NCBI GenBank assembly: GCA_949297775.1
Contig: CASFTM010000011.1
Location: 27,521 to 74,874 of the forward strand
DNA length: 47,354 bases
Source of the DNA: an uncultured bacterium
GTDB lineage: Bacteria > Elusimicrobiota > Elusimicrobia > Elusimicrobiales > Elusimicrobiaceae
Direction of reading: 5' to 3'
Part shown: positions 1 through 47,354 of the stretch, piece by piece
Layout: every line of letters starts with the position of its first letter
Position numbering within the stretch: position 1 is the stretch's first letter
The notes under the pieces: model-generated
Databases searched by the model: none
Seen by the model: only the letters and a program-made list of their open reading frames with translations
What the model was told of the DNA's origin: nothing
Program-made: the position numbers and the translations under genes

Positions 1-646
1 ACATCACCGGCGCGGGGATTTCGTCCGGCACCGGCAGGGAGAACGTTTCAAACAAGCTCGTCACGCGGTGTTTTACCTTTACACCGTAATCGTAATACAC
101 GGGCACCGCCAAAAAACCTTCGGGGATGTTTTTAAAAGCGTCCGAATAATCGTAGTTCTTCCAAATCAGCGGGTGGCGGACTCCGTTAAAATAAAACACT
201 TTTTCAAAGTGCGGGTTTTCGGCAAGCAGTTTGCCCACCAAGGGCGAGTTGTTGCGGTCAAACTGCGCGCCGACATAGGCGTAAAACGGCAAATCCTTAT
301 ACTTCTGTTTAAGTGCGGCTAACATCGGGGTAGTGTACAGGTAATCGCCAATCCCCATAAAAAAAATAAGCGCCACACCCTTTACCTGCGGGTTAACCTG
401 CAAGGCTTTTTCCAAATCGTAATACACGTGCTCGTGGCGGTAGAGCGGGCGGCAGATGCGGTGCCAGGTTTTATCCAGCGGCAAGGTTTCGCGCACGGGT
501 TCGCCCGGTTGGTGTTTTTTATCAAAGCGGTACCAAACGGGGGTGTGGGTATGGATAAAAAAGAAAATTTTATGCCACAGCCAGCGCAGCGTTTCGTAGG
601 CAACGCAGAGCGGGCGGGAAGAATAGATAACGTGGTTTAACTGCAT
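1..646 (-). CDS. GT9-like glycosyltransferase, partial (C-terminus outside window)
   Basis: The frame opens at ATG 646 and stays open for 215 codons to the left edge, so only the N-terminal part is present. Residues 98-116 read GIGDYLYTTPMLAALKQKY, which matches the N-terminal nucleotide-sugar fold motif of glycosyltransferase family 9 (heptosyltransferase-like, GxGDxLxTTPxxxxLK). A later stretch, NPHFEKVFYF, fits the next strand. About 90 residues precede the motif, longer than typical GT9 enzymes. It probably transfers a sugar in surface polysaccharide synthesis at the inner membrane face; the substrate cannot be told. No Shine-Dalgarno is present: a TATAAT box lies six bases before the ATG, which suggests a leaderless mRNA. 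Confidence 0.65.
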   Translation of the reverse strand, partial: MQLNHVIYSSRPLCVAYETLRWLWHKIFFFIHTHTPVWYRFDKKHQPGEPVRETLPLDKTWHRICRPLYRHEHVYYDLEKALQVNPQVKGVALIFFMGIGDYLYTTPMLAALKQKYKDLPFYAYVGAQFDRNNSPLVGKLLAENPHFEKVFYFNGVRHPLIWKNYDYSDAFKNIPEGFLAVPVYYDYGVKVKHRVTSLFETFSLPVPDEIPAPVM

Positions 647-652
647 AGATAG

Positions 653-658
653 ATTATA
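653..658 (-). promoter_or_regulatory. -10 box of the leaderless glycosyltransferase gene
   Basis: On the minus strand TATAAT occupies 658-653 and is followed by six bases and then the ATG at 646. A start site 7 bases after the box would be the A of the ATG. No good -35 hexamer is visible, so only the -10 element is called. Confidence 0.45.
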
Positions 659-701
659 TAAATTCGCGCGGGGCAAAGCTATTTGCGCCCTTTTTTCCCA
701 T

Positions 702-726
702 AAAAAAGGCCGCCCGCCGGCGGCCC
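702..726 (-). terminator. Rho-independent terminator of the first prepilin gene
   Basis: Seven-base-pair GC stem (GGCCGCC/GGCGGCC) with a four-base loop. On the minus strand it is followed by six T (707-702). It lies 18 bases after the stop codon of the prepilin gene. Confidence 0.85.
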
Positions 727-743
727 AAAACATACAAGCGGTC

Positions 744-1202
744 TTATTTATAGTAACCGCCGGAAATCGGGGTGGCCCCGATATTCTTGAAAAATTCATC
801 GCACGAGCCGTTTACACAGTTCCAATACATGGTTCCGTTAGAAATACCGGAAGGGGCGCTGGAAGAATCTTTAACTAAAATGCGCGTAGCCGTAAAAGCG
901 GTACCGGATGTAGAAGTGACAGATATACCGCAGTTGCGGGATCCGAGCGTCACTAGTCCGTACTGCCAATCGTCCGACTCCGTATCCACTTTTACATCCA
1001 AATCCGAAAGAGAAGAGGGACATCTGCGGAAGGTGGTTACATACAGGGCAATGCCGTCCATCAAACTTTTAGAAACCACCATCGCTTCCGCCGCGCGGGC
1101 TCTTGCTACGGATTTTTCGTACTGGGGCAGCGCCACCGCCGACAAAATGCCAATAATTAATACCACTACCATAAGTTCAATAAGTGTAAAACCCTTCTTC
1201 AT
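744..1202 (-). CDS. type IV pilin-like protein (prepilin leader)
   Basis: A 152-residue protein starting [19 protein letters not shown]. The short basic leader, a Gly before Phe (prepilin peptidase cut site), Glu at mature position 5 and the long hydrophobic helix are the marks of type IV pilins or type II secretion pseudopilins. The globular part has four Cys, which could form disulfides after export. It is the first of three such genes in 7.5 kb, all on the minus strand and each with its own promoter, so they are separate transcription units rather than a pilus operon. Minor pilin versus major pilin cannot be decided. Start supported by AAAGGAG upstream of ATG 1202. Confidence 0.9.
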
Positions 1203-1235
1203 ATTGTTTCTCCTTTCGCATACAGGCTACTACAT

Positions 1236-1263
1236 AGTATAACAAAAAAATCTGCTAAAACAA
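1236..1263 (-). promoter_or_regulatory. promoter of the 744-1202 prepilin gene
   Basis: Minus-strand TTGTTT (1263-1258), 16-bp spacer, TATACT (1241-1236), ending 33 bases before the ATG. Its -35 abuts the terminator hairpin of the upstream gene. Confidence 0.6.
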
Positions 1264-1290
1264 CCACCCGCCGGGGTTCGGCGGGTGGTT
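1262..1290 (-). terminator. hairpin after the DUF362 gene
   Basis: AACCACCCGCC pairs with GGCGGGTGGTT, an 11-bp stem just downstream of the DUF362 stop codon (1313). The following minus-strand sequence is T-rich but interrupted (GTTTTAGCAGATTTTTTT), so termination may be incomplete. Confidence 0.6.
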
Positions 1291-1312
1291 GCATGTAAAA
1301 GGGAAACTCTCG

Positions 1313-2275
1313 TTAATCCAGGTTGACCAATTCGTATTCGTCGTTCCCCATCCCCATTTCTTTCATATACGAAAGCTGCCTAAGCCCTTTGCGCGATTCA
1401 ATGCGTTCCTTTAAATCGTGCGCTTCTTCATCCGGCAGGGCGTACACCATATCAATAGACGCCTGGTCCACCGCCAAAATATCAGTGGAAGCCAAAATGC
1501 CCACGTTGCGCGTTTTGGGTTCGGCGGCCGAGGTGCCGGCGCAGTCGCAATCCACGGACATATTGCGAAGTACGTTAATATAGACGATATTTTTGCCAAA
1601 ATGGTCGGTTACGGCTTTGCCGCCTTCCACCATTTGTTCCATAAACTGTTCTTTGCTGGAGCGCCAAAGGTCATTGCCCTGGCTGCCGTGCTGCATAGCT
1701 TTGCCCACTTTGGCGTCGGCACAGCCGATGGCAATGTTTTTAAGCGAACCGCCAAAGCCGCCCATCGTGTGGCCTTTAAAGTGGGTCAGCACGACCATAG
1801 AGTCGTAGTTGAGCAAATTCTTGCCTACGGACATTTCTTTAAAGTGCTTGCCGCCTTTAATGGGCAGCATCACGGCGCCGTCCTCATCCATAATGTCCAC
1901 TTCGCAGAAATCCCAGCCGTTGGTTTTAAGGGTTTGGCGGTGCAGTTCGGTGGTATGGCGTCCGCCTTCGTAGAGCGTGTTGGTTTCCACAATGTTGCTG
2001 TTGGGGATATGCTGCTGAAGCGCTTTTACCATATCGCGCGGGATGATGTTGGGGCCGTGCGGCTCGCCGGTGTGCACCTTGATAGCCACTTTGCCCTGAA
2101 CGTTTTGGGAAATTTTATCGTAAATTTTCACTAACCCTTCGGGGCTGATGTCCGAAGTGAAATACACCACGGATTTAGCCGGTTGTTGCGCTTGGGCGGC
2201 TTGCTCTTTGTGGGCGGAACACGCCGCTACGCAAAGGCCCAGGCAAGCCAATAGTGCCAGTTTTGCTTGTTTCAT
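1313..2275 (-). CDS. DUF362-domain lipoprotein
   Basis: A 320-residue protein. The first 20 residues are a lipoprotein signal peptide with lipobox CVAAC, so the mature protein should be lipid-anchored at a membrane. The rest, from KSVVYFTSDISPEGLVKIYD onward, matches the DUF362 family (motifs VAIKVHTGEPHGPN, GGRHTTELHRQTLK, DIMDEDGAV, THFKGHTMGGFGG). Such proteins often occur with ferredoxin-linked redox proteins, but no reaction is established. The two Cys in VDCDCAG and the Cys in IGCADAK could bind a metal or cluster. ATG 2275 was chosen over in-frame codons further upstream because it has AAGGAG and starts the signal peptide. Confidence 0.85.
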   Translation of the reverse strand: MKQAKLALLACLGLCVAACSAHKEQAAQAQQPAKSVVYFTSDISPEGLVKIYDKISQNVQGKVAIKVHTGEPHGPNIIPRDMVKALQQHIPNSNIVETNTLYEGGRHTTELHRQTLKTNGWDFCEVDIMDEDGAVMLPIKGGKHFKEMSVGKNLLNYDSMVVLTHFKGHTMGGFGGSLKNIAIGCADAKVGKAMQHGSQGNDLWRSSKEQFMEQMVEGGKAVTDHFGKNIVYINVLRNMSVDCDCAGTSAAEPKTRNVGILASTDILAVDQASIDMVYALPDEEAHDLKERIESRKGLRQLSYMKEMGMGNDEYELVNLD

Positions 2276-2304
2276 CGTTTGCTCCTTGTTTGAGATATAT
2301 AAGT

Positions 2305-2335
2305 ATTGTACCAACTGGAGCGAACTCCAAGTCAA
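2305..2335 (-). promoter_or_regulatory. possible promoter of the DUF362 gene
   Basis: Minus-strand TTGACT (2335-2330) and TACAAT (2310-2305) lie 30 bases upstream of the ATG, but the 19-bp spacer is long. The spacer holds a small inverted repeat (TTGGAG/CTCCAG) that could bind a regulator. Confidence 0.4.
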
Positions 2336-2395
2336 GCGGTTTCTGCGCCCGCGGCAAACGCACGGCTTTTCCCCAGCGCGGCTGGATTTCCCCCA

Positions 2396-2423
2396 CAAAA
2401 AAGCCCTGGGTAGTCCCGGGGCT
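2396..2423 (-). terminator. terminator of the second prepilin gene
   Basis: Nine-base-pair stem (AGCCCCGGG/CCCAGGGCT on the minus strand, one G-T pair) with a four-base loop, followed by five to six T. It lies 24 bases after the stop of the 2448-2969 gene. Confidence 0.8.
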
Positions 2424-2447
2424 GATTGTGGAAACAAAATAAGAGAA

Positions 2448-2969
2448 TTATCCCCACCAGTCTGCACAGGAAGCTTCGGTATACCCCAACGACCGAAGAG
2501 AAGAAAAAACATCTCCTCCAGTCCATTGACATATTTGATAAGTTTTTGCCCAGGTGCCATCCAAGTTATACATACTTGTCAGCCCATATTCCAGATTGTC
2601 GCTCCCAACACCGTTATGATCCTCCGTAACACGCGCCGCCCCTACCGCGCAATAAGTACGCTGGTGACACACCGCCAAATAGCACCAATCTTTAGAACAA
2701 TACCCGCTCACACCTCCCATTAGTTGCCGCGGGGTTAAATTTTCCAAATCAATGTCAGCATCCTCTAATATATCTATATTCTTAGAATCAATTCCATTTG
2801 CCAGCACATGCAAACTCACCACCTGTTCCAGAGAGCGTATCATTGTCAATGCTTCGCTCATCCGGCTTTTTTCCACGGCTTTGGTGTATTGCGGCAACGC
2901 CACTGCCGCCAAGATACCAATGATTAGTACCACCACCAACAGTTCTATCAACGTAAAACCTTTTTTCAT
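2448..2969 (-). CDS. type IV pilin-like protein (prepilin leader)
   Basis: A 173-residue protein starting [20 protein letters not shown] with the prepilin peptidase site G|F and Glu5. The C-terminal domain has at least six Cys (for example in GYCSKDWCYLAVCHQRTYC), suggesting a disulfide-stabilised head. The start at ATG 2969 has GGAGG eight bases upstream; an in-frame ATG 14 codons earlier would spoil the leader. It has its own promoter and terminator. The leader and helix match the other two prepilin genes here while the heads differ, as expected for minor pilins or pseudopilins. Confidence 0.9.
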   Translation of the reverse strand: MKKGFTLIELLVVVLIIGILAAVALPQYTKAVEKSRMSEALTMIRSLEQVVSLHVLANGIDSKNIDILEDADIDLENLTPRQLMGGVSGYCSKDWCYLAVCHQRTYCAVGAARVTEDHNGVGSDNLEYGLTSMYNLDGTWAKTYQICQWTGGDVFSSLRSLGYTEASCADWWG

Positions 2970-3042
2970 GTAAACCTCCACGGCGGGCCGATTTAAGCGC
3001 GTAAAACACACAAGGCAAAGCCCAGCCTATCCGTCCGGGTTC

Positions 3043-3070
3043 AGTGTATCAAAAAAAAAAAACGAGTCAA
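3043..3070 (-). promoter_or_regulatory. promoter of the 2448-2969 prepilin gene
   Basis: Minus-strand TTGACT (3070-3065), 16-bp spacer that is mostly a T-run, TACACT (3048-3043). The homopolymer spacer could vary in length by slippage. Confidence 0.6.
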
Positions 3071-3126
3071 GCGTTTTTGGCACACAACAGAAAAAGCAAT
3101 TTAAACTAAAAATTTTCAGCAAAATT

Positions 3127-3148
3127 TTATTTACCGACCGGTAAATAA
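3127..3148. promoter_or_regulatory. 22-bp palindromic operator upstream of nifJ
   Basis: An inverted repeat with arms TTATTTACCG and CGGTAAATAA and only two unpaired central bases. It ends five bases before the -35 box of the nifJ promoter, which suits an activator or a TetR-type repressor. The regulator is not in the window. Confidence 0.65.
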
Positions 3149-3152
3149 CGGT

Positions 3153-3181
3153 TTGCCAAATACAGACCAAAGTTATACAAT
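3153..3181 (+). promoter_or_regulatory. nifJ promoter
   Basis: TTGCCA (3153-3158), 17-bp spacer, TACAAT (3176-3181). The untranslated leader of about 85 bases holds two small hairpins (CCGGAG/CTCCGG near 3191 and GCGTG/CACGC near 3211), so post-transcriptional control is possible. Confidence 0.7.
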
Positions 3182-3271
3182 ATATACAGGCCGGAGTATC
3201 CCTCCGGGCTGGCGTGTTTTTACGCACGCGACAAGACCGTTTTAATTTACGCAAAAGGAGACTTCTCTATT

Positions 3272-6200
3272 ATGGCTAAACTAGTTGCTATGGACGGCAA
3301 CGGCGCAGTATCCCACGTCGCCCATGCTACCAACGAAGTAATCGCTATTTATCCGATTACCCCGTCCTCCACGATGGGCGAAATCTGTGACGCCAAAAGC
3401 GCCAAAGGCGAAACCAACATCTGGGGCAACGTCCCGTCCGTAAGCGAGCTGCAGTCCGAAGGCGGCGCTTCCGGCGCGGTGCACGGCTCCCTGACCGCCG
3501 GCGCCCTGACAACCACCTTTACCGCTTCGCAGGGGTTACTCTTGATGATCCCGAATATGTACAAAATCGCCGGTGAGCTGACGCCGACCGTGTTCCACGT
3601 GTCTGCGCGTGCTTTGGCCACCACGGCGTTGTCCATTTTCGGCGATCATTCGGACGTTATGTCCGTCCGCCAGACCGGCTGGGCTATGCTCTGCTCCGAC
3701 AACCCGCAGGAAGCTATGGATATGGCCCTTATCGCCCAAGCCGCTACCTTGCGCGCCCGCGTGCCGTTTGTGCACTTCTTTGACGGTTTCCGCACCAGCC
3801 ACGAGCTGAACATGGTGGAACCCTTGACCAAAGACCAAATGCACGAAATGATTGACGACAAACTCGTGGCCGAACACAAATCCCGCGGTTTAAACCCGGA
3901 ACACCCCACCGTGCGCGGCACCGCCGCCAACCCGGACGTGTACTTCCAATCCCGCGAAGCCGTCAACAAATTCTACAACGCCGTGCCCGGCATTGTGAAA
4001 GAAGAAATGGCCAAGTTTGAAAAAATCGCCGGCCGCCACTACGAACTCTTCCAATACGTGGGCGACGCCGATGCCGAACGCCTGGTCGTGATTATGGGTT
4101 CCGGCGCGGATGTGGCGCAAAACGCTGTGGAAGCTATGAAAGGCCAAAAAGTGGGCGTCTTGAAAGTAAAACTGTTCCGCCCCTTCTCTATTGAAGATTT
4201 TGTAAAAGTCATTCCGGCCACCGTCAAAAAAGTAGCGGTAATGGACCGCACCAAAGAACCCGGCGCCTTGGGCGAACCCTTGTTCCAAGACGTTTGCGCC
4301 GCGTTCCTGACCGACGAAGCCAAAGCCAAATTCCCCGCCACTCCGCTCATCATCGGCGGACGCTACGGGATTGGTTCTAAAGACTTTACGCCTTCCCACG
4401 TCAAAGCCGTCTTTGACAACCTGGCCGCCAACGAACCCAAAAAAGAGTTCACCGTCGGCATTAAAGACGATTTGACGAACCTCTCTCTGCCCGAAACCAA
4501 ACTGGAAAACAAAGCCGCGGCGGACATCTTTGCCGCGTTGTTCTACGGTTTGGGTTCCGACGGCACCGTAGGCGCCAACAAAAACACGATGAAAATCATC
4601 AGCGCCAACGGTTTCTTTGCCCAGGGGTACTTCGTCTACGATTCCAAAAAATCCGGTTCTATGACGACCTCCCACATCCGCTTCGGCAAAAACTATATCC
4701 GCGCCCCGTACCTCATCCAGTCTGCGGACTTTATCGGCGTGCATATGTTTGACTTCTTGGACAAATACGACGTTTTGGGCAAAGCCAAAGAAGGAGCCAC
4801 CGTGCTTATCAACTCGCCCTACAACGCCCAGGAAGTATGGAACCACCTGACCGCCGAAGTGCAGAAAATCATCATTGACCGCAAGCTCAAAGTGTACGTG
4901 ATTGACGCTTCCGAAATTGCGCTCAAAACCGGTATGGGCAGCCGCACCAACACCATTATGCAGACGGCCTTCTTCGGCATTGCGGGCGTCATCCCGACCG
5001 AAAAAGCCATCGCCGACATTAAAGAAGCCATCAAGAAAACCTATTCCAAAAAAGGCGAAGAAGTCGTGCAGAAAAACTACAAAGCCGTAGACGCCGCTCT
5101 GGCGGGCTTACAGGAAGTAAAATACCCGGCTGAAGTAACCTCCAAACTGCACACCAAAGCCCCGGTCCCGGCGGAAGCCCCGGCGTTTGTAAAAGACGTG
5201 TTGGGCGAAATGATTGCCGGCCGCGGCGACGATCTGCCGACCTCTGCCATGCCCGAAGGCGGCGTGTATCCTACCGGCACCACCCAGTACGAAAAACGCA
5301 ACATCGCCATTATGGTTCCGCAGTGGGATCCCAACACTTGTATCCAGTGCGGTTTCTGCTCTTTGGTCTGCCCGCATGCGGCAATCCGCATTAAAGCCTA
5401 CGACGGCGCGGAACTGCAGAACGCTCCGAAAACCTTTAAATCCGCCGACGGCAAAGCCGATTTGGCCGGTTTGAAATTCACCGTCCAGGTAGCGGTGGAA
5501 GACTGCACCGGCTGCGGCGCGTGTGTATTTAACTGCCCGGCTAAGAACAAAGAAAACCCGGAAAAGAAAGCCATCAATATGGTGCACCAGTTGGACGTTC
5601 GCGAAAACGAAATTGACAACTACGCCTTCTTCCTGGGCCTGAAACAAGCCGACGTAAAAACCAAAAAGGAATCCGTCAAAGGTTCCCAGATGAGAAAACC
5701 CTTGTTTGAATTCTCCGGTGCCTGCGCGGGCTGCGGCGAAACGCCTTACGTCAAACTCTTGACGCAGCTGTTCGGCGACCGCTTGGCTATCGCCAACGCT
5801 ACGGGCTGCTCGTCCATTTACGGCGGCAACCTGCCCACCACGCCTTACTGCAAACGCGACGACGGCAAAGGCCCGGCTTGGTCCAACTCCTTGTTTGAAG
5901 ACAACGCCGAATTCGGCTTGGGTATGCGCCTGGCGTTTGACCAGCTGAACCACGACGCCAAAGCCTTGCTGACCAGCGCCAAAGAAGGCGGCCTTAAAGA
6001 ACACGCCGCGTTGATTGACGCTATTTTGAACGCCGACCAATCCACCGACGCGGGCGTAGAAGCCCAGCGCAAGAATGTGGCCGACCTCAAAGCCATCCTG
6101 GAAAAAGGCGCCGAAAAAGGCTGCGAAGAATGCAAACGCCTGCTGAGCTTGGCTGATTACCTCGTCAAGAAATCCGTGTGGATCTTGGGCGGCGACGGCT

Positions 6201-6841
6201 GGGCCTACGACATCGGCTACGGCGGTTTGGACCACGTGCTCGCCAGCGGCAAGAACATCAAAATCTTGGTGCTGGATACGGAAGTGTACTCCAACACCGG
6301 CGGACAGATGTCCAAAGCCACCCCGCTGGGTGCCAAAGCCTTGTTCGCCGCGGGCGGCAAAACCATGCCGAAAAAAGACCTCGGTATGATTGCCATGACC
6401 TACGGCAACATCTATGTAGCGCAGGTAGCCATGGGCGCCAATATGAACCAGACCATCCAAGCCTTGGCGGAAGCCGACGCTTACGACGGCCCGGCGTTGG
6501 TAATTGCCTACTCGCACTGCATTGCGCATGGGATTGATATGTCCAAAGGTATGGGCGAAGCCAAACGCGCCGTACAAGCCGGCCGCTGGATCCTGTACCG
6601 TTTCAACCCCGAAGCCCGCTACGAAGGCAAGAACCCCTTGCATGTGGACAGCCCGTTAACGGAACCCACGCTCCCGTTGGCCGATTATATGAGCGGCGAA
6701 AACCGCTTTAAAGGCTTGATGAGAGACAACCCGGAACTCGCGAAAGAACTCATCAAACGCGCAGAATCCGAGTATGCCTGGAGACGCGACCTGTACAAAC
6801 AACTGGCCGCTATGCAGCCTGCCGAAAAGGTTGTAAAATAG
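3272..6841 (+). CDS. nifJ: pyruvate:ferredoxin (flavodoxin) oxidoreductase
   Basis: An 1189-residue homodimer-type PFOR, full length for the family. It oxidises pyruvate with CoA to acetyl-CoA and CO2 and passes electrons to ferredoxin in the cytoplasm, the central step of anaerobic pyruvate use. Seen in order: the N-terminal domain with YPITPSSTMGE; the gamma and CoA-binding regions; two [4Fe-4S] ferredoxin motifs (CIQCGFCSLVCP near residue 690 and CTGCGACVFNCP near 745); the CAGCGE cysteines near 818 for the proximal cluster; and the thiamine diphosphate domain with GDGWAYDIGYGG near 974 and NTGGQMS. AAAGGAG supports the start. It is a single-gene unit with its own promoter, operator and terminator. 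Confidence 0.97.
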   Translation: MAKLVAMDGNGAVSHVAHATNEVIAIYPITPSSTMGEICDAKSAKGETNIWGNVPSVSELQSEGGASGAVHGSLTAGALTTTFTASQGLLLMIPNMYKIAGELTPTVFHVSARALATTALSIFGDHSDVMSVRQTGWAMLCSDNPQEAMDMALIAQAATLRARVPFVHFFDGFRTSHELNMVEPLTKDQMHEMIDDKLVAEHKSRGLNPEHPTVRGTAANPDVYFQSREAVNKFYNAVPGIVKEEMAKFEKIAGRHYELFQYVGDADAERLVVIMGSGADVAQNAVEAMKGQKVGVLKVKLFRPFSIEDFVKVIPATVKKVAVMDRTKEPGALGEPLFQDVCAAFLTDEAKAKFPATPLIIGGRYGIGSKDFTPSHVKAVFDNLAANEPKKEFTVGIKDDLTNLSLPETKLENKAAADIFAALFYGLGSDGTVGANKNTMKIISANGFFAQGYFVYDSKKSGSMTTSHIRFGKNYIRAPYLIQSADFIGVHMFDFLDKYDVLGKAKEGATVLINSPYNAQEVWNHLTAEVQKIIIDRKLKVYVIDASEIALKTGMGSRTNTIMQTAFFGIAGVIPTEKAIADIKEAIKKTYSKKGEEVVQKNYKAVDAALAGLQEVKYPAEVTSKLHTKAPVPAEAPAFVKDVLGEMIAGRGDDLPTSAMPEGGVYPTGTTQYEKRNIAIMVPQWDPNTCIQCGFCSLVCPHAAIRIKAYDGAELQNAPKTFKSADGKADLAGLKFTVQVAVEDCTGCGACVFNCPAKNKENPEKKAINMVHQLDVRENEIDNYAFFLGLKQADVKTKKESVKGSQMRKPLFEFSGACAGCGETPYVKLLTQLFGDRLAIANATGCSSIYGGNLPTTPYCKRDDGKGPAWSNSLFEDNAEFGLGMRLAFDQLNHDAKALLTSAKEGGLKEHAALIDAILNADQSTDAGVEAQRKNVADLKAILEKGAEKGCEECKRLLSLADYLVKKSVWILGGDGWAYDIGYGGLDHVLASGKNIKILVLDTEVYSNTGGQMSKATPLGAKALFAAGGKTMPKKDLGMIAMTYGNIYVAQVAMGANMNQTIQALAEADAYDGPALVIAYSHCIAHGIDMSKGMGEAKRAVQAGRWILYRFNPEARYEGKNPLHVDSPLTEPTLPLADYMSGENRFKGLMRDNPELAKELIKRAESEYAWRRDLYKQLAAMQPAEKVVK

Positions 6842-6856
6842 TTTGAAACAAAAAAC

Positions 6857-6892
6857 AAAATCCCCGGTCTATAAAGGCCGGGGATTTTTATT
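6857..6892 (+). terminator. nifJ terminator
   Basis: Stem ATCCCCGGTC/GCCGGGGAT with a short A/T loop, followed by TTTTTATTT. The convergent prepilin gene ends 22 bases further, and the A-run on the other side means it may work in both directions. Confidence 0.85.
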
Positions 6893-6913
6893 TACAAAAG
6901 TCTACTGCCTACT

Positions 6914-7462
6914 TTATTTTTTGTAGTTGGAATAGGAAACATTATTCCCACCAACCATATTATTCTGAAAGGTATATCCCAAATTTTTACATAGGGAATT
7001 CTGCAACGGGGAATCGGTTATAGCTCGGCAGGTGTAAGTCCCATCGGGACGGTAGGCCAGCGCAAAACCGGATAAATTATGCATATGAGAGGCACTTTCC
7101 CCCGGGAAAACTTCTATATACCGGCCTGTAGATTCCGGATAAATAATATCCAAATGCCAGTTGTTGCAAAGATAAGCGGGGTTTTCCCTCTCTTCATCCA
7201 TCTTACACGGCAGAGAAATATCCAAATCCGATAATTTGGAAGCCATTTCCCCATTCGCCATTCGGTACACCTGCTGGGCCTTGACGATAGCGTCCAACAT
7301 GGTTTGCGCTTCGGCTACCCGGCTTTTAGCCACCGCCATTTGGTACTGCGGCAAGGCCACAGCCGCCAGAATACCAATGATTAAAACAACCACTAACAGC
7401 TCTATTAGCGTAAATCCCGCGTTTTTCCCCGCCGGGAGCGATTTTTGATAAATTTTGTTCAT
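6914..7462 (-). CDS. type IV pilin-like protein with longer leader
   Basis: A 182-residue protein. A leader of about 15 residues (MNKIYQKSLPAGKNAG) precedes [16 protein letters not shown], longer than in the two neighbouring prepilins but still ending in the G|F cut site with Glu5. The head has Cys pairs (CKMDEERENPAYLC, CRAI, LCKN). No Shine-Dalgarno is visible. Instead a -35/-10 pair ends six bases before ATG 7462, implying a leaderless message. A TTG codon two codons upstream could also start the frame. Confidence 0.88.
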   Translation of the reverse strand: MNKIYQKSLPAGKNAGFTLIELLVVVLIIGILAAVALPQYQMAVAKSRVAEAQTMLDAIVKAQQVYRMANGEMASKLSDLDISLPCKMDEERENPAYLCNNWHLDIIYPESTGRYIEVFPGESASHMHNLSGFALAYRPDGTYTCRAITDSPLQNSLCKNLGYTFQNNMVGGNNVSYSNYKK

Positions 7463-7468
7463 AGCCAA

Positions 7469-7497
7469 AATTTATCAAAAAAAAAAAAACAAATCAA
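7469..7497 (-). promoter_or_regulatory. leaderless promoter of the 6914-7462 prepilin gene
   Basis: Minus-strand TTGATT (7497-7492), a 17-bp spacer with a 13-base T-run, and TAAATT (7474-7469), followed by six bases and the ATG at 7462. Slippage in the homopolymer could change spacing and so expression. Confidence 0.5.
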
Positions 7498-7743
7498 CCC
7501 CCTTGCCGGGGGCAGGCACTCTATGCCCGTTAACACGATTAGTTTAGGCCACACTGTTTCCGCACTGTCGTGCTCTTGAGTAACGGCCCAGTGCCTGGGC
7601 TCCCAACGCCACACCCGCTGACACGGTTGGCGGCCCCTCTTGCCGGGGATAGGGCCAAAGCTTGGCCTCCCGGCTCGTTATCCGTTAGCACGACGGGGAA
7701 GGCACGCTGTACCGGCCTGACCACCCCTTGCGTAACAGTCCTT
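7498..7743. other. GC-rich intergenic region with many hairpins, no gene recognised
   Basis: About 245 bases between a prepilin gene and the ankyrin gene. It contains perfect small hairpins (GCCCAG/CTGGGC, GGCCAA/TTGGCC, GGGCA/TGCCC), a distant inverted pair (GTCGTGCT near 7567 and AGCACGAC near 7687) and near-direct repeats (CTTGCCGGGG twice, GTTARCACGA twice). The open minus-strand frame across it has no recognisable protein pattern. It could be a structured RNA or a small repeat element. Confidence 0.35.
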
Positions 7744-7772
7744 CCGACAGAACCATGCATTTTTGCTACAAT
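7744..7772 (+). promoter_or_regulatory. leaderless promoter of the ankyrin-repeat gene
   Basis: CCGACA (7744-7749), 17-bp spacer, TACAAT (7767-7772), then exactly six bases to ATG 7779. The predicted start site is the A of the ATG, and no Shine-Dalgarno is present. Confidence 0.5.
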
Positions 7773-7778
7773 AAAACC

Positions 7779-8507
7779 ATGAAGAAAACTGCCATTTTTA
7801 TCCTTTGTATCCTGGTTATTTATTTGGCTGTCAGTTACCGCCAGGCACAAATCCGCCAGCTTGGCGAGGAATTCGTCACCCATGCGTATTATGGGGAATT
7901 GTTGGAAACGAAAGAAAGCCTGGAAAACGGCGCCGCGCTGGATTATGTCCTTTATCTGAAAGACCCTCAACGCCAATACGACGGGGTATATTTTAACGTC
8001 CTGCAAGCGGCGGCCTCCGGCGGCAACGAAAAAATCATCAGCTATTTGCTTAAGCAGGAAATGGACATCAACACCCGCACGCCCCAAGGCTGGACTCCCC
8101 TGATTATTGCCGTGCGGGACGGACAAACCACCGCCGCAAAAGCGCTGATTTATTATAAAGCCGATTTAAATGCCCAAACCGACCTCGGCGCTACGGCGCT
8201 TATGATGGCAGTTACGCAAGAATTTCCTTCGGAAAAAGAGCGCGAAGAACTGCTCGTCTATATGCTTAAACGCGGAGCAAACCCCAACCTGACAAACGCT
8301 TTTGGATATTCCGCCCTGTATTACGCTGCAGCCTTGCACAAGGCAAACGCAGCCCAAATTCTGTATGAATACGGCGCCGACCCAAGCACGGAAGAAAAGC
8401 AAAAAATCCAAGAATTATTGAAAGGGAAAAAGGAACCGGAAGCGAAAGAAATTCTGCAGTTGCTAAAACGCAAGCCGCAAGCGGCTCCTCAACCGGAACA
8501 AGATTAA
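7779..8507 (+). CDS. membrane-anchored ankyrin-repeat protein
   Basis: A 242-residue protein. Residues 4-19 form a hydrophobic signal anchor, so the repeat domain probably lies in the periplasm. About four ankyrin repeats follow, with the usual pattern (TPLIIAVRDGQTTAAKALIYYKA, GATALMMAV, ALYYAAALHKANAAQILYEY) and an N-terminal cap. The C-terminal 40 residues are charged and Lys/Glu/Pro rich. Ankyrin domains bind proteins; the partner is unknown. It stands alone with its own promoter and shares a bidirectional terminator with the convergent OsmC operon. An in-frame ATG 10 codons upstream is possible but would lie upstream of the predicted start site. Confidence 0.85.
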   Translation: MKKTAIFILCILVIYLAVSYRQAQIRQLGEEFVTHAYYGELLETKESLENGAALDYVLYLKDPQRQYDGVYFNVLQAAASGGNEKIISYLLKQEMDINTRTPQGWTPLIIAVRDGQTTAAKALIYYKADLNAQTDLGATALMMAVTQEFPSEKEREELLVYMLKRGANPNLTNAFGYSALYYAAALHKANAAQILYEYGADPSTEEKQKIQELLKGKKEPEAKEILQLLKRKPQAAPQPEQD

Positions 8508-8573
8508 ATTCCACAGGCTGGGACGGTGCTTTTCCGCCAAGAAAGCATTTCCCCTCCCGCTGAGAAGTTTTCC

Positions 8574-8617
8574 AAATACAAAATCCCGGCAGGTAAACCT
8601 GCCGGGATTTTGTATTT
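8574..8617. terminator. bidirectional terminator between the ankyrin and OsmC genes
   Basis: A perfect 20-bp stem with a TAAA loop. The core CCCGGCAGG/CCTGCCGGG is flanked by A/T arms that give T-rich tails on both strands, as expected for convergent genes. Confidence 0.9.
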
Positions 8618-8626
8618 TGTACTAAA

Positions 8627-9010
8627 TTATTTGACCGTTACCGTGTAAACAATATCTTCGCGCAGGCTGTTGTGCACCGGGCAGGTTTGCGCCGCACGGG
8701 CATACGTTTGCTTTTGTTCGTCGGTAAGCGCCGCGGGAAAAACAAACGTCAATCCCATTTTTACCACCCGGCTGTGCTTTTCATCAAATCCGGGTTCCAC
8801 CAACAGTTCCGTTCCCGTTACGTCGTCGCCGCGCTTGGAAGCCATAAAACCCACCATCGTCAGCATACACGCGCCCAAGGCCGCCGCCAATATTTCACCG
8901 GGGTTCATATCTTCGCGCGGGTTCAAATAGGCGGAACGGACTTCGCCTTTTTTCCCGTCCAATACGCTTTTGGTTTGCAAATTCGCTGCTAATACCGTTT
9001 TAATTGCCAT
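8627..9010 (-). CDS. OsmC-family protein
   Basis: A 127-residue protein of the OsmC/Ohr family, cytoplasmic proteins that reduce organic hydroperoxides with a reactive Cys pair. Cys48 (in LGACMLTM) and Cys110 (in TCPVHNSL) are in the expected places. It is the last gene of a probable three-gene unit, 23 bases after a paralogous OsmC gene and downstream of a J-protein. The start has AGGAG. Family membership is clear; substrate and physiological role are not. Confidence 0.9.
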   Translation of the reverse strand: MAIKTVLAANLQTKSVLDGKKGEVRSAYLNPREDMNPGEILAAALGACMLTMVGFMASKRGDDVTGTELLVEPGFDEKHSRVVKMGLTFVFPAALTDEQKQTYARAAQTCPVHNSLREDIVYTVTVK

Positions 9011-9033
9011 AGTTTTCTCCTGTTTATCGTCAG

Positions 9034-9432
9034 TTAACGGATATTGACCGTTATTTTTACATCCTCGCGCAACGTTTGGTGCACGGGGCAGGCGTTTACC
9101 GCCGTTTGGTAAAACTTCTTCTGCTCCGGTGTAAAATGCGCCGGGAACGTGATGTTTAACACAAACTCCCCCACCCGGCGCGGATTTTGCGCCATAATTT
9201 TTTCAATCTCCACGCGCGCGCCTTCAAAATTTTCTTTCCGGGCCGCGGCCATTTTGCCCATAATCGTCAGCACGCACGACGCAAAGGCCGAAGCCAATAA
9301 ATCCGTGGGCGAAAAGCGCCGCCCTTTCCCGCCGTTATCCGGCGGCAAATCGGTTTGAATGGTGCTTCCCGTCGGGCCGTGGACGAGTTCCGTTTCTCCG
9401 TCCCCGGTGTAGGTGCAAGTAATTGCTGTCAT
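9034..9432 (-). CDS. OsmC-family protein (tandem paralogue)
   Basis: A 132-residue OsmC-like protein with the conserved Cys53 (ASCVLTIMG) and Cys115 (ACPVHQTL). It is clearly related to the next gene (shared PTDLLA/PGEILA...C and CPVHxxLREDxxxTV patterns) but well diverged, so this is an old duplication. It lies 45 bases after the J-protein gene; AAGGAG precedes the ATG. Two different OsmC proteins in one operon suggests two peroxide substrates or a heteromer, which is inference. Confidence 0.9.
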   Translation of the reverse strand: MTAITCTYTGDGETELVHGPTGSTIQTDLPPDNGGKGRRFSPTDLLASAFASCVLTIMGKMAAARKENFEGARVEIEKIMAQNPRRVGEFVLNITFPAHFTPEQKKFYQTAVNACPVHQTLREDVKITVNIR

Positions 9433-9477
9433 AAATCTCCTTAAAAGACGTCCGCGGGCAACCCCGCGCGCGAATAA

Positions 9478-10452
9478 TTAACTGATTTGCGCCAACTTGG
9501 TAAACAAATCTTTCTGTTCTTTCGTCAGCGTACGCGGCACGTCAATCGTCAAGGTTACATACAAGCTGCCCTTGGCGCTTAACCCTTTGCCGCTTAATTT
9601 TAATTTTTTGCCGTTGTGCGTTCCCGCCGGCACTTTTACTTTTACCGGCCCGTCCAAGGTGGGTACAAAAATCGTACCGCCCAAAGCAGCCGTCCACGGC
9701 ATAATAATCACAGGCACGTGCAAATCTTCCCCTTCCAAACGGTACATCGCGTGCGGACGGATTTTAACAATCAAATACAAATCGCCGTTGCCTTTGCGTG
9801 TGGGGTTGCCCATTCCTTTAAGCTTAATTTTTTTGCCTTCGCTCACGCCGGCCGGCAATTTGACGGTAACCGTACGTCCGTTGGGCAGCGTCATCTGCAT
9901 ATTGCCGCCGCGGTGGGCGTCTTCCAGGTTCAACGCCAATTCCGCTTCTACATCGCCCGCGGCCTGGCCCGAAGCAGCGCTGCGTCCGAAATTTTGTCCG
10001 AATCCACCAAAACCGCCGCCCATTCCGCCAAAAATGCTTTGAAAGAAATCACTGAAATCTCCGCCGGAAAACGCTTCCGCGCCGCTGTTGCCGGCAAAGC
10101 CCGAAAATCCGCCGCCGTTGCCGCCATAGGTATATTGTTGGTATTGCTGGTAAGGGTTCCCCCCACCATACGAAGACGAACGCGCACGGGAGGATGCTCC
10201 TCCGCCGCGGGCATAATCCTGGTAGCCCTGTTCGCCCACTTGGTCATAAATGGTGCGTTTTTGCTTGTCGGACAGAACGGTGTAGGCTTCGTTGATGTCT
10301 TTGAACTTTTCGGTCATTTTGGCCTTTTCCGCCTCCGGGTGCATATCCGGGTGGTACTTGCGGGCCATTGTTTTGAACGCTTTTTTAATTTCGGCGTCCG
10401 TGGCGTTTTTACTTACGCCTAAAATTTTGTAATAATCTTTATACTCAGCCAT
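9478..10452 (-). CDS. DnaJ-like co-chaperone (CbpA type, no zinc finger)
   Basis: A 324-residue class B J-protein. The J domain occupies residues 1-70 with the HPD motif at 34-36, which stimulates the DnaK ATPase. A Gly/Ser/Phe-rich linker follows (about 83-160), then two C-terminal substrate-binding beta domains. The four-CxxCxGxG zinc domain of DnaJ is absent, as in CbpA. It heads an apparent operon with two OsmC genes, suggesting joint stress use. GGGGGAG precedes the ATG. A divergent MFS gene starts 50 bases away. Confidence 0.92.
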   Translation of the reverse strand: MAEYKDYYKILGVSKNATDAEIKKAFKTMARKYHPDMHPEAEKAKMTEKFKDINEAYTVLSDKQKRTIYDQVGEQGYQDYARGGGASSRARSSSYGGGNPYQQYQQYTYGGNGGGFSGFAGNSGAEAFSGGDFSDFFQSIFGGMGGGFGGFGQNFGRSAASGQAAGDVEAELALNLEDAHRGGNMQMTLPNGRTVTVKLPAGVSEGKKIKLKGMGNPTRKGNGDLYLIVKIRPHAMYRLEGEDLHVPVIIMPWTAALGGTIFVPTLDGPVKVKVPAGTHNGKKLKLSGKGLSAKGSLYVTLTIDVPRTLTKEQKDLFTKLAQIS

Positions 10453-10479
10453 AACTCCCCCTTTCTAGTTACCATTTTA

Positions 10480-10485
10480 TATAAT
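10480..10485 (+). promoter_or_regulatory. possible -10 box for the MFS gene
   Basis: TATAAT at 10480-10485 in the 50-bp divergent gap, 17 bases before the MFS ATG, with AAGG in between as a weak ribosome site. No convincing -35. Confidence 0.4.
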
Positions 10486-10502
10486 TTTTTAAGGTCCGCA
10501 CT

Positions 10503-11762
10503 ATGCTATTACTAACTAGACAAACGCACAAAACACCTTTAAAACTCATTCTAACGACGGAGGCTTTTTCGTCGCTTGCCAACCAGTTTATGCAAATTTT
10601 GCTGCCGTGGTACATTCTCTCCACCACCGGCAGCGTACTGTGGACGGGGTTTGTGGGTTTTTGCGCCCTGCTGCCAAATATATTTTCCTCGCTTTTTGGC
10701 GCCCCCGTCATTGATAAGCTGGGCCGCTCCAAGACAATGCTTTCGTGCGAAGTGATACAGCTGGTGCTGTTGGGAATGATTCCCGCGCTGATTGCGTCCG
10801 GGCACGACTGGCCTTGGCTGATTGGACTTATCATTTTTTTAAGCTCGTTTTTTGACGCACCCGGCCAGCTGGCGCGCACGGCGCTGTCACCCACGTTTTC
10901 GCGCTATGCCGACGTGCCCCTTTCCAAAACGTCCGGCATTATTGAAGCGTTTGACGGCATTATGTCCGTAGCCGGCCCGCTTTTAGGCGGTGCGATTATC
11001 GCGCTGTACGGGTTGTTGGCGGCGTGGATTGTGTGCGTGCTGTTTTGTGTGGTAATTGTAACGCTGTGTATCATCGTATTTACCAACCGCCGCCCGCGCC
11101 AACTGCGCCCCTTGGCAAGCTACCGCGAGGTATGGCAGAACTTGAAAATGGACCGCACCCTGTGGGAACCGATTTTGTTTACCGTACCGACGTTTATTTT
11201 GGGGCAATCCTGGGAGCTGCTCCTTTTACCCGCGTATATTTACGAACACGGATTTAACTCCATTTACCTGGGTTTTTTGGGCGCCGCCTTCGGGCTGGGA
11301 GCATTTATAGGCGCGCTGATTTTTGCAGGTAAATCCAAAAAATTTACTTTTTTTACCCTGCTGACGTTAAACTACACAGGCTATTTACTTTCCGTACTGG
11401 TACTATATTTTAATTTACCGACAGGCATTGTGCTGGCAGCCACGGTGCTGTGCGGATTGCCGTTTGGCGCGTTTGGAGCGATGATTATCAGCATTATTTT
11501 ACTGCGCACCCCGCCGGCCTACCGCAGCAAAACGCTGGGACTATACGCCACGGCGACGTATACAGTAGAAAGCGTATGCGTGCTGGGGATAGCGGCGCTT
11601 ATCCAGTGGATAGGCTTGCAGAACACTTTGTTGGCGGTAAGCTGCGCCTTTGGCGGATTGGTGCTGGCAAGCATTTTTGCGCGGCGCAAGGAAGATTTTT
11701 GGACTATTTTATCGTCGGGAAATAAAAAGGGTTTACAAAACAAAACAGATTTACTACAATAA
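10503..11762 (+). CDS. major facilitator superfamily transporter (EntS/MFS_3-like)
   Basis: A 419-residue inner membrane protein with about 12 hydrophobic segments. The loop DKLGRSKTM between helices 2 and 3 is the MFS motif A, and the overall pattern (TGFVGFCALLPNIFSSLFGAP, DAPGQLARTALSP) resembles the MFS_3/EntS exporter group, which exports siderophores or drugs. Substrate unknown. It is divergently arranged with the dnaJ-like gene and may be co-transcribed only weakly with the tRNA behind it, since the tRNA has a promoter inside the 3' end of this gene. Confidence 0.85.
   Translation: MLLLTRQTHKTPLKLILTTEAFSSLANQFMQILLPWYILSTTGSVLWTGFVGFCALLPNIFSSLFGAPVIDKLGRSKTMLSCEVIQLVLLGMIPALIASGHDWPWLIGLIIFLSSFFDAPGQLARTALSPTFSRYADVPLSKTSGIIEAFDGIMSVAGPLLGGAIIALYGLLAAWIVCVLFCVVIVTLCIIVFTNRRPRQLRPLASYREVWQNLKMDRTLWEPILFTVPTFILGQSWELLLLPAYIYEHGFNSIYLGFLGAAFGLGAFIGALIFAGKSKKFTFFTLLTLNYTGYLLSVLVLYFNLPTGIVLAATVLCGLPFGAFGAMIISIILLRTPPAYRSKTLGLYATATYTVESVCVLGIAALIQWIGLQNTLLAVSCAFGGLVLASIFARRKEDFWTILSSGNKKGLQNKTDLLQ
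11732..11760 (+). promoter_or_regulatory. tRNA-Asn promoter
   Basis: TTTACA (11732-11737), 17-bp spacer, TACAAT (11755-11760), 41 bases before the tRNA. It lies within the last codons of the MFS gene. Confidence 0.7.
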
Positions 11763-11801
11763 ATATGTAGCAAGAAAGAGATGTTTTAAAAAACAGATTT
11801 T

Positions 11802-11876
11802 TCCCCGATAGCTCAATGGTGGAGCGACCGGCTGTTAACCGGTAGGTTGTAGGTTCGAGTCCTACTCGGGGAGCCA
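11802..11876 (+). tRNA. tRNA-Asn (anticodon GTT)
   Basis: A full cloverleaf: acceptor TCCCCGA/TCGGGGA, D stem GCTC/GAGC, anticodon stem ACCGG/CCGGT with loop CTGTTAA (anticodon GTT at 11834-11836), T arm with GGTTCGAGTCC, discriminator G, and an encoded CCA. The prophage is integrated in its 3' end; the attachment core restores the tRNA sequence exactly, so it should be functional. Confidence 0.97.
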
Positions 11877-11887
11877 GTTTTAGAAGA
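11860..11887 (+). repeat. attL core (28-bp direct repeat)
   Basis: Identical to 46881-46908. It covers the T-arm and acceptor 3' strand plus CCA of tRNA-Asn (TCCTACTCGGGGAGCCA) and 11 bases beyond. The flanking bases differ on both sides, fixing the length. Confidence 0.95.
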
Positions 11888-11890
11888 CAG

Positions 11891-11911
11891 TGTAGTAAAA
11901 ACTGTAGTAAA
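11891..11911 (+). repeat. putative integrase arm-type site, left copy
   Basis: A 21-base sequence built of two TGTAGTAAA units, repeated exactly at 46741-46761 at the other end of the prophage. In the circular phage the two copies would flank the attachment core, as lambda-type arm sites do. Confidence 0.6.
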
Positions 11912-11916
11912 TCTTA

Positions 11917-11946
11917 AAATCCTCGGTTCAAAACCGGGGATTTTTT
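11917..11946. terminator. phage-borne terminator next to attL
   Basis: Stem AATCCTCGGTT/AACCGGGGATT (one G-T pair) followed by TTTTTT. On the plus strand it replaces the tRNA terminator that integration moved to the far end (46906-46930). Confidence 0.75.
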
Positions 11947-12127
11947 ATTTGCCTTCCACATTAAATTTTTTCCGCATTTTAAATTCTTCTTTTTTGCCTT
12001 TGTTCCAGCTCTGCACCGGGCGCAGATAACCTACCACGCGGCTATAAACCTCGCAGGGCGTACCGTGGCACACGTCCTGTTCGGCTTTTAACTCATTGAT
12101 TTTCGCTTTGATTTCTTCTTTGGTCAT
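11945..12127 (-). CDS. stand-alone glycyl-radical-domain protein, NrdD C-terminus-like
   Basis: A 60-residue protein. The segment CEVYSRVVGYLRPVQSWNKG followed by KKEEFKMRKKF matches the C-terminal glycyl radical segment of class III anaerobic ribonucleotide reductase (NrdD), with Gly in RVVGYLRPV as the radical position. The catalytic barrel and the CxxC zinc pairs of NrdD are missing, so it cannot be a reductase alone. By analogy with YfiD/GrcA, a stand-alone glycyl radical cofactor, it might repair an oxygen-damaged host enzyme; that is inference. It is the attL-proximal gene, transcribed like the late operon, and its 183-base leader holds alternative hairpins. Confidence 0.7.
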   Translation of the reverse strand: MTKEEIKAKINELKAEQDVCHGTPCEVYSRVVGYLRPVQSWNKGKKEEFKMRKKFNVEGK

Positions 12128-12150
12128 AATTCCCCCAGCCTACCTAATTT

Positions 12151-12276
12151 TGGAAGCTAATTTGTTAGCTTCCATTTTTTGGCCAATTTTTGGAAGCTAA
12201 TTATCAATTTTTAGAAAATTGATAATTATAGAAATAACCGCCACTGAATTTCTATTTTAAGATGCAAAATAGAAAT
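12151..12276 (-). promoter_or_regulatory. leader with mutually exclusive hairpins upstream of the NrdD-like gene
   Basis: Minus-strand order: stem ATTTCTATTTT/AAAATAGAAAT (12276-12248), a 13-bp stem (12228-12198), then TTAGCTTCCA (12200-12191), TGGAAGCTAA (12174-12165) and TTAGCTTCCA (12160-12151). The middle element can pair with either neighbour, the layout of an attenuator or riboswitch. A TATAAT box (12230-12225) may start this transcript. Confidence 0.45.
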
Positions 12277-12286
12277 ATCCTGCATT

Positions 12287-12400
12287 TCAGTTACCGATAT
12301 TTTCTCGGCAGCTTCTGCACGCCACGCGGCACGGAAGACCATATTTTTTACAGATAGCCTCGCTCAAATAGCGGTCAAATTCTGCCTGAGGGCAAGTCAT
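12287..12400 (-). CDS. small Cys-rich protein (37 residues)
   Basis: Its ATG at 12400 overlaps the stop of the upstream gene in a TGATG arrangement, so it is probably translationally coupled. The protein starts MTCPQAEFDRYLSEAICKKY and ends with CRVACRSCREN, with five Cys in 37 residues and a CxxxCxxC spacing that could bind zinc. Function unknown. It is the last gene of the lysis-side minus-strand string. Confidence 0.55.
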   Translation of the reverse strand: MTCPQAEFDRYLSEAICKKYGLPCRVACRSCRENIGN

Positions 12401-12918
12401 CAAAAGTACACCCCCACTAGCAGACCAAGCCGCCCGCGGCCGCCATACAGGCCAACAGTGGTGTTTTTCAAAAGTCCCGTCAAATCGTCCAGGCGCCTAT
12501 CCACAAACAGATATCCGTCCAAATCAGTATCCAGGCCGACGCCGGCGCCATACCTATCAAAATAAACTAAACGCACGCCCAGGCCGGCTTTTAATTCTTT
12601 GCCAACGAGTCCCTGCACGGCAGGCCGAAAAGTAAAACCGGCGCGTTTTACACTAATTTCAGTTGTGCCGACCGTTGGCTGCAGCAACTCCGCACGGCCT
12701 TCCGGCGGAAGGTATTTAACTTCCGTTTTGACGGTGCCGTCCGCCTGGCGCACCGTGGCCGTCATTTTGTTGTCCTTTACCACTATCCGTGCTGCCTGGC
12801 TTTCTGGCAGCGTGCCGGACTGCGCGGCCAGTTTGTCTATCTGCCGCCCCTTATGCCAATTTGAAAACAAAAGCCCTGCCACTAGAAGCAGGGCTGTAAT
12901 TCTAATTAGTTTTTTCAC
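12400..12918 (-). CDS. membrane-anchored phage protein of unknown function (lysis region)
   Basis: A 172-residue protein if started at GTG 12918, which gives an N-terminal VKKLIRITALLLVAGLLFSN membrane anchor. The next stretch is basic and polar and the C-terminal half is Gly/Leu/Asp rich (GVGLDTDLDGYLFVDRRLDD). The start overlaps the holin-like gene by 17 bases. A frame extension upstream adds an uncharacteristic basic segment and was not used. Position next to a holin-like gene suggests a spanin-like or anchoring role, but no spanin motif is seen. Confidence 0.65.
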   Translation of the reverse strand: MKKLIRITALLLVAGLLFSNWHKGRQIDKLAAQSGTLPESQAARIVVKDNKMTATVRQADGTVKTEVKYLPPEGRAELLQPTVGTTEISVKRAGFTFRPAVQGLVGKELKAGLGVRLVYFDRYGAGVGLDTDLDGYLFVDRRLDDLTGLLKNTTVGLYGGRGRLGLLVGVYF

Positions 12919-13213
12919 TATCAACACCCAGGGCTTTTTCGGCGCGGCTGATAATGGCCTTTTTAATCGCTTCGTACCCAATTTGGGCCAAGGCCAAAAT
13001 AGCAAAGCCTAACAGCACCGCCATCAGCGGGTTGTGTGCGGTAACATCGGCGCCGTAAACCGCCAAGAAGCCACAGCCCTGGGACGCCACCAGAACGACC
13101 ACAGACCACACCCAGCCGGGCACGGGCAAAAACTTTTCAACCAAGTTTTTAACCCATTCAATAAGCCCCACCACGGCCACAGCGGCGAGGCACAACAATA
13201 CATACACGTTCAT
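12902..13213 (-). CDS. putative holin
   Basis: A 103-residue protein with three hydrophobic segments (about residues 3-20, 34-55 and 62-82) and a charged tail, the size and layout of a class I holin. It would form inner-membrane lesions that release endolysin. AAAGGAG lies before the ATG. The endolysin gene is 960 bases upstream, separated by an inserted plus-strand gene. The family is not recognised by sequence, only by architecture and place. Confidence 0.55.
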   Translation of the reverse strand: MNVYVLLCLAAVAVVGLIEWVKNLVEKFLPVPGWVWSVVVLVASQGCGFLAVYGADVTAHNPLMAVLLGFAILALAQIGYEAIKKAIISRAEKALGVDSEKTN

Positions 13214-13236
13214 TTTTTCGCTCCTTTACTTTTATT

Positions 13237-13263
13237 TTGACTGCAAATTAAAAATGCTAATAT
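13237..13263 (+). promoter_or_regulatory. possible promoter of the DinD/BRO-like gene
   Basis: TTGACT (13237-13242) and TAATAT (13258-13263) with a short 15-bp spacer, in an AT-rich gap, 32 bases before the ATG. GGGGG serves as ribosome site. Confidence 0.4.
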
Positions 13264-13295
13264 TTAAGTGTTATTTTTAGTTTGGGGGTTACATT

Positions 13296-14132
13296 ATGAC
13301 CAAATCTGCTTTAGCCGTATTTGAACAATTCAATATCCGTCGGCATTATGACGAAAAAGACGACAAGTGGTACTTTTCTATTGTTGATGTCATTTATGCT
13401 TTAACTGAAAGTCCCAATCCGCGCAAATACTGGAGTGTTCTTAAAAGCCGTCTTAAAAAAGAGGGCAGTCAGTTGGCTACAAATTGTAGTCAACTGAAAT
13501 TACAGGCAGCGGACGGCAAGTTTTATAAAACTGACGTCGCCGATGTAGAACAGCTTTTACGCCTCATACAGTCTGTTCCTAGTCCCAAAGCTGAACCCTT
13601 TAAAATGTGGTTAGCCAAAACGGGATATGAACGTATACAGGAAACCGCCGACCCTTCCAAAGCCATAGACCGTGCCCGCCAACATTGGAAAGAGCAAGGC
13701 CGTAGCCAAAAATGGATACAACAACGTATGCTGGGACAGGAAACCCGCAATAAACTAACCGATTACTGGCAAAATCACGGTGTAACCAAATCCCAAGATT
13801 TTGCCACGCTAACAAATATCATCCACCGCGAATGGTCTGGCCTTACGGTTGCCCAACACAAAAAACTCAAAGGCCTTCAAAATCAAAACTTACGGGAACA
13901 TATGAGCGAAGCGGAACTCCTTTTTACCGCGCTGGCAGAGCTATCAACCCGCCAAATTGCCGAAAAGGACAAAGCGACGGGAATGGAACAAAACAAAGAA
14001 GCGGGTAAAAAAGGGGGCCGGCTTGCTAAACAGGCTCGTTTGGAATTTGAAGAGGCAACAGGGCAGAAGGTGGTTACAGCCCAGAGCTCTCTTCCTTCTT
14101 TCTCCCCTAAAAAGATAACAAAAAAGTCTTAA
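13296..14132 (+). CDS. DinD/BRO-N-like antirepressor or damage-inducible protein
   Basis: A 278-residue protein. The N-terminus (WYFSIVDVIYALTESPNPRKYW) is a BRO-N type DNA-binding domain. The following segments (EPFKMWLAKTGYERIQETADPSKA, KLTDYWQNHGV, EWSGLTVAQHKKLKGL, NLREHMSEAELLFTALAE) match the DinD/BRO family found in SOS regulons and as phage antirepressors. It is the only plus-strand gene inside the late operon and has its own promoter and terminator, the hallmark of an inserted cargo gene that can be expressed from the prophage. Whether it inactivates RecA filaments, as E. coli DinD does, is unknown. Confidence 0.8.
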   Translation: MTKSALAVFEQFNIRRHYDEKDDKWYFSIVDVIYALTESPNPRKYWSVLKSRLKKEGSQLATNCSQLKLQAADGKFYKTDVADVEQLLRLIQSVPSPKAEPFKMWLAKTGYERIQETADPSKAIDRARQHWKEQGRSQKWIQQRMLGQETRNKLTDYWQNHGVTKSQDFATLTNIIHREWSGLTVAQHKKLKGLQNQNLREHMSEAELLFTALAELSTRQIAEKDKATGMEQNKEAGKKGGRLAKQARLEFEEATGQKVVTAQSSLPSFSPKKITKKS

Positions 14133-14148
14133 TTTTCAAAGAACAATG

Positions 14149-14172
14149 CCCCGGCACGGTGCCGGGGTTTTT
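14149..14172 (+). terminator. terminator of the DinD/BRO-like gene
   Basis: Stem CCCCGGC/GCCGGGG with a short loop, then TTTTT. The convergent endolysin gene ends three bases later. Confidence 0.85.
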
Positions 14173-14174
14173 AT

Positions 14175-14591
14175 TTACCACTCGCCGGTTTCCATAATTT
14201 TTGCAAGTTCCACCGCGCGGCCCTTCACTTGGAACGCCCACTTGCTATCCAGCATTTCCTTGGCTGCGCGCTTGTAATCGCCCACTTCCACGGCTGCCAG
14301 CATTTTTTTGAAGCCTACCAGCCCGGAAATTCCCAAGTTGTAGCACATCTCAATTAACACACCCAGCCGGGCGTCATCCAGCTTGGGCCACCAGGCGAAA
14401 TTGTTCTTTACCTGCTTTTCGGCGATTTCCAAATCCTGCTTCAAAAGCAGTTCCGCCACCTCTTTGGATATGCCCCGCGCGTCCAAATTGTGCCCGTACC
14501 CGATAGTGAGCGCCCCCGCCGAACACCGATAGGGCAAGTACGATAATCCCTCATTGCGTCGCACCCGTGCCGCCAGTTTTTCGTAGTCCAT
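14175..14591 (-). CDS. endolysin, T4-lysozyme-like (GH24)
   Basis: A 138-residue phage lysozyme that would cut the glycan strands of peptidoglycan at lysis. Glu14 (NEG), position 23 and Thr29 (LTIGYGHNLD) have the spacing of the T4 lysozyme triad Glu11-Asp20-Thr26; here the middle residue is Cys23 (YRCSAG), a known variant of the family. No signal peptide, so a holin is needed. Its ATG overlaps the stop of the upstream gene (TAATG); GGAGG precedes it. Confidence 0.92.
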   Translation of the reverse strand: MDYEKLAARVRRNEGLSYLPYRCSAGALTIGYGHNLDARGISKEVAELLLKQDLEIAEKQVKNNFAWWPKLDDARLGVLIEMCYNLGISGLVGFKKMLAAVEVGDYKRAAKEMLDSKWAFQVKGRAVELAKIMETGEW

Positions 14592-14818
14592 TATTTGCCT
14601 CCGTGTATGGTCAAAATATGGGTTTTAATGGTTTTCACGTCATCTAAAATAATGTCTATTTTTACGCCGCTTTCCGTCAGCTTCCGTTCGTGTTCCTTCA
14701 CGGTAGCTTCCAGTTTTTCCACGCGGGGCGGCAGGCCGTACATCGTAAAAAACCAGAACATCACCGCCCCCACCAGGCCGGCTAACCCCAGCCACGCTTT
14801 TATCCGCTCCGGCGTCAT
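14591..14818 (-). CDS. small membrane protein with coiled coil (holin or spanin-like)
   Basis: A 75-residue protein: one hydrophobic segment (about residues 9-29, ending MFWFFTMYGL) followed by a helical charged tail (RVEKLEATVKEHERKL). It sits directly before the endolysin with overlapping stop and start codons and overlaps the tail gene behind it (ATGA). XhlA-like holin partners and some Rz proteins look like this; no specific family is recognised. Confidence 0.6.
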   Translation of the reverse strand: MTPERIKAWLGLAGLVGAVMFWFFTMYGLPPRVEKLEATVKEHERKLTESGVKIDIILDDVKTIKTHILTIHGGK

Positions 14819-16383
14819 TGTTCGGCCTCCGGTTCCAGTTCTACCGTATTGGTTTGCACATCATAATACCCGGCTTCCACGTCCTCATTGGGGAATATGG
14901 GCATCACCATATTTACCGTTCCCCCGTTTACCTGGCGTTGCTGTCCGATTACTTTTACGCCGGATATAGGCCAGTTGGCTATCGTGCCCAATCCGTTCCA
15001 TTCTACTGCGTTGCTTGTCCCCGGGAAGCAAAGCACCCCGCCGGAGGACTCCGCTATGCAGTGGAACATAGTTATAAGACCGTTTGAATATACCCACTTT
15101 TGGTTAATTGCGTTTACGTAGTCATACTTTTTGGTCAGCGTATGCGCCTCTGCGTCGTACACAATTTCATTGGCTATATGCCCCGGCAGCATTAATTGGT
15201 ATTTGGAACCCTCTTGCTTTACGGGATAATTCAGGCATCCGGCAGGTATAAGCGCTACTTTGCTCATATACTGGCCGGGGTCCCCCCACGCGTTCATAAC
15301 CTGTTTTAACGGAAGCAATAGTTTTTGGTAATCGTTTCTTAACTCAATCACGCTTATTCCGGGGTTTGTTATCCCGTCCTGTACGTCTTGGTTTTTGGAA
15401 GAAAAAATAAACGTTGCCGCATAGCACTCGTGGATAAACCGGGCATAACTGTTGGAATTAATTTTGGTTTGCGTCCCGGTAATGGCGCCCTCCGTTACGC
15501 TGTAGTCATATGCATACAGCCCGACATCACCTGCAAAAAATACCCGGTTCGCCTCCTCGTCAAACATTACGTCGCGTATTCTTTGGCCGGGGCCTAAGCC
15601 TGCATCAATTTGCACTTGTACAGCAGTGTCGTCTGTTTTAAAAAGATACAAGTTAGCATTATAAGAAACAATCTGCCCCGTGCAGAGCGTACGGTCGTTG
15701 GAGATAGCCAACCCCGGGTGTTGTACAAACTCGTTGGCATATACGCCGCTGATACTTTTTACAAACGTAAGCGCCGGCGTATCATAATTCACGTCATAAA
15801 TCTCATAAGTGTAGTTCCCCGCCACACATATCAGCGTGTTGCCGTCCTGGCTGCGCCCGATATACGTATAGGCGCCCGTACTTTGGAAGGCGGCCTGCGC
15901 CACGGCGGCGGAAATCATTTCTTCCAGGCTGTCGTATTTTCCGGGCGGCACCAGGTACAAATTGGCCCCCGCGGCTATGGCTACATAGCCATTTTTCAAA
16001 AACCGGAAATTGAAGGGTTTCCGGGTACTGGGGATGCTTTCGCTTTCCCCCAGCATTACAATTTGCCCCAGCAGATTGTTTTTTTCTCCGTCAATAGCCA
16101 AATTGTTCAAGCGGTCCGCCAGCTGGATAAGCGTTTCGCCCGCGCTGGCGCCTTCGGAACCCTTTTCCTGCAGGCGCTTCGCTAGTTCCCGCTTGCCCAG
16201 GCTCACGGCGCTTTCCAGCTCCGCCAGGGCGCCGTTTTGCAGGGTGTCCGCCACCGCGGACGACAGTTCCTCCACCGTCGTCGTTTCCAGTTCGCTTTTT
16301 CCGGGCTGGGCCAGGGCGACTAAGGCCTCCGGGTCAATTTCCGCCGCAGGGTTTAAATCTTTGTATTCTTTGGTCGTAGCCAT
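14815..16383 (-). CDS. probable tail fibre or receptor-binding protein
   Basis: A 522-residue protein. Residues 1-120 are helical and Ala/Glu/Leu rich (coiled-coil-like shaft or attachment part). The remainder is rich in beta-strand and aromatic repeats (GAYTYIGRSQDGNTLICVAG, GDVGLYAYDYSVTEG) that look like a beta-propeller or other sugar-binding domain. It is the last tail gene before lysis, the usual place for host-range proteins. ATG 16383 has AAGGAG; a longer frame upstream lacks a ribosome site. No homologue is named with confidence. Confidence 0.55.
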   Translation of the reverse strand: MATTKEYKDLNPAAEIDPEALVALAQPGKSELETTTVEELSSAVADTLQNGALAELESAVSLGKRELAKRLQEKGSEGASAGETLIQLADRLNNLAIDGEKNNLLGQIVMLGESESIPSTRKPFNFRFLKNGYVAIAAGANLYLVPPGKYDSLEEMISAAVAQAAFQSTGAYTYIGRSQDGNTLICVAGNYTYEIYDVNYDTPALTFVKSISGVYANEFVQHPGLAISNDRTLCTGQIVSYNANLYLFKTDDTAVQVQIDAGLGPGQRIRDVMFDEEANRVFFAGDVGLYAYDYSVTEGAITGTQTKINSNSYARFIHECYAATFIFSSKNQDVQDGITNPGISVIELRNDYQKLLLPLKQVMNAWGDPGQYMSKVALIPAGCLNYPVKQEGSKYQLMLPGHIANEIVYDAEAHTLTKKYDYVNAINQKWVYSNGLITMFHCIAESSGGVLCFPGTSNAVEWNGLGTIANWPISGVKVIGQQRQVNGGTVNMVMPIFPNEDVEAGYYDVQTNTVELEPEAEQ

Positions 16384-16384
16384 A

Positions 16385-17572
16385 TTATTCTCCTTGTAAA
16401 ACTGCTTGAATGTTGCGGATTTTTCCCCAGTCCGCAAATACTTCCAGCCGGGAAGCCGGCAGGCTGGGATAAGCCGGCCCCACAAAAACGCTTTCTTCGT
16501 TCTTGCTTAATGTTCCAACTGTTTGAAAGACGTTTCCCCAGTTGCTGCCGAACATCGTGGTTTCCCCGTCCACGGTTATACGCGTTTTCAAAATATCCAG
16601 CTCTCCGCGCCAATAGGTATTGGTGCCGCCGTTTTGCCCCAGCCTAAAAGCGTTCCCTGCAAACAGTTCCCGCCCGGCGGCACTGGCTTCCAGGCTCCAA
16701 AAGGCATCTTCCAAGGCGGGCAATTCTTCCGGCAGCAAGGTATTGTCGTCTTTTGCCAAATAGACTTTTGACGCGTTCCCGTCCCAGGCAAGCGCCACCC
16801 AGTATTTTTCCCCCGCCGCCAGCTTGGTTTTGCCCACCACAGAGGACCCGTCATAAAACGCTATACAGCCGGACGCCCCTTGCAAGTACACCGTTCGGTC
16901 GCGGTTGTTGCAAGCCGCCACCGGCTGGGTGGTGGTTACGGAGTCAGGCGTCACATTAAAAATCATTTGGTATTGTCCGCTAAAAGCAAACGGCTCCTTT
17001 AACTGCAAATAATTCCCGGCCGAAAATCCGCTTAAATAGCAAGATTTAATTTCTTTGGACGTACTGGCGTCCACCAGTACAAACACGCTTTCTCCCACGG
17101 AAACGGTTATTTTTGCGCCGTCTCCTTTCAGGGCTACGCGGTTCCACCCGTCCGCCAGCGTTTCCGAGGGGACATACTTCCACGCGTCGTCGGAATCCCA
17201 CGGGAATTTAAAAAACAGGGTGTTTTGTTCTGCTTTTACTTGCATCACGCCAGGCACACCAAGCAGGAAGGCCGTCCCCGCCCCAATCGCCCCGCGGCGG
17301 ACGTCAAACGCCACTTCAAACGGCGTTTTTCCGATTTCCCGGCCGGAAAGGGTATCTTGTAGCACCTGCGGGGCGTTTTTATAGGAAAGATATCCTTCCA
17401 AAGAGCTCCTTAAATAGGTGCCTTTTCCCGCCATCAGCAAATCCCCCTCCGGCGGCCTAAACGGCATATACACGAGCTTTTCCCCCAGGTACAGCCGCAC
17501 GTTGGAAGTTCCGTCCGCGTGTCCGCTCCCCCAAAACAGGGTTAAATTTTTATCGCCGCAGTAAAATCCCAT
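16385..17572 (-). CDS. probable tail fibre protein with lectin-like domains
   Basis: A 395-residue protein. Two stretches (about residues 80-190 and 200-350) have the alternating beta pattern of LamG/concanavalin-like domains (KYWVALAWDGNASKVYLAKD, YWRGELDILKTRITVDGET), which often bind sugars in phage fibres. The N-terminus (MGFYCGDKNLTLFWGSGHAD) may attach it to the virion. It shares a one-base stop/start overlap with the preceding fibre gene and ends two bases before the next start. Confidence 0.55.
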   Translation of the reverse strand: MGFYCGDKNLTLFWGSGHADGTSNVRLYLGEKLVYMPFRPPEGDLLMAGKGTYLRSSLEGYLSYKNAPQVLQDTLSGREIGKTPFEVAFDVRRGAIGAGTAFLLGVPGVMQVKAEQNTLFFKFPWDSDDAWKYVPSETLADGWNRVALKGDGAKITVSVGESVFVLVDASTSKEIKSCYLSGFSAGNYLQLKEPFAFSGQYQMIFNVTPDSVTTTQPVAACNNRDRTVYLQGASGCIAFYDGSSVVGKTKLAAGEKYWVALAWDGNASKVYLAKDDNTLLPEELPALEDAFWSLEASAAGRELFAGNAFRLGQNGGTNTYWRGELDILKTRITVDGETTMFGSNWGNVFQTVGTLSKNEESVFVGPAYPSLPASRLEVFADWGKIRNIQAVLQGE

Positions 17573-19035
17573 CAGTCTTCCTCCACCATATAGAGTGTAT
17601 TAGGGTCTTTGGTTTCCAGCGCGTCGTATTCGGCTTCCGTCCCGCGCCAAAACTTTACCACGCCCTGGTTGGTCAGCACGCCCAGCGCGCCGGAAGAATA
17701 TCCCTTCGCCTCTTGCGCGCTAGCCGCGGCTTGCGTGGAAGCGGTCTGCGCCTGGGTGCAGGCGGTTTGGGCAAGCGTACTTTGCTGGGTGGCTTTTGCC
17801 ACTTCCTGTGCCGCCTGCCGGGCGTATTCTTCAGCCGCCAGCACCGCCCGGCTGGTTTGCTCGGTATAGGTGCTGCCCAGTTTGTAATATACGGCCACAA
17901 AACGGCTTTTGGGGGCGGTTTCGTCGCCGGCAAAATGCTCTCCAGCAGTTTCCGTTTTTAAGCGGACTGTATATCGTTGGTTTGAAGCATCGCCGTCCTG
18001 CCCCACAGCCGTAAAAACTCTGTCCTCAGCCACAAAGGGGGGCGATGTAAGCACCTCTCCCCTATCAGCCAAATGGATGCGTCCCACAACGCCTTCCAAC
18101 TTTCTTACGGTATCGGTTTGGTAGGCTTCCAAATTGTCGGCGTCCACGGCGGGGCGCATATAGTTGTTGCATTTGGGCAGGTAGAAGGAATAGGTTTCCT
18201 CGTCCAGCACATACCCGCCCGAATCGCCGCACAGGGCAAAGCGGTCGTCATAGGCGTTTTTCGTATAAAAGCGGCGCATGGTGGAGAGATTCACTTTGTA
18301 GGCAAACTCCTGGTCTTCCACGGTTTCGGTGCGGGCCACGGCGTCTGCGTATTCGCTTACGAGCTGTTCGTATTGTTCCCAGTATTTGCTTTTATAGCAC
18401 CGCGTGCCTTGCAGTTCCCAGCCAACAGCGGCCTCGCCCGTCAGCAAATGGTCCAGCAAAATCATCGTAAAAGGCGGCACGCCCTGCCCGGTCAAAGGGC
18501 CGCTTGGGATAAGCTGGAAAGCGTCCAGCACGCTGTTGTAAAAGAAGATATACTCCTGCCCGGCTTTGAGCATTCCCTCGCCAATTTCCTGGTCCGCCAA
18601 ATAAACGGGCTTTGCGGCGCAGTTATTTATTTGCAAGGTGGTTTTTCCGGTATTGTCGTTGGCTACTTTCACAAACAGCAGCATTCCGGCGGGCAGTGTT
18701 TGCACGGCGGGCGAAAGGTTCACTTTCACGGCGTTTGCCTCCGTGGAAACATCTTTGCCGTAATTAAAGGCAAAGTTTTGCACCTGCTTGGCGGTGGCTG
18801 CGTCCTGCGCGTCCTGTGCGTCGCCCAAGCCGCTCACGCGGTAGCCGCCCATTTTCAAATGTCCGGCGGCAGGCTTTCTGCCGTCCGCCAGCAATACCTG
18901 GTTTAGGGCGTCTGCGGTGTCGTTTGCATCCTCGTCGTGGCGGGACGCCAAAATTTTGGTATTGGCGTCGCGGTCGTCCTGCCAGCCGGTTTTGCCGTAC
19001 AAGCGCGTAAAATTCCCGTTCTCGTCAAAAGGCAT
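17572..19035 (-). CDS. tail fibre protein
   Basis: A 487-residue protein. The N-terminus (residues 1-90; HLKMGGYRVSGLGDAQDAQD, ATAKQVQNF) carries the repeated pattern typical of phage fibre N-terminal virion-attachment domains (GG.RI.GLADP..DAATK). The middle is beta rich and the segment near residues 400-450 is an Ala/Gln/Thr coiled coil. The end (YDALETKDPNTLYMVEED) is a common fibre C-terminal motif. AGGAGG precedes the ATG. It follows the large ejection protein gene with a one-base overlap. Confidence 0.75.
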   Translation of the reverse strand: MPFDENGNFTRLYGKTGWQDDRDANTKILASRHDEDANDTADALNQVLLADGRKPAAGHLKMGGYRVSGLGDAQDAQDAATAKQVQNFAFNYGKDVSTEANAVKVNLSPAVQTLPAGMLLFVKVANDNTGKTTLQINNCAAKPVYLADQEIGEGMLKAGQEYIFFYNSVLDAFQLIPSGPLTGQGVPPFTMILLDHLLTGEAAVGWELQGTRCYKSKYWEQYEQLVSEYADAVARTETVEDQEFAYKVNLSTMRRFYTKNAYDDRFALCGDSGGYVLDEETYSFYLPKCNNYMRPAVDADNLEAYQTDTVRKLEGVVGRIHLADRGEVLTSPPFVAEDRVFTAVGQDGDASNQRYTVRLKTETAGEHFAGDETAPKSRFVAVYYKLGSTYTEQTSRAVLAAEEYARQAAQEVAKATQQSTLAQTACTQAQTASTQAAASAQEAKGYSSGALGVLTNQGVVKFWRGTEAEYDALETKDPNTLYMVEED

Positions 19036-21617
19036 CAGTTCCCCTCCTGTAAATTTTGCTTGGCAATGTTCCCCTCGGCGCCCAGCGCAAAAGGGCGGCT
19101 AAGCAGGATTATCAAATCCCGCAAGGTAAGCGCGTTTTTGCCGGTCTTGTTTTTTTGCTGTTTATTGGCTATACTATTGGTACCCTCTGCGTTTCCGAGT
19201 TTGTGCCTCGGGGTGAATGCAGAGGCTTTTTTATCAGCTCCTTCCCCCACTTGCGCCGCAATACCGCCAAACTGAGGGCTAAGCAGTACGCGCATAAAAT
19301 CCCGCATAGAAACGGGCTTGACATTCCCCCTATTTTGGGTTATGCTATTTAATAAGGGAGGAGTATTCCGGAATATTCCGCCCTGTTTTTTCCTTGGCAT
19401 ATCTGGGTCTAATTTCCCAGAGAACCAAGGAAATTTTTTTTGCAGGAATTCTTCTACATTCGGGTTTATGTTGTGCAGTTCTCTATATTCCGGCGTGTTC
19501 CCCACACTCACAAGCATTTCCTTTTCACCGGTTGGGGTAGGTTCCCTCTTTTGGTAATAATCCCAAGAAGTAAAATTATCTCCGCGTCGTTTATAATTTT
19601 CCACATTTTTGCGCTCCACCCCATTGGCATGTATGTCTCGTATATATTGGATAGCGTCATAGCTGTTGGGGTCAGGGCTTTTTTTAATATGATCCCACGA
19701 ATTATGATTTACTCTTACCGGATCTTCCCCCTTTTTTACCAGCGGCCCGCCGGCGCGAAGTAAATTAAAATGCACTTTTCCCACTCGGCGCGCCACATTA
19801 ATATCGCGCTGCATAGCCGCCCATCGTTTGGCGGCCAGATAACCCGGGTCGGTCATCATTTTAGCCACTTCCTGCGGGTTCCGCCCCGTTACCCGCCCAA
19901 TGATTTTTCCTGCCACAATCTTAGGTAGCGCTGTTATCTTTCCAAACAACAAATCCGCCAATTCCTCGGCGCGCATATTATTAGAATGCGTATCGCTCCC
20001 GCCTTTTACGATGCCGTAGTTTTTAACCGCCCGGTTCACCCCGGACAGTTCTTCAATAAATTTATCGGCGTCTTTCCCCAATACGGAGCGGAAGATTTGT
20101 TTGTTTTGTTCACTCCCCACCAGGGCAGAAGCCAGGTTGCGGGCCGAACCGTCTATGCTTCCTTTTCGGATGCGCCGCTGCAATTCCTGCGCCAGTCCCA
20201 CGCGTATGGCTTCCCGTTCGGATGCCCCCGCCTTCCGGTAGATTGCGGCGGCCGCCTGCGGGTCCATATTTAACAATTCCCGTCCGCGGCTTAAAGCCTG
20301 TTCGGCGCCCAGCAAATCGCCGTAATCCTTTAATGCTTTTTTGTACTGCCCGCCGGTGGCTTTGTCTAGTTCGTCAACAAGGGCGCCACGTGCCTGTTGG
20401 GCGTAGCGGATACGGCTCTTTTCCGCGCCGGAAGCCAACGGGTTGGGCATTGCCATATCGTCCAACACTTTTTTGGTTTCGTTAAACAGGTTAAACCCGT
20501 CGTCCCCCAGCTGGGGCAAATTACGCTTGGCGGTCAACATCGCGCGCTTTACCTGCGGGTTACTGGCTACCAGTTTGGCAAGCCCCGGGTTTTGGGGGAG
20601 CAACGCCCCCATTTGTTGCATCGGTTTATAGGCGGCTTCGCTTAAAGCGCGTTTGGCGGCGGTCAGGGTTTCGGCGGTCTCCGCGCCCGTAGCCGGCATA
20701 TATTTGCCCACAATTTGGCGCAGTTTATCCCCCTGCCCGGCATAGCCCTGTTCCACAAACTCCGTCAATAAGTCGCTGGCTTCAACATTATTGTTTTTTA
20801 CATCTTTTGCAAGTTGGGCTACCTTGCTGTTTCCAATATCCAAAAGCGGCGTTTGGGTGTCTATACTCTTTTGCAACACATCTTCCCCGGCCGCTTTGGC
20901 CACGGTGTTATAATCTTTGTTTTTATAATTGGCAATCCACTTTTTGCCTGTTTTGGCGGCTTTGTTTATTCCAGCCCCCGCCAGCCCAAAAGCCGCGCCA
21001 AACGGCGCGCCCAACACGGCGCCGCTCATTCCACCTTCCAGCGCACCGACGGGGTTCAAACGGTCGGCATCGTCCGTAAGTCCCTGTCCCGCACCAAAAA
21101 GCCCTCCCCATTTAGCGCCTTCTTTAGCGCCTTGTCCGGCAGTACGCAGTAGTCCTTTTCCGGCAACGCTTTTTGCGGCCCCGCCCAAACCTCCGCCCAA
21201 AAGTCCGCCCGCCAGTTCCCCCATGGCGTTTAAGCCCGGGTGAACCTTCTTAAATTCTTCCTGCTCGCGCACAAAGTCCCCGCGCCCTTCTTTAAAGTTT
21301 TTCACGGGGTTAAAATCCTGCACGGAAAGTGGCGTGCCTTCTTTCAAGGCGTTTACGGTTTTGGCCAGCGGGCTCATCACCGTATTGGTCGCCCCGGCCA
21401 GCACATCGCCCAGGCCAAACAAACGCCCTTCCGCTACGGCGCGCCCGGTGTAAACGGCTTTTTCCAAACCGGTGTATTTCCGAGGGCGGAAGTGTTCTTC
21501 AAAACTTTCCCGGCTCATTTTGGTTTGGTAGAACTTATTGTATAACCGGTCGGCCAGTTCGTCATCGTTCCAGCCGTCATACGCAGGGTAACGCCGTCTA
21601 AATTCTGTAATATCCAT
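19035..21617 (-). CDS. large DNA-ejection / internal virion protein with shared C-terminal domain
   Basis: An 860-residue protein. Residues 100-220 are Gly/Ala-rich amphipathic stretches (GELAGGLLGGGLGGAAKSVA, GAVLGAPFGAAFGLAGAG) like those of P22 gp16/gp20-type ejection proteins that enter the host envelope. Residues about 615-727 (LLRAGGPL...SWDHIK...WDYYQK...LHNINPNVEEFL) are related to the C-termini of the genes at 23568 and 29534. The last 130 residues have low complexity and are encoded across two plus-strand small RNA units, so this tail may be a read-through addition. Function is inferred from position and composition. Confidence 0.65.
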   Translation of the reverse strand: MDITEFRRRYPAYDGWNDDELADRLYNKFYQTKMSRESFEEHFRPRKYTGLEKAVYTGRAVAEGRLFGLGDVLAGATNTVMSPLAKTVNALKEGTPLSVQDFNPVKNFKEGRGDFVREQEEFKKVHPGLNAMGELAGGLLGGGLGGAAKSVAGKGLLRTAGQGAKEGAKWGGLFGAGQGLTDDADRLNPVGALEGGMSGAVLGAPFGAAFGLAGAGINKAAKTGKKWIANYKNKDYNTVAKAAGEDVLQKSIDTQTPLLDIGNSKVAQLAKDVKNNNVEASDLLTEFVEQGYAGQGDKLRQIVGKYMPATGAETAETLTAAKRALSEAAYKPMQQMGALLPQNPGLAKLVASNPQVKRAMLTAKRNLPQLGDDGFNLFNETKKVLDDMAMPNPLASGAEKSRIRYAQQARGALVDELDKATGGQYKKALKDYGDLLGAEQALSRGRELLNMDPQAAAAIYRKAGASEREAIRVGLAQELQRRIRKGSIDGSARNLASALVGSEQNKQIFRSVLGKDADKFIEELSGVNRAVKNYGIVKGGSDTHSNNMRAEELADLLFGKITALPKIVAGKIIGRVTGRNPQEVAKMMTDPGYLAAKRWAAMQRDINVARRVGKVHFNLLRAGGPLVKKGEDPVRVNHNSWDHIKKSPDPNSYDAIQYIRDIHANGVERKNVENYKRRGDNFTSWDYYQKREPTPTGEKEMLVSVGNTPEYRELHNINPNVEEFLQKKFPWFSGKLDPDMPRKKQGGIFRNTPPLLNSITQNRGNVKPVSMRDFMRVLLSPQFGGIAAQVGEGADKKASAFTPRHKLGNAEGTNSIANKQQKNKTGKNALTLRDLIILLSRPFALGAEGNIAKQNLQEGN
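19147..19175 (+). promoter_or_regulatory. promoter of small RNA unit A
   Basis: TTGTTT (19147-19152), 17-bp spacer, TATACT (19170-19175), antisense inside the 860-residue protein gene. Confidence 0.55.
19182..19232 (+). ncRNA. small RNA unit A (outer stem, inner hairpin, T-run)
   Basis: Predicted RNA of about 50 bases. The outer stem CCTCTGC (19184-19190) / GCAGAGG (19219-19225) encloses the inner hairpin CCGAG/CTCGG; TTTTTT follows at 19227-19232. The outer stem begins near the expected transcript start, 8 bases after the -10. It is antisense to codons for the low-complexity C-terminus of the 860-residue protein. It belongs to the six-member set described in the findings. Confidence 0.55.
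19318..19346 (+). promoter_or_regulatory. promoter of small RNA unit B
   Basis: TTGACA (19318-19323), 17-bp spacer, TATGCT (19341-19346). Confidence 0.65.
19353..19441 (+). ncRNA. small RNA unit B (two successive structured terminators)
   Basis: The first structure nests GGAGTATT/AATATTCC inside AGGG/CCCT and ends with GTTTTTT (to 19391, about 37 bases). The second has outer stem TTCCTTGG (19390-19397) / CCAAGGAA (19425-19432) around CTGGG/CCCAG and ends with eight T (19434-19441). It is antisense to the 860-residue gene exactly where the shared C-terminal domain ends. Which terminator is used is not clear. Confidence 0.55.
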
Positions 21618-21628
21618 ATTTTCTCCCT

Positions 21629-22564
21629 TTACAGATTAAGTGGGTTGTCATTTTCTGTACCCAACTGTCCCATTGCTTTATCGCGGGCCTGATTTAAGGC
21701 TCTTTCCCGTGCAAACATAAAAGCATCAAGGGCGGCTTTCTTTTCGGCCGGAGTAGCATTCACATCGCCAAGGGTTTGCCGCAACATTTCTCCTTCTTTT
21801 TCTGTGAATTGTCCACCTAAATACTGTTTTAGTTTTGGAATCAGTTCGTTATTAATGGTCTGTTGGTATTTCTCCCTAGCAACGGAACCAGGAGTCCCAA
21901 ATCCAAAGGTGTGTGCTATCACATCCAAACCCCTTCCAAATGGGGAATATGTCGCTTCATCCGCCAAATAGCGCAGTTCATTTGCTATCTGTTGAGCATT
22001 CTCAAATAAAGCCTGTTGGTTTTCATACTCCTGATTATACTGGGCCTTCTTTTTTCCTTCCTCTGCTTGAAATGCTTTTTCAAAAGGAGTCAGTTCTTTG
22101 GGTTGACTGGAGAAATCTATCAAGGCTTTTGCCAAATCGCCTTCCTGCTTGGCTTTGATAAGGCCCATATTGTTATCAAATTCCGCGGCTCTATCCGCCA
22201 ATGCCCAATCACGGTTGCGTTGCGCCACTTCGTCTTCTCGGCGGTACTGCTCCAGTGCATCGGCCAGTTTATTTTCGCGGGCGGTTTGGGCGTCCTGCAA
22301 ATTCCAGTTGCGCTGGCGTTGTGCCAGTTCGTCCTGCCGCCCCCAATTCATTAGCGTATGGGCCAAATCGTTCTGCTGGGCATATTGCTGGATAGCCTGG
22401 GCGTTGTCCCGGTCTGTTTTGGCGGCAAACGGGCTTAAAAACGCACTTGCTATCCCGGCAAAAGGGTTGCCGCTCTGCTGCAAATTTTGCAGGGCGTTTG
22501 CGGCGTAATTGGTTTTCAGTTGCGGCGTTTTCGGGTAATTCATCAAATAATCAGCTATGGACAT
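21629..22564 (-). CDS. probable DNA-ejection / internal virion protein
   Basis: A 311-residue, mostly helical protein with many Gln/Ala/Asp repeats (NAQAIQQYAQQNDLAHTLMN, QRQRNWNLQDAQTARENKLA) and little hydrophobic core, as in internal or ejection proteins of podoviruses. It lies between the S74-domain gene and the large ejection protein gene. ATG 22564 overlaps the preceding gene by 14 bases and has GGAGGAAGAAG upstream. No family is recognised directly. Confidence 0.55.
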   Translation of the reverse strand: MSIADYLMNYPKTPQLKTNYAANALQNLQQSGNPFAGIASAFLSPFAAKTDRDNAQAIQQYAQQNDLAHTLMNWGRQDELAQRQRNWNLQDAQTARENKLADALEQYRREDEVAQRNRDWALADRAAEFDNNMGLIKAKQEGDLAKALIDFSSQPKELTPFEKAFQAEEGKKKAQYNQEYENQQALFENAQQIANELRYLADEATYSPFGRGLDVIAHTFGFGTPGSVAREKYQQTINNELIPKLKQYLGGQFTEKEGEMLRQTLGDVNATPAEKKAALDAFMFARERALNQARDKAMGQLGTENDNPLNL

Positions 22565-23444
22565 TTTCTTCTTCCTCCTCTTCTTCATACCGGCTGGCCA
22601 AATCATAATCTACCATCAAAAGCCCCTCTTCCGTTTGGCTTACCGCCTGCGGAATGTGCTGTTGTACTTCCTGGGCCACCAGGCCAATGCGTGTTACTTC
22701 TTCCCCCGGGAAGTTAAACGCATACACCGTCAGCCCGTTAAACAGCTGTCCCACGGGGCGCAAATTTTCTTTAATGCGCGCATCGGAAAAAAGCCCCATT
22801 CCCAAATTAAGTCCGGCAGAGCCCAGGTTCAGCCACCCTTGCGCCATATTCTGCGCGGCCTGCTGTTGGGCGTTGTAGGCATTTACCTGGCTGTTGTACA
22901 AATTGTCATACATGGCGGTACTACCCTGGGCGGAAGAACCCGCGTAGCCGTTTAACGGGTTAAACGCGCTGAAAATGCTTAAGTTATTTTGGATTTCGTT
23001 GTTTCGCGCCTGCTGGCCGGCCTGTTGCGCCTGGTACATTGCCTGCTGGCGGGCGTCGTTTTGGGTTTGGCTCATATCGCTCATCGCGCGGGAATACGCT
23101 TCGCTCCCCACGGGTATACCCTGGTTTGCCAAGCGGTCTTGCAGGTTGTTTGTCTGCCGTTCAAAAATCGGCTCATACCGGTCGGAAAATGCGCCATACA
23201 CGCTGTCTGCGGCCTGTTTATCGGCGTTGGTGCCGCCAAAAAGGTTTCCCAGTACCCCCTGCATTTGTTGCCCGTAGGTAGTGTTTAGGGTGTTGGTCGC
23301 CGGGTTCCACGTAAGTCCGGCAAACCCGTTGTTCACATTGTAACGCCCTTTGTTTAGGGTGTAGTTGTACATTTCTTTGGCTTGATTCACATCATAGGTC
23401 GGCACATTTCCGCCGCCGCCAAACAAATCGCTAAAAAAGCCCAT
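22551..23444 (-). CDS. virion protein with C-terminal S74 intramolecular chaperone domain
   Basis: A 297-residue protein. Residues 1-220 are Gln/Asn/Ala rich (MGFFSDLFGGGGN, NGGF, QAMYQAQQAGQQARNNEIQN). From about residue 221, LFSDARIKENLRPVGQLFNG, then YAFNF, RIGLVAQEVQQ and VDYDLA match the S74 (ICA) self-cleaving chaperone domain, with the Ser of SDxR as the usual cleavage nucleophile. S74 domains normally trimerise fibres and tailspikes; here the domain is on a gene in the ejection cluster. The tail ends in a run of Glu. Confidence 0.75.
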   Translation of the reverse strand: MGFFSDLFGGGGNVPTYDVNQAKEMYNYTLNKGRYNVNNGFAGLTWNPATNTLNTTYGQQMQGVLGNLFGGTNADKQAADSVYGAFSDRYEPIFERQTNNLQDRLANQGIPVGSEAYSRAMSDMSQTQNDARQQAMYQAQQAGQQARNNEIQNNLSIFSAFNPLNGYAGSSAQGSTAMYDNLYNSQVNAYNAQQQAAQNMAQGWLNLGSAGLNLGMGLFSDARIKENLRPVGQLFNGLTVYAFNFPGEEVTRIGLVAQEVQQHIPQAVSQTEEGLLMVDYDLASRYEEEEEEENVHS

Positions 23445-23482
23445 TTTTCTTCCTCCTTTTCTATGTTTCCGTCTAAAAATCC

Positions 23483-23511
23483 TTGACTTTCCGCCTTTTT
23501 TTGCCTACACT
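23483..23511 (+). promoter_or_regulatory. promoter of small RNA unit C
   Basis: TTGACT (23483-23488), 17-bp spacer, TACACT (23506-23511), in the only gap of this late-operon stretch. Confidence 0.7.
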
Positions 23512-23517
23512 ATTTTT

Positions 23518-23569
23518 AGGGATACCTCCCAAGGCTACAACCCTTGGGACACGAAGGTGTCCCTTTTTT
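23518..23569 (+). ncRNA. small RNA unit C, convergent with the 23568-24320 gene
   Basis: The outer stem GGGATACC (23519-23526) / GGTGTCCC (23556-23563) starts at the predicted 5' end and encloses CCCAAGG/CCTTGGG with a seven-base loop; TTTTTT fills 23564-23569. An alternative 3' hairpin (GGGACAC/GTGTCCC) excludes the outer stem. The T-run overlaps the stop codon (23568-23570) of the convergent minus-strand gene. Confidence 0.65.
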
Positions 23570-24320
23570 ATTTGTTTATTTTGTTTATATGTTCCAACAA
23601 ATCACGCATTTCCGGATGTTTCAGCAAATACTGTTCTACATCCGCGTTTACATTGTATAAAGCACGACCGTTGGGGCCTTCTCCTACCTGAATTCCTTGG
23701 TTTCCTTTTTGATACCAATGAAACTGCCTGAACTTATCACCTCTTACTTTTGTAGAACTTTGAGGTCCATAATAATTCCCCGTCGCATAAATATCCGGAA
23801 CATCTGGCAACATGTCATACTTCTCTCTTAGGTTCTGGCGTTTAATTTTATTCCAAGCCTTGTTTGTTACCGCCGCATCAGGGTGCCCCTCTCTTTTCAG
23901 CGGTCCACGTGCGCGCAAAGCGTTAAACTGTTCTTTGCCATACTGCAAATCTGCCTGCCACTGCTGCCGCGTTCGCTTGGGGTACGACTGCACCGAAGCC
24001 GAAACCTGAAAAGGCTTGTCCAGTATTTCCAGCAAGCGGCTCATTTTTAAGGCTTTGCCCGCACCGGCCCCCAGCAGTATATTGCCCGCCATTTCTGCCG
24101 CAAACGCTCCGTATGGGTTTTCATAGCGCACATCGCGCAAACCTTGCTTAAAGGCCCGCCGTCCCGCCTCAAAAGAGCGCTGCGCATCGGTGCCTTCTGG
24201 CCCAAAAAGGTAGTCGTTTACCATTTGCGCCGCTCCGGCCACGCTGGCGGCGTTTTCATCGCCTATCGCGCTCCAAAACGGCCGTCCGTACTTTATCAAT
24301 GCTTGTGCCAAATTCCCCAT
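23568..24320 (-). CDS. ejection-type virion protein with shared C-terminal domain (paralogue 1)
   Basis: A 250-residue protein, homologous along its whole length to the gene at 29534-30283. The N-terminus (LIKYGRPFWSAIGDENAASV) and Ala/Gly-rich middle (AAEMAGNILLGAGAGKALK) look like a membrane-active ejection protein. Residues about 131-235 form the shared domain (RARGPLKREGHPDA, YDMLPDVPDIY, FHWYQKGNQGI, GRALYNVNADV). The layout of strands and the conserved His-Tyr-Lys resemble BECR-fold toxin nucleases carried by phages, but this is only pattern similarity. Its stop codon overlaps the terminator of small RNA C. AAAGGAA precedes the ATG. Confidence 0.6.
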   Translation of the reverse strand: MGNLAQALIKYGRPFWSAIGDENAASVAGAAQMVNDYLFGPEGTDAQRSFEAGRRAFKQGLRDVRYENPYGAFAAEMAGNILLGAGAGKALKMSRLLEILDKPFQVSASVQSYPKRTRQQWQADLQYGKEQFNALRARGPLKREGHPDAAVTNKAWNKIKRQNLREKYDMLPDVPDIYATGNYYGPQSSTKVRGDKFRQFHWYQKGNQGIQVGEGPNGRALYNVNADVEQYLLKHPEMRDLLEHINKINK

Positions 24321-24332
24321 AAGTCATTTCCT

Positions 24333-25880
24333 TTACGCCAAATTTTTGCTTTGCTCAAAAAATACGTCATATCCCAGCAGGTTGGCCTCGCTGTTTAACA
24401 GCGCTCCGCTGGCGCCCAAGCTAAAGTAGGTCCCCTGCGTCAGGCGCAGCACCAGCCTCTTTTTTACCGCCGCCGCTTCGGCGGCCCAGCTGGTTTCGTC
24501 CCAGGGCGAGGTGTCCCACTGGCTCTGCGGGGCGGCGGGGGTGGATTGGTAGGCCGTATATTCTTTTTTAAAATCCACCGACACATTTACATCAAATTTC
24601 ATTTCGTTTCTGCCCTGGTAAAAAAGCACCACTTCTTTTAAGGCTTTGGCATACGGCGTGCCCAGCGTGCTGTAAGCGCCCATAAAGCGCCAGTTAATGC
24701 TTTTCCCGTTGTCGTTCTGCCCGGTCTGCGCCTGGAACACGCCCCCCGTGCCGCAAAAATACAGTTTCCCGTTTAGTTCGGCCCAGTCCAGTGCGTTTAA
24801 CCCGGTAAACCGGCTCCAGGCTCCTGTTTGCAAATTCATCACGTGCTGCACGGCCTGCGCGCCCGTTTCGGGCACGTTCACTAGGAGCAACCCGTCTGTC
24901 TGAAAGGGCCTTACCGTCCAGCCGTAATTGGCAAACGAGCTTTTCAGCTCCGCCAACGTGGGGTTAATCGCGTCCGAAAACGCGGCGGTTTTCTGTGCGG
25001 CGGGGGCGGATAACAGCTGCGAAAGCATATAATATCCGTTCTCGCCCAGGTACACCAAATCTCCGCCCAACGCGCAGACGCATTTGTTCCCCAGCGGGCG
25101 CGGTATTTTGTACGTGCCGCGCAGCGTCCAGGCATCTATTTCGCTGGGGTTGTCGCCTGCATACACCAGCACTTCGCCTTCGCTGGTAATAAATAAAATC
25201 TGGCTTTCCTGCGCGCCGGAAGACACGCTGTACGTCCACCCTGCCGCACACACCAAATGCCCGCCCAGGCGGCTAATTTGTGCCAAATCAAAGGGGAGCA
25301 TTTCCCCCTGCACCGCACCTGCGTCTTTGGTGTACCAAAACCGCAGGCTTTCCCGTTCCAAAAAGAACAGTCTGTTTTTGTACAGCGTGCCCGCAAAAAA
25401 GGTTTCCGTATCCAGCGCGGTTTGTTCTTCGTTTTCGCCCGCCTGGGTAAAAGCGGCGGCTTCTATGGTTTCCCCGTCAAATACCTGCACGGGGTCCTGT
25501 CCGTTTAAAAAGTACAAACGCCCTTTATAAAAAACGGTGTTCCAGCGGTTACTCAAAAACCCTTCCGCCCGCTGGATAAGCGTATGGCTTGCAAAATCCG
25601 CTTCCCAAATTTTATTGTCCGCCCCCACAAACAATTTTTTTACGTCTCCGTAATCATACGCCGCCAACGTTTCCGGCAACGCGTCGCACGCCGCCGCCAG
25701 GGCAAATCCTTTGCGCACGCGGATGCGCCCTCCGTCCACCACCATATTGTCCAGCACGCGGGCAAAGCGCGGGTCCATTCCCGTTAGATTATCGCGCGTA
25801 TTCCAGCCCAACACCGGTGCGGAAAACGACGCCGTAGCGCGGCGCAAATCTTTATTGGTCGGGCGTAACGGTCTTCGCAT
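24333..25880 (-). CDS. tail nozzle / packaged DNA stabilisation protein (P22 gp10 or T7 gp12-like)
   Basis: A 515-residue beta-rich protein. The opening (SAPVLGWNTRDNLTGMDPRFARVLDNMVVDGGRIRVRKGF) is the typical start of podovirus nozzle/tail hub proteins, which then form a beta-propeller tube plugging the DNA channel. Later repeats (GDLVYLGENGYYMLSQ, GKLYFCGTGGVFQAQTG) fit propeller blades. It follows the adaptor gene by two bases, the usual order in P22- and T7-like phages. GGGAG lies upstream of the ATG. Confidence 0.75.
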   Translation of the reverse strand: MRRPLRPTNKDLRRATASFSAPVLGWNTRDNLTGMDPRFARVLDNMVVDGGRIRVRKGFALAAACDALPETLAAYDYGDVKKLFVGADNKIWEADFASHTLIQRAEGFLSNRWNTVFYKGRLYFLNGQDPVQVFDGETIEAAAFTQAGENEEQTALDTETFFAGTLYKNRLFFLERESLRFWYTKDAGAVQGEMLPFDLAQISRLGGHLVCAAGWTYSVSSGAQESQILFITSEGEVLVYAGDNPSEIDAWTLRGTYKIPRPLGNKCVCALGGDLVYLGENGYYMLSQLLSAPAAQKTAAFSDAINPTLAELKSSFANYGWTVRPFQTDGLLLVNVPETGAQAVQHVMNLQTGAWSRFTGLNALDWAELNGKLYFCGTGGVFQAQTGQNDNGKSINWRFMGAYSTLGTPYAKALKEVVLFYQGRNEMKFDVNVSVDFKKEYTAYQSTPAAPQSQWDTSPWDETSWAAEAAAVKKRLVLRLTQGTYFSLGASGALLNSEANLLGYDVFFEQSKNLA

Positions 25881-25881
25881 A

Positions 25882-26604
25882 CTAGACTCCCGCCCCCGTG
25901 TCGGGTATGTTCACGCGCAGTTGCGGCGCGTCCGGGTCCGCCCCGTGCAAAACAGGCGCATAGGTGTTTCGCGCTTTCAGCCCGGCCAGGCAGGCTTCGT
26001 AATCCTGCTGGGCGTCCGCGTAGTCGTAGCCCATTTCCTGCTTAAATCGGTACACGCCGCCCAAAATAAGCAGTTCGGCGTCCAACGGGGTGGTGTCGTC
26101 GTCTTTGTCAAAGGCGCGTTTGGGCGTACCGTCCGCGGCCAGGGCGCCAAATTTACTGCGGTAGCGCAGCACGCCTTTCCATCCGTTGCTTTCCAGCTTG
26201 GGCAAAAACACGAGTTCTCCCCCCATTACGGTAAAATACTTGTCCGCCGCGCCCGTACCCAACACTAACAGCCGGGTGTATTCGTCCGGCGTCAGGTAGC
26301 GCACGGGGGTAGAGGAGCCTATTTCGTAAATCTGCGGCGTCACGGCAAGTCCCAAATCGGGCGCCAATACGGCAAGCGCCAGCCCGCCCGTTTTTTCGTT
26401 GTAGGCGTTTTGGTTCGTATCCGCCCTAAAAATAACCTGTTTTTGCAGTTCCTGCCAGGCGTAGCTGTTCAGCGCCGCGTCCAGCACGCGGTTGACGATG
26501 CCCAGCACCCGCTGGGCGGAAGTATCGTTGGCGTTTGTCAGGGTGTTTGGGATATCCAACCCCAGCACCCGCGCAATTTCCTGGATTATTTTTAGGGCGG
26601 TCAT
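25882..26604 (-). CDS. head-to-tail adaptor (tail tubular protein A / P22 gp4-like)
   Basis: A 240-residue protein. Residues 1-70 (ALKIIQEIARVLGLDIP, VLDAALNSYAWQEL) and the later GVLRYRSKFGALAADGTP segment match the adaptor proteins that dock the tail tube to the portal in short-tailed phages. It lies immediately before the nozzle gene. The ribosome site is weak (AAGG), suggesting coupling to the gene before it. Confidence 0.7.
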   Translation of the reverse strand: MTALKIIQEIARVLGLDIPNTLTNANDTSAQRVLGIVNRVLDAALNSYAWQELQKQVIFRADTNQNAYNEKTGGLALAVLAPDLGLAVTPQIYEIGSSTPVRYLTPDEYTRLLVLGTGAADKYFTVMGGELVFLPKLESNGWKGVLRYRSKFGALAADGTPKRAFDKDDDTTPLDAELLILGGVYRFKQEMGYDYADAQQDYEACLAGLKARNTYAPVLHGADPDAPQLRVNIPDTGAGV

Positions 26605-26607
26605 AAT

Positions 26608-27060
26608 TTATTTACCTTGGGCCGTTTTGGGTTTGGTTTCTTTTTCCGCGGTTTCTTTTTTTTCCGTGGCTTCTTTTTCTTTGAGGGCCGCTTTCTGCGC
26701 GGCGGCTTTCTTTTCCGAGTCGGCTTTGAGGGCCGCTTTTTCCAGTTTTTCAAAATCGGCCCAGCTTTCTGCAAAGCGTTTTTTCAGTTCCGCACCTTTC
26801 ACACCGGTTACCTTGTGGGAAACCACGTCTTTGTTTACGGACGAAGCAATTTTAATTTGGCAAATCACGCATTCGTCGTAAACGGGAGCTCCGTTTTGGC
26901 GGCTCTTAAACCCGTTTAACTGCTCAACGCGGGCAAAGCGGCCAAACACGCCCTTTTCGCGCACGGTCTTAAAACTGCCGGTATTGGCGTCCAGCACCGA
27001 AAGCACCCCGCAGGTTTCTTTGTATTCTGTTCCGTATTTTTCTTTAAACACTTGTTCCAT
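26608..27060 (-). CDS. phage structural-region protein, unknown
   Basis: A 150-residue protein with a mixed alpha/beta front part containing Cys17, Cys64 and Cys67 (DECVICQIKIA) and a C-terminal 60-residue Lys/Glu/Ala helix (EKKAAAQKAALKEKEATEKK). The position between capsid and adaptor genes suggests a head-completion or assembly role. AGAGGAA precedes the ATG. No family recognised. Confidence 0.6.
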   Translation of the reverse strand: MEQVFKEKYGTEYKETCGVLSVLDANTGSFKTVREKGVFGRFARVEQLNGFKSRQNGAPVYDECVICQIKIASSVNKDVVSHKVTGVKGAELKKRFAESWADFEKLEKAALKADSEKKAAAQKAALKEKEATEKKETAEKETKPKTAQGK

Positions 27061-27079
27061 AAAATTCCTCTCTTATTAT

Positions 27080-27102
27080 CCCGCCGGGGCTGGCCCGGCG
27101 GG
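27080..27102 (-). other. strong intercistronic hairpin after the capsid genes
   Basis: CCCGCCGGG/CCCGGCGGG, nine base pairs with a five-base loop, in the 51-base gap after the 27112-27384 gene. There is no T-run, so it is more likely an mRNA-stabilising or processing element that keeps capsid mRNA levels high than a terminator. Confidence 0.5.
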
Positions 27103-27111
27103 TACTAACCG

Positions 27112-27384
27112 TTAAGCGGCCGACGTCGGCAAGGAATAGACCACAAAACCGTATTGGTCTTTGCCAATGGCGTAATCAGACTTGCAGGCAATGCCGGTGC
27201 CGCTTAAAGCGGCTTTGCCGGTGTCCAACACCTTGCAGGCGGTTTCTTGGGCAATATCCACCGAGGCCTGCACATAAATAGCCACTTTTCCGTCGGTGGT
27301 TATCAGTTTGGCGCCCAGCTCCTGGCTGGGGGCGTCTTCCGCTTGCGCGGCGGCCGAACTGACGGCCGAAGTGAATTTAAGCAT
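27112..27384 (-). CDS. small virion protein, possible capsid decoration protein
   Basis: A 90-residue protein, beta rich (GAKLITTDGKVAIYVQASVD, KDQYGFVVYSLPTSAA), directly downstream of the major capsid gene, where decoration or cement proteins are common. AGGAG precedes the ATG. Sequence alone does not identify it. Confidence 0.5.
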   Translation of the reverse strand: MLKFTSAVSSAAAQAEDAPSQELGAKLITTDGKVAIYVQASVDIAQETACKVLDTGKAALSGTGIACKSDYAIGKDQYGFVVYSLPTSAA

Positions 27385-27425
27385 AGCTTCTCCTATTGTT
27401 TGGGGGCGTGTTAGGCCCCAGGCAA

Positions 27426-28394
27426 CTAAGCGGTAATAACGCCCTGCAAGTTGCGGTTGGAAACGGTAAAGTTCCCCTGGAAAATCATCGGGAACACCTT
27501 TGCGTCCTGGTTTACAGGCAGCCGTTCTTCGTCCAGCGTAAAGAAGGCGTCTTTGTGCGGGCGCAGCTTCAAATAGCGGGTATTCAAAAAGTACATATGG
27601 CCCGCCGGGCAGAAGCTGTCGTACACCACCGGCACGCCTTCAAACTCCACCGCCGGGAAGGACGCATCACCGATTTTGGTTTTCCCGTCCACAATGCGCT
27701 TCATGTTTACTACCGCCGCTTTGTACAGGCGGTAATAGTCCGCACTGGCGATAATCAAATCCGGCCTATCGCTGTTGCGCGTGGTGCGGATCATCATTTC
27801 GTCCATTGCCGCCAGCATTTGTTCGGGCGTGGGGTTTCCTTCGTCCACGGCGGCTTCGGTGGCAAAGCTGTAAGCTTGGTTGCGCCAGAAGGGGTACGCC
27901 GCGGCGTCAATGCCGCCCACGCTGGAGGATTCCGGGTTGTCGGACACCAGGGCCTGCAAGCCCGTCAGTTCCTTGCCGCCGTCGCCGGTTCCGTCGGAAT
28001 AGGAGCTTTTGGCTACATTGTTTTTCATCGTAATTTCGGCGTTTAACATTTTGCTTTTGAGCAAATTGTGTTTTCTTTGTTTGGTGGCGCCGTTGTTGCG
28101 CATTTCCAAGCCGGAAATGACCACATTGGCGTTGGCCTGCTTCCAGGGGAACACGGCCGAGGTCAGCACGTCGGAAGCGGAAATATCCAACAGTTCATAT
28201 CCGCTGTACCATTTAAACGTGCCGTTTTCGGCGTACATAATGTCTTCTTCCAAGGCCAGGCCGCCGTCCTCTTTCACAATGGCGTCCTGTTCTTTCAAGC
28301 GGGAAAGAAGGGGCGAATGGGCGGTCACGTTGTCGGCCAGCGTATCGCTCCATTTGCGAAGGGTGGTTACTACCAAGTCGGTAAAATTACTCAT
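27426..28394 (-). CDS. major capsid protein
   Basis: A 322-residue protein with the pattern of podovirus HK97-fold capsid proteins: the start (SNFTDLVVTTLRKWSDTLADNV), EDIMYAENGTFKWYSGYELLD, FPWKQANANVVISGLEMRNN, then the late DRPDLIIASADYYRLYKAAV and PVVYDSFCPAGHMYFLN that are typical of the A and P domains. It follows the scaffold gene by nine bases and has AAGGAG before its ATG. A small hairpin follows its stop. Confidence 0.85.
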   Translation of the reverse strand: MSNFTDLVVTTLRKWSDTLADNVTAHSPLLSRLKEQDAIVKEDGGLALEEDIMYAENGTFKWYSGYELLDISASDVLTSAVFPWKQANANVVISGLEMRNNGATKQRKHNLLKSKMLNAEITMKNNVAKSSYSDGTGDGGKELTGLQALVSDNPESSSVGGIDAAAYPFWRNQAYSFATEAAVDEGNPTPEQMLAAMDEMMIRTTRNSDRPDLIIASADYYRLYKAAVVNMKRIVDGKTKIGDASFPAVEFEGVPVVYDSFCPAGHMYFLNTRYLKLRPHKDAFFTLDEERLPVNQDAKVFPMIFQGNFTVSNRNLQGVITA

Positions 28395-28403
28395 TTATTC
28401 TCC

Positions 28404-29399
28404 TTATTGCCCGGCCAATTCTTCTTCCGCCAGGGCAATGATGTCGTCAATTTTTTTAATTTTGTTTCCGCCCGCGTGCGGGGCCGCGCTGGCGCGGGAG
28501 CGCAGCTGTGCGGCCTTTTTGGCTTTTTCCACCTCGGCCTGCTGTTGCGCGGCTTGCTGCCGTTCTTGTTTGAGCAGTTCTTCACGCGCTTTGGGCAGGC
28601 TGTAAAGGGCTTCGCGGTAGGCTTTTTCCATATCTTCGTGTCCGTCGCGGCGCATAATGTAGCCCATTACGGGGGCCACTTCGGCGAAGTAGGGGTATTT
28701 TTTATTTCCCTTTTCATCCACCGCATTGGCAAATTCGTCCAGCGTGGTTTTAAACCGGTCCGTTTGCGTCTGCGGCGGTGCGGGCGGCGTAGGCCGGCTG
28801 AGCAGCTGCTGCAGCTGGTCCAGCCTGGCCTGTATAGGGCGCACGGCCTCAGCGGCCGGGTCGGGCTGATAGCCTTGCAGCTGTTCCAGGCTTACGCCGG
28901 CCTGACGCGCCAACACGCTCAACGTGCGCAGCGGGTCTCGCTTTAATTCTTCTTCAAAGCGTCTTGCGTCGGAAACAAACGAGGCAAATTCTTTCATATT
29001 TTGGAATCTGCCCGTCACTACGGGTCTAAGCTCGGCCAATTCCGCTTCCAGTTCCGCGCGCATAGCGGCGGCTTGCTGTGTTTTTTTGGTATGGTCGGCC
29101 TGGAAATGGTGGTAGTATTTCCCCAACAAATCCCGCAGGTTTTCGGGGGCGGAAGCAAACAGTTTTTTGTCTTCTTCCGGCCAGCTGGCAATCATTTTTT
29201 CCAGCTTTTCCCGGTGTTCTTTTTGTTCCTGGGTTTCCGCGTCCGCAGCTTGCCCCGGGGTTTGGTTTGTTCCGCCCTTGGGTTCCGCGTCGGCGGCTTC
29301 CAGTTCTTCTTCGGCCTGGGCGATTAATCCGTCCGCCGTAATGACTTCATCTTTCGGATCGTTATCCGTCAGACTGTCGTTTATTTCGTGTTCTTGCAT
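28404..29399 (-). CDS. scaffolding protein
   Basis: A 331-residue, highly charged, helical protein: an acidic N-terminus (QAEEELEAADAEPKGG), a central helix with EELKRDPLRTLSVLARQAGV, a Pro-rich hinge (SRPTPPAPPQTQTD), and a basic C-terminal segment (EKAKKAAQLRSRASAAPHAG). This composition, size and position right before the major capsid gene are those of podovirus scaffolds, which chaperone procapsid assembly and leave or are ejected. GGGAGG precedes the ATG. Confidence 0.8.
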   Translation of the reverse strand: MQEHEINDSLTDNDPKDEVITADGLIAQAEEELEAADAEPKGGTNQTPGQAADAETQEQKEHREKLEKMIASWPEEDKKLFASAPENLRDLLGKYYHHFQADHTKKTQQAAAMRAELEAELAELRPVVTGRFQNMKEFASFVSDARRFEEELKRDPLRTLSVLARQAGVSLEQLQGYQPDPAAEAVRPIQARLDQLQQLLSRPTPPAPPQTQTDRFKTTLDEFANAVDEKGNKKYPYFAEVAPVMGYIMRRDGHEDMEKAYREALYSLPKAREELLKQERQQAAQQQAEVEKAKKAAQLRSRASAAPHAGGNKIKKIDDIIALAEEELAGQ

Positions 29400-29453
29400 A
29401 TATCCTCCCGTTTCACCGTTCTATCGGCTACGGTACTTCAAAGCTGCCTGTCC

Positions 29454-29482
29454 TTGACAGCGGGCCATTTTCCCGCTATACT
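29454..29482 (+). promoter_or_regulatory. promoter of small RNA unit D
   Basis: TTGACA (29454-29459), 17-bp spacer, TATACT (29477-29482): a near-consensus promoter directed against the late operon. Confidence 0.8.
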
Positions 29483-29488
29483 GTATAT

Positions 29489-29542
29489 GGAAACATACAA
29501 AACCGGGCTTGAATTCCTGGTGTAGTATGTTTCTTATTTTTT
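29489..29542 (+). ncRNA. small RNA unit D, convergent with the 29534-30283 gene
   Basis: The outer stem GAAACATAC (29490-29498) / GTATGTTTC (29525-29533) begins at the predicted transcript start and encloses CCGGG/CCTGG (one G-T pair, eight-base loop). TTATTTTTT follows. The stop codon of the convergent gene (29534-29536) lies between stem and T-run. Same architecture as unit C but no sequence identity in the stems. Confidence 0.7.
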
Positions 29543-30283
29543 GCTTTGATTTTGTAAGATTTTTGCCAATTCAGGATGAGTTTGTAAAAAATCAGATACA
29601 TCGCGATTGACGTTATATAAAGTCCTTCCACTTTTCCCTTCCCCTATGGTTATTCCCTGATTATCCTTTTGATACCAGTGGAATGAATTGAGATTATCTG
29701 TCCTGTCTTTTCTTAGATTTATAGGGCCGTGGTATTGGCCCTGCTCATAAATATCCGGCACGTTGCGTAACATATCATAATTGGCCCTGTTATTGTTTTG
29801 CTTAATTTTCTTCCAACTTTTGCCCGTTACCACCGCATCGGGGTGCCCCTCTCTTTTTAGCGGCCCCCGTGCGCGCAAAGCGTTAAACTGTTCTTTGCCG
29901 TATTCCAAATCCGCGCGCCACTGCTCCCGCGTCCTCTGCCGCGCCAAATGCTTATTCCCTCCGTACGGCTCGTTTAGCCGGCGCAGCAAATCGGCCATGT
30001 TAAACGCTTTTACCGCTCCGCGCGCTCCCAACACCCCGAATGCCGCCGTGCCCAGCGCTTCGGCCGCAAATGCCGCAAACGGGCTTTCCCAACGCGCGTC
30101 GCGCAAATCCCGCTCATAATCTCTGCGCCCCTGATAAAACGCTTCTTCCGCGCTGACATTGTCCGGCCCGAACAGGTAGCTGGCCGCCACATTGGCCGCA
30201 CCCGCCACATCGGCCGCGTTGCCTTCGCCTATGGCGGCCCAAAAAGGCCGCCCGTATTTCATCAGTCTTTCCGCCAGTCCCAT
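29534..30283 (-). CDS. ejection-type virion protein with shared C-terminal domain (paralogue 2)
   Basis: A 249-residue protein, paralogous to the 23568-24320 gene from end to end (LMKYGRPFWAAIGEGNAADV; AFAAEALGTAAFGVLGARGA) and close in the shared domain (QFNALRARGPLKREGHPDA is identical). The DNA of this block is also strongly conserved between the two genes. It lies between portal and scaffold, an unusual place for an ejection protein. ATG 30283 with AGGA upstream was chosen over an ATG ten codons earlier because the N-terminus then matches paralogue 1. Confidence 0.6.
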   Translation of the reverse strand: MGLAERLMKYGRPFWAAIGEGNAADVAGAANVAASYLFGPDNVSAEEAFYQGRRDYERDLRDARWESPFAAFAAEALGTAAFGVLGARGAVKAFNMADLLRRLNEPYGGNKHLARQRTREQWRADLEYGKEQFNALRARGPLKREGHPDAVVTGKSWKKIKQNNNRANYDMLRNVPDIYEQGQYHGPINLRKDRTDNLNSFHWYQKDNQGITIGEGKSGRTLYNVNRDVSDFLQTHPELAKILQNQSKK

Positions 30284-30357
30284 ATTATTCCTGTCGTCCT
30301 GCCAAACTATCAAATTAGGGTCATGCTGAAGTGCCTTTATTCAGCATCTCCTCCGCT

Positions 30358-32328
30358 TTACCCCTTCAGCGCGTCTATGGCTGTTTCCTGCCGCTTGAGC
30401 GCCAATTCCGCCGCATCCTTTTGGGTATCCTTAATCAGCTTGGCCCGGTCCAGTTTTATCTTTTCCCCTGCCTGAGCCAGCTTTACCTGCGCTTCCGCGG
30501 CGCGCGCCTGAGCGGTCATTATCTCGGCCTGCGCTTTTAACTGTTCGGCCTGCGCCAACATCTGTTCCGGGGTGGGCTGTGCGGGCTTGGGCGCTTTTAC
30601 GCGCGCTTCCCACGCGGCAAAGGCGTTTTCGTACGCTTCTTTTAACACCCGGCTCTGCGGGAACGCGTCCACCGCAAAAAGCACATTGGCTTTTACGGCG
30701 TCAATAAATTCGGGGTTGGCCTGCATAAAAGGCAAGGCCGCGTTTAACAAGTCGGACGTTGTTTTAAACAAGGTCAAGCGGGCTTCTTTGTCTTCCTGCG
30801 TTTCATCAAACGCGGTGGACGAGCTTTCCACTTCCAGCGTGCAGGCGCGCAGGCGGTCCGTCCGCAGGACGCCCAGTACGTCTTCCCAGGCGGGCTTTTG
30901 CACCAGCTGGGCAACGGGCCCGGGCAGCGGCCGGCCCATTTGGCGGGCCGAAAGGCCTTCTTCCTTTTGGGCGCGCGTGGGCAAAACAAGGCCGCTCACG
31001 CGCCGCAAATTTTCCAAGGTAAAATGTTCACACACCAGTTCCGCGCAAAGGCGGAAGGCGTCGCGGATAAAATACTGCACGGCCTGCTGGCGCGCTTTTA
31101 GGCGGATAGAGCCAAACTGCCCTTTAATGCGCTGGGCCTGTGCGGTTTCTGCGGGGTCGCTTGCGCCGCGCAGGATATCGGCAATGCCGGTAATTTCGTA
31201 AATTTCCGAAAGCGTGCTTTGTTTGCGCTGTTCCAGCACGGAAAGCACCTGCGTTTTACCCTGGTTGGGGTACTCGGCCACCAGCGCGGCAAGGCCGCCC
31301 TTTGCGGCAATTTCGCCAAAGCTGGCGCCCACCGGAATAGCGGTGTTGTCCTCGGCATTATTTAAGGCTTCCAGTTCGTCTTTAAATTCCCCCGCATACA
31401 GTGCGTTGGCGCGGATATTGGTTACCAAATCGTCCATCCGTTTGGCGATGCGCGTCAACTCCAGGGCGGTTTTGCGGTACAGGCGGTATTCGGGCACAGG
31501 GCTCAAATCGCGCCCCTGCACAAACTGCAGCGGCCGCACCAGCGGGAAGAACCCCGCCAGTCCGTACGGGTCCTCTTCGCGGGAAAGGGGTTTGGAATAA
31601 TCTTTTACAAAAAACACCACCGTCCGTTCGCGCTTGTCCCACAGTTCCCACACTTCGGCCAGTTCGCGCACGCAGCGTTTGTCTTGGGGGTCGTTTTCTT
31701 CGCGGTAAGCCAAGGGGGCATTTTCGGCGGCGGAGCCGAATTTCTCTTTCAGTTCCTCTTTGTCCATTAAGTGCCGAAAGGCCACCCACCACACTTCTTC
31801 CCAGCGTTGGGCGTCGGCGCACAAAAACGCGTCAAACGCCACGCTCTGCAAGGTTACTTTCTGCTCGCCGATGTGTTCCACCGTTTCTTCCGTTTCGCCC
31901 ACCGTTGCGCCGCTGGGGGCAATCAGCGGGCGGGAAACGGTTTGCCGCACAATTTGCGGCTCATAGCTTACGCGCAAAACGCCTCGGCCGGACAGCAGGG
32001 CTTCCAGCACGGCGGCGTGCGTTTCCTGTCTTAAGTCAAACTGGTCGTTGTTGTACACAATGGCCCGTTCGGCGGCTTCCGCGGCCACACGGGAGAGGTT
32101 TTTCTCCGGGTCTGTGCCCCCGTTTTGCTTGGCAAAGCGCACGCGGATAACAGGTTTTGGGGAATTGCCGGCCAGTGCGCCAAGCAGCAGCTCCGTATTG
32201 GAATACAAAACGTTAAAGCGCCGTTCGTCGTTATAGGTTTTCCATACGTCTTTGGCTTCTTTACGCCATTTTTCGCTTTTGTTCCAGGCGCGCTCCACCA
32301 ATTTTTGATAATAGGCCACGCTTTTCAT
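30358..32328 (-). CDS. portal protein
   Basis: A 656-residue protein with the features of P22/T7-like portal proteins, the dodecameric DNA entry ring: an N-terminal helical clip (SVAYYQKLVERAWNKSEKWR), LLLGALAGNSPKPVIRVRF, the wing and stem region (RIAKRMDDLVTNIRANALY), EQRKQSTLSEIYEITGIADIL with ASDPAETAQAQRIKGQFGS (very typical of this portal family) and a long C-terminal Ala/Gln coiled barrel. ATG 32328 overlaps the preceding gene (ATGA) and has GAGGGGGG upstream. Confidence 0.88.
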   Translation of the reverse strand: MKSVAYYQKLVERAWNKSEKWRKEAKDVWKTYNDERRFNVLYSNTELLLGALAGNSPKPVIRVRFAKQNGGTDPEKNLSRVAAEAAERAIVYNNDQFDLRQETHAAVLEALLSGRGVLRVSYEPQIVRQTVSRPLIAPSGATVGETEETVEHIGEQKVTLQSVAFDAFLCADAQRWEEVWWVAFRHLMDKEELKEKFGSAAENAPLAYREENDPQDKRCVRELAEVWELWDKRERTVVFFVKDYSKPLSREEDPYGLAGFFPLVRPLQFVQGRDLSPVPEYRLYRKTALELTRIAKRMDDLVTNIRANALYAGEFKDELEALNNAEDNTAIPVGASFGEIAAKGGLAALVAEYPNQGKTQVLSVLEQRKQSTLSEIYEITGIADILRGASDPAETAQAQRIKGQFGSIRLKARQQAVQYFIRDAFRLCAELVCEHFTLENLRRVSGLVLPTRAQKEEGLSARQMGRPLPGPVAQLVQKPAWEDVLGVLRTDRLRACTLEVESSSTAFDETQEDKEARLTLFKTTSDLLNAALPFMQANPEFIDAVKANVLFAVDAFPQSRVLKEAYENAFAAWEARVKAPKPAQPTPEQMLAQAEQLKAQAEIMTAQARAAEAQVKLAQAGEKIKLDRAKLIKDTQKDAAELALKRQETAIDALKG

Positions 32329-32636
32329 TCGTCCCCCCTCAAAAGAACCGGGCGCAGCTTGTACATCCCGGACAAGGCAAAATCTATGCTTTTTCCGTTT
32401 TTGGCCACCACGCGCAGTTTGGGGTGCCAAAAAAATAAGGGGCTGATGCCAAAGCGGAAGGAGCGTATCATTCCTTTTTGGCAAAGCCCGCGCAAATAGG
32501 CGCCGGCGTATCGGTTTAAATACCCCAGCAGCGCGTAGTTGTTTTCCCCCCCGCGGTAAGCCGGGGCCGCCGCGCCCAGGGCGGACAAATCTTTTTTCAG
32601 TTGGGTTTTCACTTCCTTTTCGTCATACAAGTTCAT
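32325..32636 (-). CDS. small phage protein between terminase and portal, unknown
   Basis: A 103-residue protein (MNLYDEKEVKTQLKKDLSAL; FGISPLFFWHPKLRVVAKNG) with overlapping codons at both ends (TGATG with the terminase gene, ATGA with the portal gene), so it is translated as part of the packaging operon. No family recognised. Confidence 0.65.
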   Translation of the reverse strand: MNLYDEKEVKTQLKKDLSALGAAAPAYRGGENNYALLGYLNRYAGAYLRGLCQKGMIRSFRFGISPLFFWHPKLRVVAKNGKSIDFALSGMYKLRPVLLRGDE

Positions 32637-34003
32637 CAGTATTTCCCCAAATCCGTGCGCCTGCGCAAATGCTTGCGCACGTCATTAAACGTAATTCCTT
32701 CGGGCCGCGTGCTCTTTTGCGGCACGGGTTTCGCCAAATAACGGCTGTAGCCTTGCGCCATATAGCGGAACGCATCCGCCCCGTGGCTGGCCCAATTGTG
32801 CAAAGGTTCTTTGCTAAAAATCATTCTGTTGGCGTCGTATTTGCGTTGGTAATTGCGCAAACACTCCAGCAAATCCTGCGTTTTATCGGCATCAAAAAAG
32901 ATGTTTTCAAACAGCATTTTGGCGCCGTTAATGCCGTCTGCCACCCGGTCGGCCGGCAATACTTCCACGGTAAAGCCTTTGGCTTCCAGCGCCTGGCGGC
33001 GGTTGCGCCCGGTAATCCATTCGCGGTTTGCGCCGTCGTGCGGGATAAACAGCGTCCCGTAACTGTAGCCCAATTCTTCGCGCTTTTGCCGAAGTACGTT
33101 CACATAATGGTCCATTCCTTCGTTGTTATTGGCGTAATAGTCCAATATGCGGATTTCTTTTCCTGCAAACTGGGCAAACACAATAGCCGTGCTGTCGTCA
33201 ATTCCCAGGTCCCAAAAGGTATACACCCTAAACTGCGGGTCATATTCCAGTTTTTTAATCCGCCCCTGCTGCTCGGCAAGGCCCATTTCCTTGGTGTAAA
33301 TGCCGCCGGCGATGCCTTCGCTCCACACGCCCAGCAAAAAGCGGTTTCGTTCTTCTTCGCTAAGCCCCTGCAATACGGTCAAATAATCTTCGGGCAGGTT
33401 TTGCAGGTTGTCTTTGGGGTTTAACAGGCAGCTTGCATAATCCTGCGGCCGGGCAAGCGGCGTTTTATCGGCCGGGTTCTGTTTTTCAATCCATACCTTA
33501 TACGCCCAATGCCACCGGCCGGGCGGGTTGCAGTCGCAGTAGAGCTTATTTTTCAGCCCGTTTTTTAAGGACAAACGCGTCAGCACCTTGTTAAACATCG
33601 CAAACGAAATTTCAGAAATTTCGTTTAAAAAAATGGTGTTGTACTCTTTCCCCAAAATCGCGTCCGAATTGCGGTTGTCGTCTAAATACGAGAACCACAC
33701 CTCGCTGCCGTTATCAAAGCGCAAATACAGTTCCTGGTCGTTTTGGTAGGGAGTAATCCCGCCAAAACACAGCCGCAGCACTTTGGGCAAGGTGTCCAGC
33801 CAAACGGACTCTTTCAGCGATTTTCTCGTCTGCCTAAATACAATATGGCGGCTAAAGGGTTCCTTGAGCGCGCGGATTAAAATGTTACGCAGGATAACGA
33901 ATGTTTTTCCGCTTCGGCTTCCGCCAAAGAGCAAAATAAACTTGGCGTCCGAATTTAGCACTCCGCGCGCCTTTTTTTGGATGTTGGTCAGCGCAAAGTC
34001 CAT
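32636..34003 (-). CDS. terL: terminase large subunit
   Basis: A 455-residue packaging motor. Walker A is FGGSRSGKT (residues 26-34), Walker B IFLNE (124-128), and the coupling region CDCNPPG lies near 156-162. The nuclease domain has Asp265 (FWDLGIDDSTAI), Asp323 (PHDGANREW) and SHGADAFRY near the end, the acidic residues that bind metal for cutting concatemers. GGGGGA precedes the ATG, eight bases after the small subunit gene. Confidence 0.93.
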   Translation of the reverse strand: MDFALTNIQKKARGVLNSDAKFILLFGGSRSGKTFVILRNILIRALKEPFSRHIVFRQTRKSLKESVWLDTLPKVLRLCFGGITPYQNDQELYLRFDNGSEVWFSYLDDNRNSDAILGKEYNTIFLNEISEISFAMFNKVLTRLSLKNGLKNKLYCDCNPPGRWHWAYKVWIEKQNPADKTPLARPQDYASCLLNPKDNLQNLPEDYLTVLQGLSEEERNRFLLGVWSEGIAGGIYTKEMGLAEQQGRIKKLEYDPQFRVYTFWDLGIDDSTAIVFAQFAGKEIRILDYYANNNEGMDHYVNVLRQKREELGYSYGTLFIPHDGANREWITGRNRRQALEAKGFTVEVLPADRVADGINGAKMLFENIFFDADKTQDLLECLRNYQRKYDANRMIFSKEPLHNWASHGADAFRYMAQGYSRYLAKPVPQKSTRPEGITFNDVRKHLRRRTDLGKY

Positions 34004-34011
34004 AATCCCCC

Positions 34012-34416
34012 TTACGCCGCTTTGTCTTCTTTGTCAAAGAGCAGCACCACCGCCGCTTTGGTTCCCGCTTCCGCCCCCAGTTCCAGTTTTTTGGGGGCCA
34101 GCAGTTCAAACGTTTTTAAGGCGAGTTCCACCTGCTTGGCACTCATGCCCTTGGGGTTCTTTTCCAACAAAAAATTGCGCACCCGCCGCGCAATGGCGGC
34201 CATTGCCACCGTTTTTGTCGTTCCGTCTTTGCTCGGCAGTTCTTCGGCAAAAACGCGCAGTAAATTTTCTTTCAGCCGGTTGCGCTCCTGCCAGCGCCGA
34301 AGCCCCGCGCTTTTAGCCTCGCGCGAAGGCTGGTTGGTAGCGGAAAAACGGTGTTCTTTGGGCGGTACGATGCCGCCGCAGCCGGCTTTTTCGTGGGTAG
34401 ATTTTCGTTGTCCCAT
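34012..34416 (-). CDS. probable terminase small subunit
   Basis: A 134-residue basic protein. The segment PSREAKSAGLRRWQERNRLKENL resembles the N-terminal DNA-binding part of DUF5681/small-terminase-like proteins, followed by a helical domain. It directly precedes terL and is the first gene after the late promoter F region, the normal place for the small subunit. AGGAAA precedes the ATG. Assignment rests mainly on position. Confidence 0.6.
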   Translation of the reverse strand: MGQRKSTHEKAGCGGIVPPKEHRFSATNQPSREAKSAGLRRWQERNRLKENLLRVFAEELPSKDGTTKTVAMAAIARRVRNFLLEKNPKGMSAKQVELALKTFELLAPKKLELGAEAGTKAAVVLLFDKEDKAA

Positions 34417-34440
34417 AGCTTTTCCTGGTACCGGGGCAAC

Positions 34441-34464
34441 AAAAAAGCCCCGCGGTCGCGGGGC
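34441..34464 (-). terminator. terminator at the head of the late operon
   Basis: Stem GCCCCGCG/CGCGGGGC followed on the minus strand by TTTTTT (34446-34441). It lies between small RNA F and the small terminase gene, so late transcription must read through two terminators. Confidence 0.75.
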
Positions 34465-34475
34465 GTAAAGGGTGC

Positions 34476-34525
34476 AAAAAAACTGACACCCCGGCCGTTA
34501 GGCCGAAATAATCAGTTCTCGCAGA
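34476..34525 (-). ncRNA. small RNA unit F at the head of the late operon
   Basis: The outer stem AACTGA (34517-34512) / TCAGTT (34486-34481) encloses CGGCC/GGCCG with a TAAC loop, and seven T follow (34482-34476). It has the architecture of units A-E, but the stem starts 14 bases after the -10. The unit lies in line with the late operon. It may therefore be a lambda pR'-like late leader that needs antitermination. Confidence 0.6.
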
Positions 34526-34531
34526 TACTAC

Positions 34532-34560
34532 AGTATAGCCTATTATTTAGCGTTTTTCAA
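34532..34560 (-). promoter_or_regulatory. promoter F, candidate late promoter
   Basis: Minus-strand TTGAAA (34560-34555), 17-bp spacer, TATACT (34537-34532). It is the only good promoter found upstream of the terminase genes. Confidence 0.65.
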
Positions 34561-34570
34561 GGGTTCACAG

Positions 34571-34596
34571 AAAAAATCCCCGCCGCAGCGGGGAGT
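34571..34596 (-). terminator. terminator of the Panacea module
   Basis: Stem TCCCCGC/GCGGGGA followed on the minus strand by TTTTTT, two bases after the stop of the 34599-35369 gene. It insulates the module from the late operon. Confidence 0.85.
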
Positions 34597-34598
34597 TT

Positions 34599-35369
34599 CT
34601 ATTTATGATTTTTATCTATAGTTTTGGAATTTTTTGTAGTCTCTACTTGAGTCTCGCCTTCATTTCTTGATTGATCCATATTAATTTTAGAAGTCGGAAC
34701 ATTTTGTATATAATTGATATGCGCTGCCCCTTCTTTTTTACACGAAGAGGAATCATCCGGTCCAATAAGCAGTGCTATAAAACCACACAAAACAGCCAGG
34801 ATAAAAGGAATACTATAGCAGAAATTACCTGTTTTCCAAAGATGTTTAATCAAGGAAATACACCGTGATTTACCAGGCTCATAGCAAATTGGTTCTAGTG
34901 GTTTGTGTTCGTGATGAAGCAAATGGTGAAAAACATATAAAAATATCATCAATCCCGTTAAAAACGACATTAACACAAAGACCGCATGAAAAACCGTTTC
35001 AAACTGTAACACAATAGAAACAGACACCGATATAAAAGTAAACAATGTAGCAAATGTTCCAAAGAGCTCCAAGTTATTTTTTGTTTGCTGTTTTAAATCG
35101 GAGGCTATTTTCTCTATTTGTTGATTAGCATCTATTATACTTTCTTGAATAGACGTCAATGATTCTTCAAAGCCTTTTACCTTATCCACTTCCCTTTGCA
35201 AAGCAAGGAATTTATCTTCCAATTCCTTAAACCAAGCGTCAGAATAGGTTTTCTGTTGATCAGATAGTTTTTGTGAAGAAGAATCAGGAACAGACATGTT
35301 TACTGGAATTCCAGTAGAACTTTGAGACAAAGGTGAATGTAATTTTTCAGAAGAATTATCGTTTTCCAT
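34599..35369 (-). CDS. membrane protein with coiled coil in the Panacea module
   Basis: A 256-residue protein. Residues 45-95 are a predicted coiled coil (DKFLALQREVDKVKGFEESL). Three hydrophobic segments follow (about 101-117, 122-146 and 182-203) separated by a short HHLLHHEH loop, and the tail is polar. It overlaps the gene before it by 14 bases. The base composition is visibly more AT-rich than the neighbouring late genes. In an antitoxin-linked operon, a membrane protein could be the toxic effector; this is inference. Confidence 0.6.
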   Translation of the reverse strand: MENDNSSEKLHSPLSQSSTGIPVNMSVPDSSSQKLSDQQKTYSDAWFKELEDKFLALQREVDKVKGFEESLTSIQESIIDANQQIEKIASDLKQQTKNNLELFGTFATLFTFISVSVSIVLQFETVFHAVFVLMSFLTGLMIFLYVFHHLLHHEHKPLEPICYEPGKSRCISLIKHLWKTGNFCYSIPFILAVLCGFIALLIGPDDSSSCKKEGAAHINYIQNVPTSKINMDQSRNEGETQVETTKNSKTIDKNHK

Positions 35370-35988
35370 ATAATTCCTCTCTAATGCTATTTAAAGAAAA
35401 TTTTCCAAGGGCTATGTTAATTAGTTTATCTAAATGCTCTTCATCTAAATAAGTCGGAAGAACCCCAGTATTCAAATCCCGCACACAAACATAAGGGAAC
35501 TCTTGGCTATTATTTTTTAGAATTTGTATATTATCATAAAGGGAAACGCCATTTTCATTTAATTTGTTTACATAAGCTATGGAATTCAAAGAAAAACTCT
35601 CTTCTGGTTTTAATAAAACAGCACTGAGAAAGCGGGACAATGTAATATTGCTACATACAAACTGTGCAACTAATCCAAGTCTTTTTAACTTATTTTGGAA
35701 ACAAGCTTTAAAAATGTCATAAATTAAAGACATCTTTTTTCCAAGGCTTTCCAATTCGTTACAAGAGAAGTCTATTCTTTGTCCATTTACTGCTATTTGC
35801 CACGGATCCACCTTGGCAGATATTAATGGAAAAGGGGTTGGAACACCTAAAGGGAATGTATTATTGAATTGAATGTTCCCTGCTTCGTGTTCACGTAAAA
35901 AATCTAACAAGTTAAACAATAATTCATTATCAATATTTTTTTCAGGGAAAAAAACAACCGAAAGAGCTTGATGTTGTAATATATCCAT
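35356..35988 (-). CDS. unknown protein in the Panacea module
   Basis: A 210-residue protein of mixed alpha/beta character (TPFPLISAKVDPWQIAVNGQ RIDF is one distinctive stretch). It lies one base after the Panacea-domain gene and overlaps the membrane protein gene, so all three are one transcript. AAGGAATTAAT precedes the ATG. I do not recognise the family. It may be a toxin, a sensor or a second antitoxin component. Confidence 0.6.
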   Translation of the reverse strand: MDILQHQALSVVFFPEKNIDNELLFNLLDFLREHEAGNIQFNNTFPLGVPTPFPLISAKVDPWQIAVNGQRIDFSCNELESLGKKMSLIYDIFKACFQNKLKRLGLVAQFVCSNITLSRFLSAVLLKPEESFSLNSIAYVNKLNENGVSLYDNIQILKNNSQEFPYVCVRDLNTGVLPTYLDEEHLDKLINIALGKFSLNSIREELYGKR

Positions 35989-35989
35989 A

Positions 35990-36445
35990 TTAATTCCTTG
36001 TCATATTTTCAATGTTTTTGCCTTGATAAAAGGCATAAATAGCATTCACATCAATGATATTATTGCTAGGAGTATTTGCTGCCAAATCGTTCCGAGCATT
36101 CTTCCAGGGAGCTTCTTGATGTGAATGCACCACGAGCCACAATGCGCCTTTTTTTCCATAGGCGGACAACACACGATCAATACAGCTTTTTTCTTTTTGT
36201 CCCAGATTTAACACACTTCCATACGGCAAATAATTAATAATTCTTTGTCCTTGATGAACATTATATAATTCTCTCACTACAGGGCCATTTACCCACGCCT
36301 CAATGTTTTCACGGAACAAACGCTCCCCATTGTTCCATGCCAAATACCAAGCTTGGCAATAATAAACTAGTTTTTGTAATTGTAAAGCAGAAACTTCATT
36401 GAGTTGCTGTAATATATATTGGGCTACATCAAAGACGCTTGCCAT
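35990..36445 (-). CDS. Panacea-domain (DUF4065, SocA-like) antitoxin
   Basis: A 151-residue protein with the full DUF4065/Panacea pattern: VAQYILQQLNEVSALQLQKLVYYCQAWYLAW, then EAWVNGPVVRELYNVHQGQR and the C-terminal VLSAYGKKGALWLVVHSHQE. Panacea domains act as antitoxins for very different toxins, usually encoded next to them (PanAT systems; SocA of Caulobacter). Here it heads a three-gene unit with its own promoter about 300 bases upstream. GGGGGGAG precedes the ATG. Confidence 0.85.
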   Translation of the reverse strand: MASVFDVAQYILQQLNEVSALQLQKLVYYCQAWYLAWNNGERLFRENIEAWVNGPVVRELYNVHQGQRIINYLPYGSVLNLGQKEKSCIDRVLSAYGKKGALWLVVHSHQEAPWKNARNDLAANTPSNNIIDVNAIYAFYQGKNIENMTRN

Positions 36446-36625
36446 ATCTCTCCCCCCTAATATGACGACAACAAAACCCGTTTACTTTTATCTTAAAGCA
36501 AGCGGGAGGAAACATTCTTGTAAGTAATTCTTTTCAAATCGGTACAGCGAAACACGCGAAAAACGAATTTTGCGTGACATTTACTATATATATTGTATTG
36601 GTTATAAGGGCTAAAATCAAGCCTT

Positions 36626-36685
36626 TTTGAGGTATTAAACAAGGACTTGGAAGGGTATTTGAGGTATTAAAAAGGAAATTGGAAG
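36626..36685. repeat. two imperfect 28-bp direct repeats
   Basis: Copies at 36626-36653 and 36658-36685 share TTTGAGGTATTAAA and TTGGAAG, with a few changes between. Period 32 bp, about three helical turns, which suits a protein operator. Two copies are too few for a CRISPR array and there is no spacer pattern. Confidence 0.5.
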
Positions 36686-36746
36686 AACCCAATGCACAAC
36701 CGTAGAAAACTACAATTTTAATGAAAGACAATTCCTTTTATTTTTT

Positions 36747-36776
36747 ATTATAACATTTTATTGTTAGTTTTGTCAA
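36747..36776 (-). promoter_or_regulatory. promoter of the Panacea module
   Basis: Minus-strand TTGACA (36776-36771), 18-bp spacer, TATAAT (36752-36747): consensus hexamers. Confidence 0.75.
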
Positions 36777-36786
36777 TAAAGTTAGT

Positions 36787-37068
36787 TTACTCAAACGCTA
36801 TTTCAAAAAAGCGAGATTCATTGGGGCACCCGAAAAATTGATACACCTCATTGGGCAAAGTCCACCCGTCCACCACGCGGATGTTTACGATTCGCCGCGT
36901 AATGGTGCGGGAAGAATAACCCCTGTGAAAAACGACCAAATCGCCCTTTTTCAAGCGAGATAAGCGTTTGCTCCACCCTTCAGTAAACCGGCGGTATTCG
37001 CACGTTTTCCGCCCAGATTCAATCTCATCAAACCAATGGTAAGTAAGTGTCAAATGTAGTCTATTCAC
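36787..37068 (-). CDS. ASCH-domain protein
   Basis: A 93-residue protein from GTG 37068 (AGGAGGG upstream, GTGA overlap with the preceding stop). LHLTLTYHWFDEIESGRKTC EYR, RLSRLKKGDLVVFHRG and TRRIVNIRV match the ASCH domain, a PUA-like fold thought to bind RNA. Phages often carry single ASCH proteins. The role in this phage is unknown. It ends the early minus-strand operon. Confidence 0.7.
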   Translation of the reverse strand: MNRLHLTLTYHWFDEIESGRKTCEYRRFTEGWSKRLSRLKKGDLVVFHRGYSSRTITRRIVNIRVVDGWTLPNEVYQFFGCPNESRFFEIAFE

Positions 37069-37244
37069 TTCTCCCTCCTGTTCCAAGCGGCTATGGCTTC
37101 GGCTTTTGACCGGTAAGTTTTTGAGTAATAACCACAGTTGTAGCAGTAAATGAAATAATCCTCATCAACCTCAAAGTTCGCTATACAATATCCGATATTT
37201 AGGGCTTCTCCACATTTTTTACAAGGTTTTAATTCGTTTTCCAT
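37065..37244 (-). CDS. Lar-like zinc-ribbon protein
   Basis: A 59-residue protein: LKPCKKCGEA, then IYCYNCGYYSKTYRS and EAIAAWNRRE. The two CxxC knuckles and the C-terminal EAIAAWNRR motif are typical of phage restriction-alleviation (Lar-like) small proteins. Lar of Rac prophage modulates type I restriction; activity here is only inferred. GGAGGCGG precedes ATG 37244. Confidence 0.75.
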   Translation of the reverse strand: MENELKPCKKCGEALNIGYCIANFEVDEDYFIYCYNCGYYSKTYRSKAEAIAAWNRREK

Positions 37245-37311
37245 TTTCCGCCTCCACAAATCTCGTTCCGAAAGCCATACGGCTCAACCAATCTCTAAAT
37301 TTTAGTTTCAT
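37219..37311 (-). CDS. possible 30-residue protein overlapping the Lar-like gene
   Basis: ATG 37311 with GGGGGAG upstream opens MKLKFRDWLSRMAFGTRFVE and ends after 30 residues, overlapping the next gene by 26 bases. It has the ribosome site and packing of the surrounding early genes but no recognisable domain. Confidence 0.4.
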   Translation of the reverse strand: MKLKFRDWLSRMAFGTRFVEAENGKRIKTL

Positions 37312-37324
37312 AATTGCTCCCCCA

Positions 37325-37350
37325 GGAGCAGCAAGGCTATTTGCTGCTCC
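37325..37350. other. 10-bp hairpin between early genes
   Basis: GGAGCAGCAA/TTGCTGCTCC around a six-base loop, followed by GTTTTTG on the plus strand. It overlaps the 3' end of the 37337-37690 gene; it could act as a terminator on the plus strand or a stabiliser on the minus strand. Confidence 0.4.
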
Positions 37351-37690
37351 GTTTTTGGCTATTTTGCGCTGCAAACCGCTTTTCCCGGTCTTCCAGCCAC
37401 AGGGTAAACTCGCGGCAAGTATCGCACCCCTCGGCATTATTACACTTCGCAAAGTCGTTGCAAAACGGGGCGGATCCCGGCGCGGGTTCATCCACCCCGC
37501 CCCCTGCTTCCATTGTGGGCGCCACGGCTTGCTCCTTGCTTTTCGGCTGTTGCAACGGCACAAACATTTTGCAGGCCGTGTTTTCGGCCGCCACCACACA
37601 ACTATGCCCCGCGCCAAACCAGCACGGCGCCAAACTGTCTGTTCCATCAAACAATGCACACGCATTGCATTTCCGTTTTTTCTTTGCCAT
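37337..37690 (-). CDS. Cys-rich early phage protein, unknown
   Basis: A 117-residue protein with two Cys clusters (CNACALFDG...CWFGAGHSC...TACKMF near the N-terminus and FCNDFAKCNNAEGCDTCREF near the C-terminus) joined by a Pro/Gly linker. This looks like two small metal-binding knuckles. GGAGGAATT precedes the ATG. Unknown function. Confidence 0.65.
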   Translation of the reverse strand: MAKKKRKCNACALFDGTDSLAPCWFGAGHSCVVAAENTACKMFVPLQQPKSKEQAVAPTMEAGGGVDEPAPGSAPFCNDFAKCNNAEGCDTCREFTLWLEDREKRFAAQNSQKRSSK

Positions 37691-37711
37691 AATTCCTCCG
37701 TATAGCCCCGT

Positions 37712-37885
37712 TCACACGCCGACCGCACACATACCCTTGCCAGCGCAAAAATCGCAAATAAAGCCGTTTTTGCCTTCTTTTCCGTCCGCTCTAAAAAACA
37801 CCTCGCCGCAATGGCTGCAGCGCCTAAAAGCGGGGTCTAATTTTTCCCGCGGGGGTTTTGCTCCCGCGCCTATTTTTTTACGCAC
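37712..37885 (-). CDS. small zinc-ribbon protein (57 residues)
   Basis: GTG start at 37885 with GGAGG seven bases upstream. The sequence FRRCSHCGEVFFRADG then GFICDFCAGKGMC has two CxxC pairs 19 residues apart, a zinc ribbon. It lies between two other Cys-rich early genes. It is missed if only ATG starts are considered. Confidence 0.6.
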   Translation of the reverse strand: MRKKIGAGAKPPREKLDPAFRRCSHCGEVFFRADGKEGKNGFICDFCAGKGMCAVGV

Positions 37886-37925
37886 CTCAAATCCTCCTCA
37901 AATTCGTATTCCGTGTAAAACTCCA

Positions 37926-38099
37926 TTAGAAAAGCCCTCCCGTTTCCGCAGCAGCCCCCGTGTTTTGGTGGCATTTCTCAAACTTAAATCCTCCGTGCAA
38001 TGCACACTGGCGGCACTTGTCGGAATAGGCGCTAAAGGCCGCACAATGGGCGCGCCCTTCCTCGCACAATCGTTCTTCCGGCGAAAGTTTGCGCGTCAT
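37926..38099 (-). CDS. small Cys/His-rich early protein
   Basis: A 57-residue protein (MTRKLSPEERLCEEGRAHC; CRQCALHGGFKFEKCH) with five Cys and several His in a zinc-binding pattern. Its ATG overlaps the stop of the DUF4406 gene (ATGA). A very short 18-codon frame follows its stop at 37926-37870 and may only couple translation to the zinc-ribbon gene. Confidence 0.6.
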   Translation of the reverse strand: MTRKLSPEERLCEEGRAHCAAFSAYSDKCRQCALHGGFKFEKCHQNTGAAAETGGLF

Positions 38100-38428
38100 C
38101 TGCCCTCCCACACTATCTGCATTCCGGCCATCTTGGCCACCTGCAGCTCCATTTCCACGCCGCGGGATTGCGTCGTATCGCCAAACACATACACCACGTC
38201 GGCATCCAACATCATCCGCAAAGCCCGCTTAAAGTAAAACTCATAGGCCTTGTCCGTCCCGTGCGTCACGCTTATGTCCGCCGGATTCTTTATGCTGTAG
38301 CCGGCCGCGCGGAACGCTTCTGCCCGCAGGTTGAATGCGGCGCGGTTGTAGTCGGGTAATCCGGTCATCGGGCCGGATAAATACACCGTCTGCGTCGGGG
38401 CGATATTTTTGGTATTTACTTTGAACAT
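38096..38428 (-). CDS. DUF4406 protein (nucleoside deoxyribosyltransferase-like)
   Basis: A 110-residue protein. VYLSGPMTGLPDYNRAAFN, LRAAGYSIKNP-like FRAAGYSIKNPADIS and DADVVYVFGDTTQSRGVEME match DUF4406, a Rossmann-like family related to nucleoside 2-deoxyribosyltransferases, common in phages and possibly active on nucleotides. AGGAGG lies upstream of ATG 38428. Confidence 0.8.
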   Translation of the reverse strand: MFKVNTKNIAPTQTVYLSGPMTGLPDYNRAAFNLRAEAFRAAGYSIKNPADISVTHGTDKAYEFYFKRALRMMLDADVVYVFGDTTQSRGVEMELQVAKMAGMQIVWEGR

Positions 38429-38436
38429 ACTTCCTC

Positions 38437-38796
38437 CTAAAAAAATTTGTTGGTCAGTTCCCCCCAGCTAAACCAGCGCCGGGTAGGGTTTTTGATAAGT
38501 GCTTTCTGCACGGTGTCCAATGTTATGCCGGGGGGCAGTTTTGCGCCTCTGCAGGAAAAGTCCGGGTTAGCCACCGGCCCCGTAAACAGGGCCACCAGTC
38601 GCCCGCGTTTGCCGTTTTCTTTGCAACACAAGCACACCAGGCTGTTGCACACGTGGATCATCGGTTTGTTGTCGCCCATGTCCACGAATACGGCAAAAGA
38701 AGCCCGTCCATATTCGCCGCACACTGGGCAAAGCATATTGCTGGGCGTCTTAAAGCTGCTCTGCAGGGCGCTGTCCGGGCCGTAAAAATTTGCCAT
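38437..38796 (-). CDS. early phage protein with CxxC zinc knuckles, unknown
   Basis: A 119-residue protein: CPVCGEYGRASF and CNSLVCLCCKENGKRG give two Cys knuckles; the C-terminus (DTVQKALIKNPTRRWFSWGEL) is helical. It overlaps the replication gene by 47 bases; GAGGA precedes the ATG. The position suggests a replication accessory, perhaps a helicase loader, but no motif proves this. Confidence 0.6.
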   Translation of the reverse strand: MANFYGPDSALQSSFKTPSNMLCPVCGEYGRASFAVFVDMGDNKPMIHVCNSLVCLCCKENGKRGRLVALFTGPVANPDFSCRGAKLPPGITLDTVQKALIKNPTRRWFSWGELTNKFF

Positions 38797-39559
38797 TTTT
38801 CAGTTCCTCGCTTTCAACTTCCTGGCGAATGCTGTTTATCTGGCAGGCCAGGTAGTACAGGGAGTACAGGCCTTTGGCCCGCCGCACATACCGTGCCACA
38901 CAGGCTTTGGCTTGCTCCAAATCCCGGCAGTTGGCCAGGATTGTTTCAAAATGCGGGATGTCCATATGCACCGCCGCGTTCAAAATTTCGTTGTTATCCG
39001 GTTTTTTTAGGCCCGGATGGTTGGTCCCCTGCAGATAATACAGGGCCAATTTTTCCAGGTCCGTTTTTGGATTTTGAAAATCCAAATTTGATTTTTTTGA
39101 TATAAAAAATTCTTTATTCTTTGAATTAAAAGAAGGTACGGGTACCTTATGTATTGGGGGTGTTCCTGAACTAGGAACACTTCGTTCCTCAACTAGGAAC
39201 ACCCCTGTTCCTGAACTAGGAACGCTTCGTTCCTCAACTAGGAACACCTCTTTGGCTTTTTTGGGGGTCTTTCGGGCCTGGTATTTTTCCCAATTTCGGA
39301 ACGTTATTTTAAGGGTCGGCTTTGCGGTAAAATCTATCACTTCCAACCCCTGCAAGGCTTTTAAAGCCTCTTGTATGGCGCTCATCCCCCGTACCACGGA
39401 TATCCGGCTCAATTCCCGATAAGACGTCTCCAGGGTTCCTGTTTGGTAGTCCACCAGCAGCAGAAGGTCCAAGAATAAGCGGACGACCGACTCCTTCTGC
39501 CAACGCACTTTGCTCAACAAAAATTTGCGATGTAATTTTACGTGTCCCCGCGTATTCAT
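38750..39559 (-). CDS. lambda O-like replication initiator with internal origin
   Basis: A 269-residue protein. Residues 1-95 (HVKLHRKFLLSKVRWQKESV; SYRELSRISVVRGMSAIQEA) form a winged-helix DNA-binding domain of the phage replication O/DnaD-like type. Residues 105-134 are two copies of a 15-residue repeat (VFLVEERSVPSSGT) encoded by the iteron DNA. The C-terminal half, from LEKLALYYLQGTNHPGLKK, would bind the helicase or loader. Initiation from iterons inside the initiator gene is the lambda arrangement. The TAATG overlap with rusA fixes the start at ATG 39559. Confidence 0.7.
   Translation of the reverse strand: MNTRGHVKLHRKFLLSKVRWQKESVVRLFLDLLLLVDYQTGTLETSYRELSRISVVRGMSAIQEALKALQGLEVIDFTAKPTLKITFRNWEKYQARKTPKKAKEVFLVEERSVPSSGTGVFLVEERSVPSSGTPPIHKVPVPSFNSKNKEFFISKKSNLDFQNPKTDLEKLALYYLQGTNHPGLKKPDNNEILNAAVHMDIPHFETILANCRDLEQAKACVARYVRRAKGLYSLYYLACQINSIRQEVESEELKNGKFLRPGQRPAEQL
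39065..39134. other. AT-rich unwinding element of the phage origin (candidate)
   Basis: A 70-base stretch that is nearly all A/T, with a small inverted repeat (GGATTTTGAAAATCC), directly downstream of the iterons in the gene. In lambda ori the AT-rich element has the same position relative to the four iterons. Confidence 0.6.
39162..39245. repeat. four 17-bp palindromic iterons, candidate origin of replication
   Basis: GTTCCTSAACTAGGAAC occurs at 39162-39178, 39184-39200, 39207-39223 and 39229-39245, spaced 22-23 bp (two helical turns). S alternates G, C, G, C, so the array is a 45-bp tandem repeat of two palindromes each. It lies within the initiator-like gene. Confidence 0.85.
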
Positions 39560-39969
39560 TATTTCCACCCTTCTCCAAAGGTTTTTATGTTTTTAAGCTC
39601 TTCCGCCAAGATCTCGCACCCGTCGCACGCACCCCACACTTTCACGGTGCGTTTATCCACTACCAGGCAATCATCCTGCCACCACTTGGCGGCCGTCAGC
39701 GCATCCATTACGGCTTTTTCCAGGTTGTCCAAGTCGGCGCGGCTGGTCTTATAAATTTCAAAACGGTGCATTTCCGGGCATTTGTAGGTAAAACGGATGC
39801 ACAGGCGTATTGCTTTTTGCATTGGAACCGGCGGCCGTTTGGCTTGTGCCGCCATCAATACGGCGTAATAAAAATCCGGCTTTGGCGCGTAAAAATGGTG
39901 CGTCTTAAAATTCCCCCGGGGCCGGGGTTGCGGCTCCGGCCTCGCGGGGACATACAAATACAGCTTCAT
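39559..39969 (-). CDS. rusA: RusA-family Holliday junction resolvase
   Basis: A 136-residue protein. RADLDNLEKAVMDALTAAKW and the following WQDDCLVVDKRTVKVW contain the conserved Asp residues of RusA that bind metal and cut four-way junctions. KPRPR-like PEPQPRPRGNF near the start also fits. It resolves recombination or replication intermediates before packaging. ATG 39969 overlaps the preceding stop (ATGA). Confidence 0.9.
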   Translation of the reverse strand: MKLYLYVPARPEPQPRPRGNFKTHHFYAPKPDFYYAVLMAAQAKRPPVPMQKAIRLCIRFTYKCPEMHRFEIYKTSRADLDNLEKAVMDALTAAKWWQDDCLVVDKRTVKVWGACDGCEILAEELKNIKTFGEGWK

Positions 39970-40475
39970 ACTTCTTCCGGCGTTTCTTCTGCCGGGCATT
40001 CTTCTTCGGCGTGTTGCTCATCCAACAAATCTTCCGGGCCGTCCGCCATCTCCTCTGCCAGGGCCGCTTCCTGCTCGGCAGCGTCCGGTTGCTTGGGTTC
40101 TTCGTCAAAAAGCCCTTGCTGTCGTTCTTCGGCCTTTAGCGGGCGGGATTCTATCACTACGCCTGTTTCCGGGTGCGTTACGGTATAAGTTCCTGCGGTA
40201 TAGTTAATGATTACCGGGCACTCCATTTCGCGTTCTTCCCCACCTTCGGCTTTGGCCGCCAGGGCCTTTTTAATTTCCCCGTCCGTGCCTTTCACAATGG
40301 CCGCCACGGTTTTGGCTTCTTCGCTAAACTTTTCCTTTTTCTCGGTCAGCTCGGCGATTTTTTCGTTTAAGATGTGCACGTCATCTTCCGTAAACTCGTG
40401 GAACAGGCGGCGTTTTACGATATCGGTCTTGATATCAGGCTGAACATCCTGCTCGGTTTTTTTCTTTCTCGGCAT
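39966..40475 (-). CDS. acidic early phage protein, unknown
   Basis: A 169-residue protein: basic start (MPRKKKTEQD), a helical region with LNEKIAELTEKKEKFSEEAK, a short beta part (CPVIINYTAGTYTVTHPETG) and a strongly acidic tail (EEPKQPDAAEQEAALAEEMA). Some phage DNA-mimic or replication accessory proteins look like this, but no family is recognised. AAAAGGAG precedes the ATG. Confidence 0.6.
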   Translation of the reverse strand: MPRKKKTEQDVQPDIKTDIVKRRLFHEFTEDDVHILNEKIAELTEKKEKFSEEAKTVAAIVKGTDGEIKKALAAKAEGGEEREMECPVIINYTAGTYTVTHPETGVVIESRPLKAEERQQGLFDEEPKQPDAAEQEAALAEEMADGPEDLLDEQHAEEECPAEETPEEV

Positions 40476-40479
40476 CGGT

Positions 40480-41253
40480 CTATTCTCCTTTTACATCTTC
40501 AATTTGCCCGGTCATCAGTTTGTAGGCCAGGTAGGTGGTCATCGTGTCCATATAGCAATACGGGATCACCAGTTTATCCTGTCCCTCTGCGGCCAGTTTT
40601 GGGGCGTCCGCCCCGCTGATTACTTCTTTGTACTCCGGCAGTCCCAAGCGGTTCTGCACGGTTTTAAGCTTCACAAAAAGCTGTCCGTTAAACTCGGTCG
40701 TGTAATTGCTCAGGTACTCGCGCATCACGTCATAGTGCGGGTTCACTCCCGGCACAAACAGCGCCGGCAACTGGAGTTTGTGGCGGATGTACGCGTTTCT
40801 CATTTTGGGCAAGTCAAACCCGCGGCTGTTAAAGCCCACAATCTCCGTCAGCTCGCTGGTGCGTTCCGCCAGCCAGTCGCGCAAGTCCAACAGCATTTCT
40901 TTTTCTGCTTTGAAGTTGCGTATTTCAGCAGCCAGCCCGGGCATAGTCTTTACCGGGCATTTGGAAGGAATGCAGCTCCACACCACATTCCCGGCATCCG
41001 TTGCCGCGCAAAGCACCATAATGGGCGACCTATCCAGCAAGGCGGCTTTTTCTACAGCTTTTTGATAGGCCTCTATCTTGGCGGCCTGCTGCTCCTGTGC
41101 CGTTTTGGCTTTGGCAGGCATTTTGGCTTCCTGCGCTTTGGTGTTGATGTCGGCGGATGCGGCGTTTCCGGTTTCAATGTCAAAGCAAAAATGCTTAAGC
41201 CCTGTGTTTACGGCCTGCGCCTCAGCCAACAGGTTTACGGGTTGTTTGCACAT
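40480..41253 (-). CDS. DnaQ-like 3'-5' exonuclease (DEDDy type)
   Basis: A 257-residue protein. Motif ExoI is FCFDIETG (Asp25, Glu27), ExoII is VGFNSRGFDLP and ExoIII near the C-terminus is YCYMDTMTTYLAY (Tyr-x3-Asp), so the DEDDy active site appears complete. A Lys/Ala/Gln helical insert lies between ExoI and the next strand. It may proofread or process replication ends, as in phages that carry a 3'-5' exonuclease of the PolB-like 3'-5' group. The start at ATG 41253 (TAATG overlap, GGAGG at good distance) is preferred to ATG 41259. Confidence 0.8.
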   Translation of the reverse strand: MCKQPVNLLAEAQAVNTGLKHFCFDIETGNAASADINTKAQEAKMPAKAKTAQEQQAAKIEAYQKAVEKAALLDRSPIMVLCAATDAGNVVWSCIPSKCPVKTMPGLAAEIRNFKAEKEMLLDLRDWLAERTSELTEIVGFNSRGFDLPKMRNAYIRHKLQLPALFVPGVNPHYDVMREYLSNYTTEFNGQLFVKLKTVQNRLGLPEYKEVISGADAPKLAAEGQDKLVIPYCYMDTMTTYLAYKLMTGQIEDVKGE

Positions 41254-41669
41254 TACCATTTCCTCCCATATCCGCCGCCGCGGTTGTATCCGCCGCCATA
41301 GCCGCCGCGGCCATAACTCCCGCCATTACCGCCATACCCGCCGCCATTGCGCTGGAAACCACGCACTTGGTAGCCCATATTCAACATCGCGGCAATAATC
41401 TGTTGGAATTGCGGGAAGGTCTGCGCCGGGAATTGGACATACACCGTCACCGTCATTCCGTTTATGTCCGTTTCCACCGGCACACTCCACCCGGTAGGGT
41501 TTGGCACGCCCCCCATTTGCACGGGTTGGGCCGGCATTGCAGGCAGCATTGTGTTTCCGGCCTGCACTGCGGGGGTAGTTTGCCCCCCCATCATCCCGTT
41601 TACTTGTCCCATTGCTTGCATCAAAGCCTGGGCCACCTGTTCGGGGCTTACATTGTTTTGTTCTGCCAT
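41253..41669 (-). CDS. Gly/Gln-rich phage protein, unknown
   Basis: A 138-residue protein. An Ala/Gln/Met/Pro-rich N-terminal part (VAQALMQAMGQVNGMMGGQT) is followed by a compact segment (GMTVTVYVQFPAQTFPQFQQ, IIAAMLNMGYQVR) and a C-terminus made almost only of Gly, Tyr, Asn and Arg. Such RGG-like tails bind nucleic acid or self-associate; a single-stranded DNA-binding role is possible. AGGAGA precedes ATG 41669. Confidence 0.6.
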   Translation of the reverse strand: MAEQNNVSPEQVAQALMQAMGQVNGMMGGQTTPAVQAGNTMLPAMPAQPVQMGGVPNPTGWSVPVETDINGMTVTVYVQFPAQTFPQFQQIIAAMLNMGYQVRGFQRNGGGYGGNGGSYGRGGYGGGYNRGGGYGRKW

Positions 41670-41915
41670 AGCGTTCTCCTGTACGTAAAATAAAATGTCC
41701 CGGTCGGTGTAAAACCGTTTTCCCTCTCTGCGCTGCCGGGCCGGCGCAAACGCGGTTTGTGTTTCAATTCCGCGCGGGCTAGTCGCGTTCACTCTGCCGG
41801 AGGTGCCACTGTGTCCCTGCCGTCAAACGCCTTCGCCTTACTTGGATGTAAAGAACAAGCGCATGATTTTTGCTGCTGCGTCCAGCCGGGCCTTCACCTA
41901 GGCCCGAAGGGCTCG
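41670..41915 (-). other. gap without a convincing gene
   Basis: About 245 bases. The frame of the downstream gene stays open upstream as far as a GTG at 41792 but has no ribosome site there. A short 19-codon frame (GTG near 41896) has no support. A GC-rich hairpin (GGGCC...GGCCC near 41890-41910) may stabilise or end the upstream message. Confidence 0.4.
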
Positions 41916-42149
41916 TTATTTCGCGCTGCGCGCGTTCAAATTTTTGTCGGGCCAAAGGGCATCAATTTCTTTCCGCACCAACTGCACCCTCAAGGACGCT
42001 TCCTGAAAAGCCGTCGCCCGTCCCTTTGCAAACGGGGCAATTTCGGGCCGTTCCATAAACTCGTATCGCTCAAAGTTCACTTGTTCTTCCAAGCGTTGCT
42101 GTAAATCCGCCAGTTTCTTCAATACGGCCTGTTTTTTATTGATTGCCAT
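41916..42149 (-). CDS. small helical early protein, unknown
   Basis: A 77-residue protein (MAINKKQAVLKKLADLQQRL; RATAFQEASLRVQLVRKEID) predicted to be two long helices, probably a coiled-coil dimer. GAGGT precedes ATG 42149. No family recognised; early operon context. Confidence 0.55.
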   Translation of the reverse strand: MAINKKQAVLKKLADLQQRLEEQVNFERYEFMERPEIAPFAKGRATAFQEASLRVQLVRKEIDALWPDKNLNARSAK

Positions 42150-42226
42150 AAATACCTCAAATCTATCGGGCGCGCTGTTCGCGTATGCTGTTAGGAGTTT
42201 CCGCGCCCGCCGGCATCCGCCGGAAA

Positions 42227-42343
42227 TCAAATCTGCCAAATGAACATGAGCAGAACAAAAAGGTAAATTCCCCCCATTAACACCGCCACGCATGGCGTGC
42301 TCATTTCTTCGGGGTGGTTCAGCAAGTGCCAAAAGCGTTTCAT
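42227..42343 (-). CDS. 38-residue single-span membrane protein
   Basis: ATG 42343 with GGAGGT upstream; the frame gives a short polar start (MKRFWHLLNHPEEMST) and a hydrophobic helix (CVAVLMGGIYLFVLLMFIWQ). It begins four bases after the stop of the HTH gene, in tight operon spacing. Small early membrane proteins of phages often act in superinfection exclusion or host modulation; not testable here. Confidence 0.6.
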   Translation of the reverse strand: MKRFWHLLNHPEEMSTPCVAVLMGGIYLFVLLMFIWQI

Positions 42344-42347
42344 CGTG

Positions 42348-42635
42348 CTACCTCCCGTATATCCGGCGCAGGCGTTCCTGCGCTTTTATTTGGCGCAACG
42401 GCTTGCGCTGGCGCAGCCAGCTATAAAATCCGGTTAAGTCTTTTTCAAACAAAAGCATGCCGGCGTGTTCAAAGCAGGGGCAGCCCTCTTTCACGTATTT
42501 CAGCAGCTGATTTGGGGAGAGGCGGCTGCCGGCCGTGCGGCCTGGCACTTGCTCACACACCCCCCATAAGGTGTAGTATTCCACCCCGCCCAGTTCTTTT
42601 TCCAAAGGCATTTTTGCCCGTTTTTCTCTAGTCAT
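42348..42635 (-). CDS. small HTH-like early protein
   Basis: A 95-residue protein, the first gene of the early operon. EYYTLWGVCEQVPGRTAGSR then LSPNQLLKYVKEG and MLLFEKDLTGFYSWLRQRKP looks like an excisionase/MerR-type winged helix followed by a basic tail. Possible Cro, excisionase or antitermination role. ATG 42635 with AAGGGGAA is preferred; the frame extends upstream through a structured leader with no protein features. Confidence 0.6.
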   Translation of the reverse strand: MTREKRAKMPLEKELGGVEYYTLWGVCEQVPGRTAGSRLSPNQLLKYVKEGCPCFEHAGMLLFEKDLTGFYSWLRQRKPLRQIKAQERLRRIYGR

Positions 42636-42663
42636 TTTTTGGTTCCCCTTAACTAACTCAAAT

Positions 42664-42726
42664 TTGTTAAAATAAAAACCGATAGCAACCTCTGCGAAAG
42701 GTTGGGCTACTGGCCCTGCTATCGGT
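42664..42726 (-). terminator. three-way-junction terminator in the early leader
   Basis: Minus strand: ACCGATAGC (42726-42718) pairs with GCTATCGGT (42686-42678). Inside are two hairpins, GGGC/GCCC (42716-42704) and AACCT/AGGTT (42703-42687), with at most one unpaired base between stems. TTTTTATTTT follows. It stands 29 bases before the ribosome site of the first early gene, so early expression may need antitermination. Confidence 0.65.
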
Positions 42727-42727
42727 T

Positions 42728-42855
42728 CACGAACAGAACTGATTATTTTTTTACGGTTGCCCGCAAAAATTGGTTTAGCGTGGTGTCGTACTCTCTGTTC
42801 GTGCCGCCCCTTTGTGGCGGTTTGTCGCGTTGCATTCTTCGCAGTTTTCAACGCG
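42728..42855 (-). ncRNA. chain of hairpins in the early leader
   Basis: Minus-strand order: CGCGTTG/CAACGCG (42855-42826), CCGCC/GGCGG (42820-42804), and a long-range stem CACGAACAGA/TCTGTTCGTG (42803-42728). Together with the three-way junction this gives a structured RNA of about 180 bases. It may be a leader or an independent RNA; no separate promoter is seen. Confidence 0.4.
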
Positions 42856-43241
42856 GTAAGACTGTTTTGTTTTGGTTCTTTCATCGTTTTGTGGGTGGGT
42901 AGCTCCCATCCCAAATTCCAACTAGGAGGTCACTTTTATGGCCAAATTTTTGGAAGCCCCTTGTATGGGCTAGCGCTATGTAAGGCTGCGCTAGTGCGGC
43001 CAAAGGGGGCAAACGCAGGCAAGAAAACTTTGGGGCAATCCTTGCATAAAGTTCTGCAGAACCGTGCCGGGAACCCCAAAAGTGCCGTCCTTACAACGGG
43101 CAATGGAAACCCTCAGCCAAAAGCTGTCGTCAATTTCCGAGTTTTCACCCTATTGTCGCACAAACCTGTGCGTTGGGTGCCTGCTCAAAACGATTAAAAG
43201 ACCTGTTTTTTACAAGGATTTGCGCCTTGTTATTTGTTAAT
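42856..43241. other. early leader region without a convincing gene
   Basis: A plus-strand start with an excellent ribosome site (AGGAGGT, ATG 42938) gives only an 11-residue peptide ending in TAG, then a second in-frame TAG, then an open frame to about 43238. Inverted repeats CTAGCGC/GCGCTAG, GTTCTGCAGAAC and GCACA/TGTGC mark further structure. A plus-strand 146-codon frame (42757-43197) is not protein-like. Minus-strand frames are all short. Confidence 0.35.
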
Positions 43242-43283
43242 CCGTACTAACCGTACTGTTAACATATACAGTATATACGGTTA
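43242..43283. promoter_or_regulatory. immunity operator region
   Basis: Contains CCGTACT twice (43242-43248, 43251-43257), an inverted pair TAACCGT/ACGGTTA (43248-43254, 43277-43283) and the palindrome ATATACAGTATAT (43264-43276) covering the early -10. These are the likely repressor binding sites. Confidence 0.65.
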
Positions 43284-43298
43284 ATGCGGCTTTGTCAA
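43270..43298 (-). promoter_or_regulatory. early leftward promoter
   Basis: Minus-strand TTGACA (43298-43293), 17-bp spacer, TATACT (43275-43270), overlapping the operator palindromes. It drives the early operon through a leader of about 630 bases. Confidence 0.85.
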
Positions 43299-43320
43299 GC
43301 GTTTTTCCGTTTTTTACTGA
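43292..43320 (+). promoter_or_regulatory. repressor promoter
   Basis: TTGTCA (43292-43297), 17-bp spacer, TACTGA (43315-43320). Its -35 coincides with that of the opposite early promoter, so the two compete, as in lambda-type switches. Confidence 0.5.
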
Positions 43321-43340
43321 TTTTACGACGAGGAAATAAT

Positions 43341-44000
43341 ATGAATAAGTTTGAAAAAATGTTAGAAAAATGGAACAAAAACAATTTTAGAGGGGCTAAA
43401 ATTAACCTTGCCAAAGCCTTAAATGTTGCGGATACTACGGTTTCTGCTTGGTGTATTGGTAGGGTAAAACCGGCAGCCGATAAAATAGAAAAAATGGCCA
43501 AGTTATTTGGCGTTGATGAACGCGAAGTCAAATCCGCTTTTGGCATTGAGGATAAAGAATTTTCCCGCTCCCTGCGCGTTACCCCTTTGACGGACAAAAA
43601 TACTATTTCTTTACCCATTTTGGCCGATGTACCCGCCGGCCTGCCGGAATTTTCGGACGCCGACGTGGAAACATTCTGGGATATCCCCCGCTGGGTATTC
43701 CCGGGCGCAGATTTTGTAGTAAAGTGCAATGGCGACTCTTTGGAGCCCAAACTCCACCAGGGCGACTATTGCGTCATCAGAAAGACGGAAGACCCCATAC
43801 ACGGTCGTGCGATGGTAGTAAAGACGGAAAACGGCGTGTGCATGAAAGTTATTAACAAACGAAAAGACGGCACGATTGAACTCCGTTCCACCAACGCCAA
43901 GTATAGGCCCTTTATTCCGCAGGAACTAACTATTGTAGGCCTGATCATTGGCCATTGGCGTCGCGACGATAAAGAAAACTGGAATGATTTGACGGAGTAA
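43341..44000 (+). CDS. LexA/CI-type phage repressor
   Basis: A 219-residue protein: an XRE-type helix-turn-helix (about residues 20-58; INLAKALNVADTTVSAWCIG) and a C-terminal S24 peptidase domain. The cleavage site is Ala99-Gly100 in ILADVPAGLP, the nucleophile Ser133 in NGDSLEPKL and the general base probably Lys169. RecA-stimulated self-cleavage at this bond would induce the prophage after DNA damage. GAGGAAAT precedes ATG 43341; an in-frame start 19 codons earlier lies within the promoter and was rejected. The DUF3800 gene follows after three bases. Confidence 0.93.
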   Translation: MNKFEKMLEKWNKNNFRGAKINLAKALNVADTTVSAWCIGRVKPAADKIEKMAKLFGVDEREVKSAFGIEDKEFSRSLRVTPLTDKNTISLPILADVPAGLPEFSDADVETFWDIPRWVFPGADFVVKCNGDSLEPKLHQGDYCVIRKTEDPIHGRAMVVKTENGVCMKVINKRKDGTIELRSTNAKYRPFIPQELTIVGLIIGHWRRDDKENWNDLTE

Positions 44001-44003
44001 ACT

Positions 44004-44735
44004 ATGGAAACACAAAATCAACCCGTATATTTAATTTACATAGACGAGTCTTACGACCCTACCCACTACGCCTATTCTGCTATCTTTGTGCCAGTATCTA
44101 AATGGAATGATATTTTCCAAAAAATTTTATTATGGCGCAAAGGGTTACATCAAACCCACGGCATAGATGTAAATGGTGAAATTCATTCCACTGAATTTGT
44201 CGGCGGACGCGGACAACCTGTATCCAATAGAGATAAAAACTATCGTGCGGGGTTATTTAATAGTTTTTTAAAAGAAATAGAAAATCTGCCTTACATACAG
44301 ATTATTAACGGCATAACCGTAGATAAGCGCCGTCATGAAACCTTGTTTGAGTATGTAGTTACCCGCATAAATAATATGCTCAAAAAGAATAATGCTTATG
44401 GCATTTTAATTTGCGATGAGGGTGATGAAAGTAAATTAATTTCTATGGTGAGAAAATTAAAAAAAGAAAATCAGATTTGGTCTTGCTATGCTCCGGGAGA
44501 ACACCGTTCTTGTCCGCTAGATCATATCATAGAAGACCCTTTGTTTAAAACATCCAAATCTTCGTATTTTATACAACTGGCAGATATGGTAGCATTCAGT
44601 CTGTTAAGAAACGAAAAGCCAATACCGGGGCAAACTTTGCCTGCTGTTCAAAGCGCATTTAACAACTTGGATAAAGTATTGGTAAAACAAGCATTTAGCA
44701 GAGATCCGCGTCAAAAAGGCATCGTAAGGGCATAA
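44004..44735 (+). CDS. DUF3800-domain protein
   Basis: A 243-residue protein. The start VYLIYIDESYDPTHYAYSAI and the late YFIQLADMVAFSLLRN carry the acidic motifs (IDES, ADMVA) of DUF3800, an RNase H-like family common in phages and near defence genes; a nuclease role is suspected for the family but not shown. It is three bases behind the repressor and so is expressed in the lysogen, which suits an exclusion or cargo function. It is more AT-rich than the late genes. Its stop codon overlaps the terminator of small RNA E. Confidence 0.8.
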   Translation: METQNQPVYLIYIDESYDPTHYAYSAIFVPVSKWNDIFQKILLWRKGLHQTHGIDVNGEIHSTEFVGGRGQPVSNRDKNYRAGLFNSFLKEIENLPYIQIINGITVDKRRHETLFEYVVTRINNMLKKNNAYGILICDEGDESKLISMVRKLKKENQIWSCYAPGEHRSCPLDHIIEDPLFKTSKSSYFIQLADMVAFSLLRNEKPIPGQTLPAVQSAFNNLDKVLVKQAFSRDPRQKGIVRA

Positions 44736-44781
44736 AAAAGCAGGTGTCGTTCAACCCAGCATTGGGAAGCGATCCACCTGC
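44734..44781 (-). ncRNA. small RNA unit E, convergent with the DUF3800 gene
   Basis: The outer stem GCAGGTG (44781-44775) / CACCTGC (44746-44740) begins at the predicted transcript start and encloses CCCA/TGGG with an ATGC loop; six T fill 44739-44734, overlapping the TAA of the DUF3800 gene (44733-44735). Same architecture as units C and D. Confidence 0.65.
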
Positions 44782-44787
44782 ATTAAT

Positions 44788-44816
44788 AGTATAAGTAAAA
44801 AAAATCATAAAGTCAA
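44788..44816 (-). promoter_or_regulatory. promoter of small RNA unit E
   Basis: Minus-strand TTGACT (44816-44811), 17-bp spacer, TATACT (44793-44788). Confidence 0.75.
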
Positions 44817-44825
44817 GGGGCAAGC

Positions 44826-45108
44826 GGGGAATGACTTTGTAAAAGTTGTTTTATTTGGGCCTGCCACTTTGCGTGGGATGGAAAAAAATGACAAAGTTCG
44901 GGCTTGCTATCAACACTGCTGTTTGCGCTTTGAAAGTGGCGAAAAAATGACAAATCAATCTTTACGGGAGCGTTTCCATATAGACGCAAAGAACTACCCT
45001 ATGATTTCCCGTATCATTGCGGATACAATAGCGGATGGCAAAATTAAATTATCTGACCCGACAAATAAATCTAGAAAGCACGCAAAATATGTTCCGTTTT
45101 GGGCTTAA
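44826..45108 (+). pseudogene. C-terminal remnant of an AlbA_2/RecG-like (COG2865) gene
   Basis: The frame encodes NDFVKVVLFGPATL, then KVRACYQHCCLRFESGEKMT, SLRERFHIDAKNYPMISRII and KSRKHAKYVPFWA. This is the conserved C-terminus of the COG2865 (AlbA_2 plus ATPase-like) family, in which roughly 400 more residues normally precede. The family similarity begins upstream of the first ATG (44878) and stops at the promoter of small RNA E, so the front of the gene was lost, perhaps when that unit was inserted. A short product of 76 residues from ATG 44878 could still be made. Confidence 0.65.
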
Positions 45109-45197
45109 TTCTTATGTAACTGTTATGTAACTGAGCGCGTCTCATGCAGGATATTTCCCTATACAAATATCCTTATTCTTATGTAACTGTTATGTAA
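45108..45197. repeat. two exact 23-bp direct repeats around a hairpin
   Basis: Copies at 45108-45130 and 45175-45197, each made of two TTATGTAA units 11 bp apart, so four units in all. Between them GGATATTT/AAATATCC forms a hairpin (45149-45172). Candidate binding sites for a regulator, excisionase or host factor upstream of the lipoprotein and integrase genes. Confidence 0.6.
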
Positions 45198-45282
45198 TTT
45201 GTTAATTTCTTACCGCTCCGGCGGGGTATTTAATAAAAAACGGCCACGCCGTCCCCTACGACGGCGGCCCCAAGGAGAATTT

Positions 45283-45633
45283 ATGAAAAAACTCATCCCG
45301 GCCTTTTGTGCCTTTATTCTTTGCGGCTGTGCCGCCGGTATTAACCACAATGTGGCGCAAATAAACGGGCAAAATTATCTGATAGAAACCAAAACAAACA
45401 ATTTTTTCGGTCTCTCCCAGTGGAGCAGCCCCAGCACCCTCATTCCGTTAGAAGAGGAAAAGCCCGTTATGCCGGAGAATTACGAGCCCAGCACCGCTCG
45501 GGCCGAACTGGCCAGAATGGCCGATGAATGCAACATACGCTCAATTAAGGCCCAATCCCGTCCCAATTACAAAAAGATGTATAAGTGCATCGTGGACAAA
45601 CTGGCCGAGCTGGAACAAACGCAAATTAATTAG
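45283..45633 (+). CDS. small prophage lipoprotein
   Basis: A 116-residue protein with a lipoprotein signal (MKKLIPAFCAFILCGCAAG; lipobox LCGC) and a soluble part ending in a helical region (ARAELARMADECNIRSIKAQ; YKKMYKCIVDKLAELEQ) with two Cys. Such envelope lipoproteins next to integrase genes are typical lysogenic-conversion or superinfection-exclusion proteins. AAGGAG precedes ATG 45283; a GC hairpin (GCCGTC/GACGGC) lies just upstream of the ribosome site and could modulate translation. Confidence 0.7.
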   Translation: MKKLIPAFCAFILCGCAAGINHNVAQINGQNYLIETKTNNFFGLSQWSSPSTLIPLEEEKPVMPENYEPSTARAELARMADECNIRSIKAQSRPNYKKMYKCIVDKLAELEQTQIN

Positions 45634-45647
45634 AAGCAAAAGTCCCA

Positions 45648-46745
45648 ATGTCCAAACTACCTTCTGTCTATAAGCGCGCCGGCTCCCCGGTATATTGGGG
45701 GTCGGTCATGGTCAACGGCAAGCGCAAACAGTACGCCTTGTGCGAAAACAAGGCGGCGGCCCAGCGCATGCTGGCGGACATCAAGGCAGAAAGCAAATCC
45801 CGCTCCAAATACGGCACCAGCACGTGGGCCGCGTTCAAACAGCGGTATTTGGACTGGTCCAGCGCCCACAAAAGCCCCATCACGCTCGGGCACGACCGCC
45901 GCGCCCTGAACTATTTTGAAGAATTTGCCTCCCCCAAAACGCTGGAAGAAATAGATGTTTCCCTTGTGGAAAACTTTCAAACCTGGCTCAAAAACACTTC
46001 GGAAAAACTGGCCGCCAAATACAACCCCAAAACGGACAAACGCCCCGTCGGCCTTATGTCCAACGAAGGCATAAACCGTATGGTGCGCGCGGTCAAGTGC
46101 GCGCTTCGCAAAGGGGCGGAATGGGAACTGCTTCCGGAACTGAAACTCTCCCGCGTAAAAAAGTTCAAAACGCCCAAGGGGCGCGTGGAGTTCTTCACAC
46201 CGCAGGAGCTGGCCAAGATTCTGCAGCATGCGGACGAAAAGGCCGAAGAACACGGCGGCTATTGCCCGTACAAAACCGCCACCCTGCTCGGGGCGCGGGC
46301 GGGCCTTCGCCGCGGGGAAATGGTGTTTTTGGAATGGTCCGACATCAATTTTGAGAAAAAGACTATCACCGTACAGCCCAAACCCGACTGGACGCCCAAA
46401 ACAAACGAGTGCCGGGACATTCCCCTTTCTGCCGATTTGCTGTCCTATCTGCGCGCCCTGCCGCATTCCCCCAAATGCAACCGTGTACTGTACGACTATT
46501 ACGGAGACCCCTTTACGTTGGACGGCATTGTGGCCAAATACCTGAAATTTATTAAAGGCACCCGCTTAAAAGGAAGCCTGCACAAACTACGCCACACTTT
46601 TGCCAGCCACCTGGTGCAAAACGGGGTAGATTTGTACACTGTGTCCAAACTGCTGGGGCACAGCAGTATAAAGACCACCGAGATTTACGCGCACTTATCT
46701 CCGGTTACATTGGCCAGCGCAGTGGAAAAGCTGCCGGAATTGTAG
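45648..46745 (+). CDS. int: tyrosine-recombinase integrase
   Basis: A 365-residue phage integrase. The N-terminus binds arm sites, residues 55-160 form the core-binding SAM-like domain, and the catalytic domain has Arg221 (ARAGLRRGE), His312-x-x-Arg315 (HKLRHTFASH), His338 (LGHSS) and the nucleophile Tyr347 (TEIYAHLS). It integrates and, with an excision factor, excises the phage at tRNA-Asn. It starts 14 bases after the lipoprotein gene with no strong ribosome site. Its stop codon lies inside the right arm-type repeat. Confidence 0.95.
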   Translation: MSKLPSVYKRAGSPVYWGSVMVNGKRKQYALCENKAAAQRMLADIKAESKSRSKYGTSTWAAFKQRYLDWSSAHKSPITLGHDRRALNYFEEFASPKTLEEIDVSLVENFQTWLKNTSEKLAAKYNPKTDKRPVGLMSNEGINRMVRAVKCALRKGAEWELLPELKLSRVKKFKTPKGRVEFFTPQELAKILQHADEKAEEHGGYCPYKTATLLGARAGLRRGEMVFLEWSDINFEKKTITVQPKPDWTPKTNECRDIPLSADLLSYLRALPHSPKCNRVLYDYYGDPFTLDGIVAKYLKFIKGTRLKGSLHKLRHTFASHLVQNGVDLYTVSKLLGHSSIKTTEIYAHLSPVTLASAVEKLPEL

Positions 46746-46761
46746 TAAAAACTGTAGTAAA
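46741..46761 (+). repeat. putative integrase arm-type site, right copy
   Basis: Identical to 11891-11911 (two TGTAGTAAA units); it overlaps the integrase stop codon and lies 120 bases from the attR core. Confidence 0.6.
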
Positions 46762-46815
46762 AAAAATAATAATTTGAATTAATAGGCAGGGAACGGAAAG
46801 GAACTAAAAAGGGCC

Positions 46816-46862
46816 TTTTGTATAGTGAAAAAGAACGCTTTTTATACGCTTACTATACAAAA
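46816..46862. repeat. 11-bp inverted repeat with inner hairpin beside attR
   Basis: TTTTGTATAGT (46816-46826) and ACTATACAAAA (46852-46862) flank an inner AAAAAG/CTTTTT stem. It lies within the attachment-site arm and may bind an excisionase or a DNA-bending protein, or terminate integrase transcription. Confidence 0.55.
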
Positions 46863-46880
46863 AATCCGCTTTTCTTTCTC

Positions 46881-46908
46881 TCCTACTCGGGGAGCCAGTT
46901 TTAGAAGA
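46881..46908 (+). repeat. attR core (28-bp direct repeat)
   Basis: Exact copy of 11860-11887; here it is a duplicate of the tRNA 3' end without the rest of the gene. Confidence 0.95.
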
Positions 46909-46930
46909 GCGCCTAACGGCGCTCTTTTTT
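46906..46930 (+). terminator. original tRNA-Asn terminator, displaced by the prophage
   Basis: AGAGCGCC/GGCGCTCT with a TAAC loop and six T. Before integration it would have followed the tRNA by about 30 bases. Confidence 0.85.
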
Positions 46931-47097
46931 CGTCCACAAATGCCTTTTTAAGCCGTTTTATAGATGGAAAAGCTGCCAGCGCGAAACACGCGGAAAAAGC
47001 GGACATAGGCAGGCAGCGTGTCAGCAAACGACATCAGCCAGTCCGATAATTTCATTTCATCTCATTCAATTTTTGCAATAAAAAGGGCTCTCCGGGG
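46931..47097. other. host intergenic stretch
   Basis: No gene or RNA recognised in these 167 bases; it leads to the promoter of the repeat protein. Confidence 0.5.
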
Positions 47098-47103
47098 TAT
47101 AAT
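47098..47103 (+). promoter_or_regulatory. -10 box of the Cys-repeat protein gene
   Basis: TATAAT at 47098-47103, with a very short leader that carries GGAG. A possible -35 (TTGCAA, 47074-47079) would give a spacer of about 18 bp. Confidence 0.5.
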
Positions 47104-47120
47104 AAAAATAGGAGATCTTT

Positions 47121-47354
47121 ATGCGAAAAGTAATTTTTTTATCCTTTATATTCTTATGTTCCAGTCTTTCTTTCGGTACGGAAAGCTATACCACCTCCTG
47201 CTCATCTCGGACTTCTAATGCTTTGCGCCCCTGCTCCTCGTGGAAGACTACCCAAAACAAGGACGGCTCGTACACCACTTCCTGCGCGTCCAGGAGCGCC
47301 AACAAACTGCGCCCCTGCTCCTCCTGGAAAACCACCCGCAACAAGGACGGCTCG
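47121..47354 (+). CDS. secreted Cys-containing tandem-repeat protein, partial
   Basis: The frame is open to the right edge (78 codons). Residues 1-20 are a signal peptide (MRKVIFLSFIFLCSSLSFG). Then comes a 28-residue repeat, YTTSC followed by LRPCSSWKTT and NKDGS, seen twice and still running. Each unit has two Cys 11 residues apart, so each may form one disulfide loop. Unknown family; a surface or cell-wall associated role is likely. GGAG precedes the ATG. Confidence 0.7.
   Translation, partial: MRKVIFLSFIFLCSSLSFGTESYTTSCSSRTSNALRPCSSWKTTQNKDGSYTTSCASRSANKLRPCSSWKTTRNKDGS

Follow-up and report, generated by a model that had tools for sequence, protein, structure and literature searches.

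Organization of the three-gene unit

The DNA analysed here (the window, 47,354 nucleotides from an uncultured bacterium of the Elusimicrobiaceae) is a prophage; it encodes a repressor, an integrase, a terminase, a portal protein and head and tail proteins. A block of three genes is located between its early genes and its terminase genes, and the features of this block are listed in Table 1.

Table 1. Features of the three-gene unit in the window
Feature	Position	Strand	Description
Promoter TTGACA-18-TATAAT, extended -10 (TG ahead of -10)	36776-36747	minus	12/12 consensus
Leader inverted repeat CCCGCTTGCTTT-N6-AAAGTAAACGGG, then TTTTGTT	36477-36506	minus	Directly 5' of the panA ribosome-binding site; putative attenuator or operator
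panA	35990-36445	minus	151-aa ORF; standalone Panacea protein; probable antitoxin and sensor
Gene 2	35356-35988	minus	210-aa ORF; soluble alpha/beta protein, family unassigned; probable third component
Gene 3	34599-35369	minus	256-aa ORF; coiled coil and about three membrane helices; probable toxin/effector
Intrinsic terminator	34594-34577	minus	7-pair stem, 6 G-C pairs, then TTTTTT

The sequence-only reading had described the three genes as one block resembling a transcription unit with its own consensus promoter and terminator, and this is confirmed from position 36776 to 34577. The gap between panA and gene 2 is 1 nt, while gene 2 and gene 3 overlap by 14 nt. The GC content is 31-38% within the unit and 50-55% in the flanks, in agreement with the greater AT-richness reported earlier. 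A leader of about 300 nt, which was absent from the earlier description and bears a conserved inverted repeat, separates the promoter from panA. A scan of Rfam gave zero matches exceeding the gathering scores, and none of the three genes is covered by any PADLOC model. This is a real, functional-looking cargo unit, the function of which we infer.

The three proteins

PanA matches the Pfam family SocA_Panacea with an E-value of 1.3e-15 and 58.7 bits (cut-off 25.7) and phrog_1281 in PHROGs with an E-value of 1.6e-35, so that the earlier assignment of a clear Panacea (DUF4065) gene is borne out. The antitoxin of the SocAB system of Caulobacter has the same domain. However, PanA reaches 47.8 bits against the NCBIfam SocA equivalog, for which the cut-off is 190, and the partners of PanA differ from the single soluble toxin of SocAB. 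The solved structures that were searched include no credible relative of PanA, gene 2 or gene 3.

The product of gene 2 had been read as a 210-residue protein of unassigned family. The searches agree: there are zero matches up to E 1 in Pfam, NCBIfam and PADLOC, and the PHROGs matches are at chance level. The predicted model is an alpha/beta structure of two similar halves (pLDDT 69.5, pTM 0.67). The structure search proposed earlier for this protein was run with Foldseek and VIA-align and gave no clear relative; the best Z is 7.1, at which unrelated folds are tied. A relation to TIGR04255 was considered and rejected, with zero model match up to E 1 and an unstable profile similarity: the profile comparison gives a probability of 5.8%, which is above most column shuffles and varies with the rows chosen. 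At five loci (L076, L077, L078, L080 and L082) the TIGR04255 gene itself precedes a pair of small genes (about 134-149 and 93-99 aa), HicB/HicA-like by eye and unconfirmed by Pfam.

In the model of gene 3 a 93-residue helix (residues 30-122) leads into membrane helices, and residues 126-153 and 183-201 are also helical; the confidence of the model is low beyond the coiled coil and membrane helices one and two. Three spans are found by hydropathy in each of its two relatives (loci L003 and L004, described below). The earlier description as a coiled-coil protein with three membrane spans therefore holds.

Recurrence of the unit

Conservation of the three-gene order in other genomes, on which the earlier proposal was said in part to depend, was looked for and found. 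The same order is present in two other phages, L003, which is the same DNA as genome G065 of the genus, and the metagenomic locus L004; it is thus retained in G000, G065 and L004. The genes are closely packed in all three loci, and gene 2 overlaps gene 3 in each. The unit occurs in 2 of the 66 genomes of the genus, and no Panacea gene of its type was found in the remaining 64 that were searched. Gene 2 and gene 3 were also searched for in phages, plasmids, viral contigs and 341 genomes of the phylum, and no additional locus like these emerged. In L004 the unit is followed on the opposite strand by an orphan gene for a 239-aa protein (6997-7716, minus strand), possibly more cargo.

PanA and gene 3 are homologous across the window, L003 and L004, with identities of 46-55% for PanA and 27-32% for gene 3, both well in excess of shuffled controls (z 27-30 for gene 3). 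Homology of gene 2 is limited to the window and L003 (E 2e-17); the gene 2 of L004 has no detectable homology to either of them (z 1.7 and -0.5). The weak conservation of gene 2 is compatible with its acting in recognition or as an adaptor, but does not show it.

In the PanA tree the three loci lie inside a supported clade of 12 (99/99), the other nine members of which carry single soluble partners. PanA partners have thus been exchanged. Viral contigs, phages and plasmids contain further closely related Panacea loci. Where the partner could be read, it is mostly one soluble protein of about 134-178 aa; two such partners weakly match MAG6450.

The window and L003 are mostly 90-100% identical over the ASCH-like gene, the promoter and the leader. 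Over the initial 180 nt of panA the identity falls to 68-75%, and over most of the unit beyond to about 40-57%. It is lower still in gapped stretches and higher (75%) in one stretch, where gene 3 encodes its first membrane span. Short homology resumes near the terminator. A recombination breakpoint inside panA was considered and rejected, since this profile places the breakpoint at the start of panA. The terminase genes past the unit differ between the window and L003, and the exchanged segment may therefore extend past the three genes.

The cargo slot and its leader repeat

The flanks of the unit were searched through the genus, which yielded loci L157-L163 in six genomes (G028, G005, G081, G001, G082 and G088). 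In this prophage family the interval from the ASCH-like gene to the terminase genes is a slot for cargo. The unit occupies this slot, and it is this placement that is new here. The contents of the slot vary among sister prophages and are often defence-like. The first prophage of G005 (L158) keeps the promoter and leader ahead of two genes, one for a DUF2335 membrane protein and one for a protein of 359 aa whose weak matches are nucleoside-deoxyribosyltransferase-like and TIR-like. The second (L159) has a methylase-like gene, then the promoter, the leader and two orphan proteins of 227 and 281 aa. In G001 (L161) the leader element precedes a near-copy of the 227-aa protein. A methylase-like gene, the promoter and a ClpP-like protease are found in G082 (L162), a methylase-like piece and a ClpP-like protease in G088 (L163), and a methylase-like gene alone in G028 (L157). 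The slot of G081 (L160) holds a DNA methylase and a Schlafen-AlbA protein, the latter of which matches PADLOC PDC-S50 with an E-value of 1e-49.

Several of these cargoes share the promoter and/or the leader inverted repeat. A 20-nt core of the promoter, at and just downstream of the -35 hexamer, is shared by the slots of G065, G005 (twice) and G082. The leader repeat, CTTGCTT-N-AAGTAAACGGG followed by a T-rich run, sits directly 5' of the coding region and is conserved in L003, L004, L158, L159 and L161. Within the genus it occurs in cargo slots only, at five sites in 4 of the 66 genomes (control, 0). Being found ahead of both Panacea and non-Panacea cargo, it belongs to the slot, and the idea of a PanA-specific operator was rejected on the same ground. 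Its folding z-scores are modest, and it could be either an attenuator or an operator. One further match to the leader pattern in a scan of the viral collection (L098) adjoins tail genes and was judged to be due to chance.

The terminase of the window is 98% identical to that of G028 and 96% identical to that of G005. Since sister prophages with so similar a terminase have other genes in the slot, the cargo is, on this comparison, dispensable to the phage. The different, often defence-like cargo behind the same promoter and/or leader repeat in sister prophages favours a prophage-encoded abortive-infection or toxin-antitoxin role for the three-gene unit. Defence-cargo hotspots at fixed prophage positions are known in other phage families. 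The slot resembles them in that defence-like cargo can be exchanged at a single position among related prophages, but the position and the host genus differ, and several cargoes here share a promoter and/or leader repeat. A slot of this kind in prophages of a small-genome bacterial genus also gives a route to further defence-like units by position.

Comparison with known Panacea systems

Among the known systems closest to the unit are the type II toxin-antitoxin systems of the PanAT type (Kurata et al. 2022, PMC8832971). In both, the Panacea antitoxin comes first in a short, mobile operon with an exchangeable partner; partner swapping is known for Panacea, and modules with membrane-depolarising toxins have already been described (PMC8832971). 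The unit differs in that PanA has two partner genes; in all three loci an orphan separates panA from the gene for the membrane protein. The PanAT survey made room for three-gene architectures (PMC8832971).

A close likeness is to the PanA-PanT pair of Helicobacter sp. 13S00482-2 (WP_095295401 / WP_095295403), which is likened here by its published description and not by sequence. PanT_Hel.sp., a toxin neutralised by PanA, is described as starting with a coiled coil in its N-terminal part and ending in membrane helices in its C-terminal part, and this layout is found in gene 3 (helix 30-122, then helices to residue 201, with which the hydropathy of the relatives agrees). PanT_Hel.sp. is toxic as a lone gene and depolarises membranes without large pores and with no rise in permeability to SYTOX Green (PMC8832971). 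A single number intervenes between the two accessions, which may mean that a gene lies between panA and panT there as well.

The unit had been put forward as a candidate new toxin-antitoxin or abortive-infection system. A Panacea-based cargo of that function is still the best reading, and the three-gene order is conserved. However, "new system" is too strong, because Panacea modules with depolarising toxins, including PanT_Hel.sp. with the same layout, were already known and three-gene forms had been provided for (PMC8832971). The unit looks like a three-gene variant of the PanAT type rather than a new kind of system. Panacea systems would thereby gain a three-gene form with a putative coiled-coil membrane effector.

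Proposed function and alternatives

The earlier reading had left the identity of the effector open. It can now be narrowed to gene 3 as the likeliest toxin, since gene 3 is the one partner of PanA kept in all three loci and shares its layout with PanT_Hel.sp. The constant partner indicated is thus the membrane protein and not the middle gene. The best explanation, to which we assign a probability of roughly 0.6, is a PanAT-type prophage cargo in which gene 3 is the toxin, PanA the antitoxin and gene 2 a soluble third component controlling the toxin; the toxicity, neutralisation, trigger and role of gene 2 are what we infer. Transcription would start at the unit's own promoter, probably in the lysogen. 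The coiled coil of gene 3 could oligomerise or dock partners, and its membrane helices, on release, would depolarise the inner membrane. PanA would bind and silence gene 3, probably directly, since PanA is a standalone Panacea protein and such proteins neutralise directly (PMC10440598). Control of the toxin may be aided by gene 2, whose product could be an adaptor, a chaperone or the subunit that recognises the trigger. A cell that is infected, or that has been cured, would be expected to stop growing. This would act as abortive infection against superinfecting phages or would stabilise the prophage.

A more elaborate form of this scheme is rather speculative. It takes gene 2 as a fast-changing recognition subunit that would couple an infection signal to the membrane toxin held by PanA, in a slot whose shared promoter and leader element would control interchangeable defence units.

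The placement of gene 2 directly after panA, the usual position of PanT and the place of the lone soluble partner in the closest Panacea relatives, could instead mean that gene 2 is a soluble enzyme toxin with PanA as its antitoxin, the membrane protein being an accessory such as a complex anchor or a phage-exclusion factor. This is unlikely, as gene 2 is without any toxin-family match and is not detectably conserved in L004, where gene 3 is. Slightly less probable again is a two-part effector, a soluble partner and a membrane pore that are toxic only together and are blocked as a pair by PanA. The overlap of the two genes in every locus would fit it, as would the neighbourhood of a gene-3-like protein in L009 beside a different small soluble protein, DUF6864; but PanT_Hel.sp. 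is toxic alone (PMC8832971), and the middle gene varies between the loci while gene 3 is constant. Finally, the prophage has a repressor, an integrase and structural genes, and the unit, which stands between its early genes and its terminase genes, might serve an ordinary phage function (lysis control or superinfection exclusion) with a Panacea gene only incidentally present. The other genes in the slot of sister prophages, and the unit's own promoter, terminator and base composition, make this very improbable. The PanAT-type cargo with gene 3 as its toxin is accordingly preferred.

Additional observations

The gene-3-like coiled-coil membrane protein of L009 (4538-5402) was the only relative found in one scan of genome contigs for gene 2 and gene 3. 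It follows the DUF6864 gene and lies between methylase-like and helicase-like genes, in a layout like that of type III restriction systems. This arrangement hints at a wider use of such membrane proteins in defence units.

Just upstream of the unit the window contains a Lar-like restriction-alleviation gene (37065-37259, Pfam E 2e-7). The near-identical 227-aa orphans of L159 (1629-2312) and L161 (3568-4251) start in an Ntn-hydrolase-like manner by eye, with zero Pfam match. On the other strand beside the slot of G082 (L162, 2416-3932) a caspase-domain protein is encoded (Pfam Peptidase_C14, E 1e-13). Its gene adjoins that of a 261-aa protein with three hydrophobic spans, and the two resemble a protease-effector pair.
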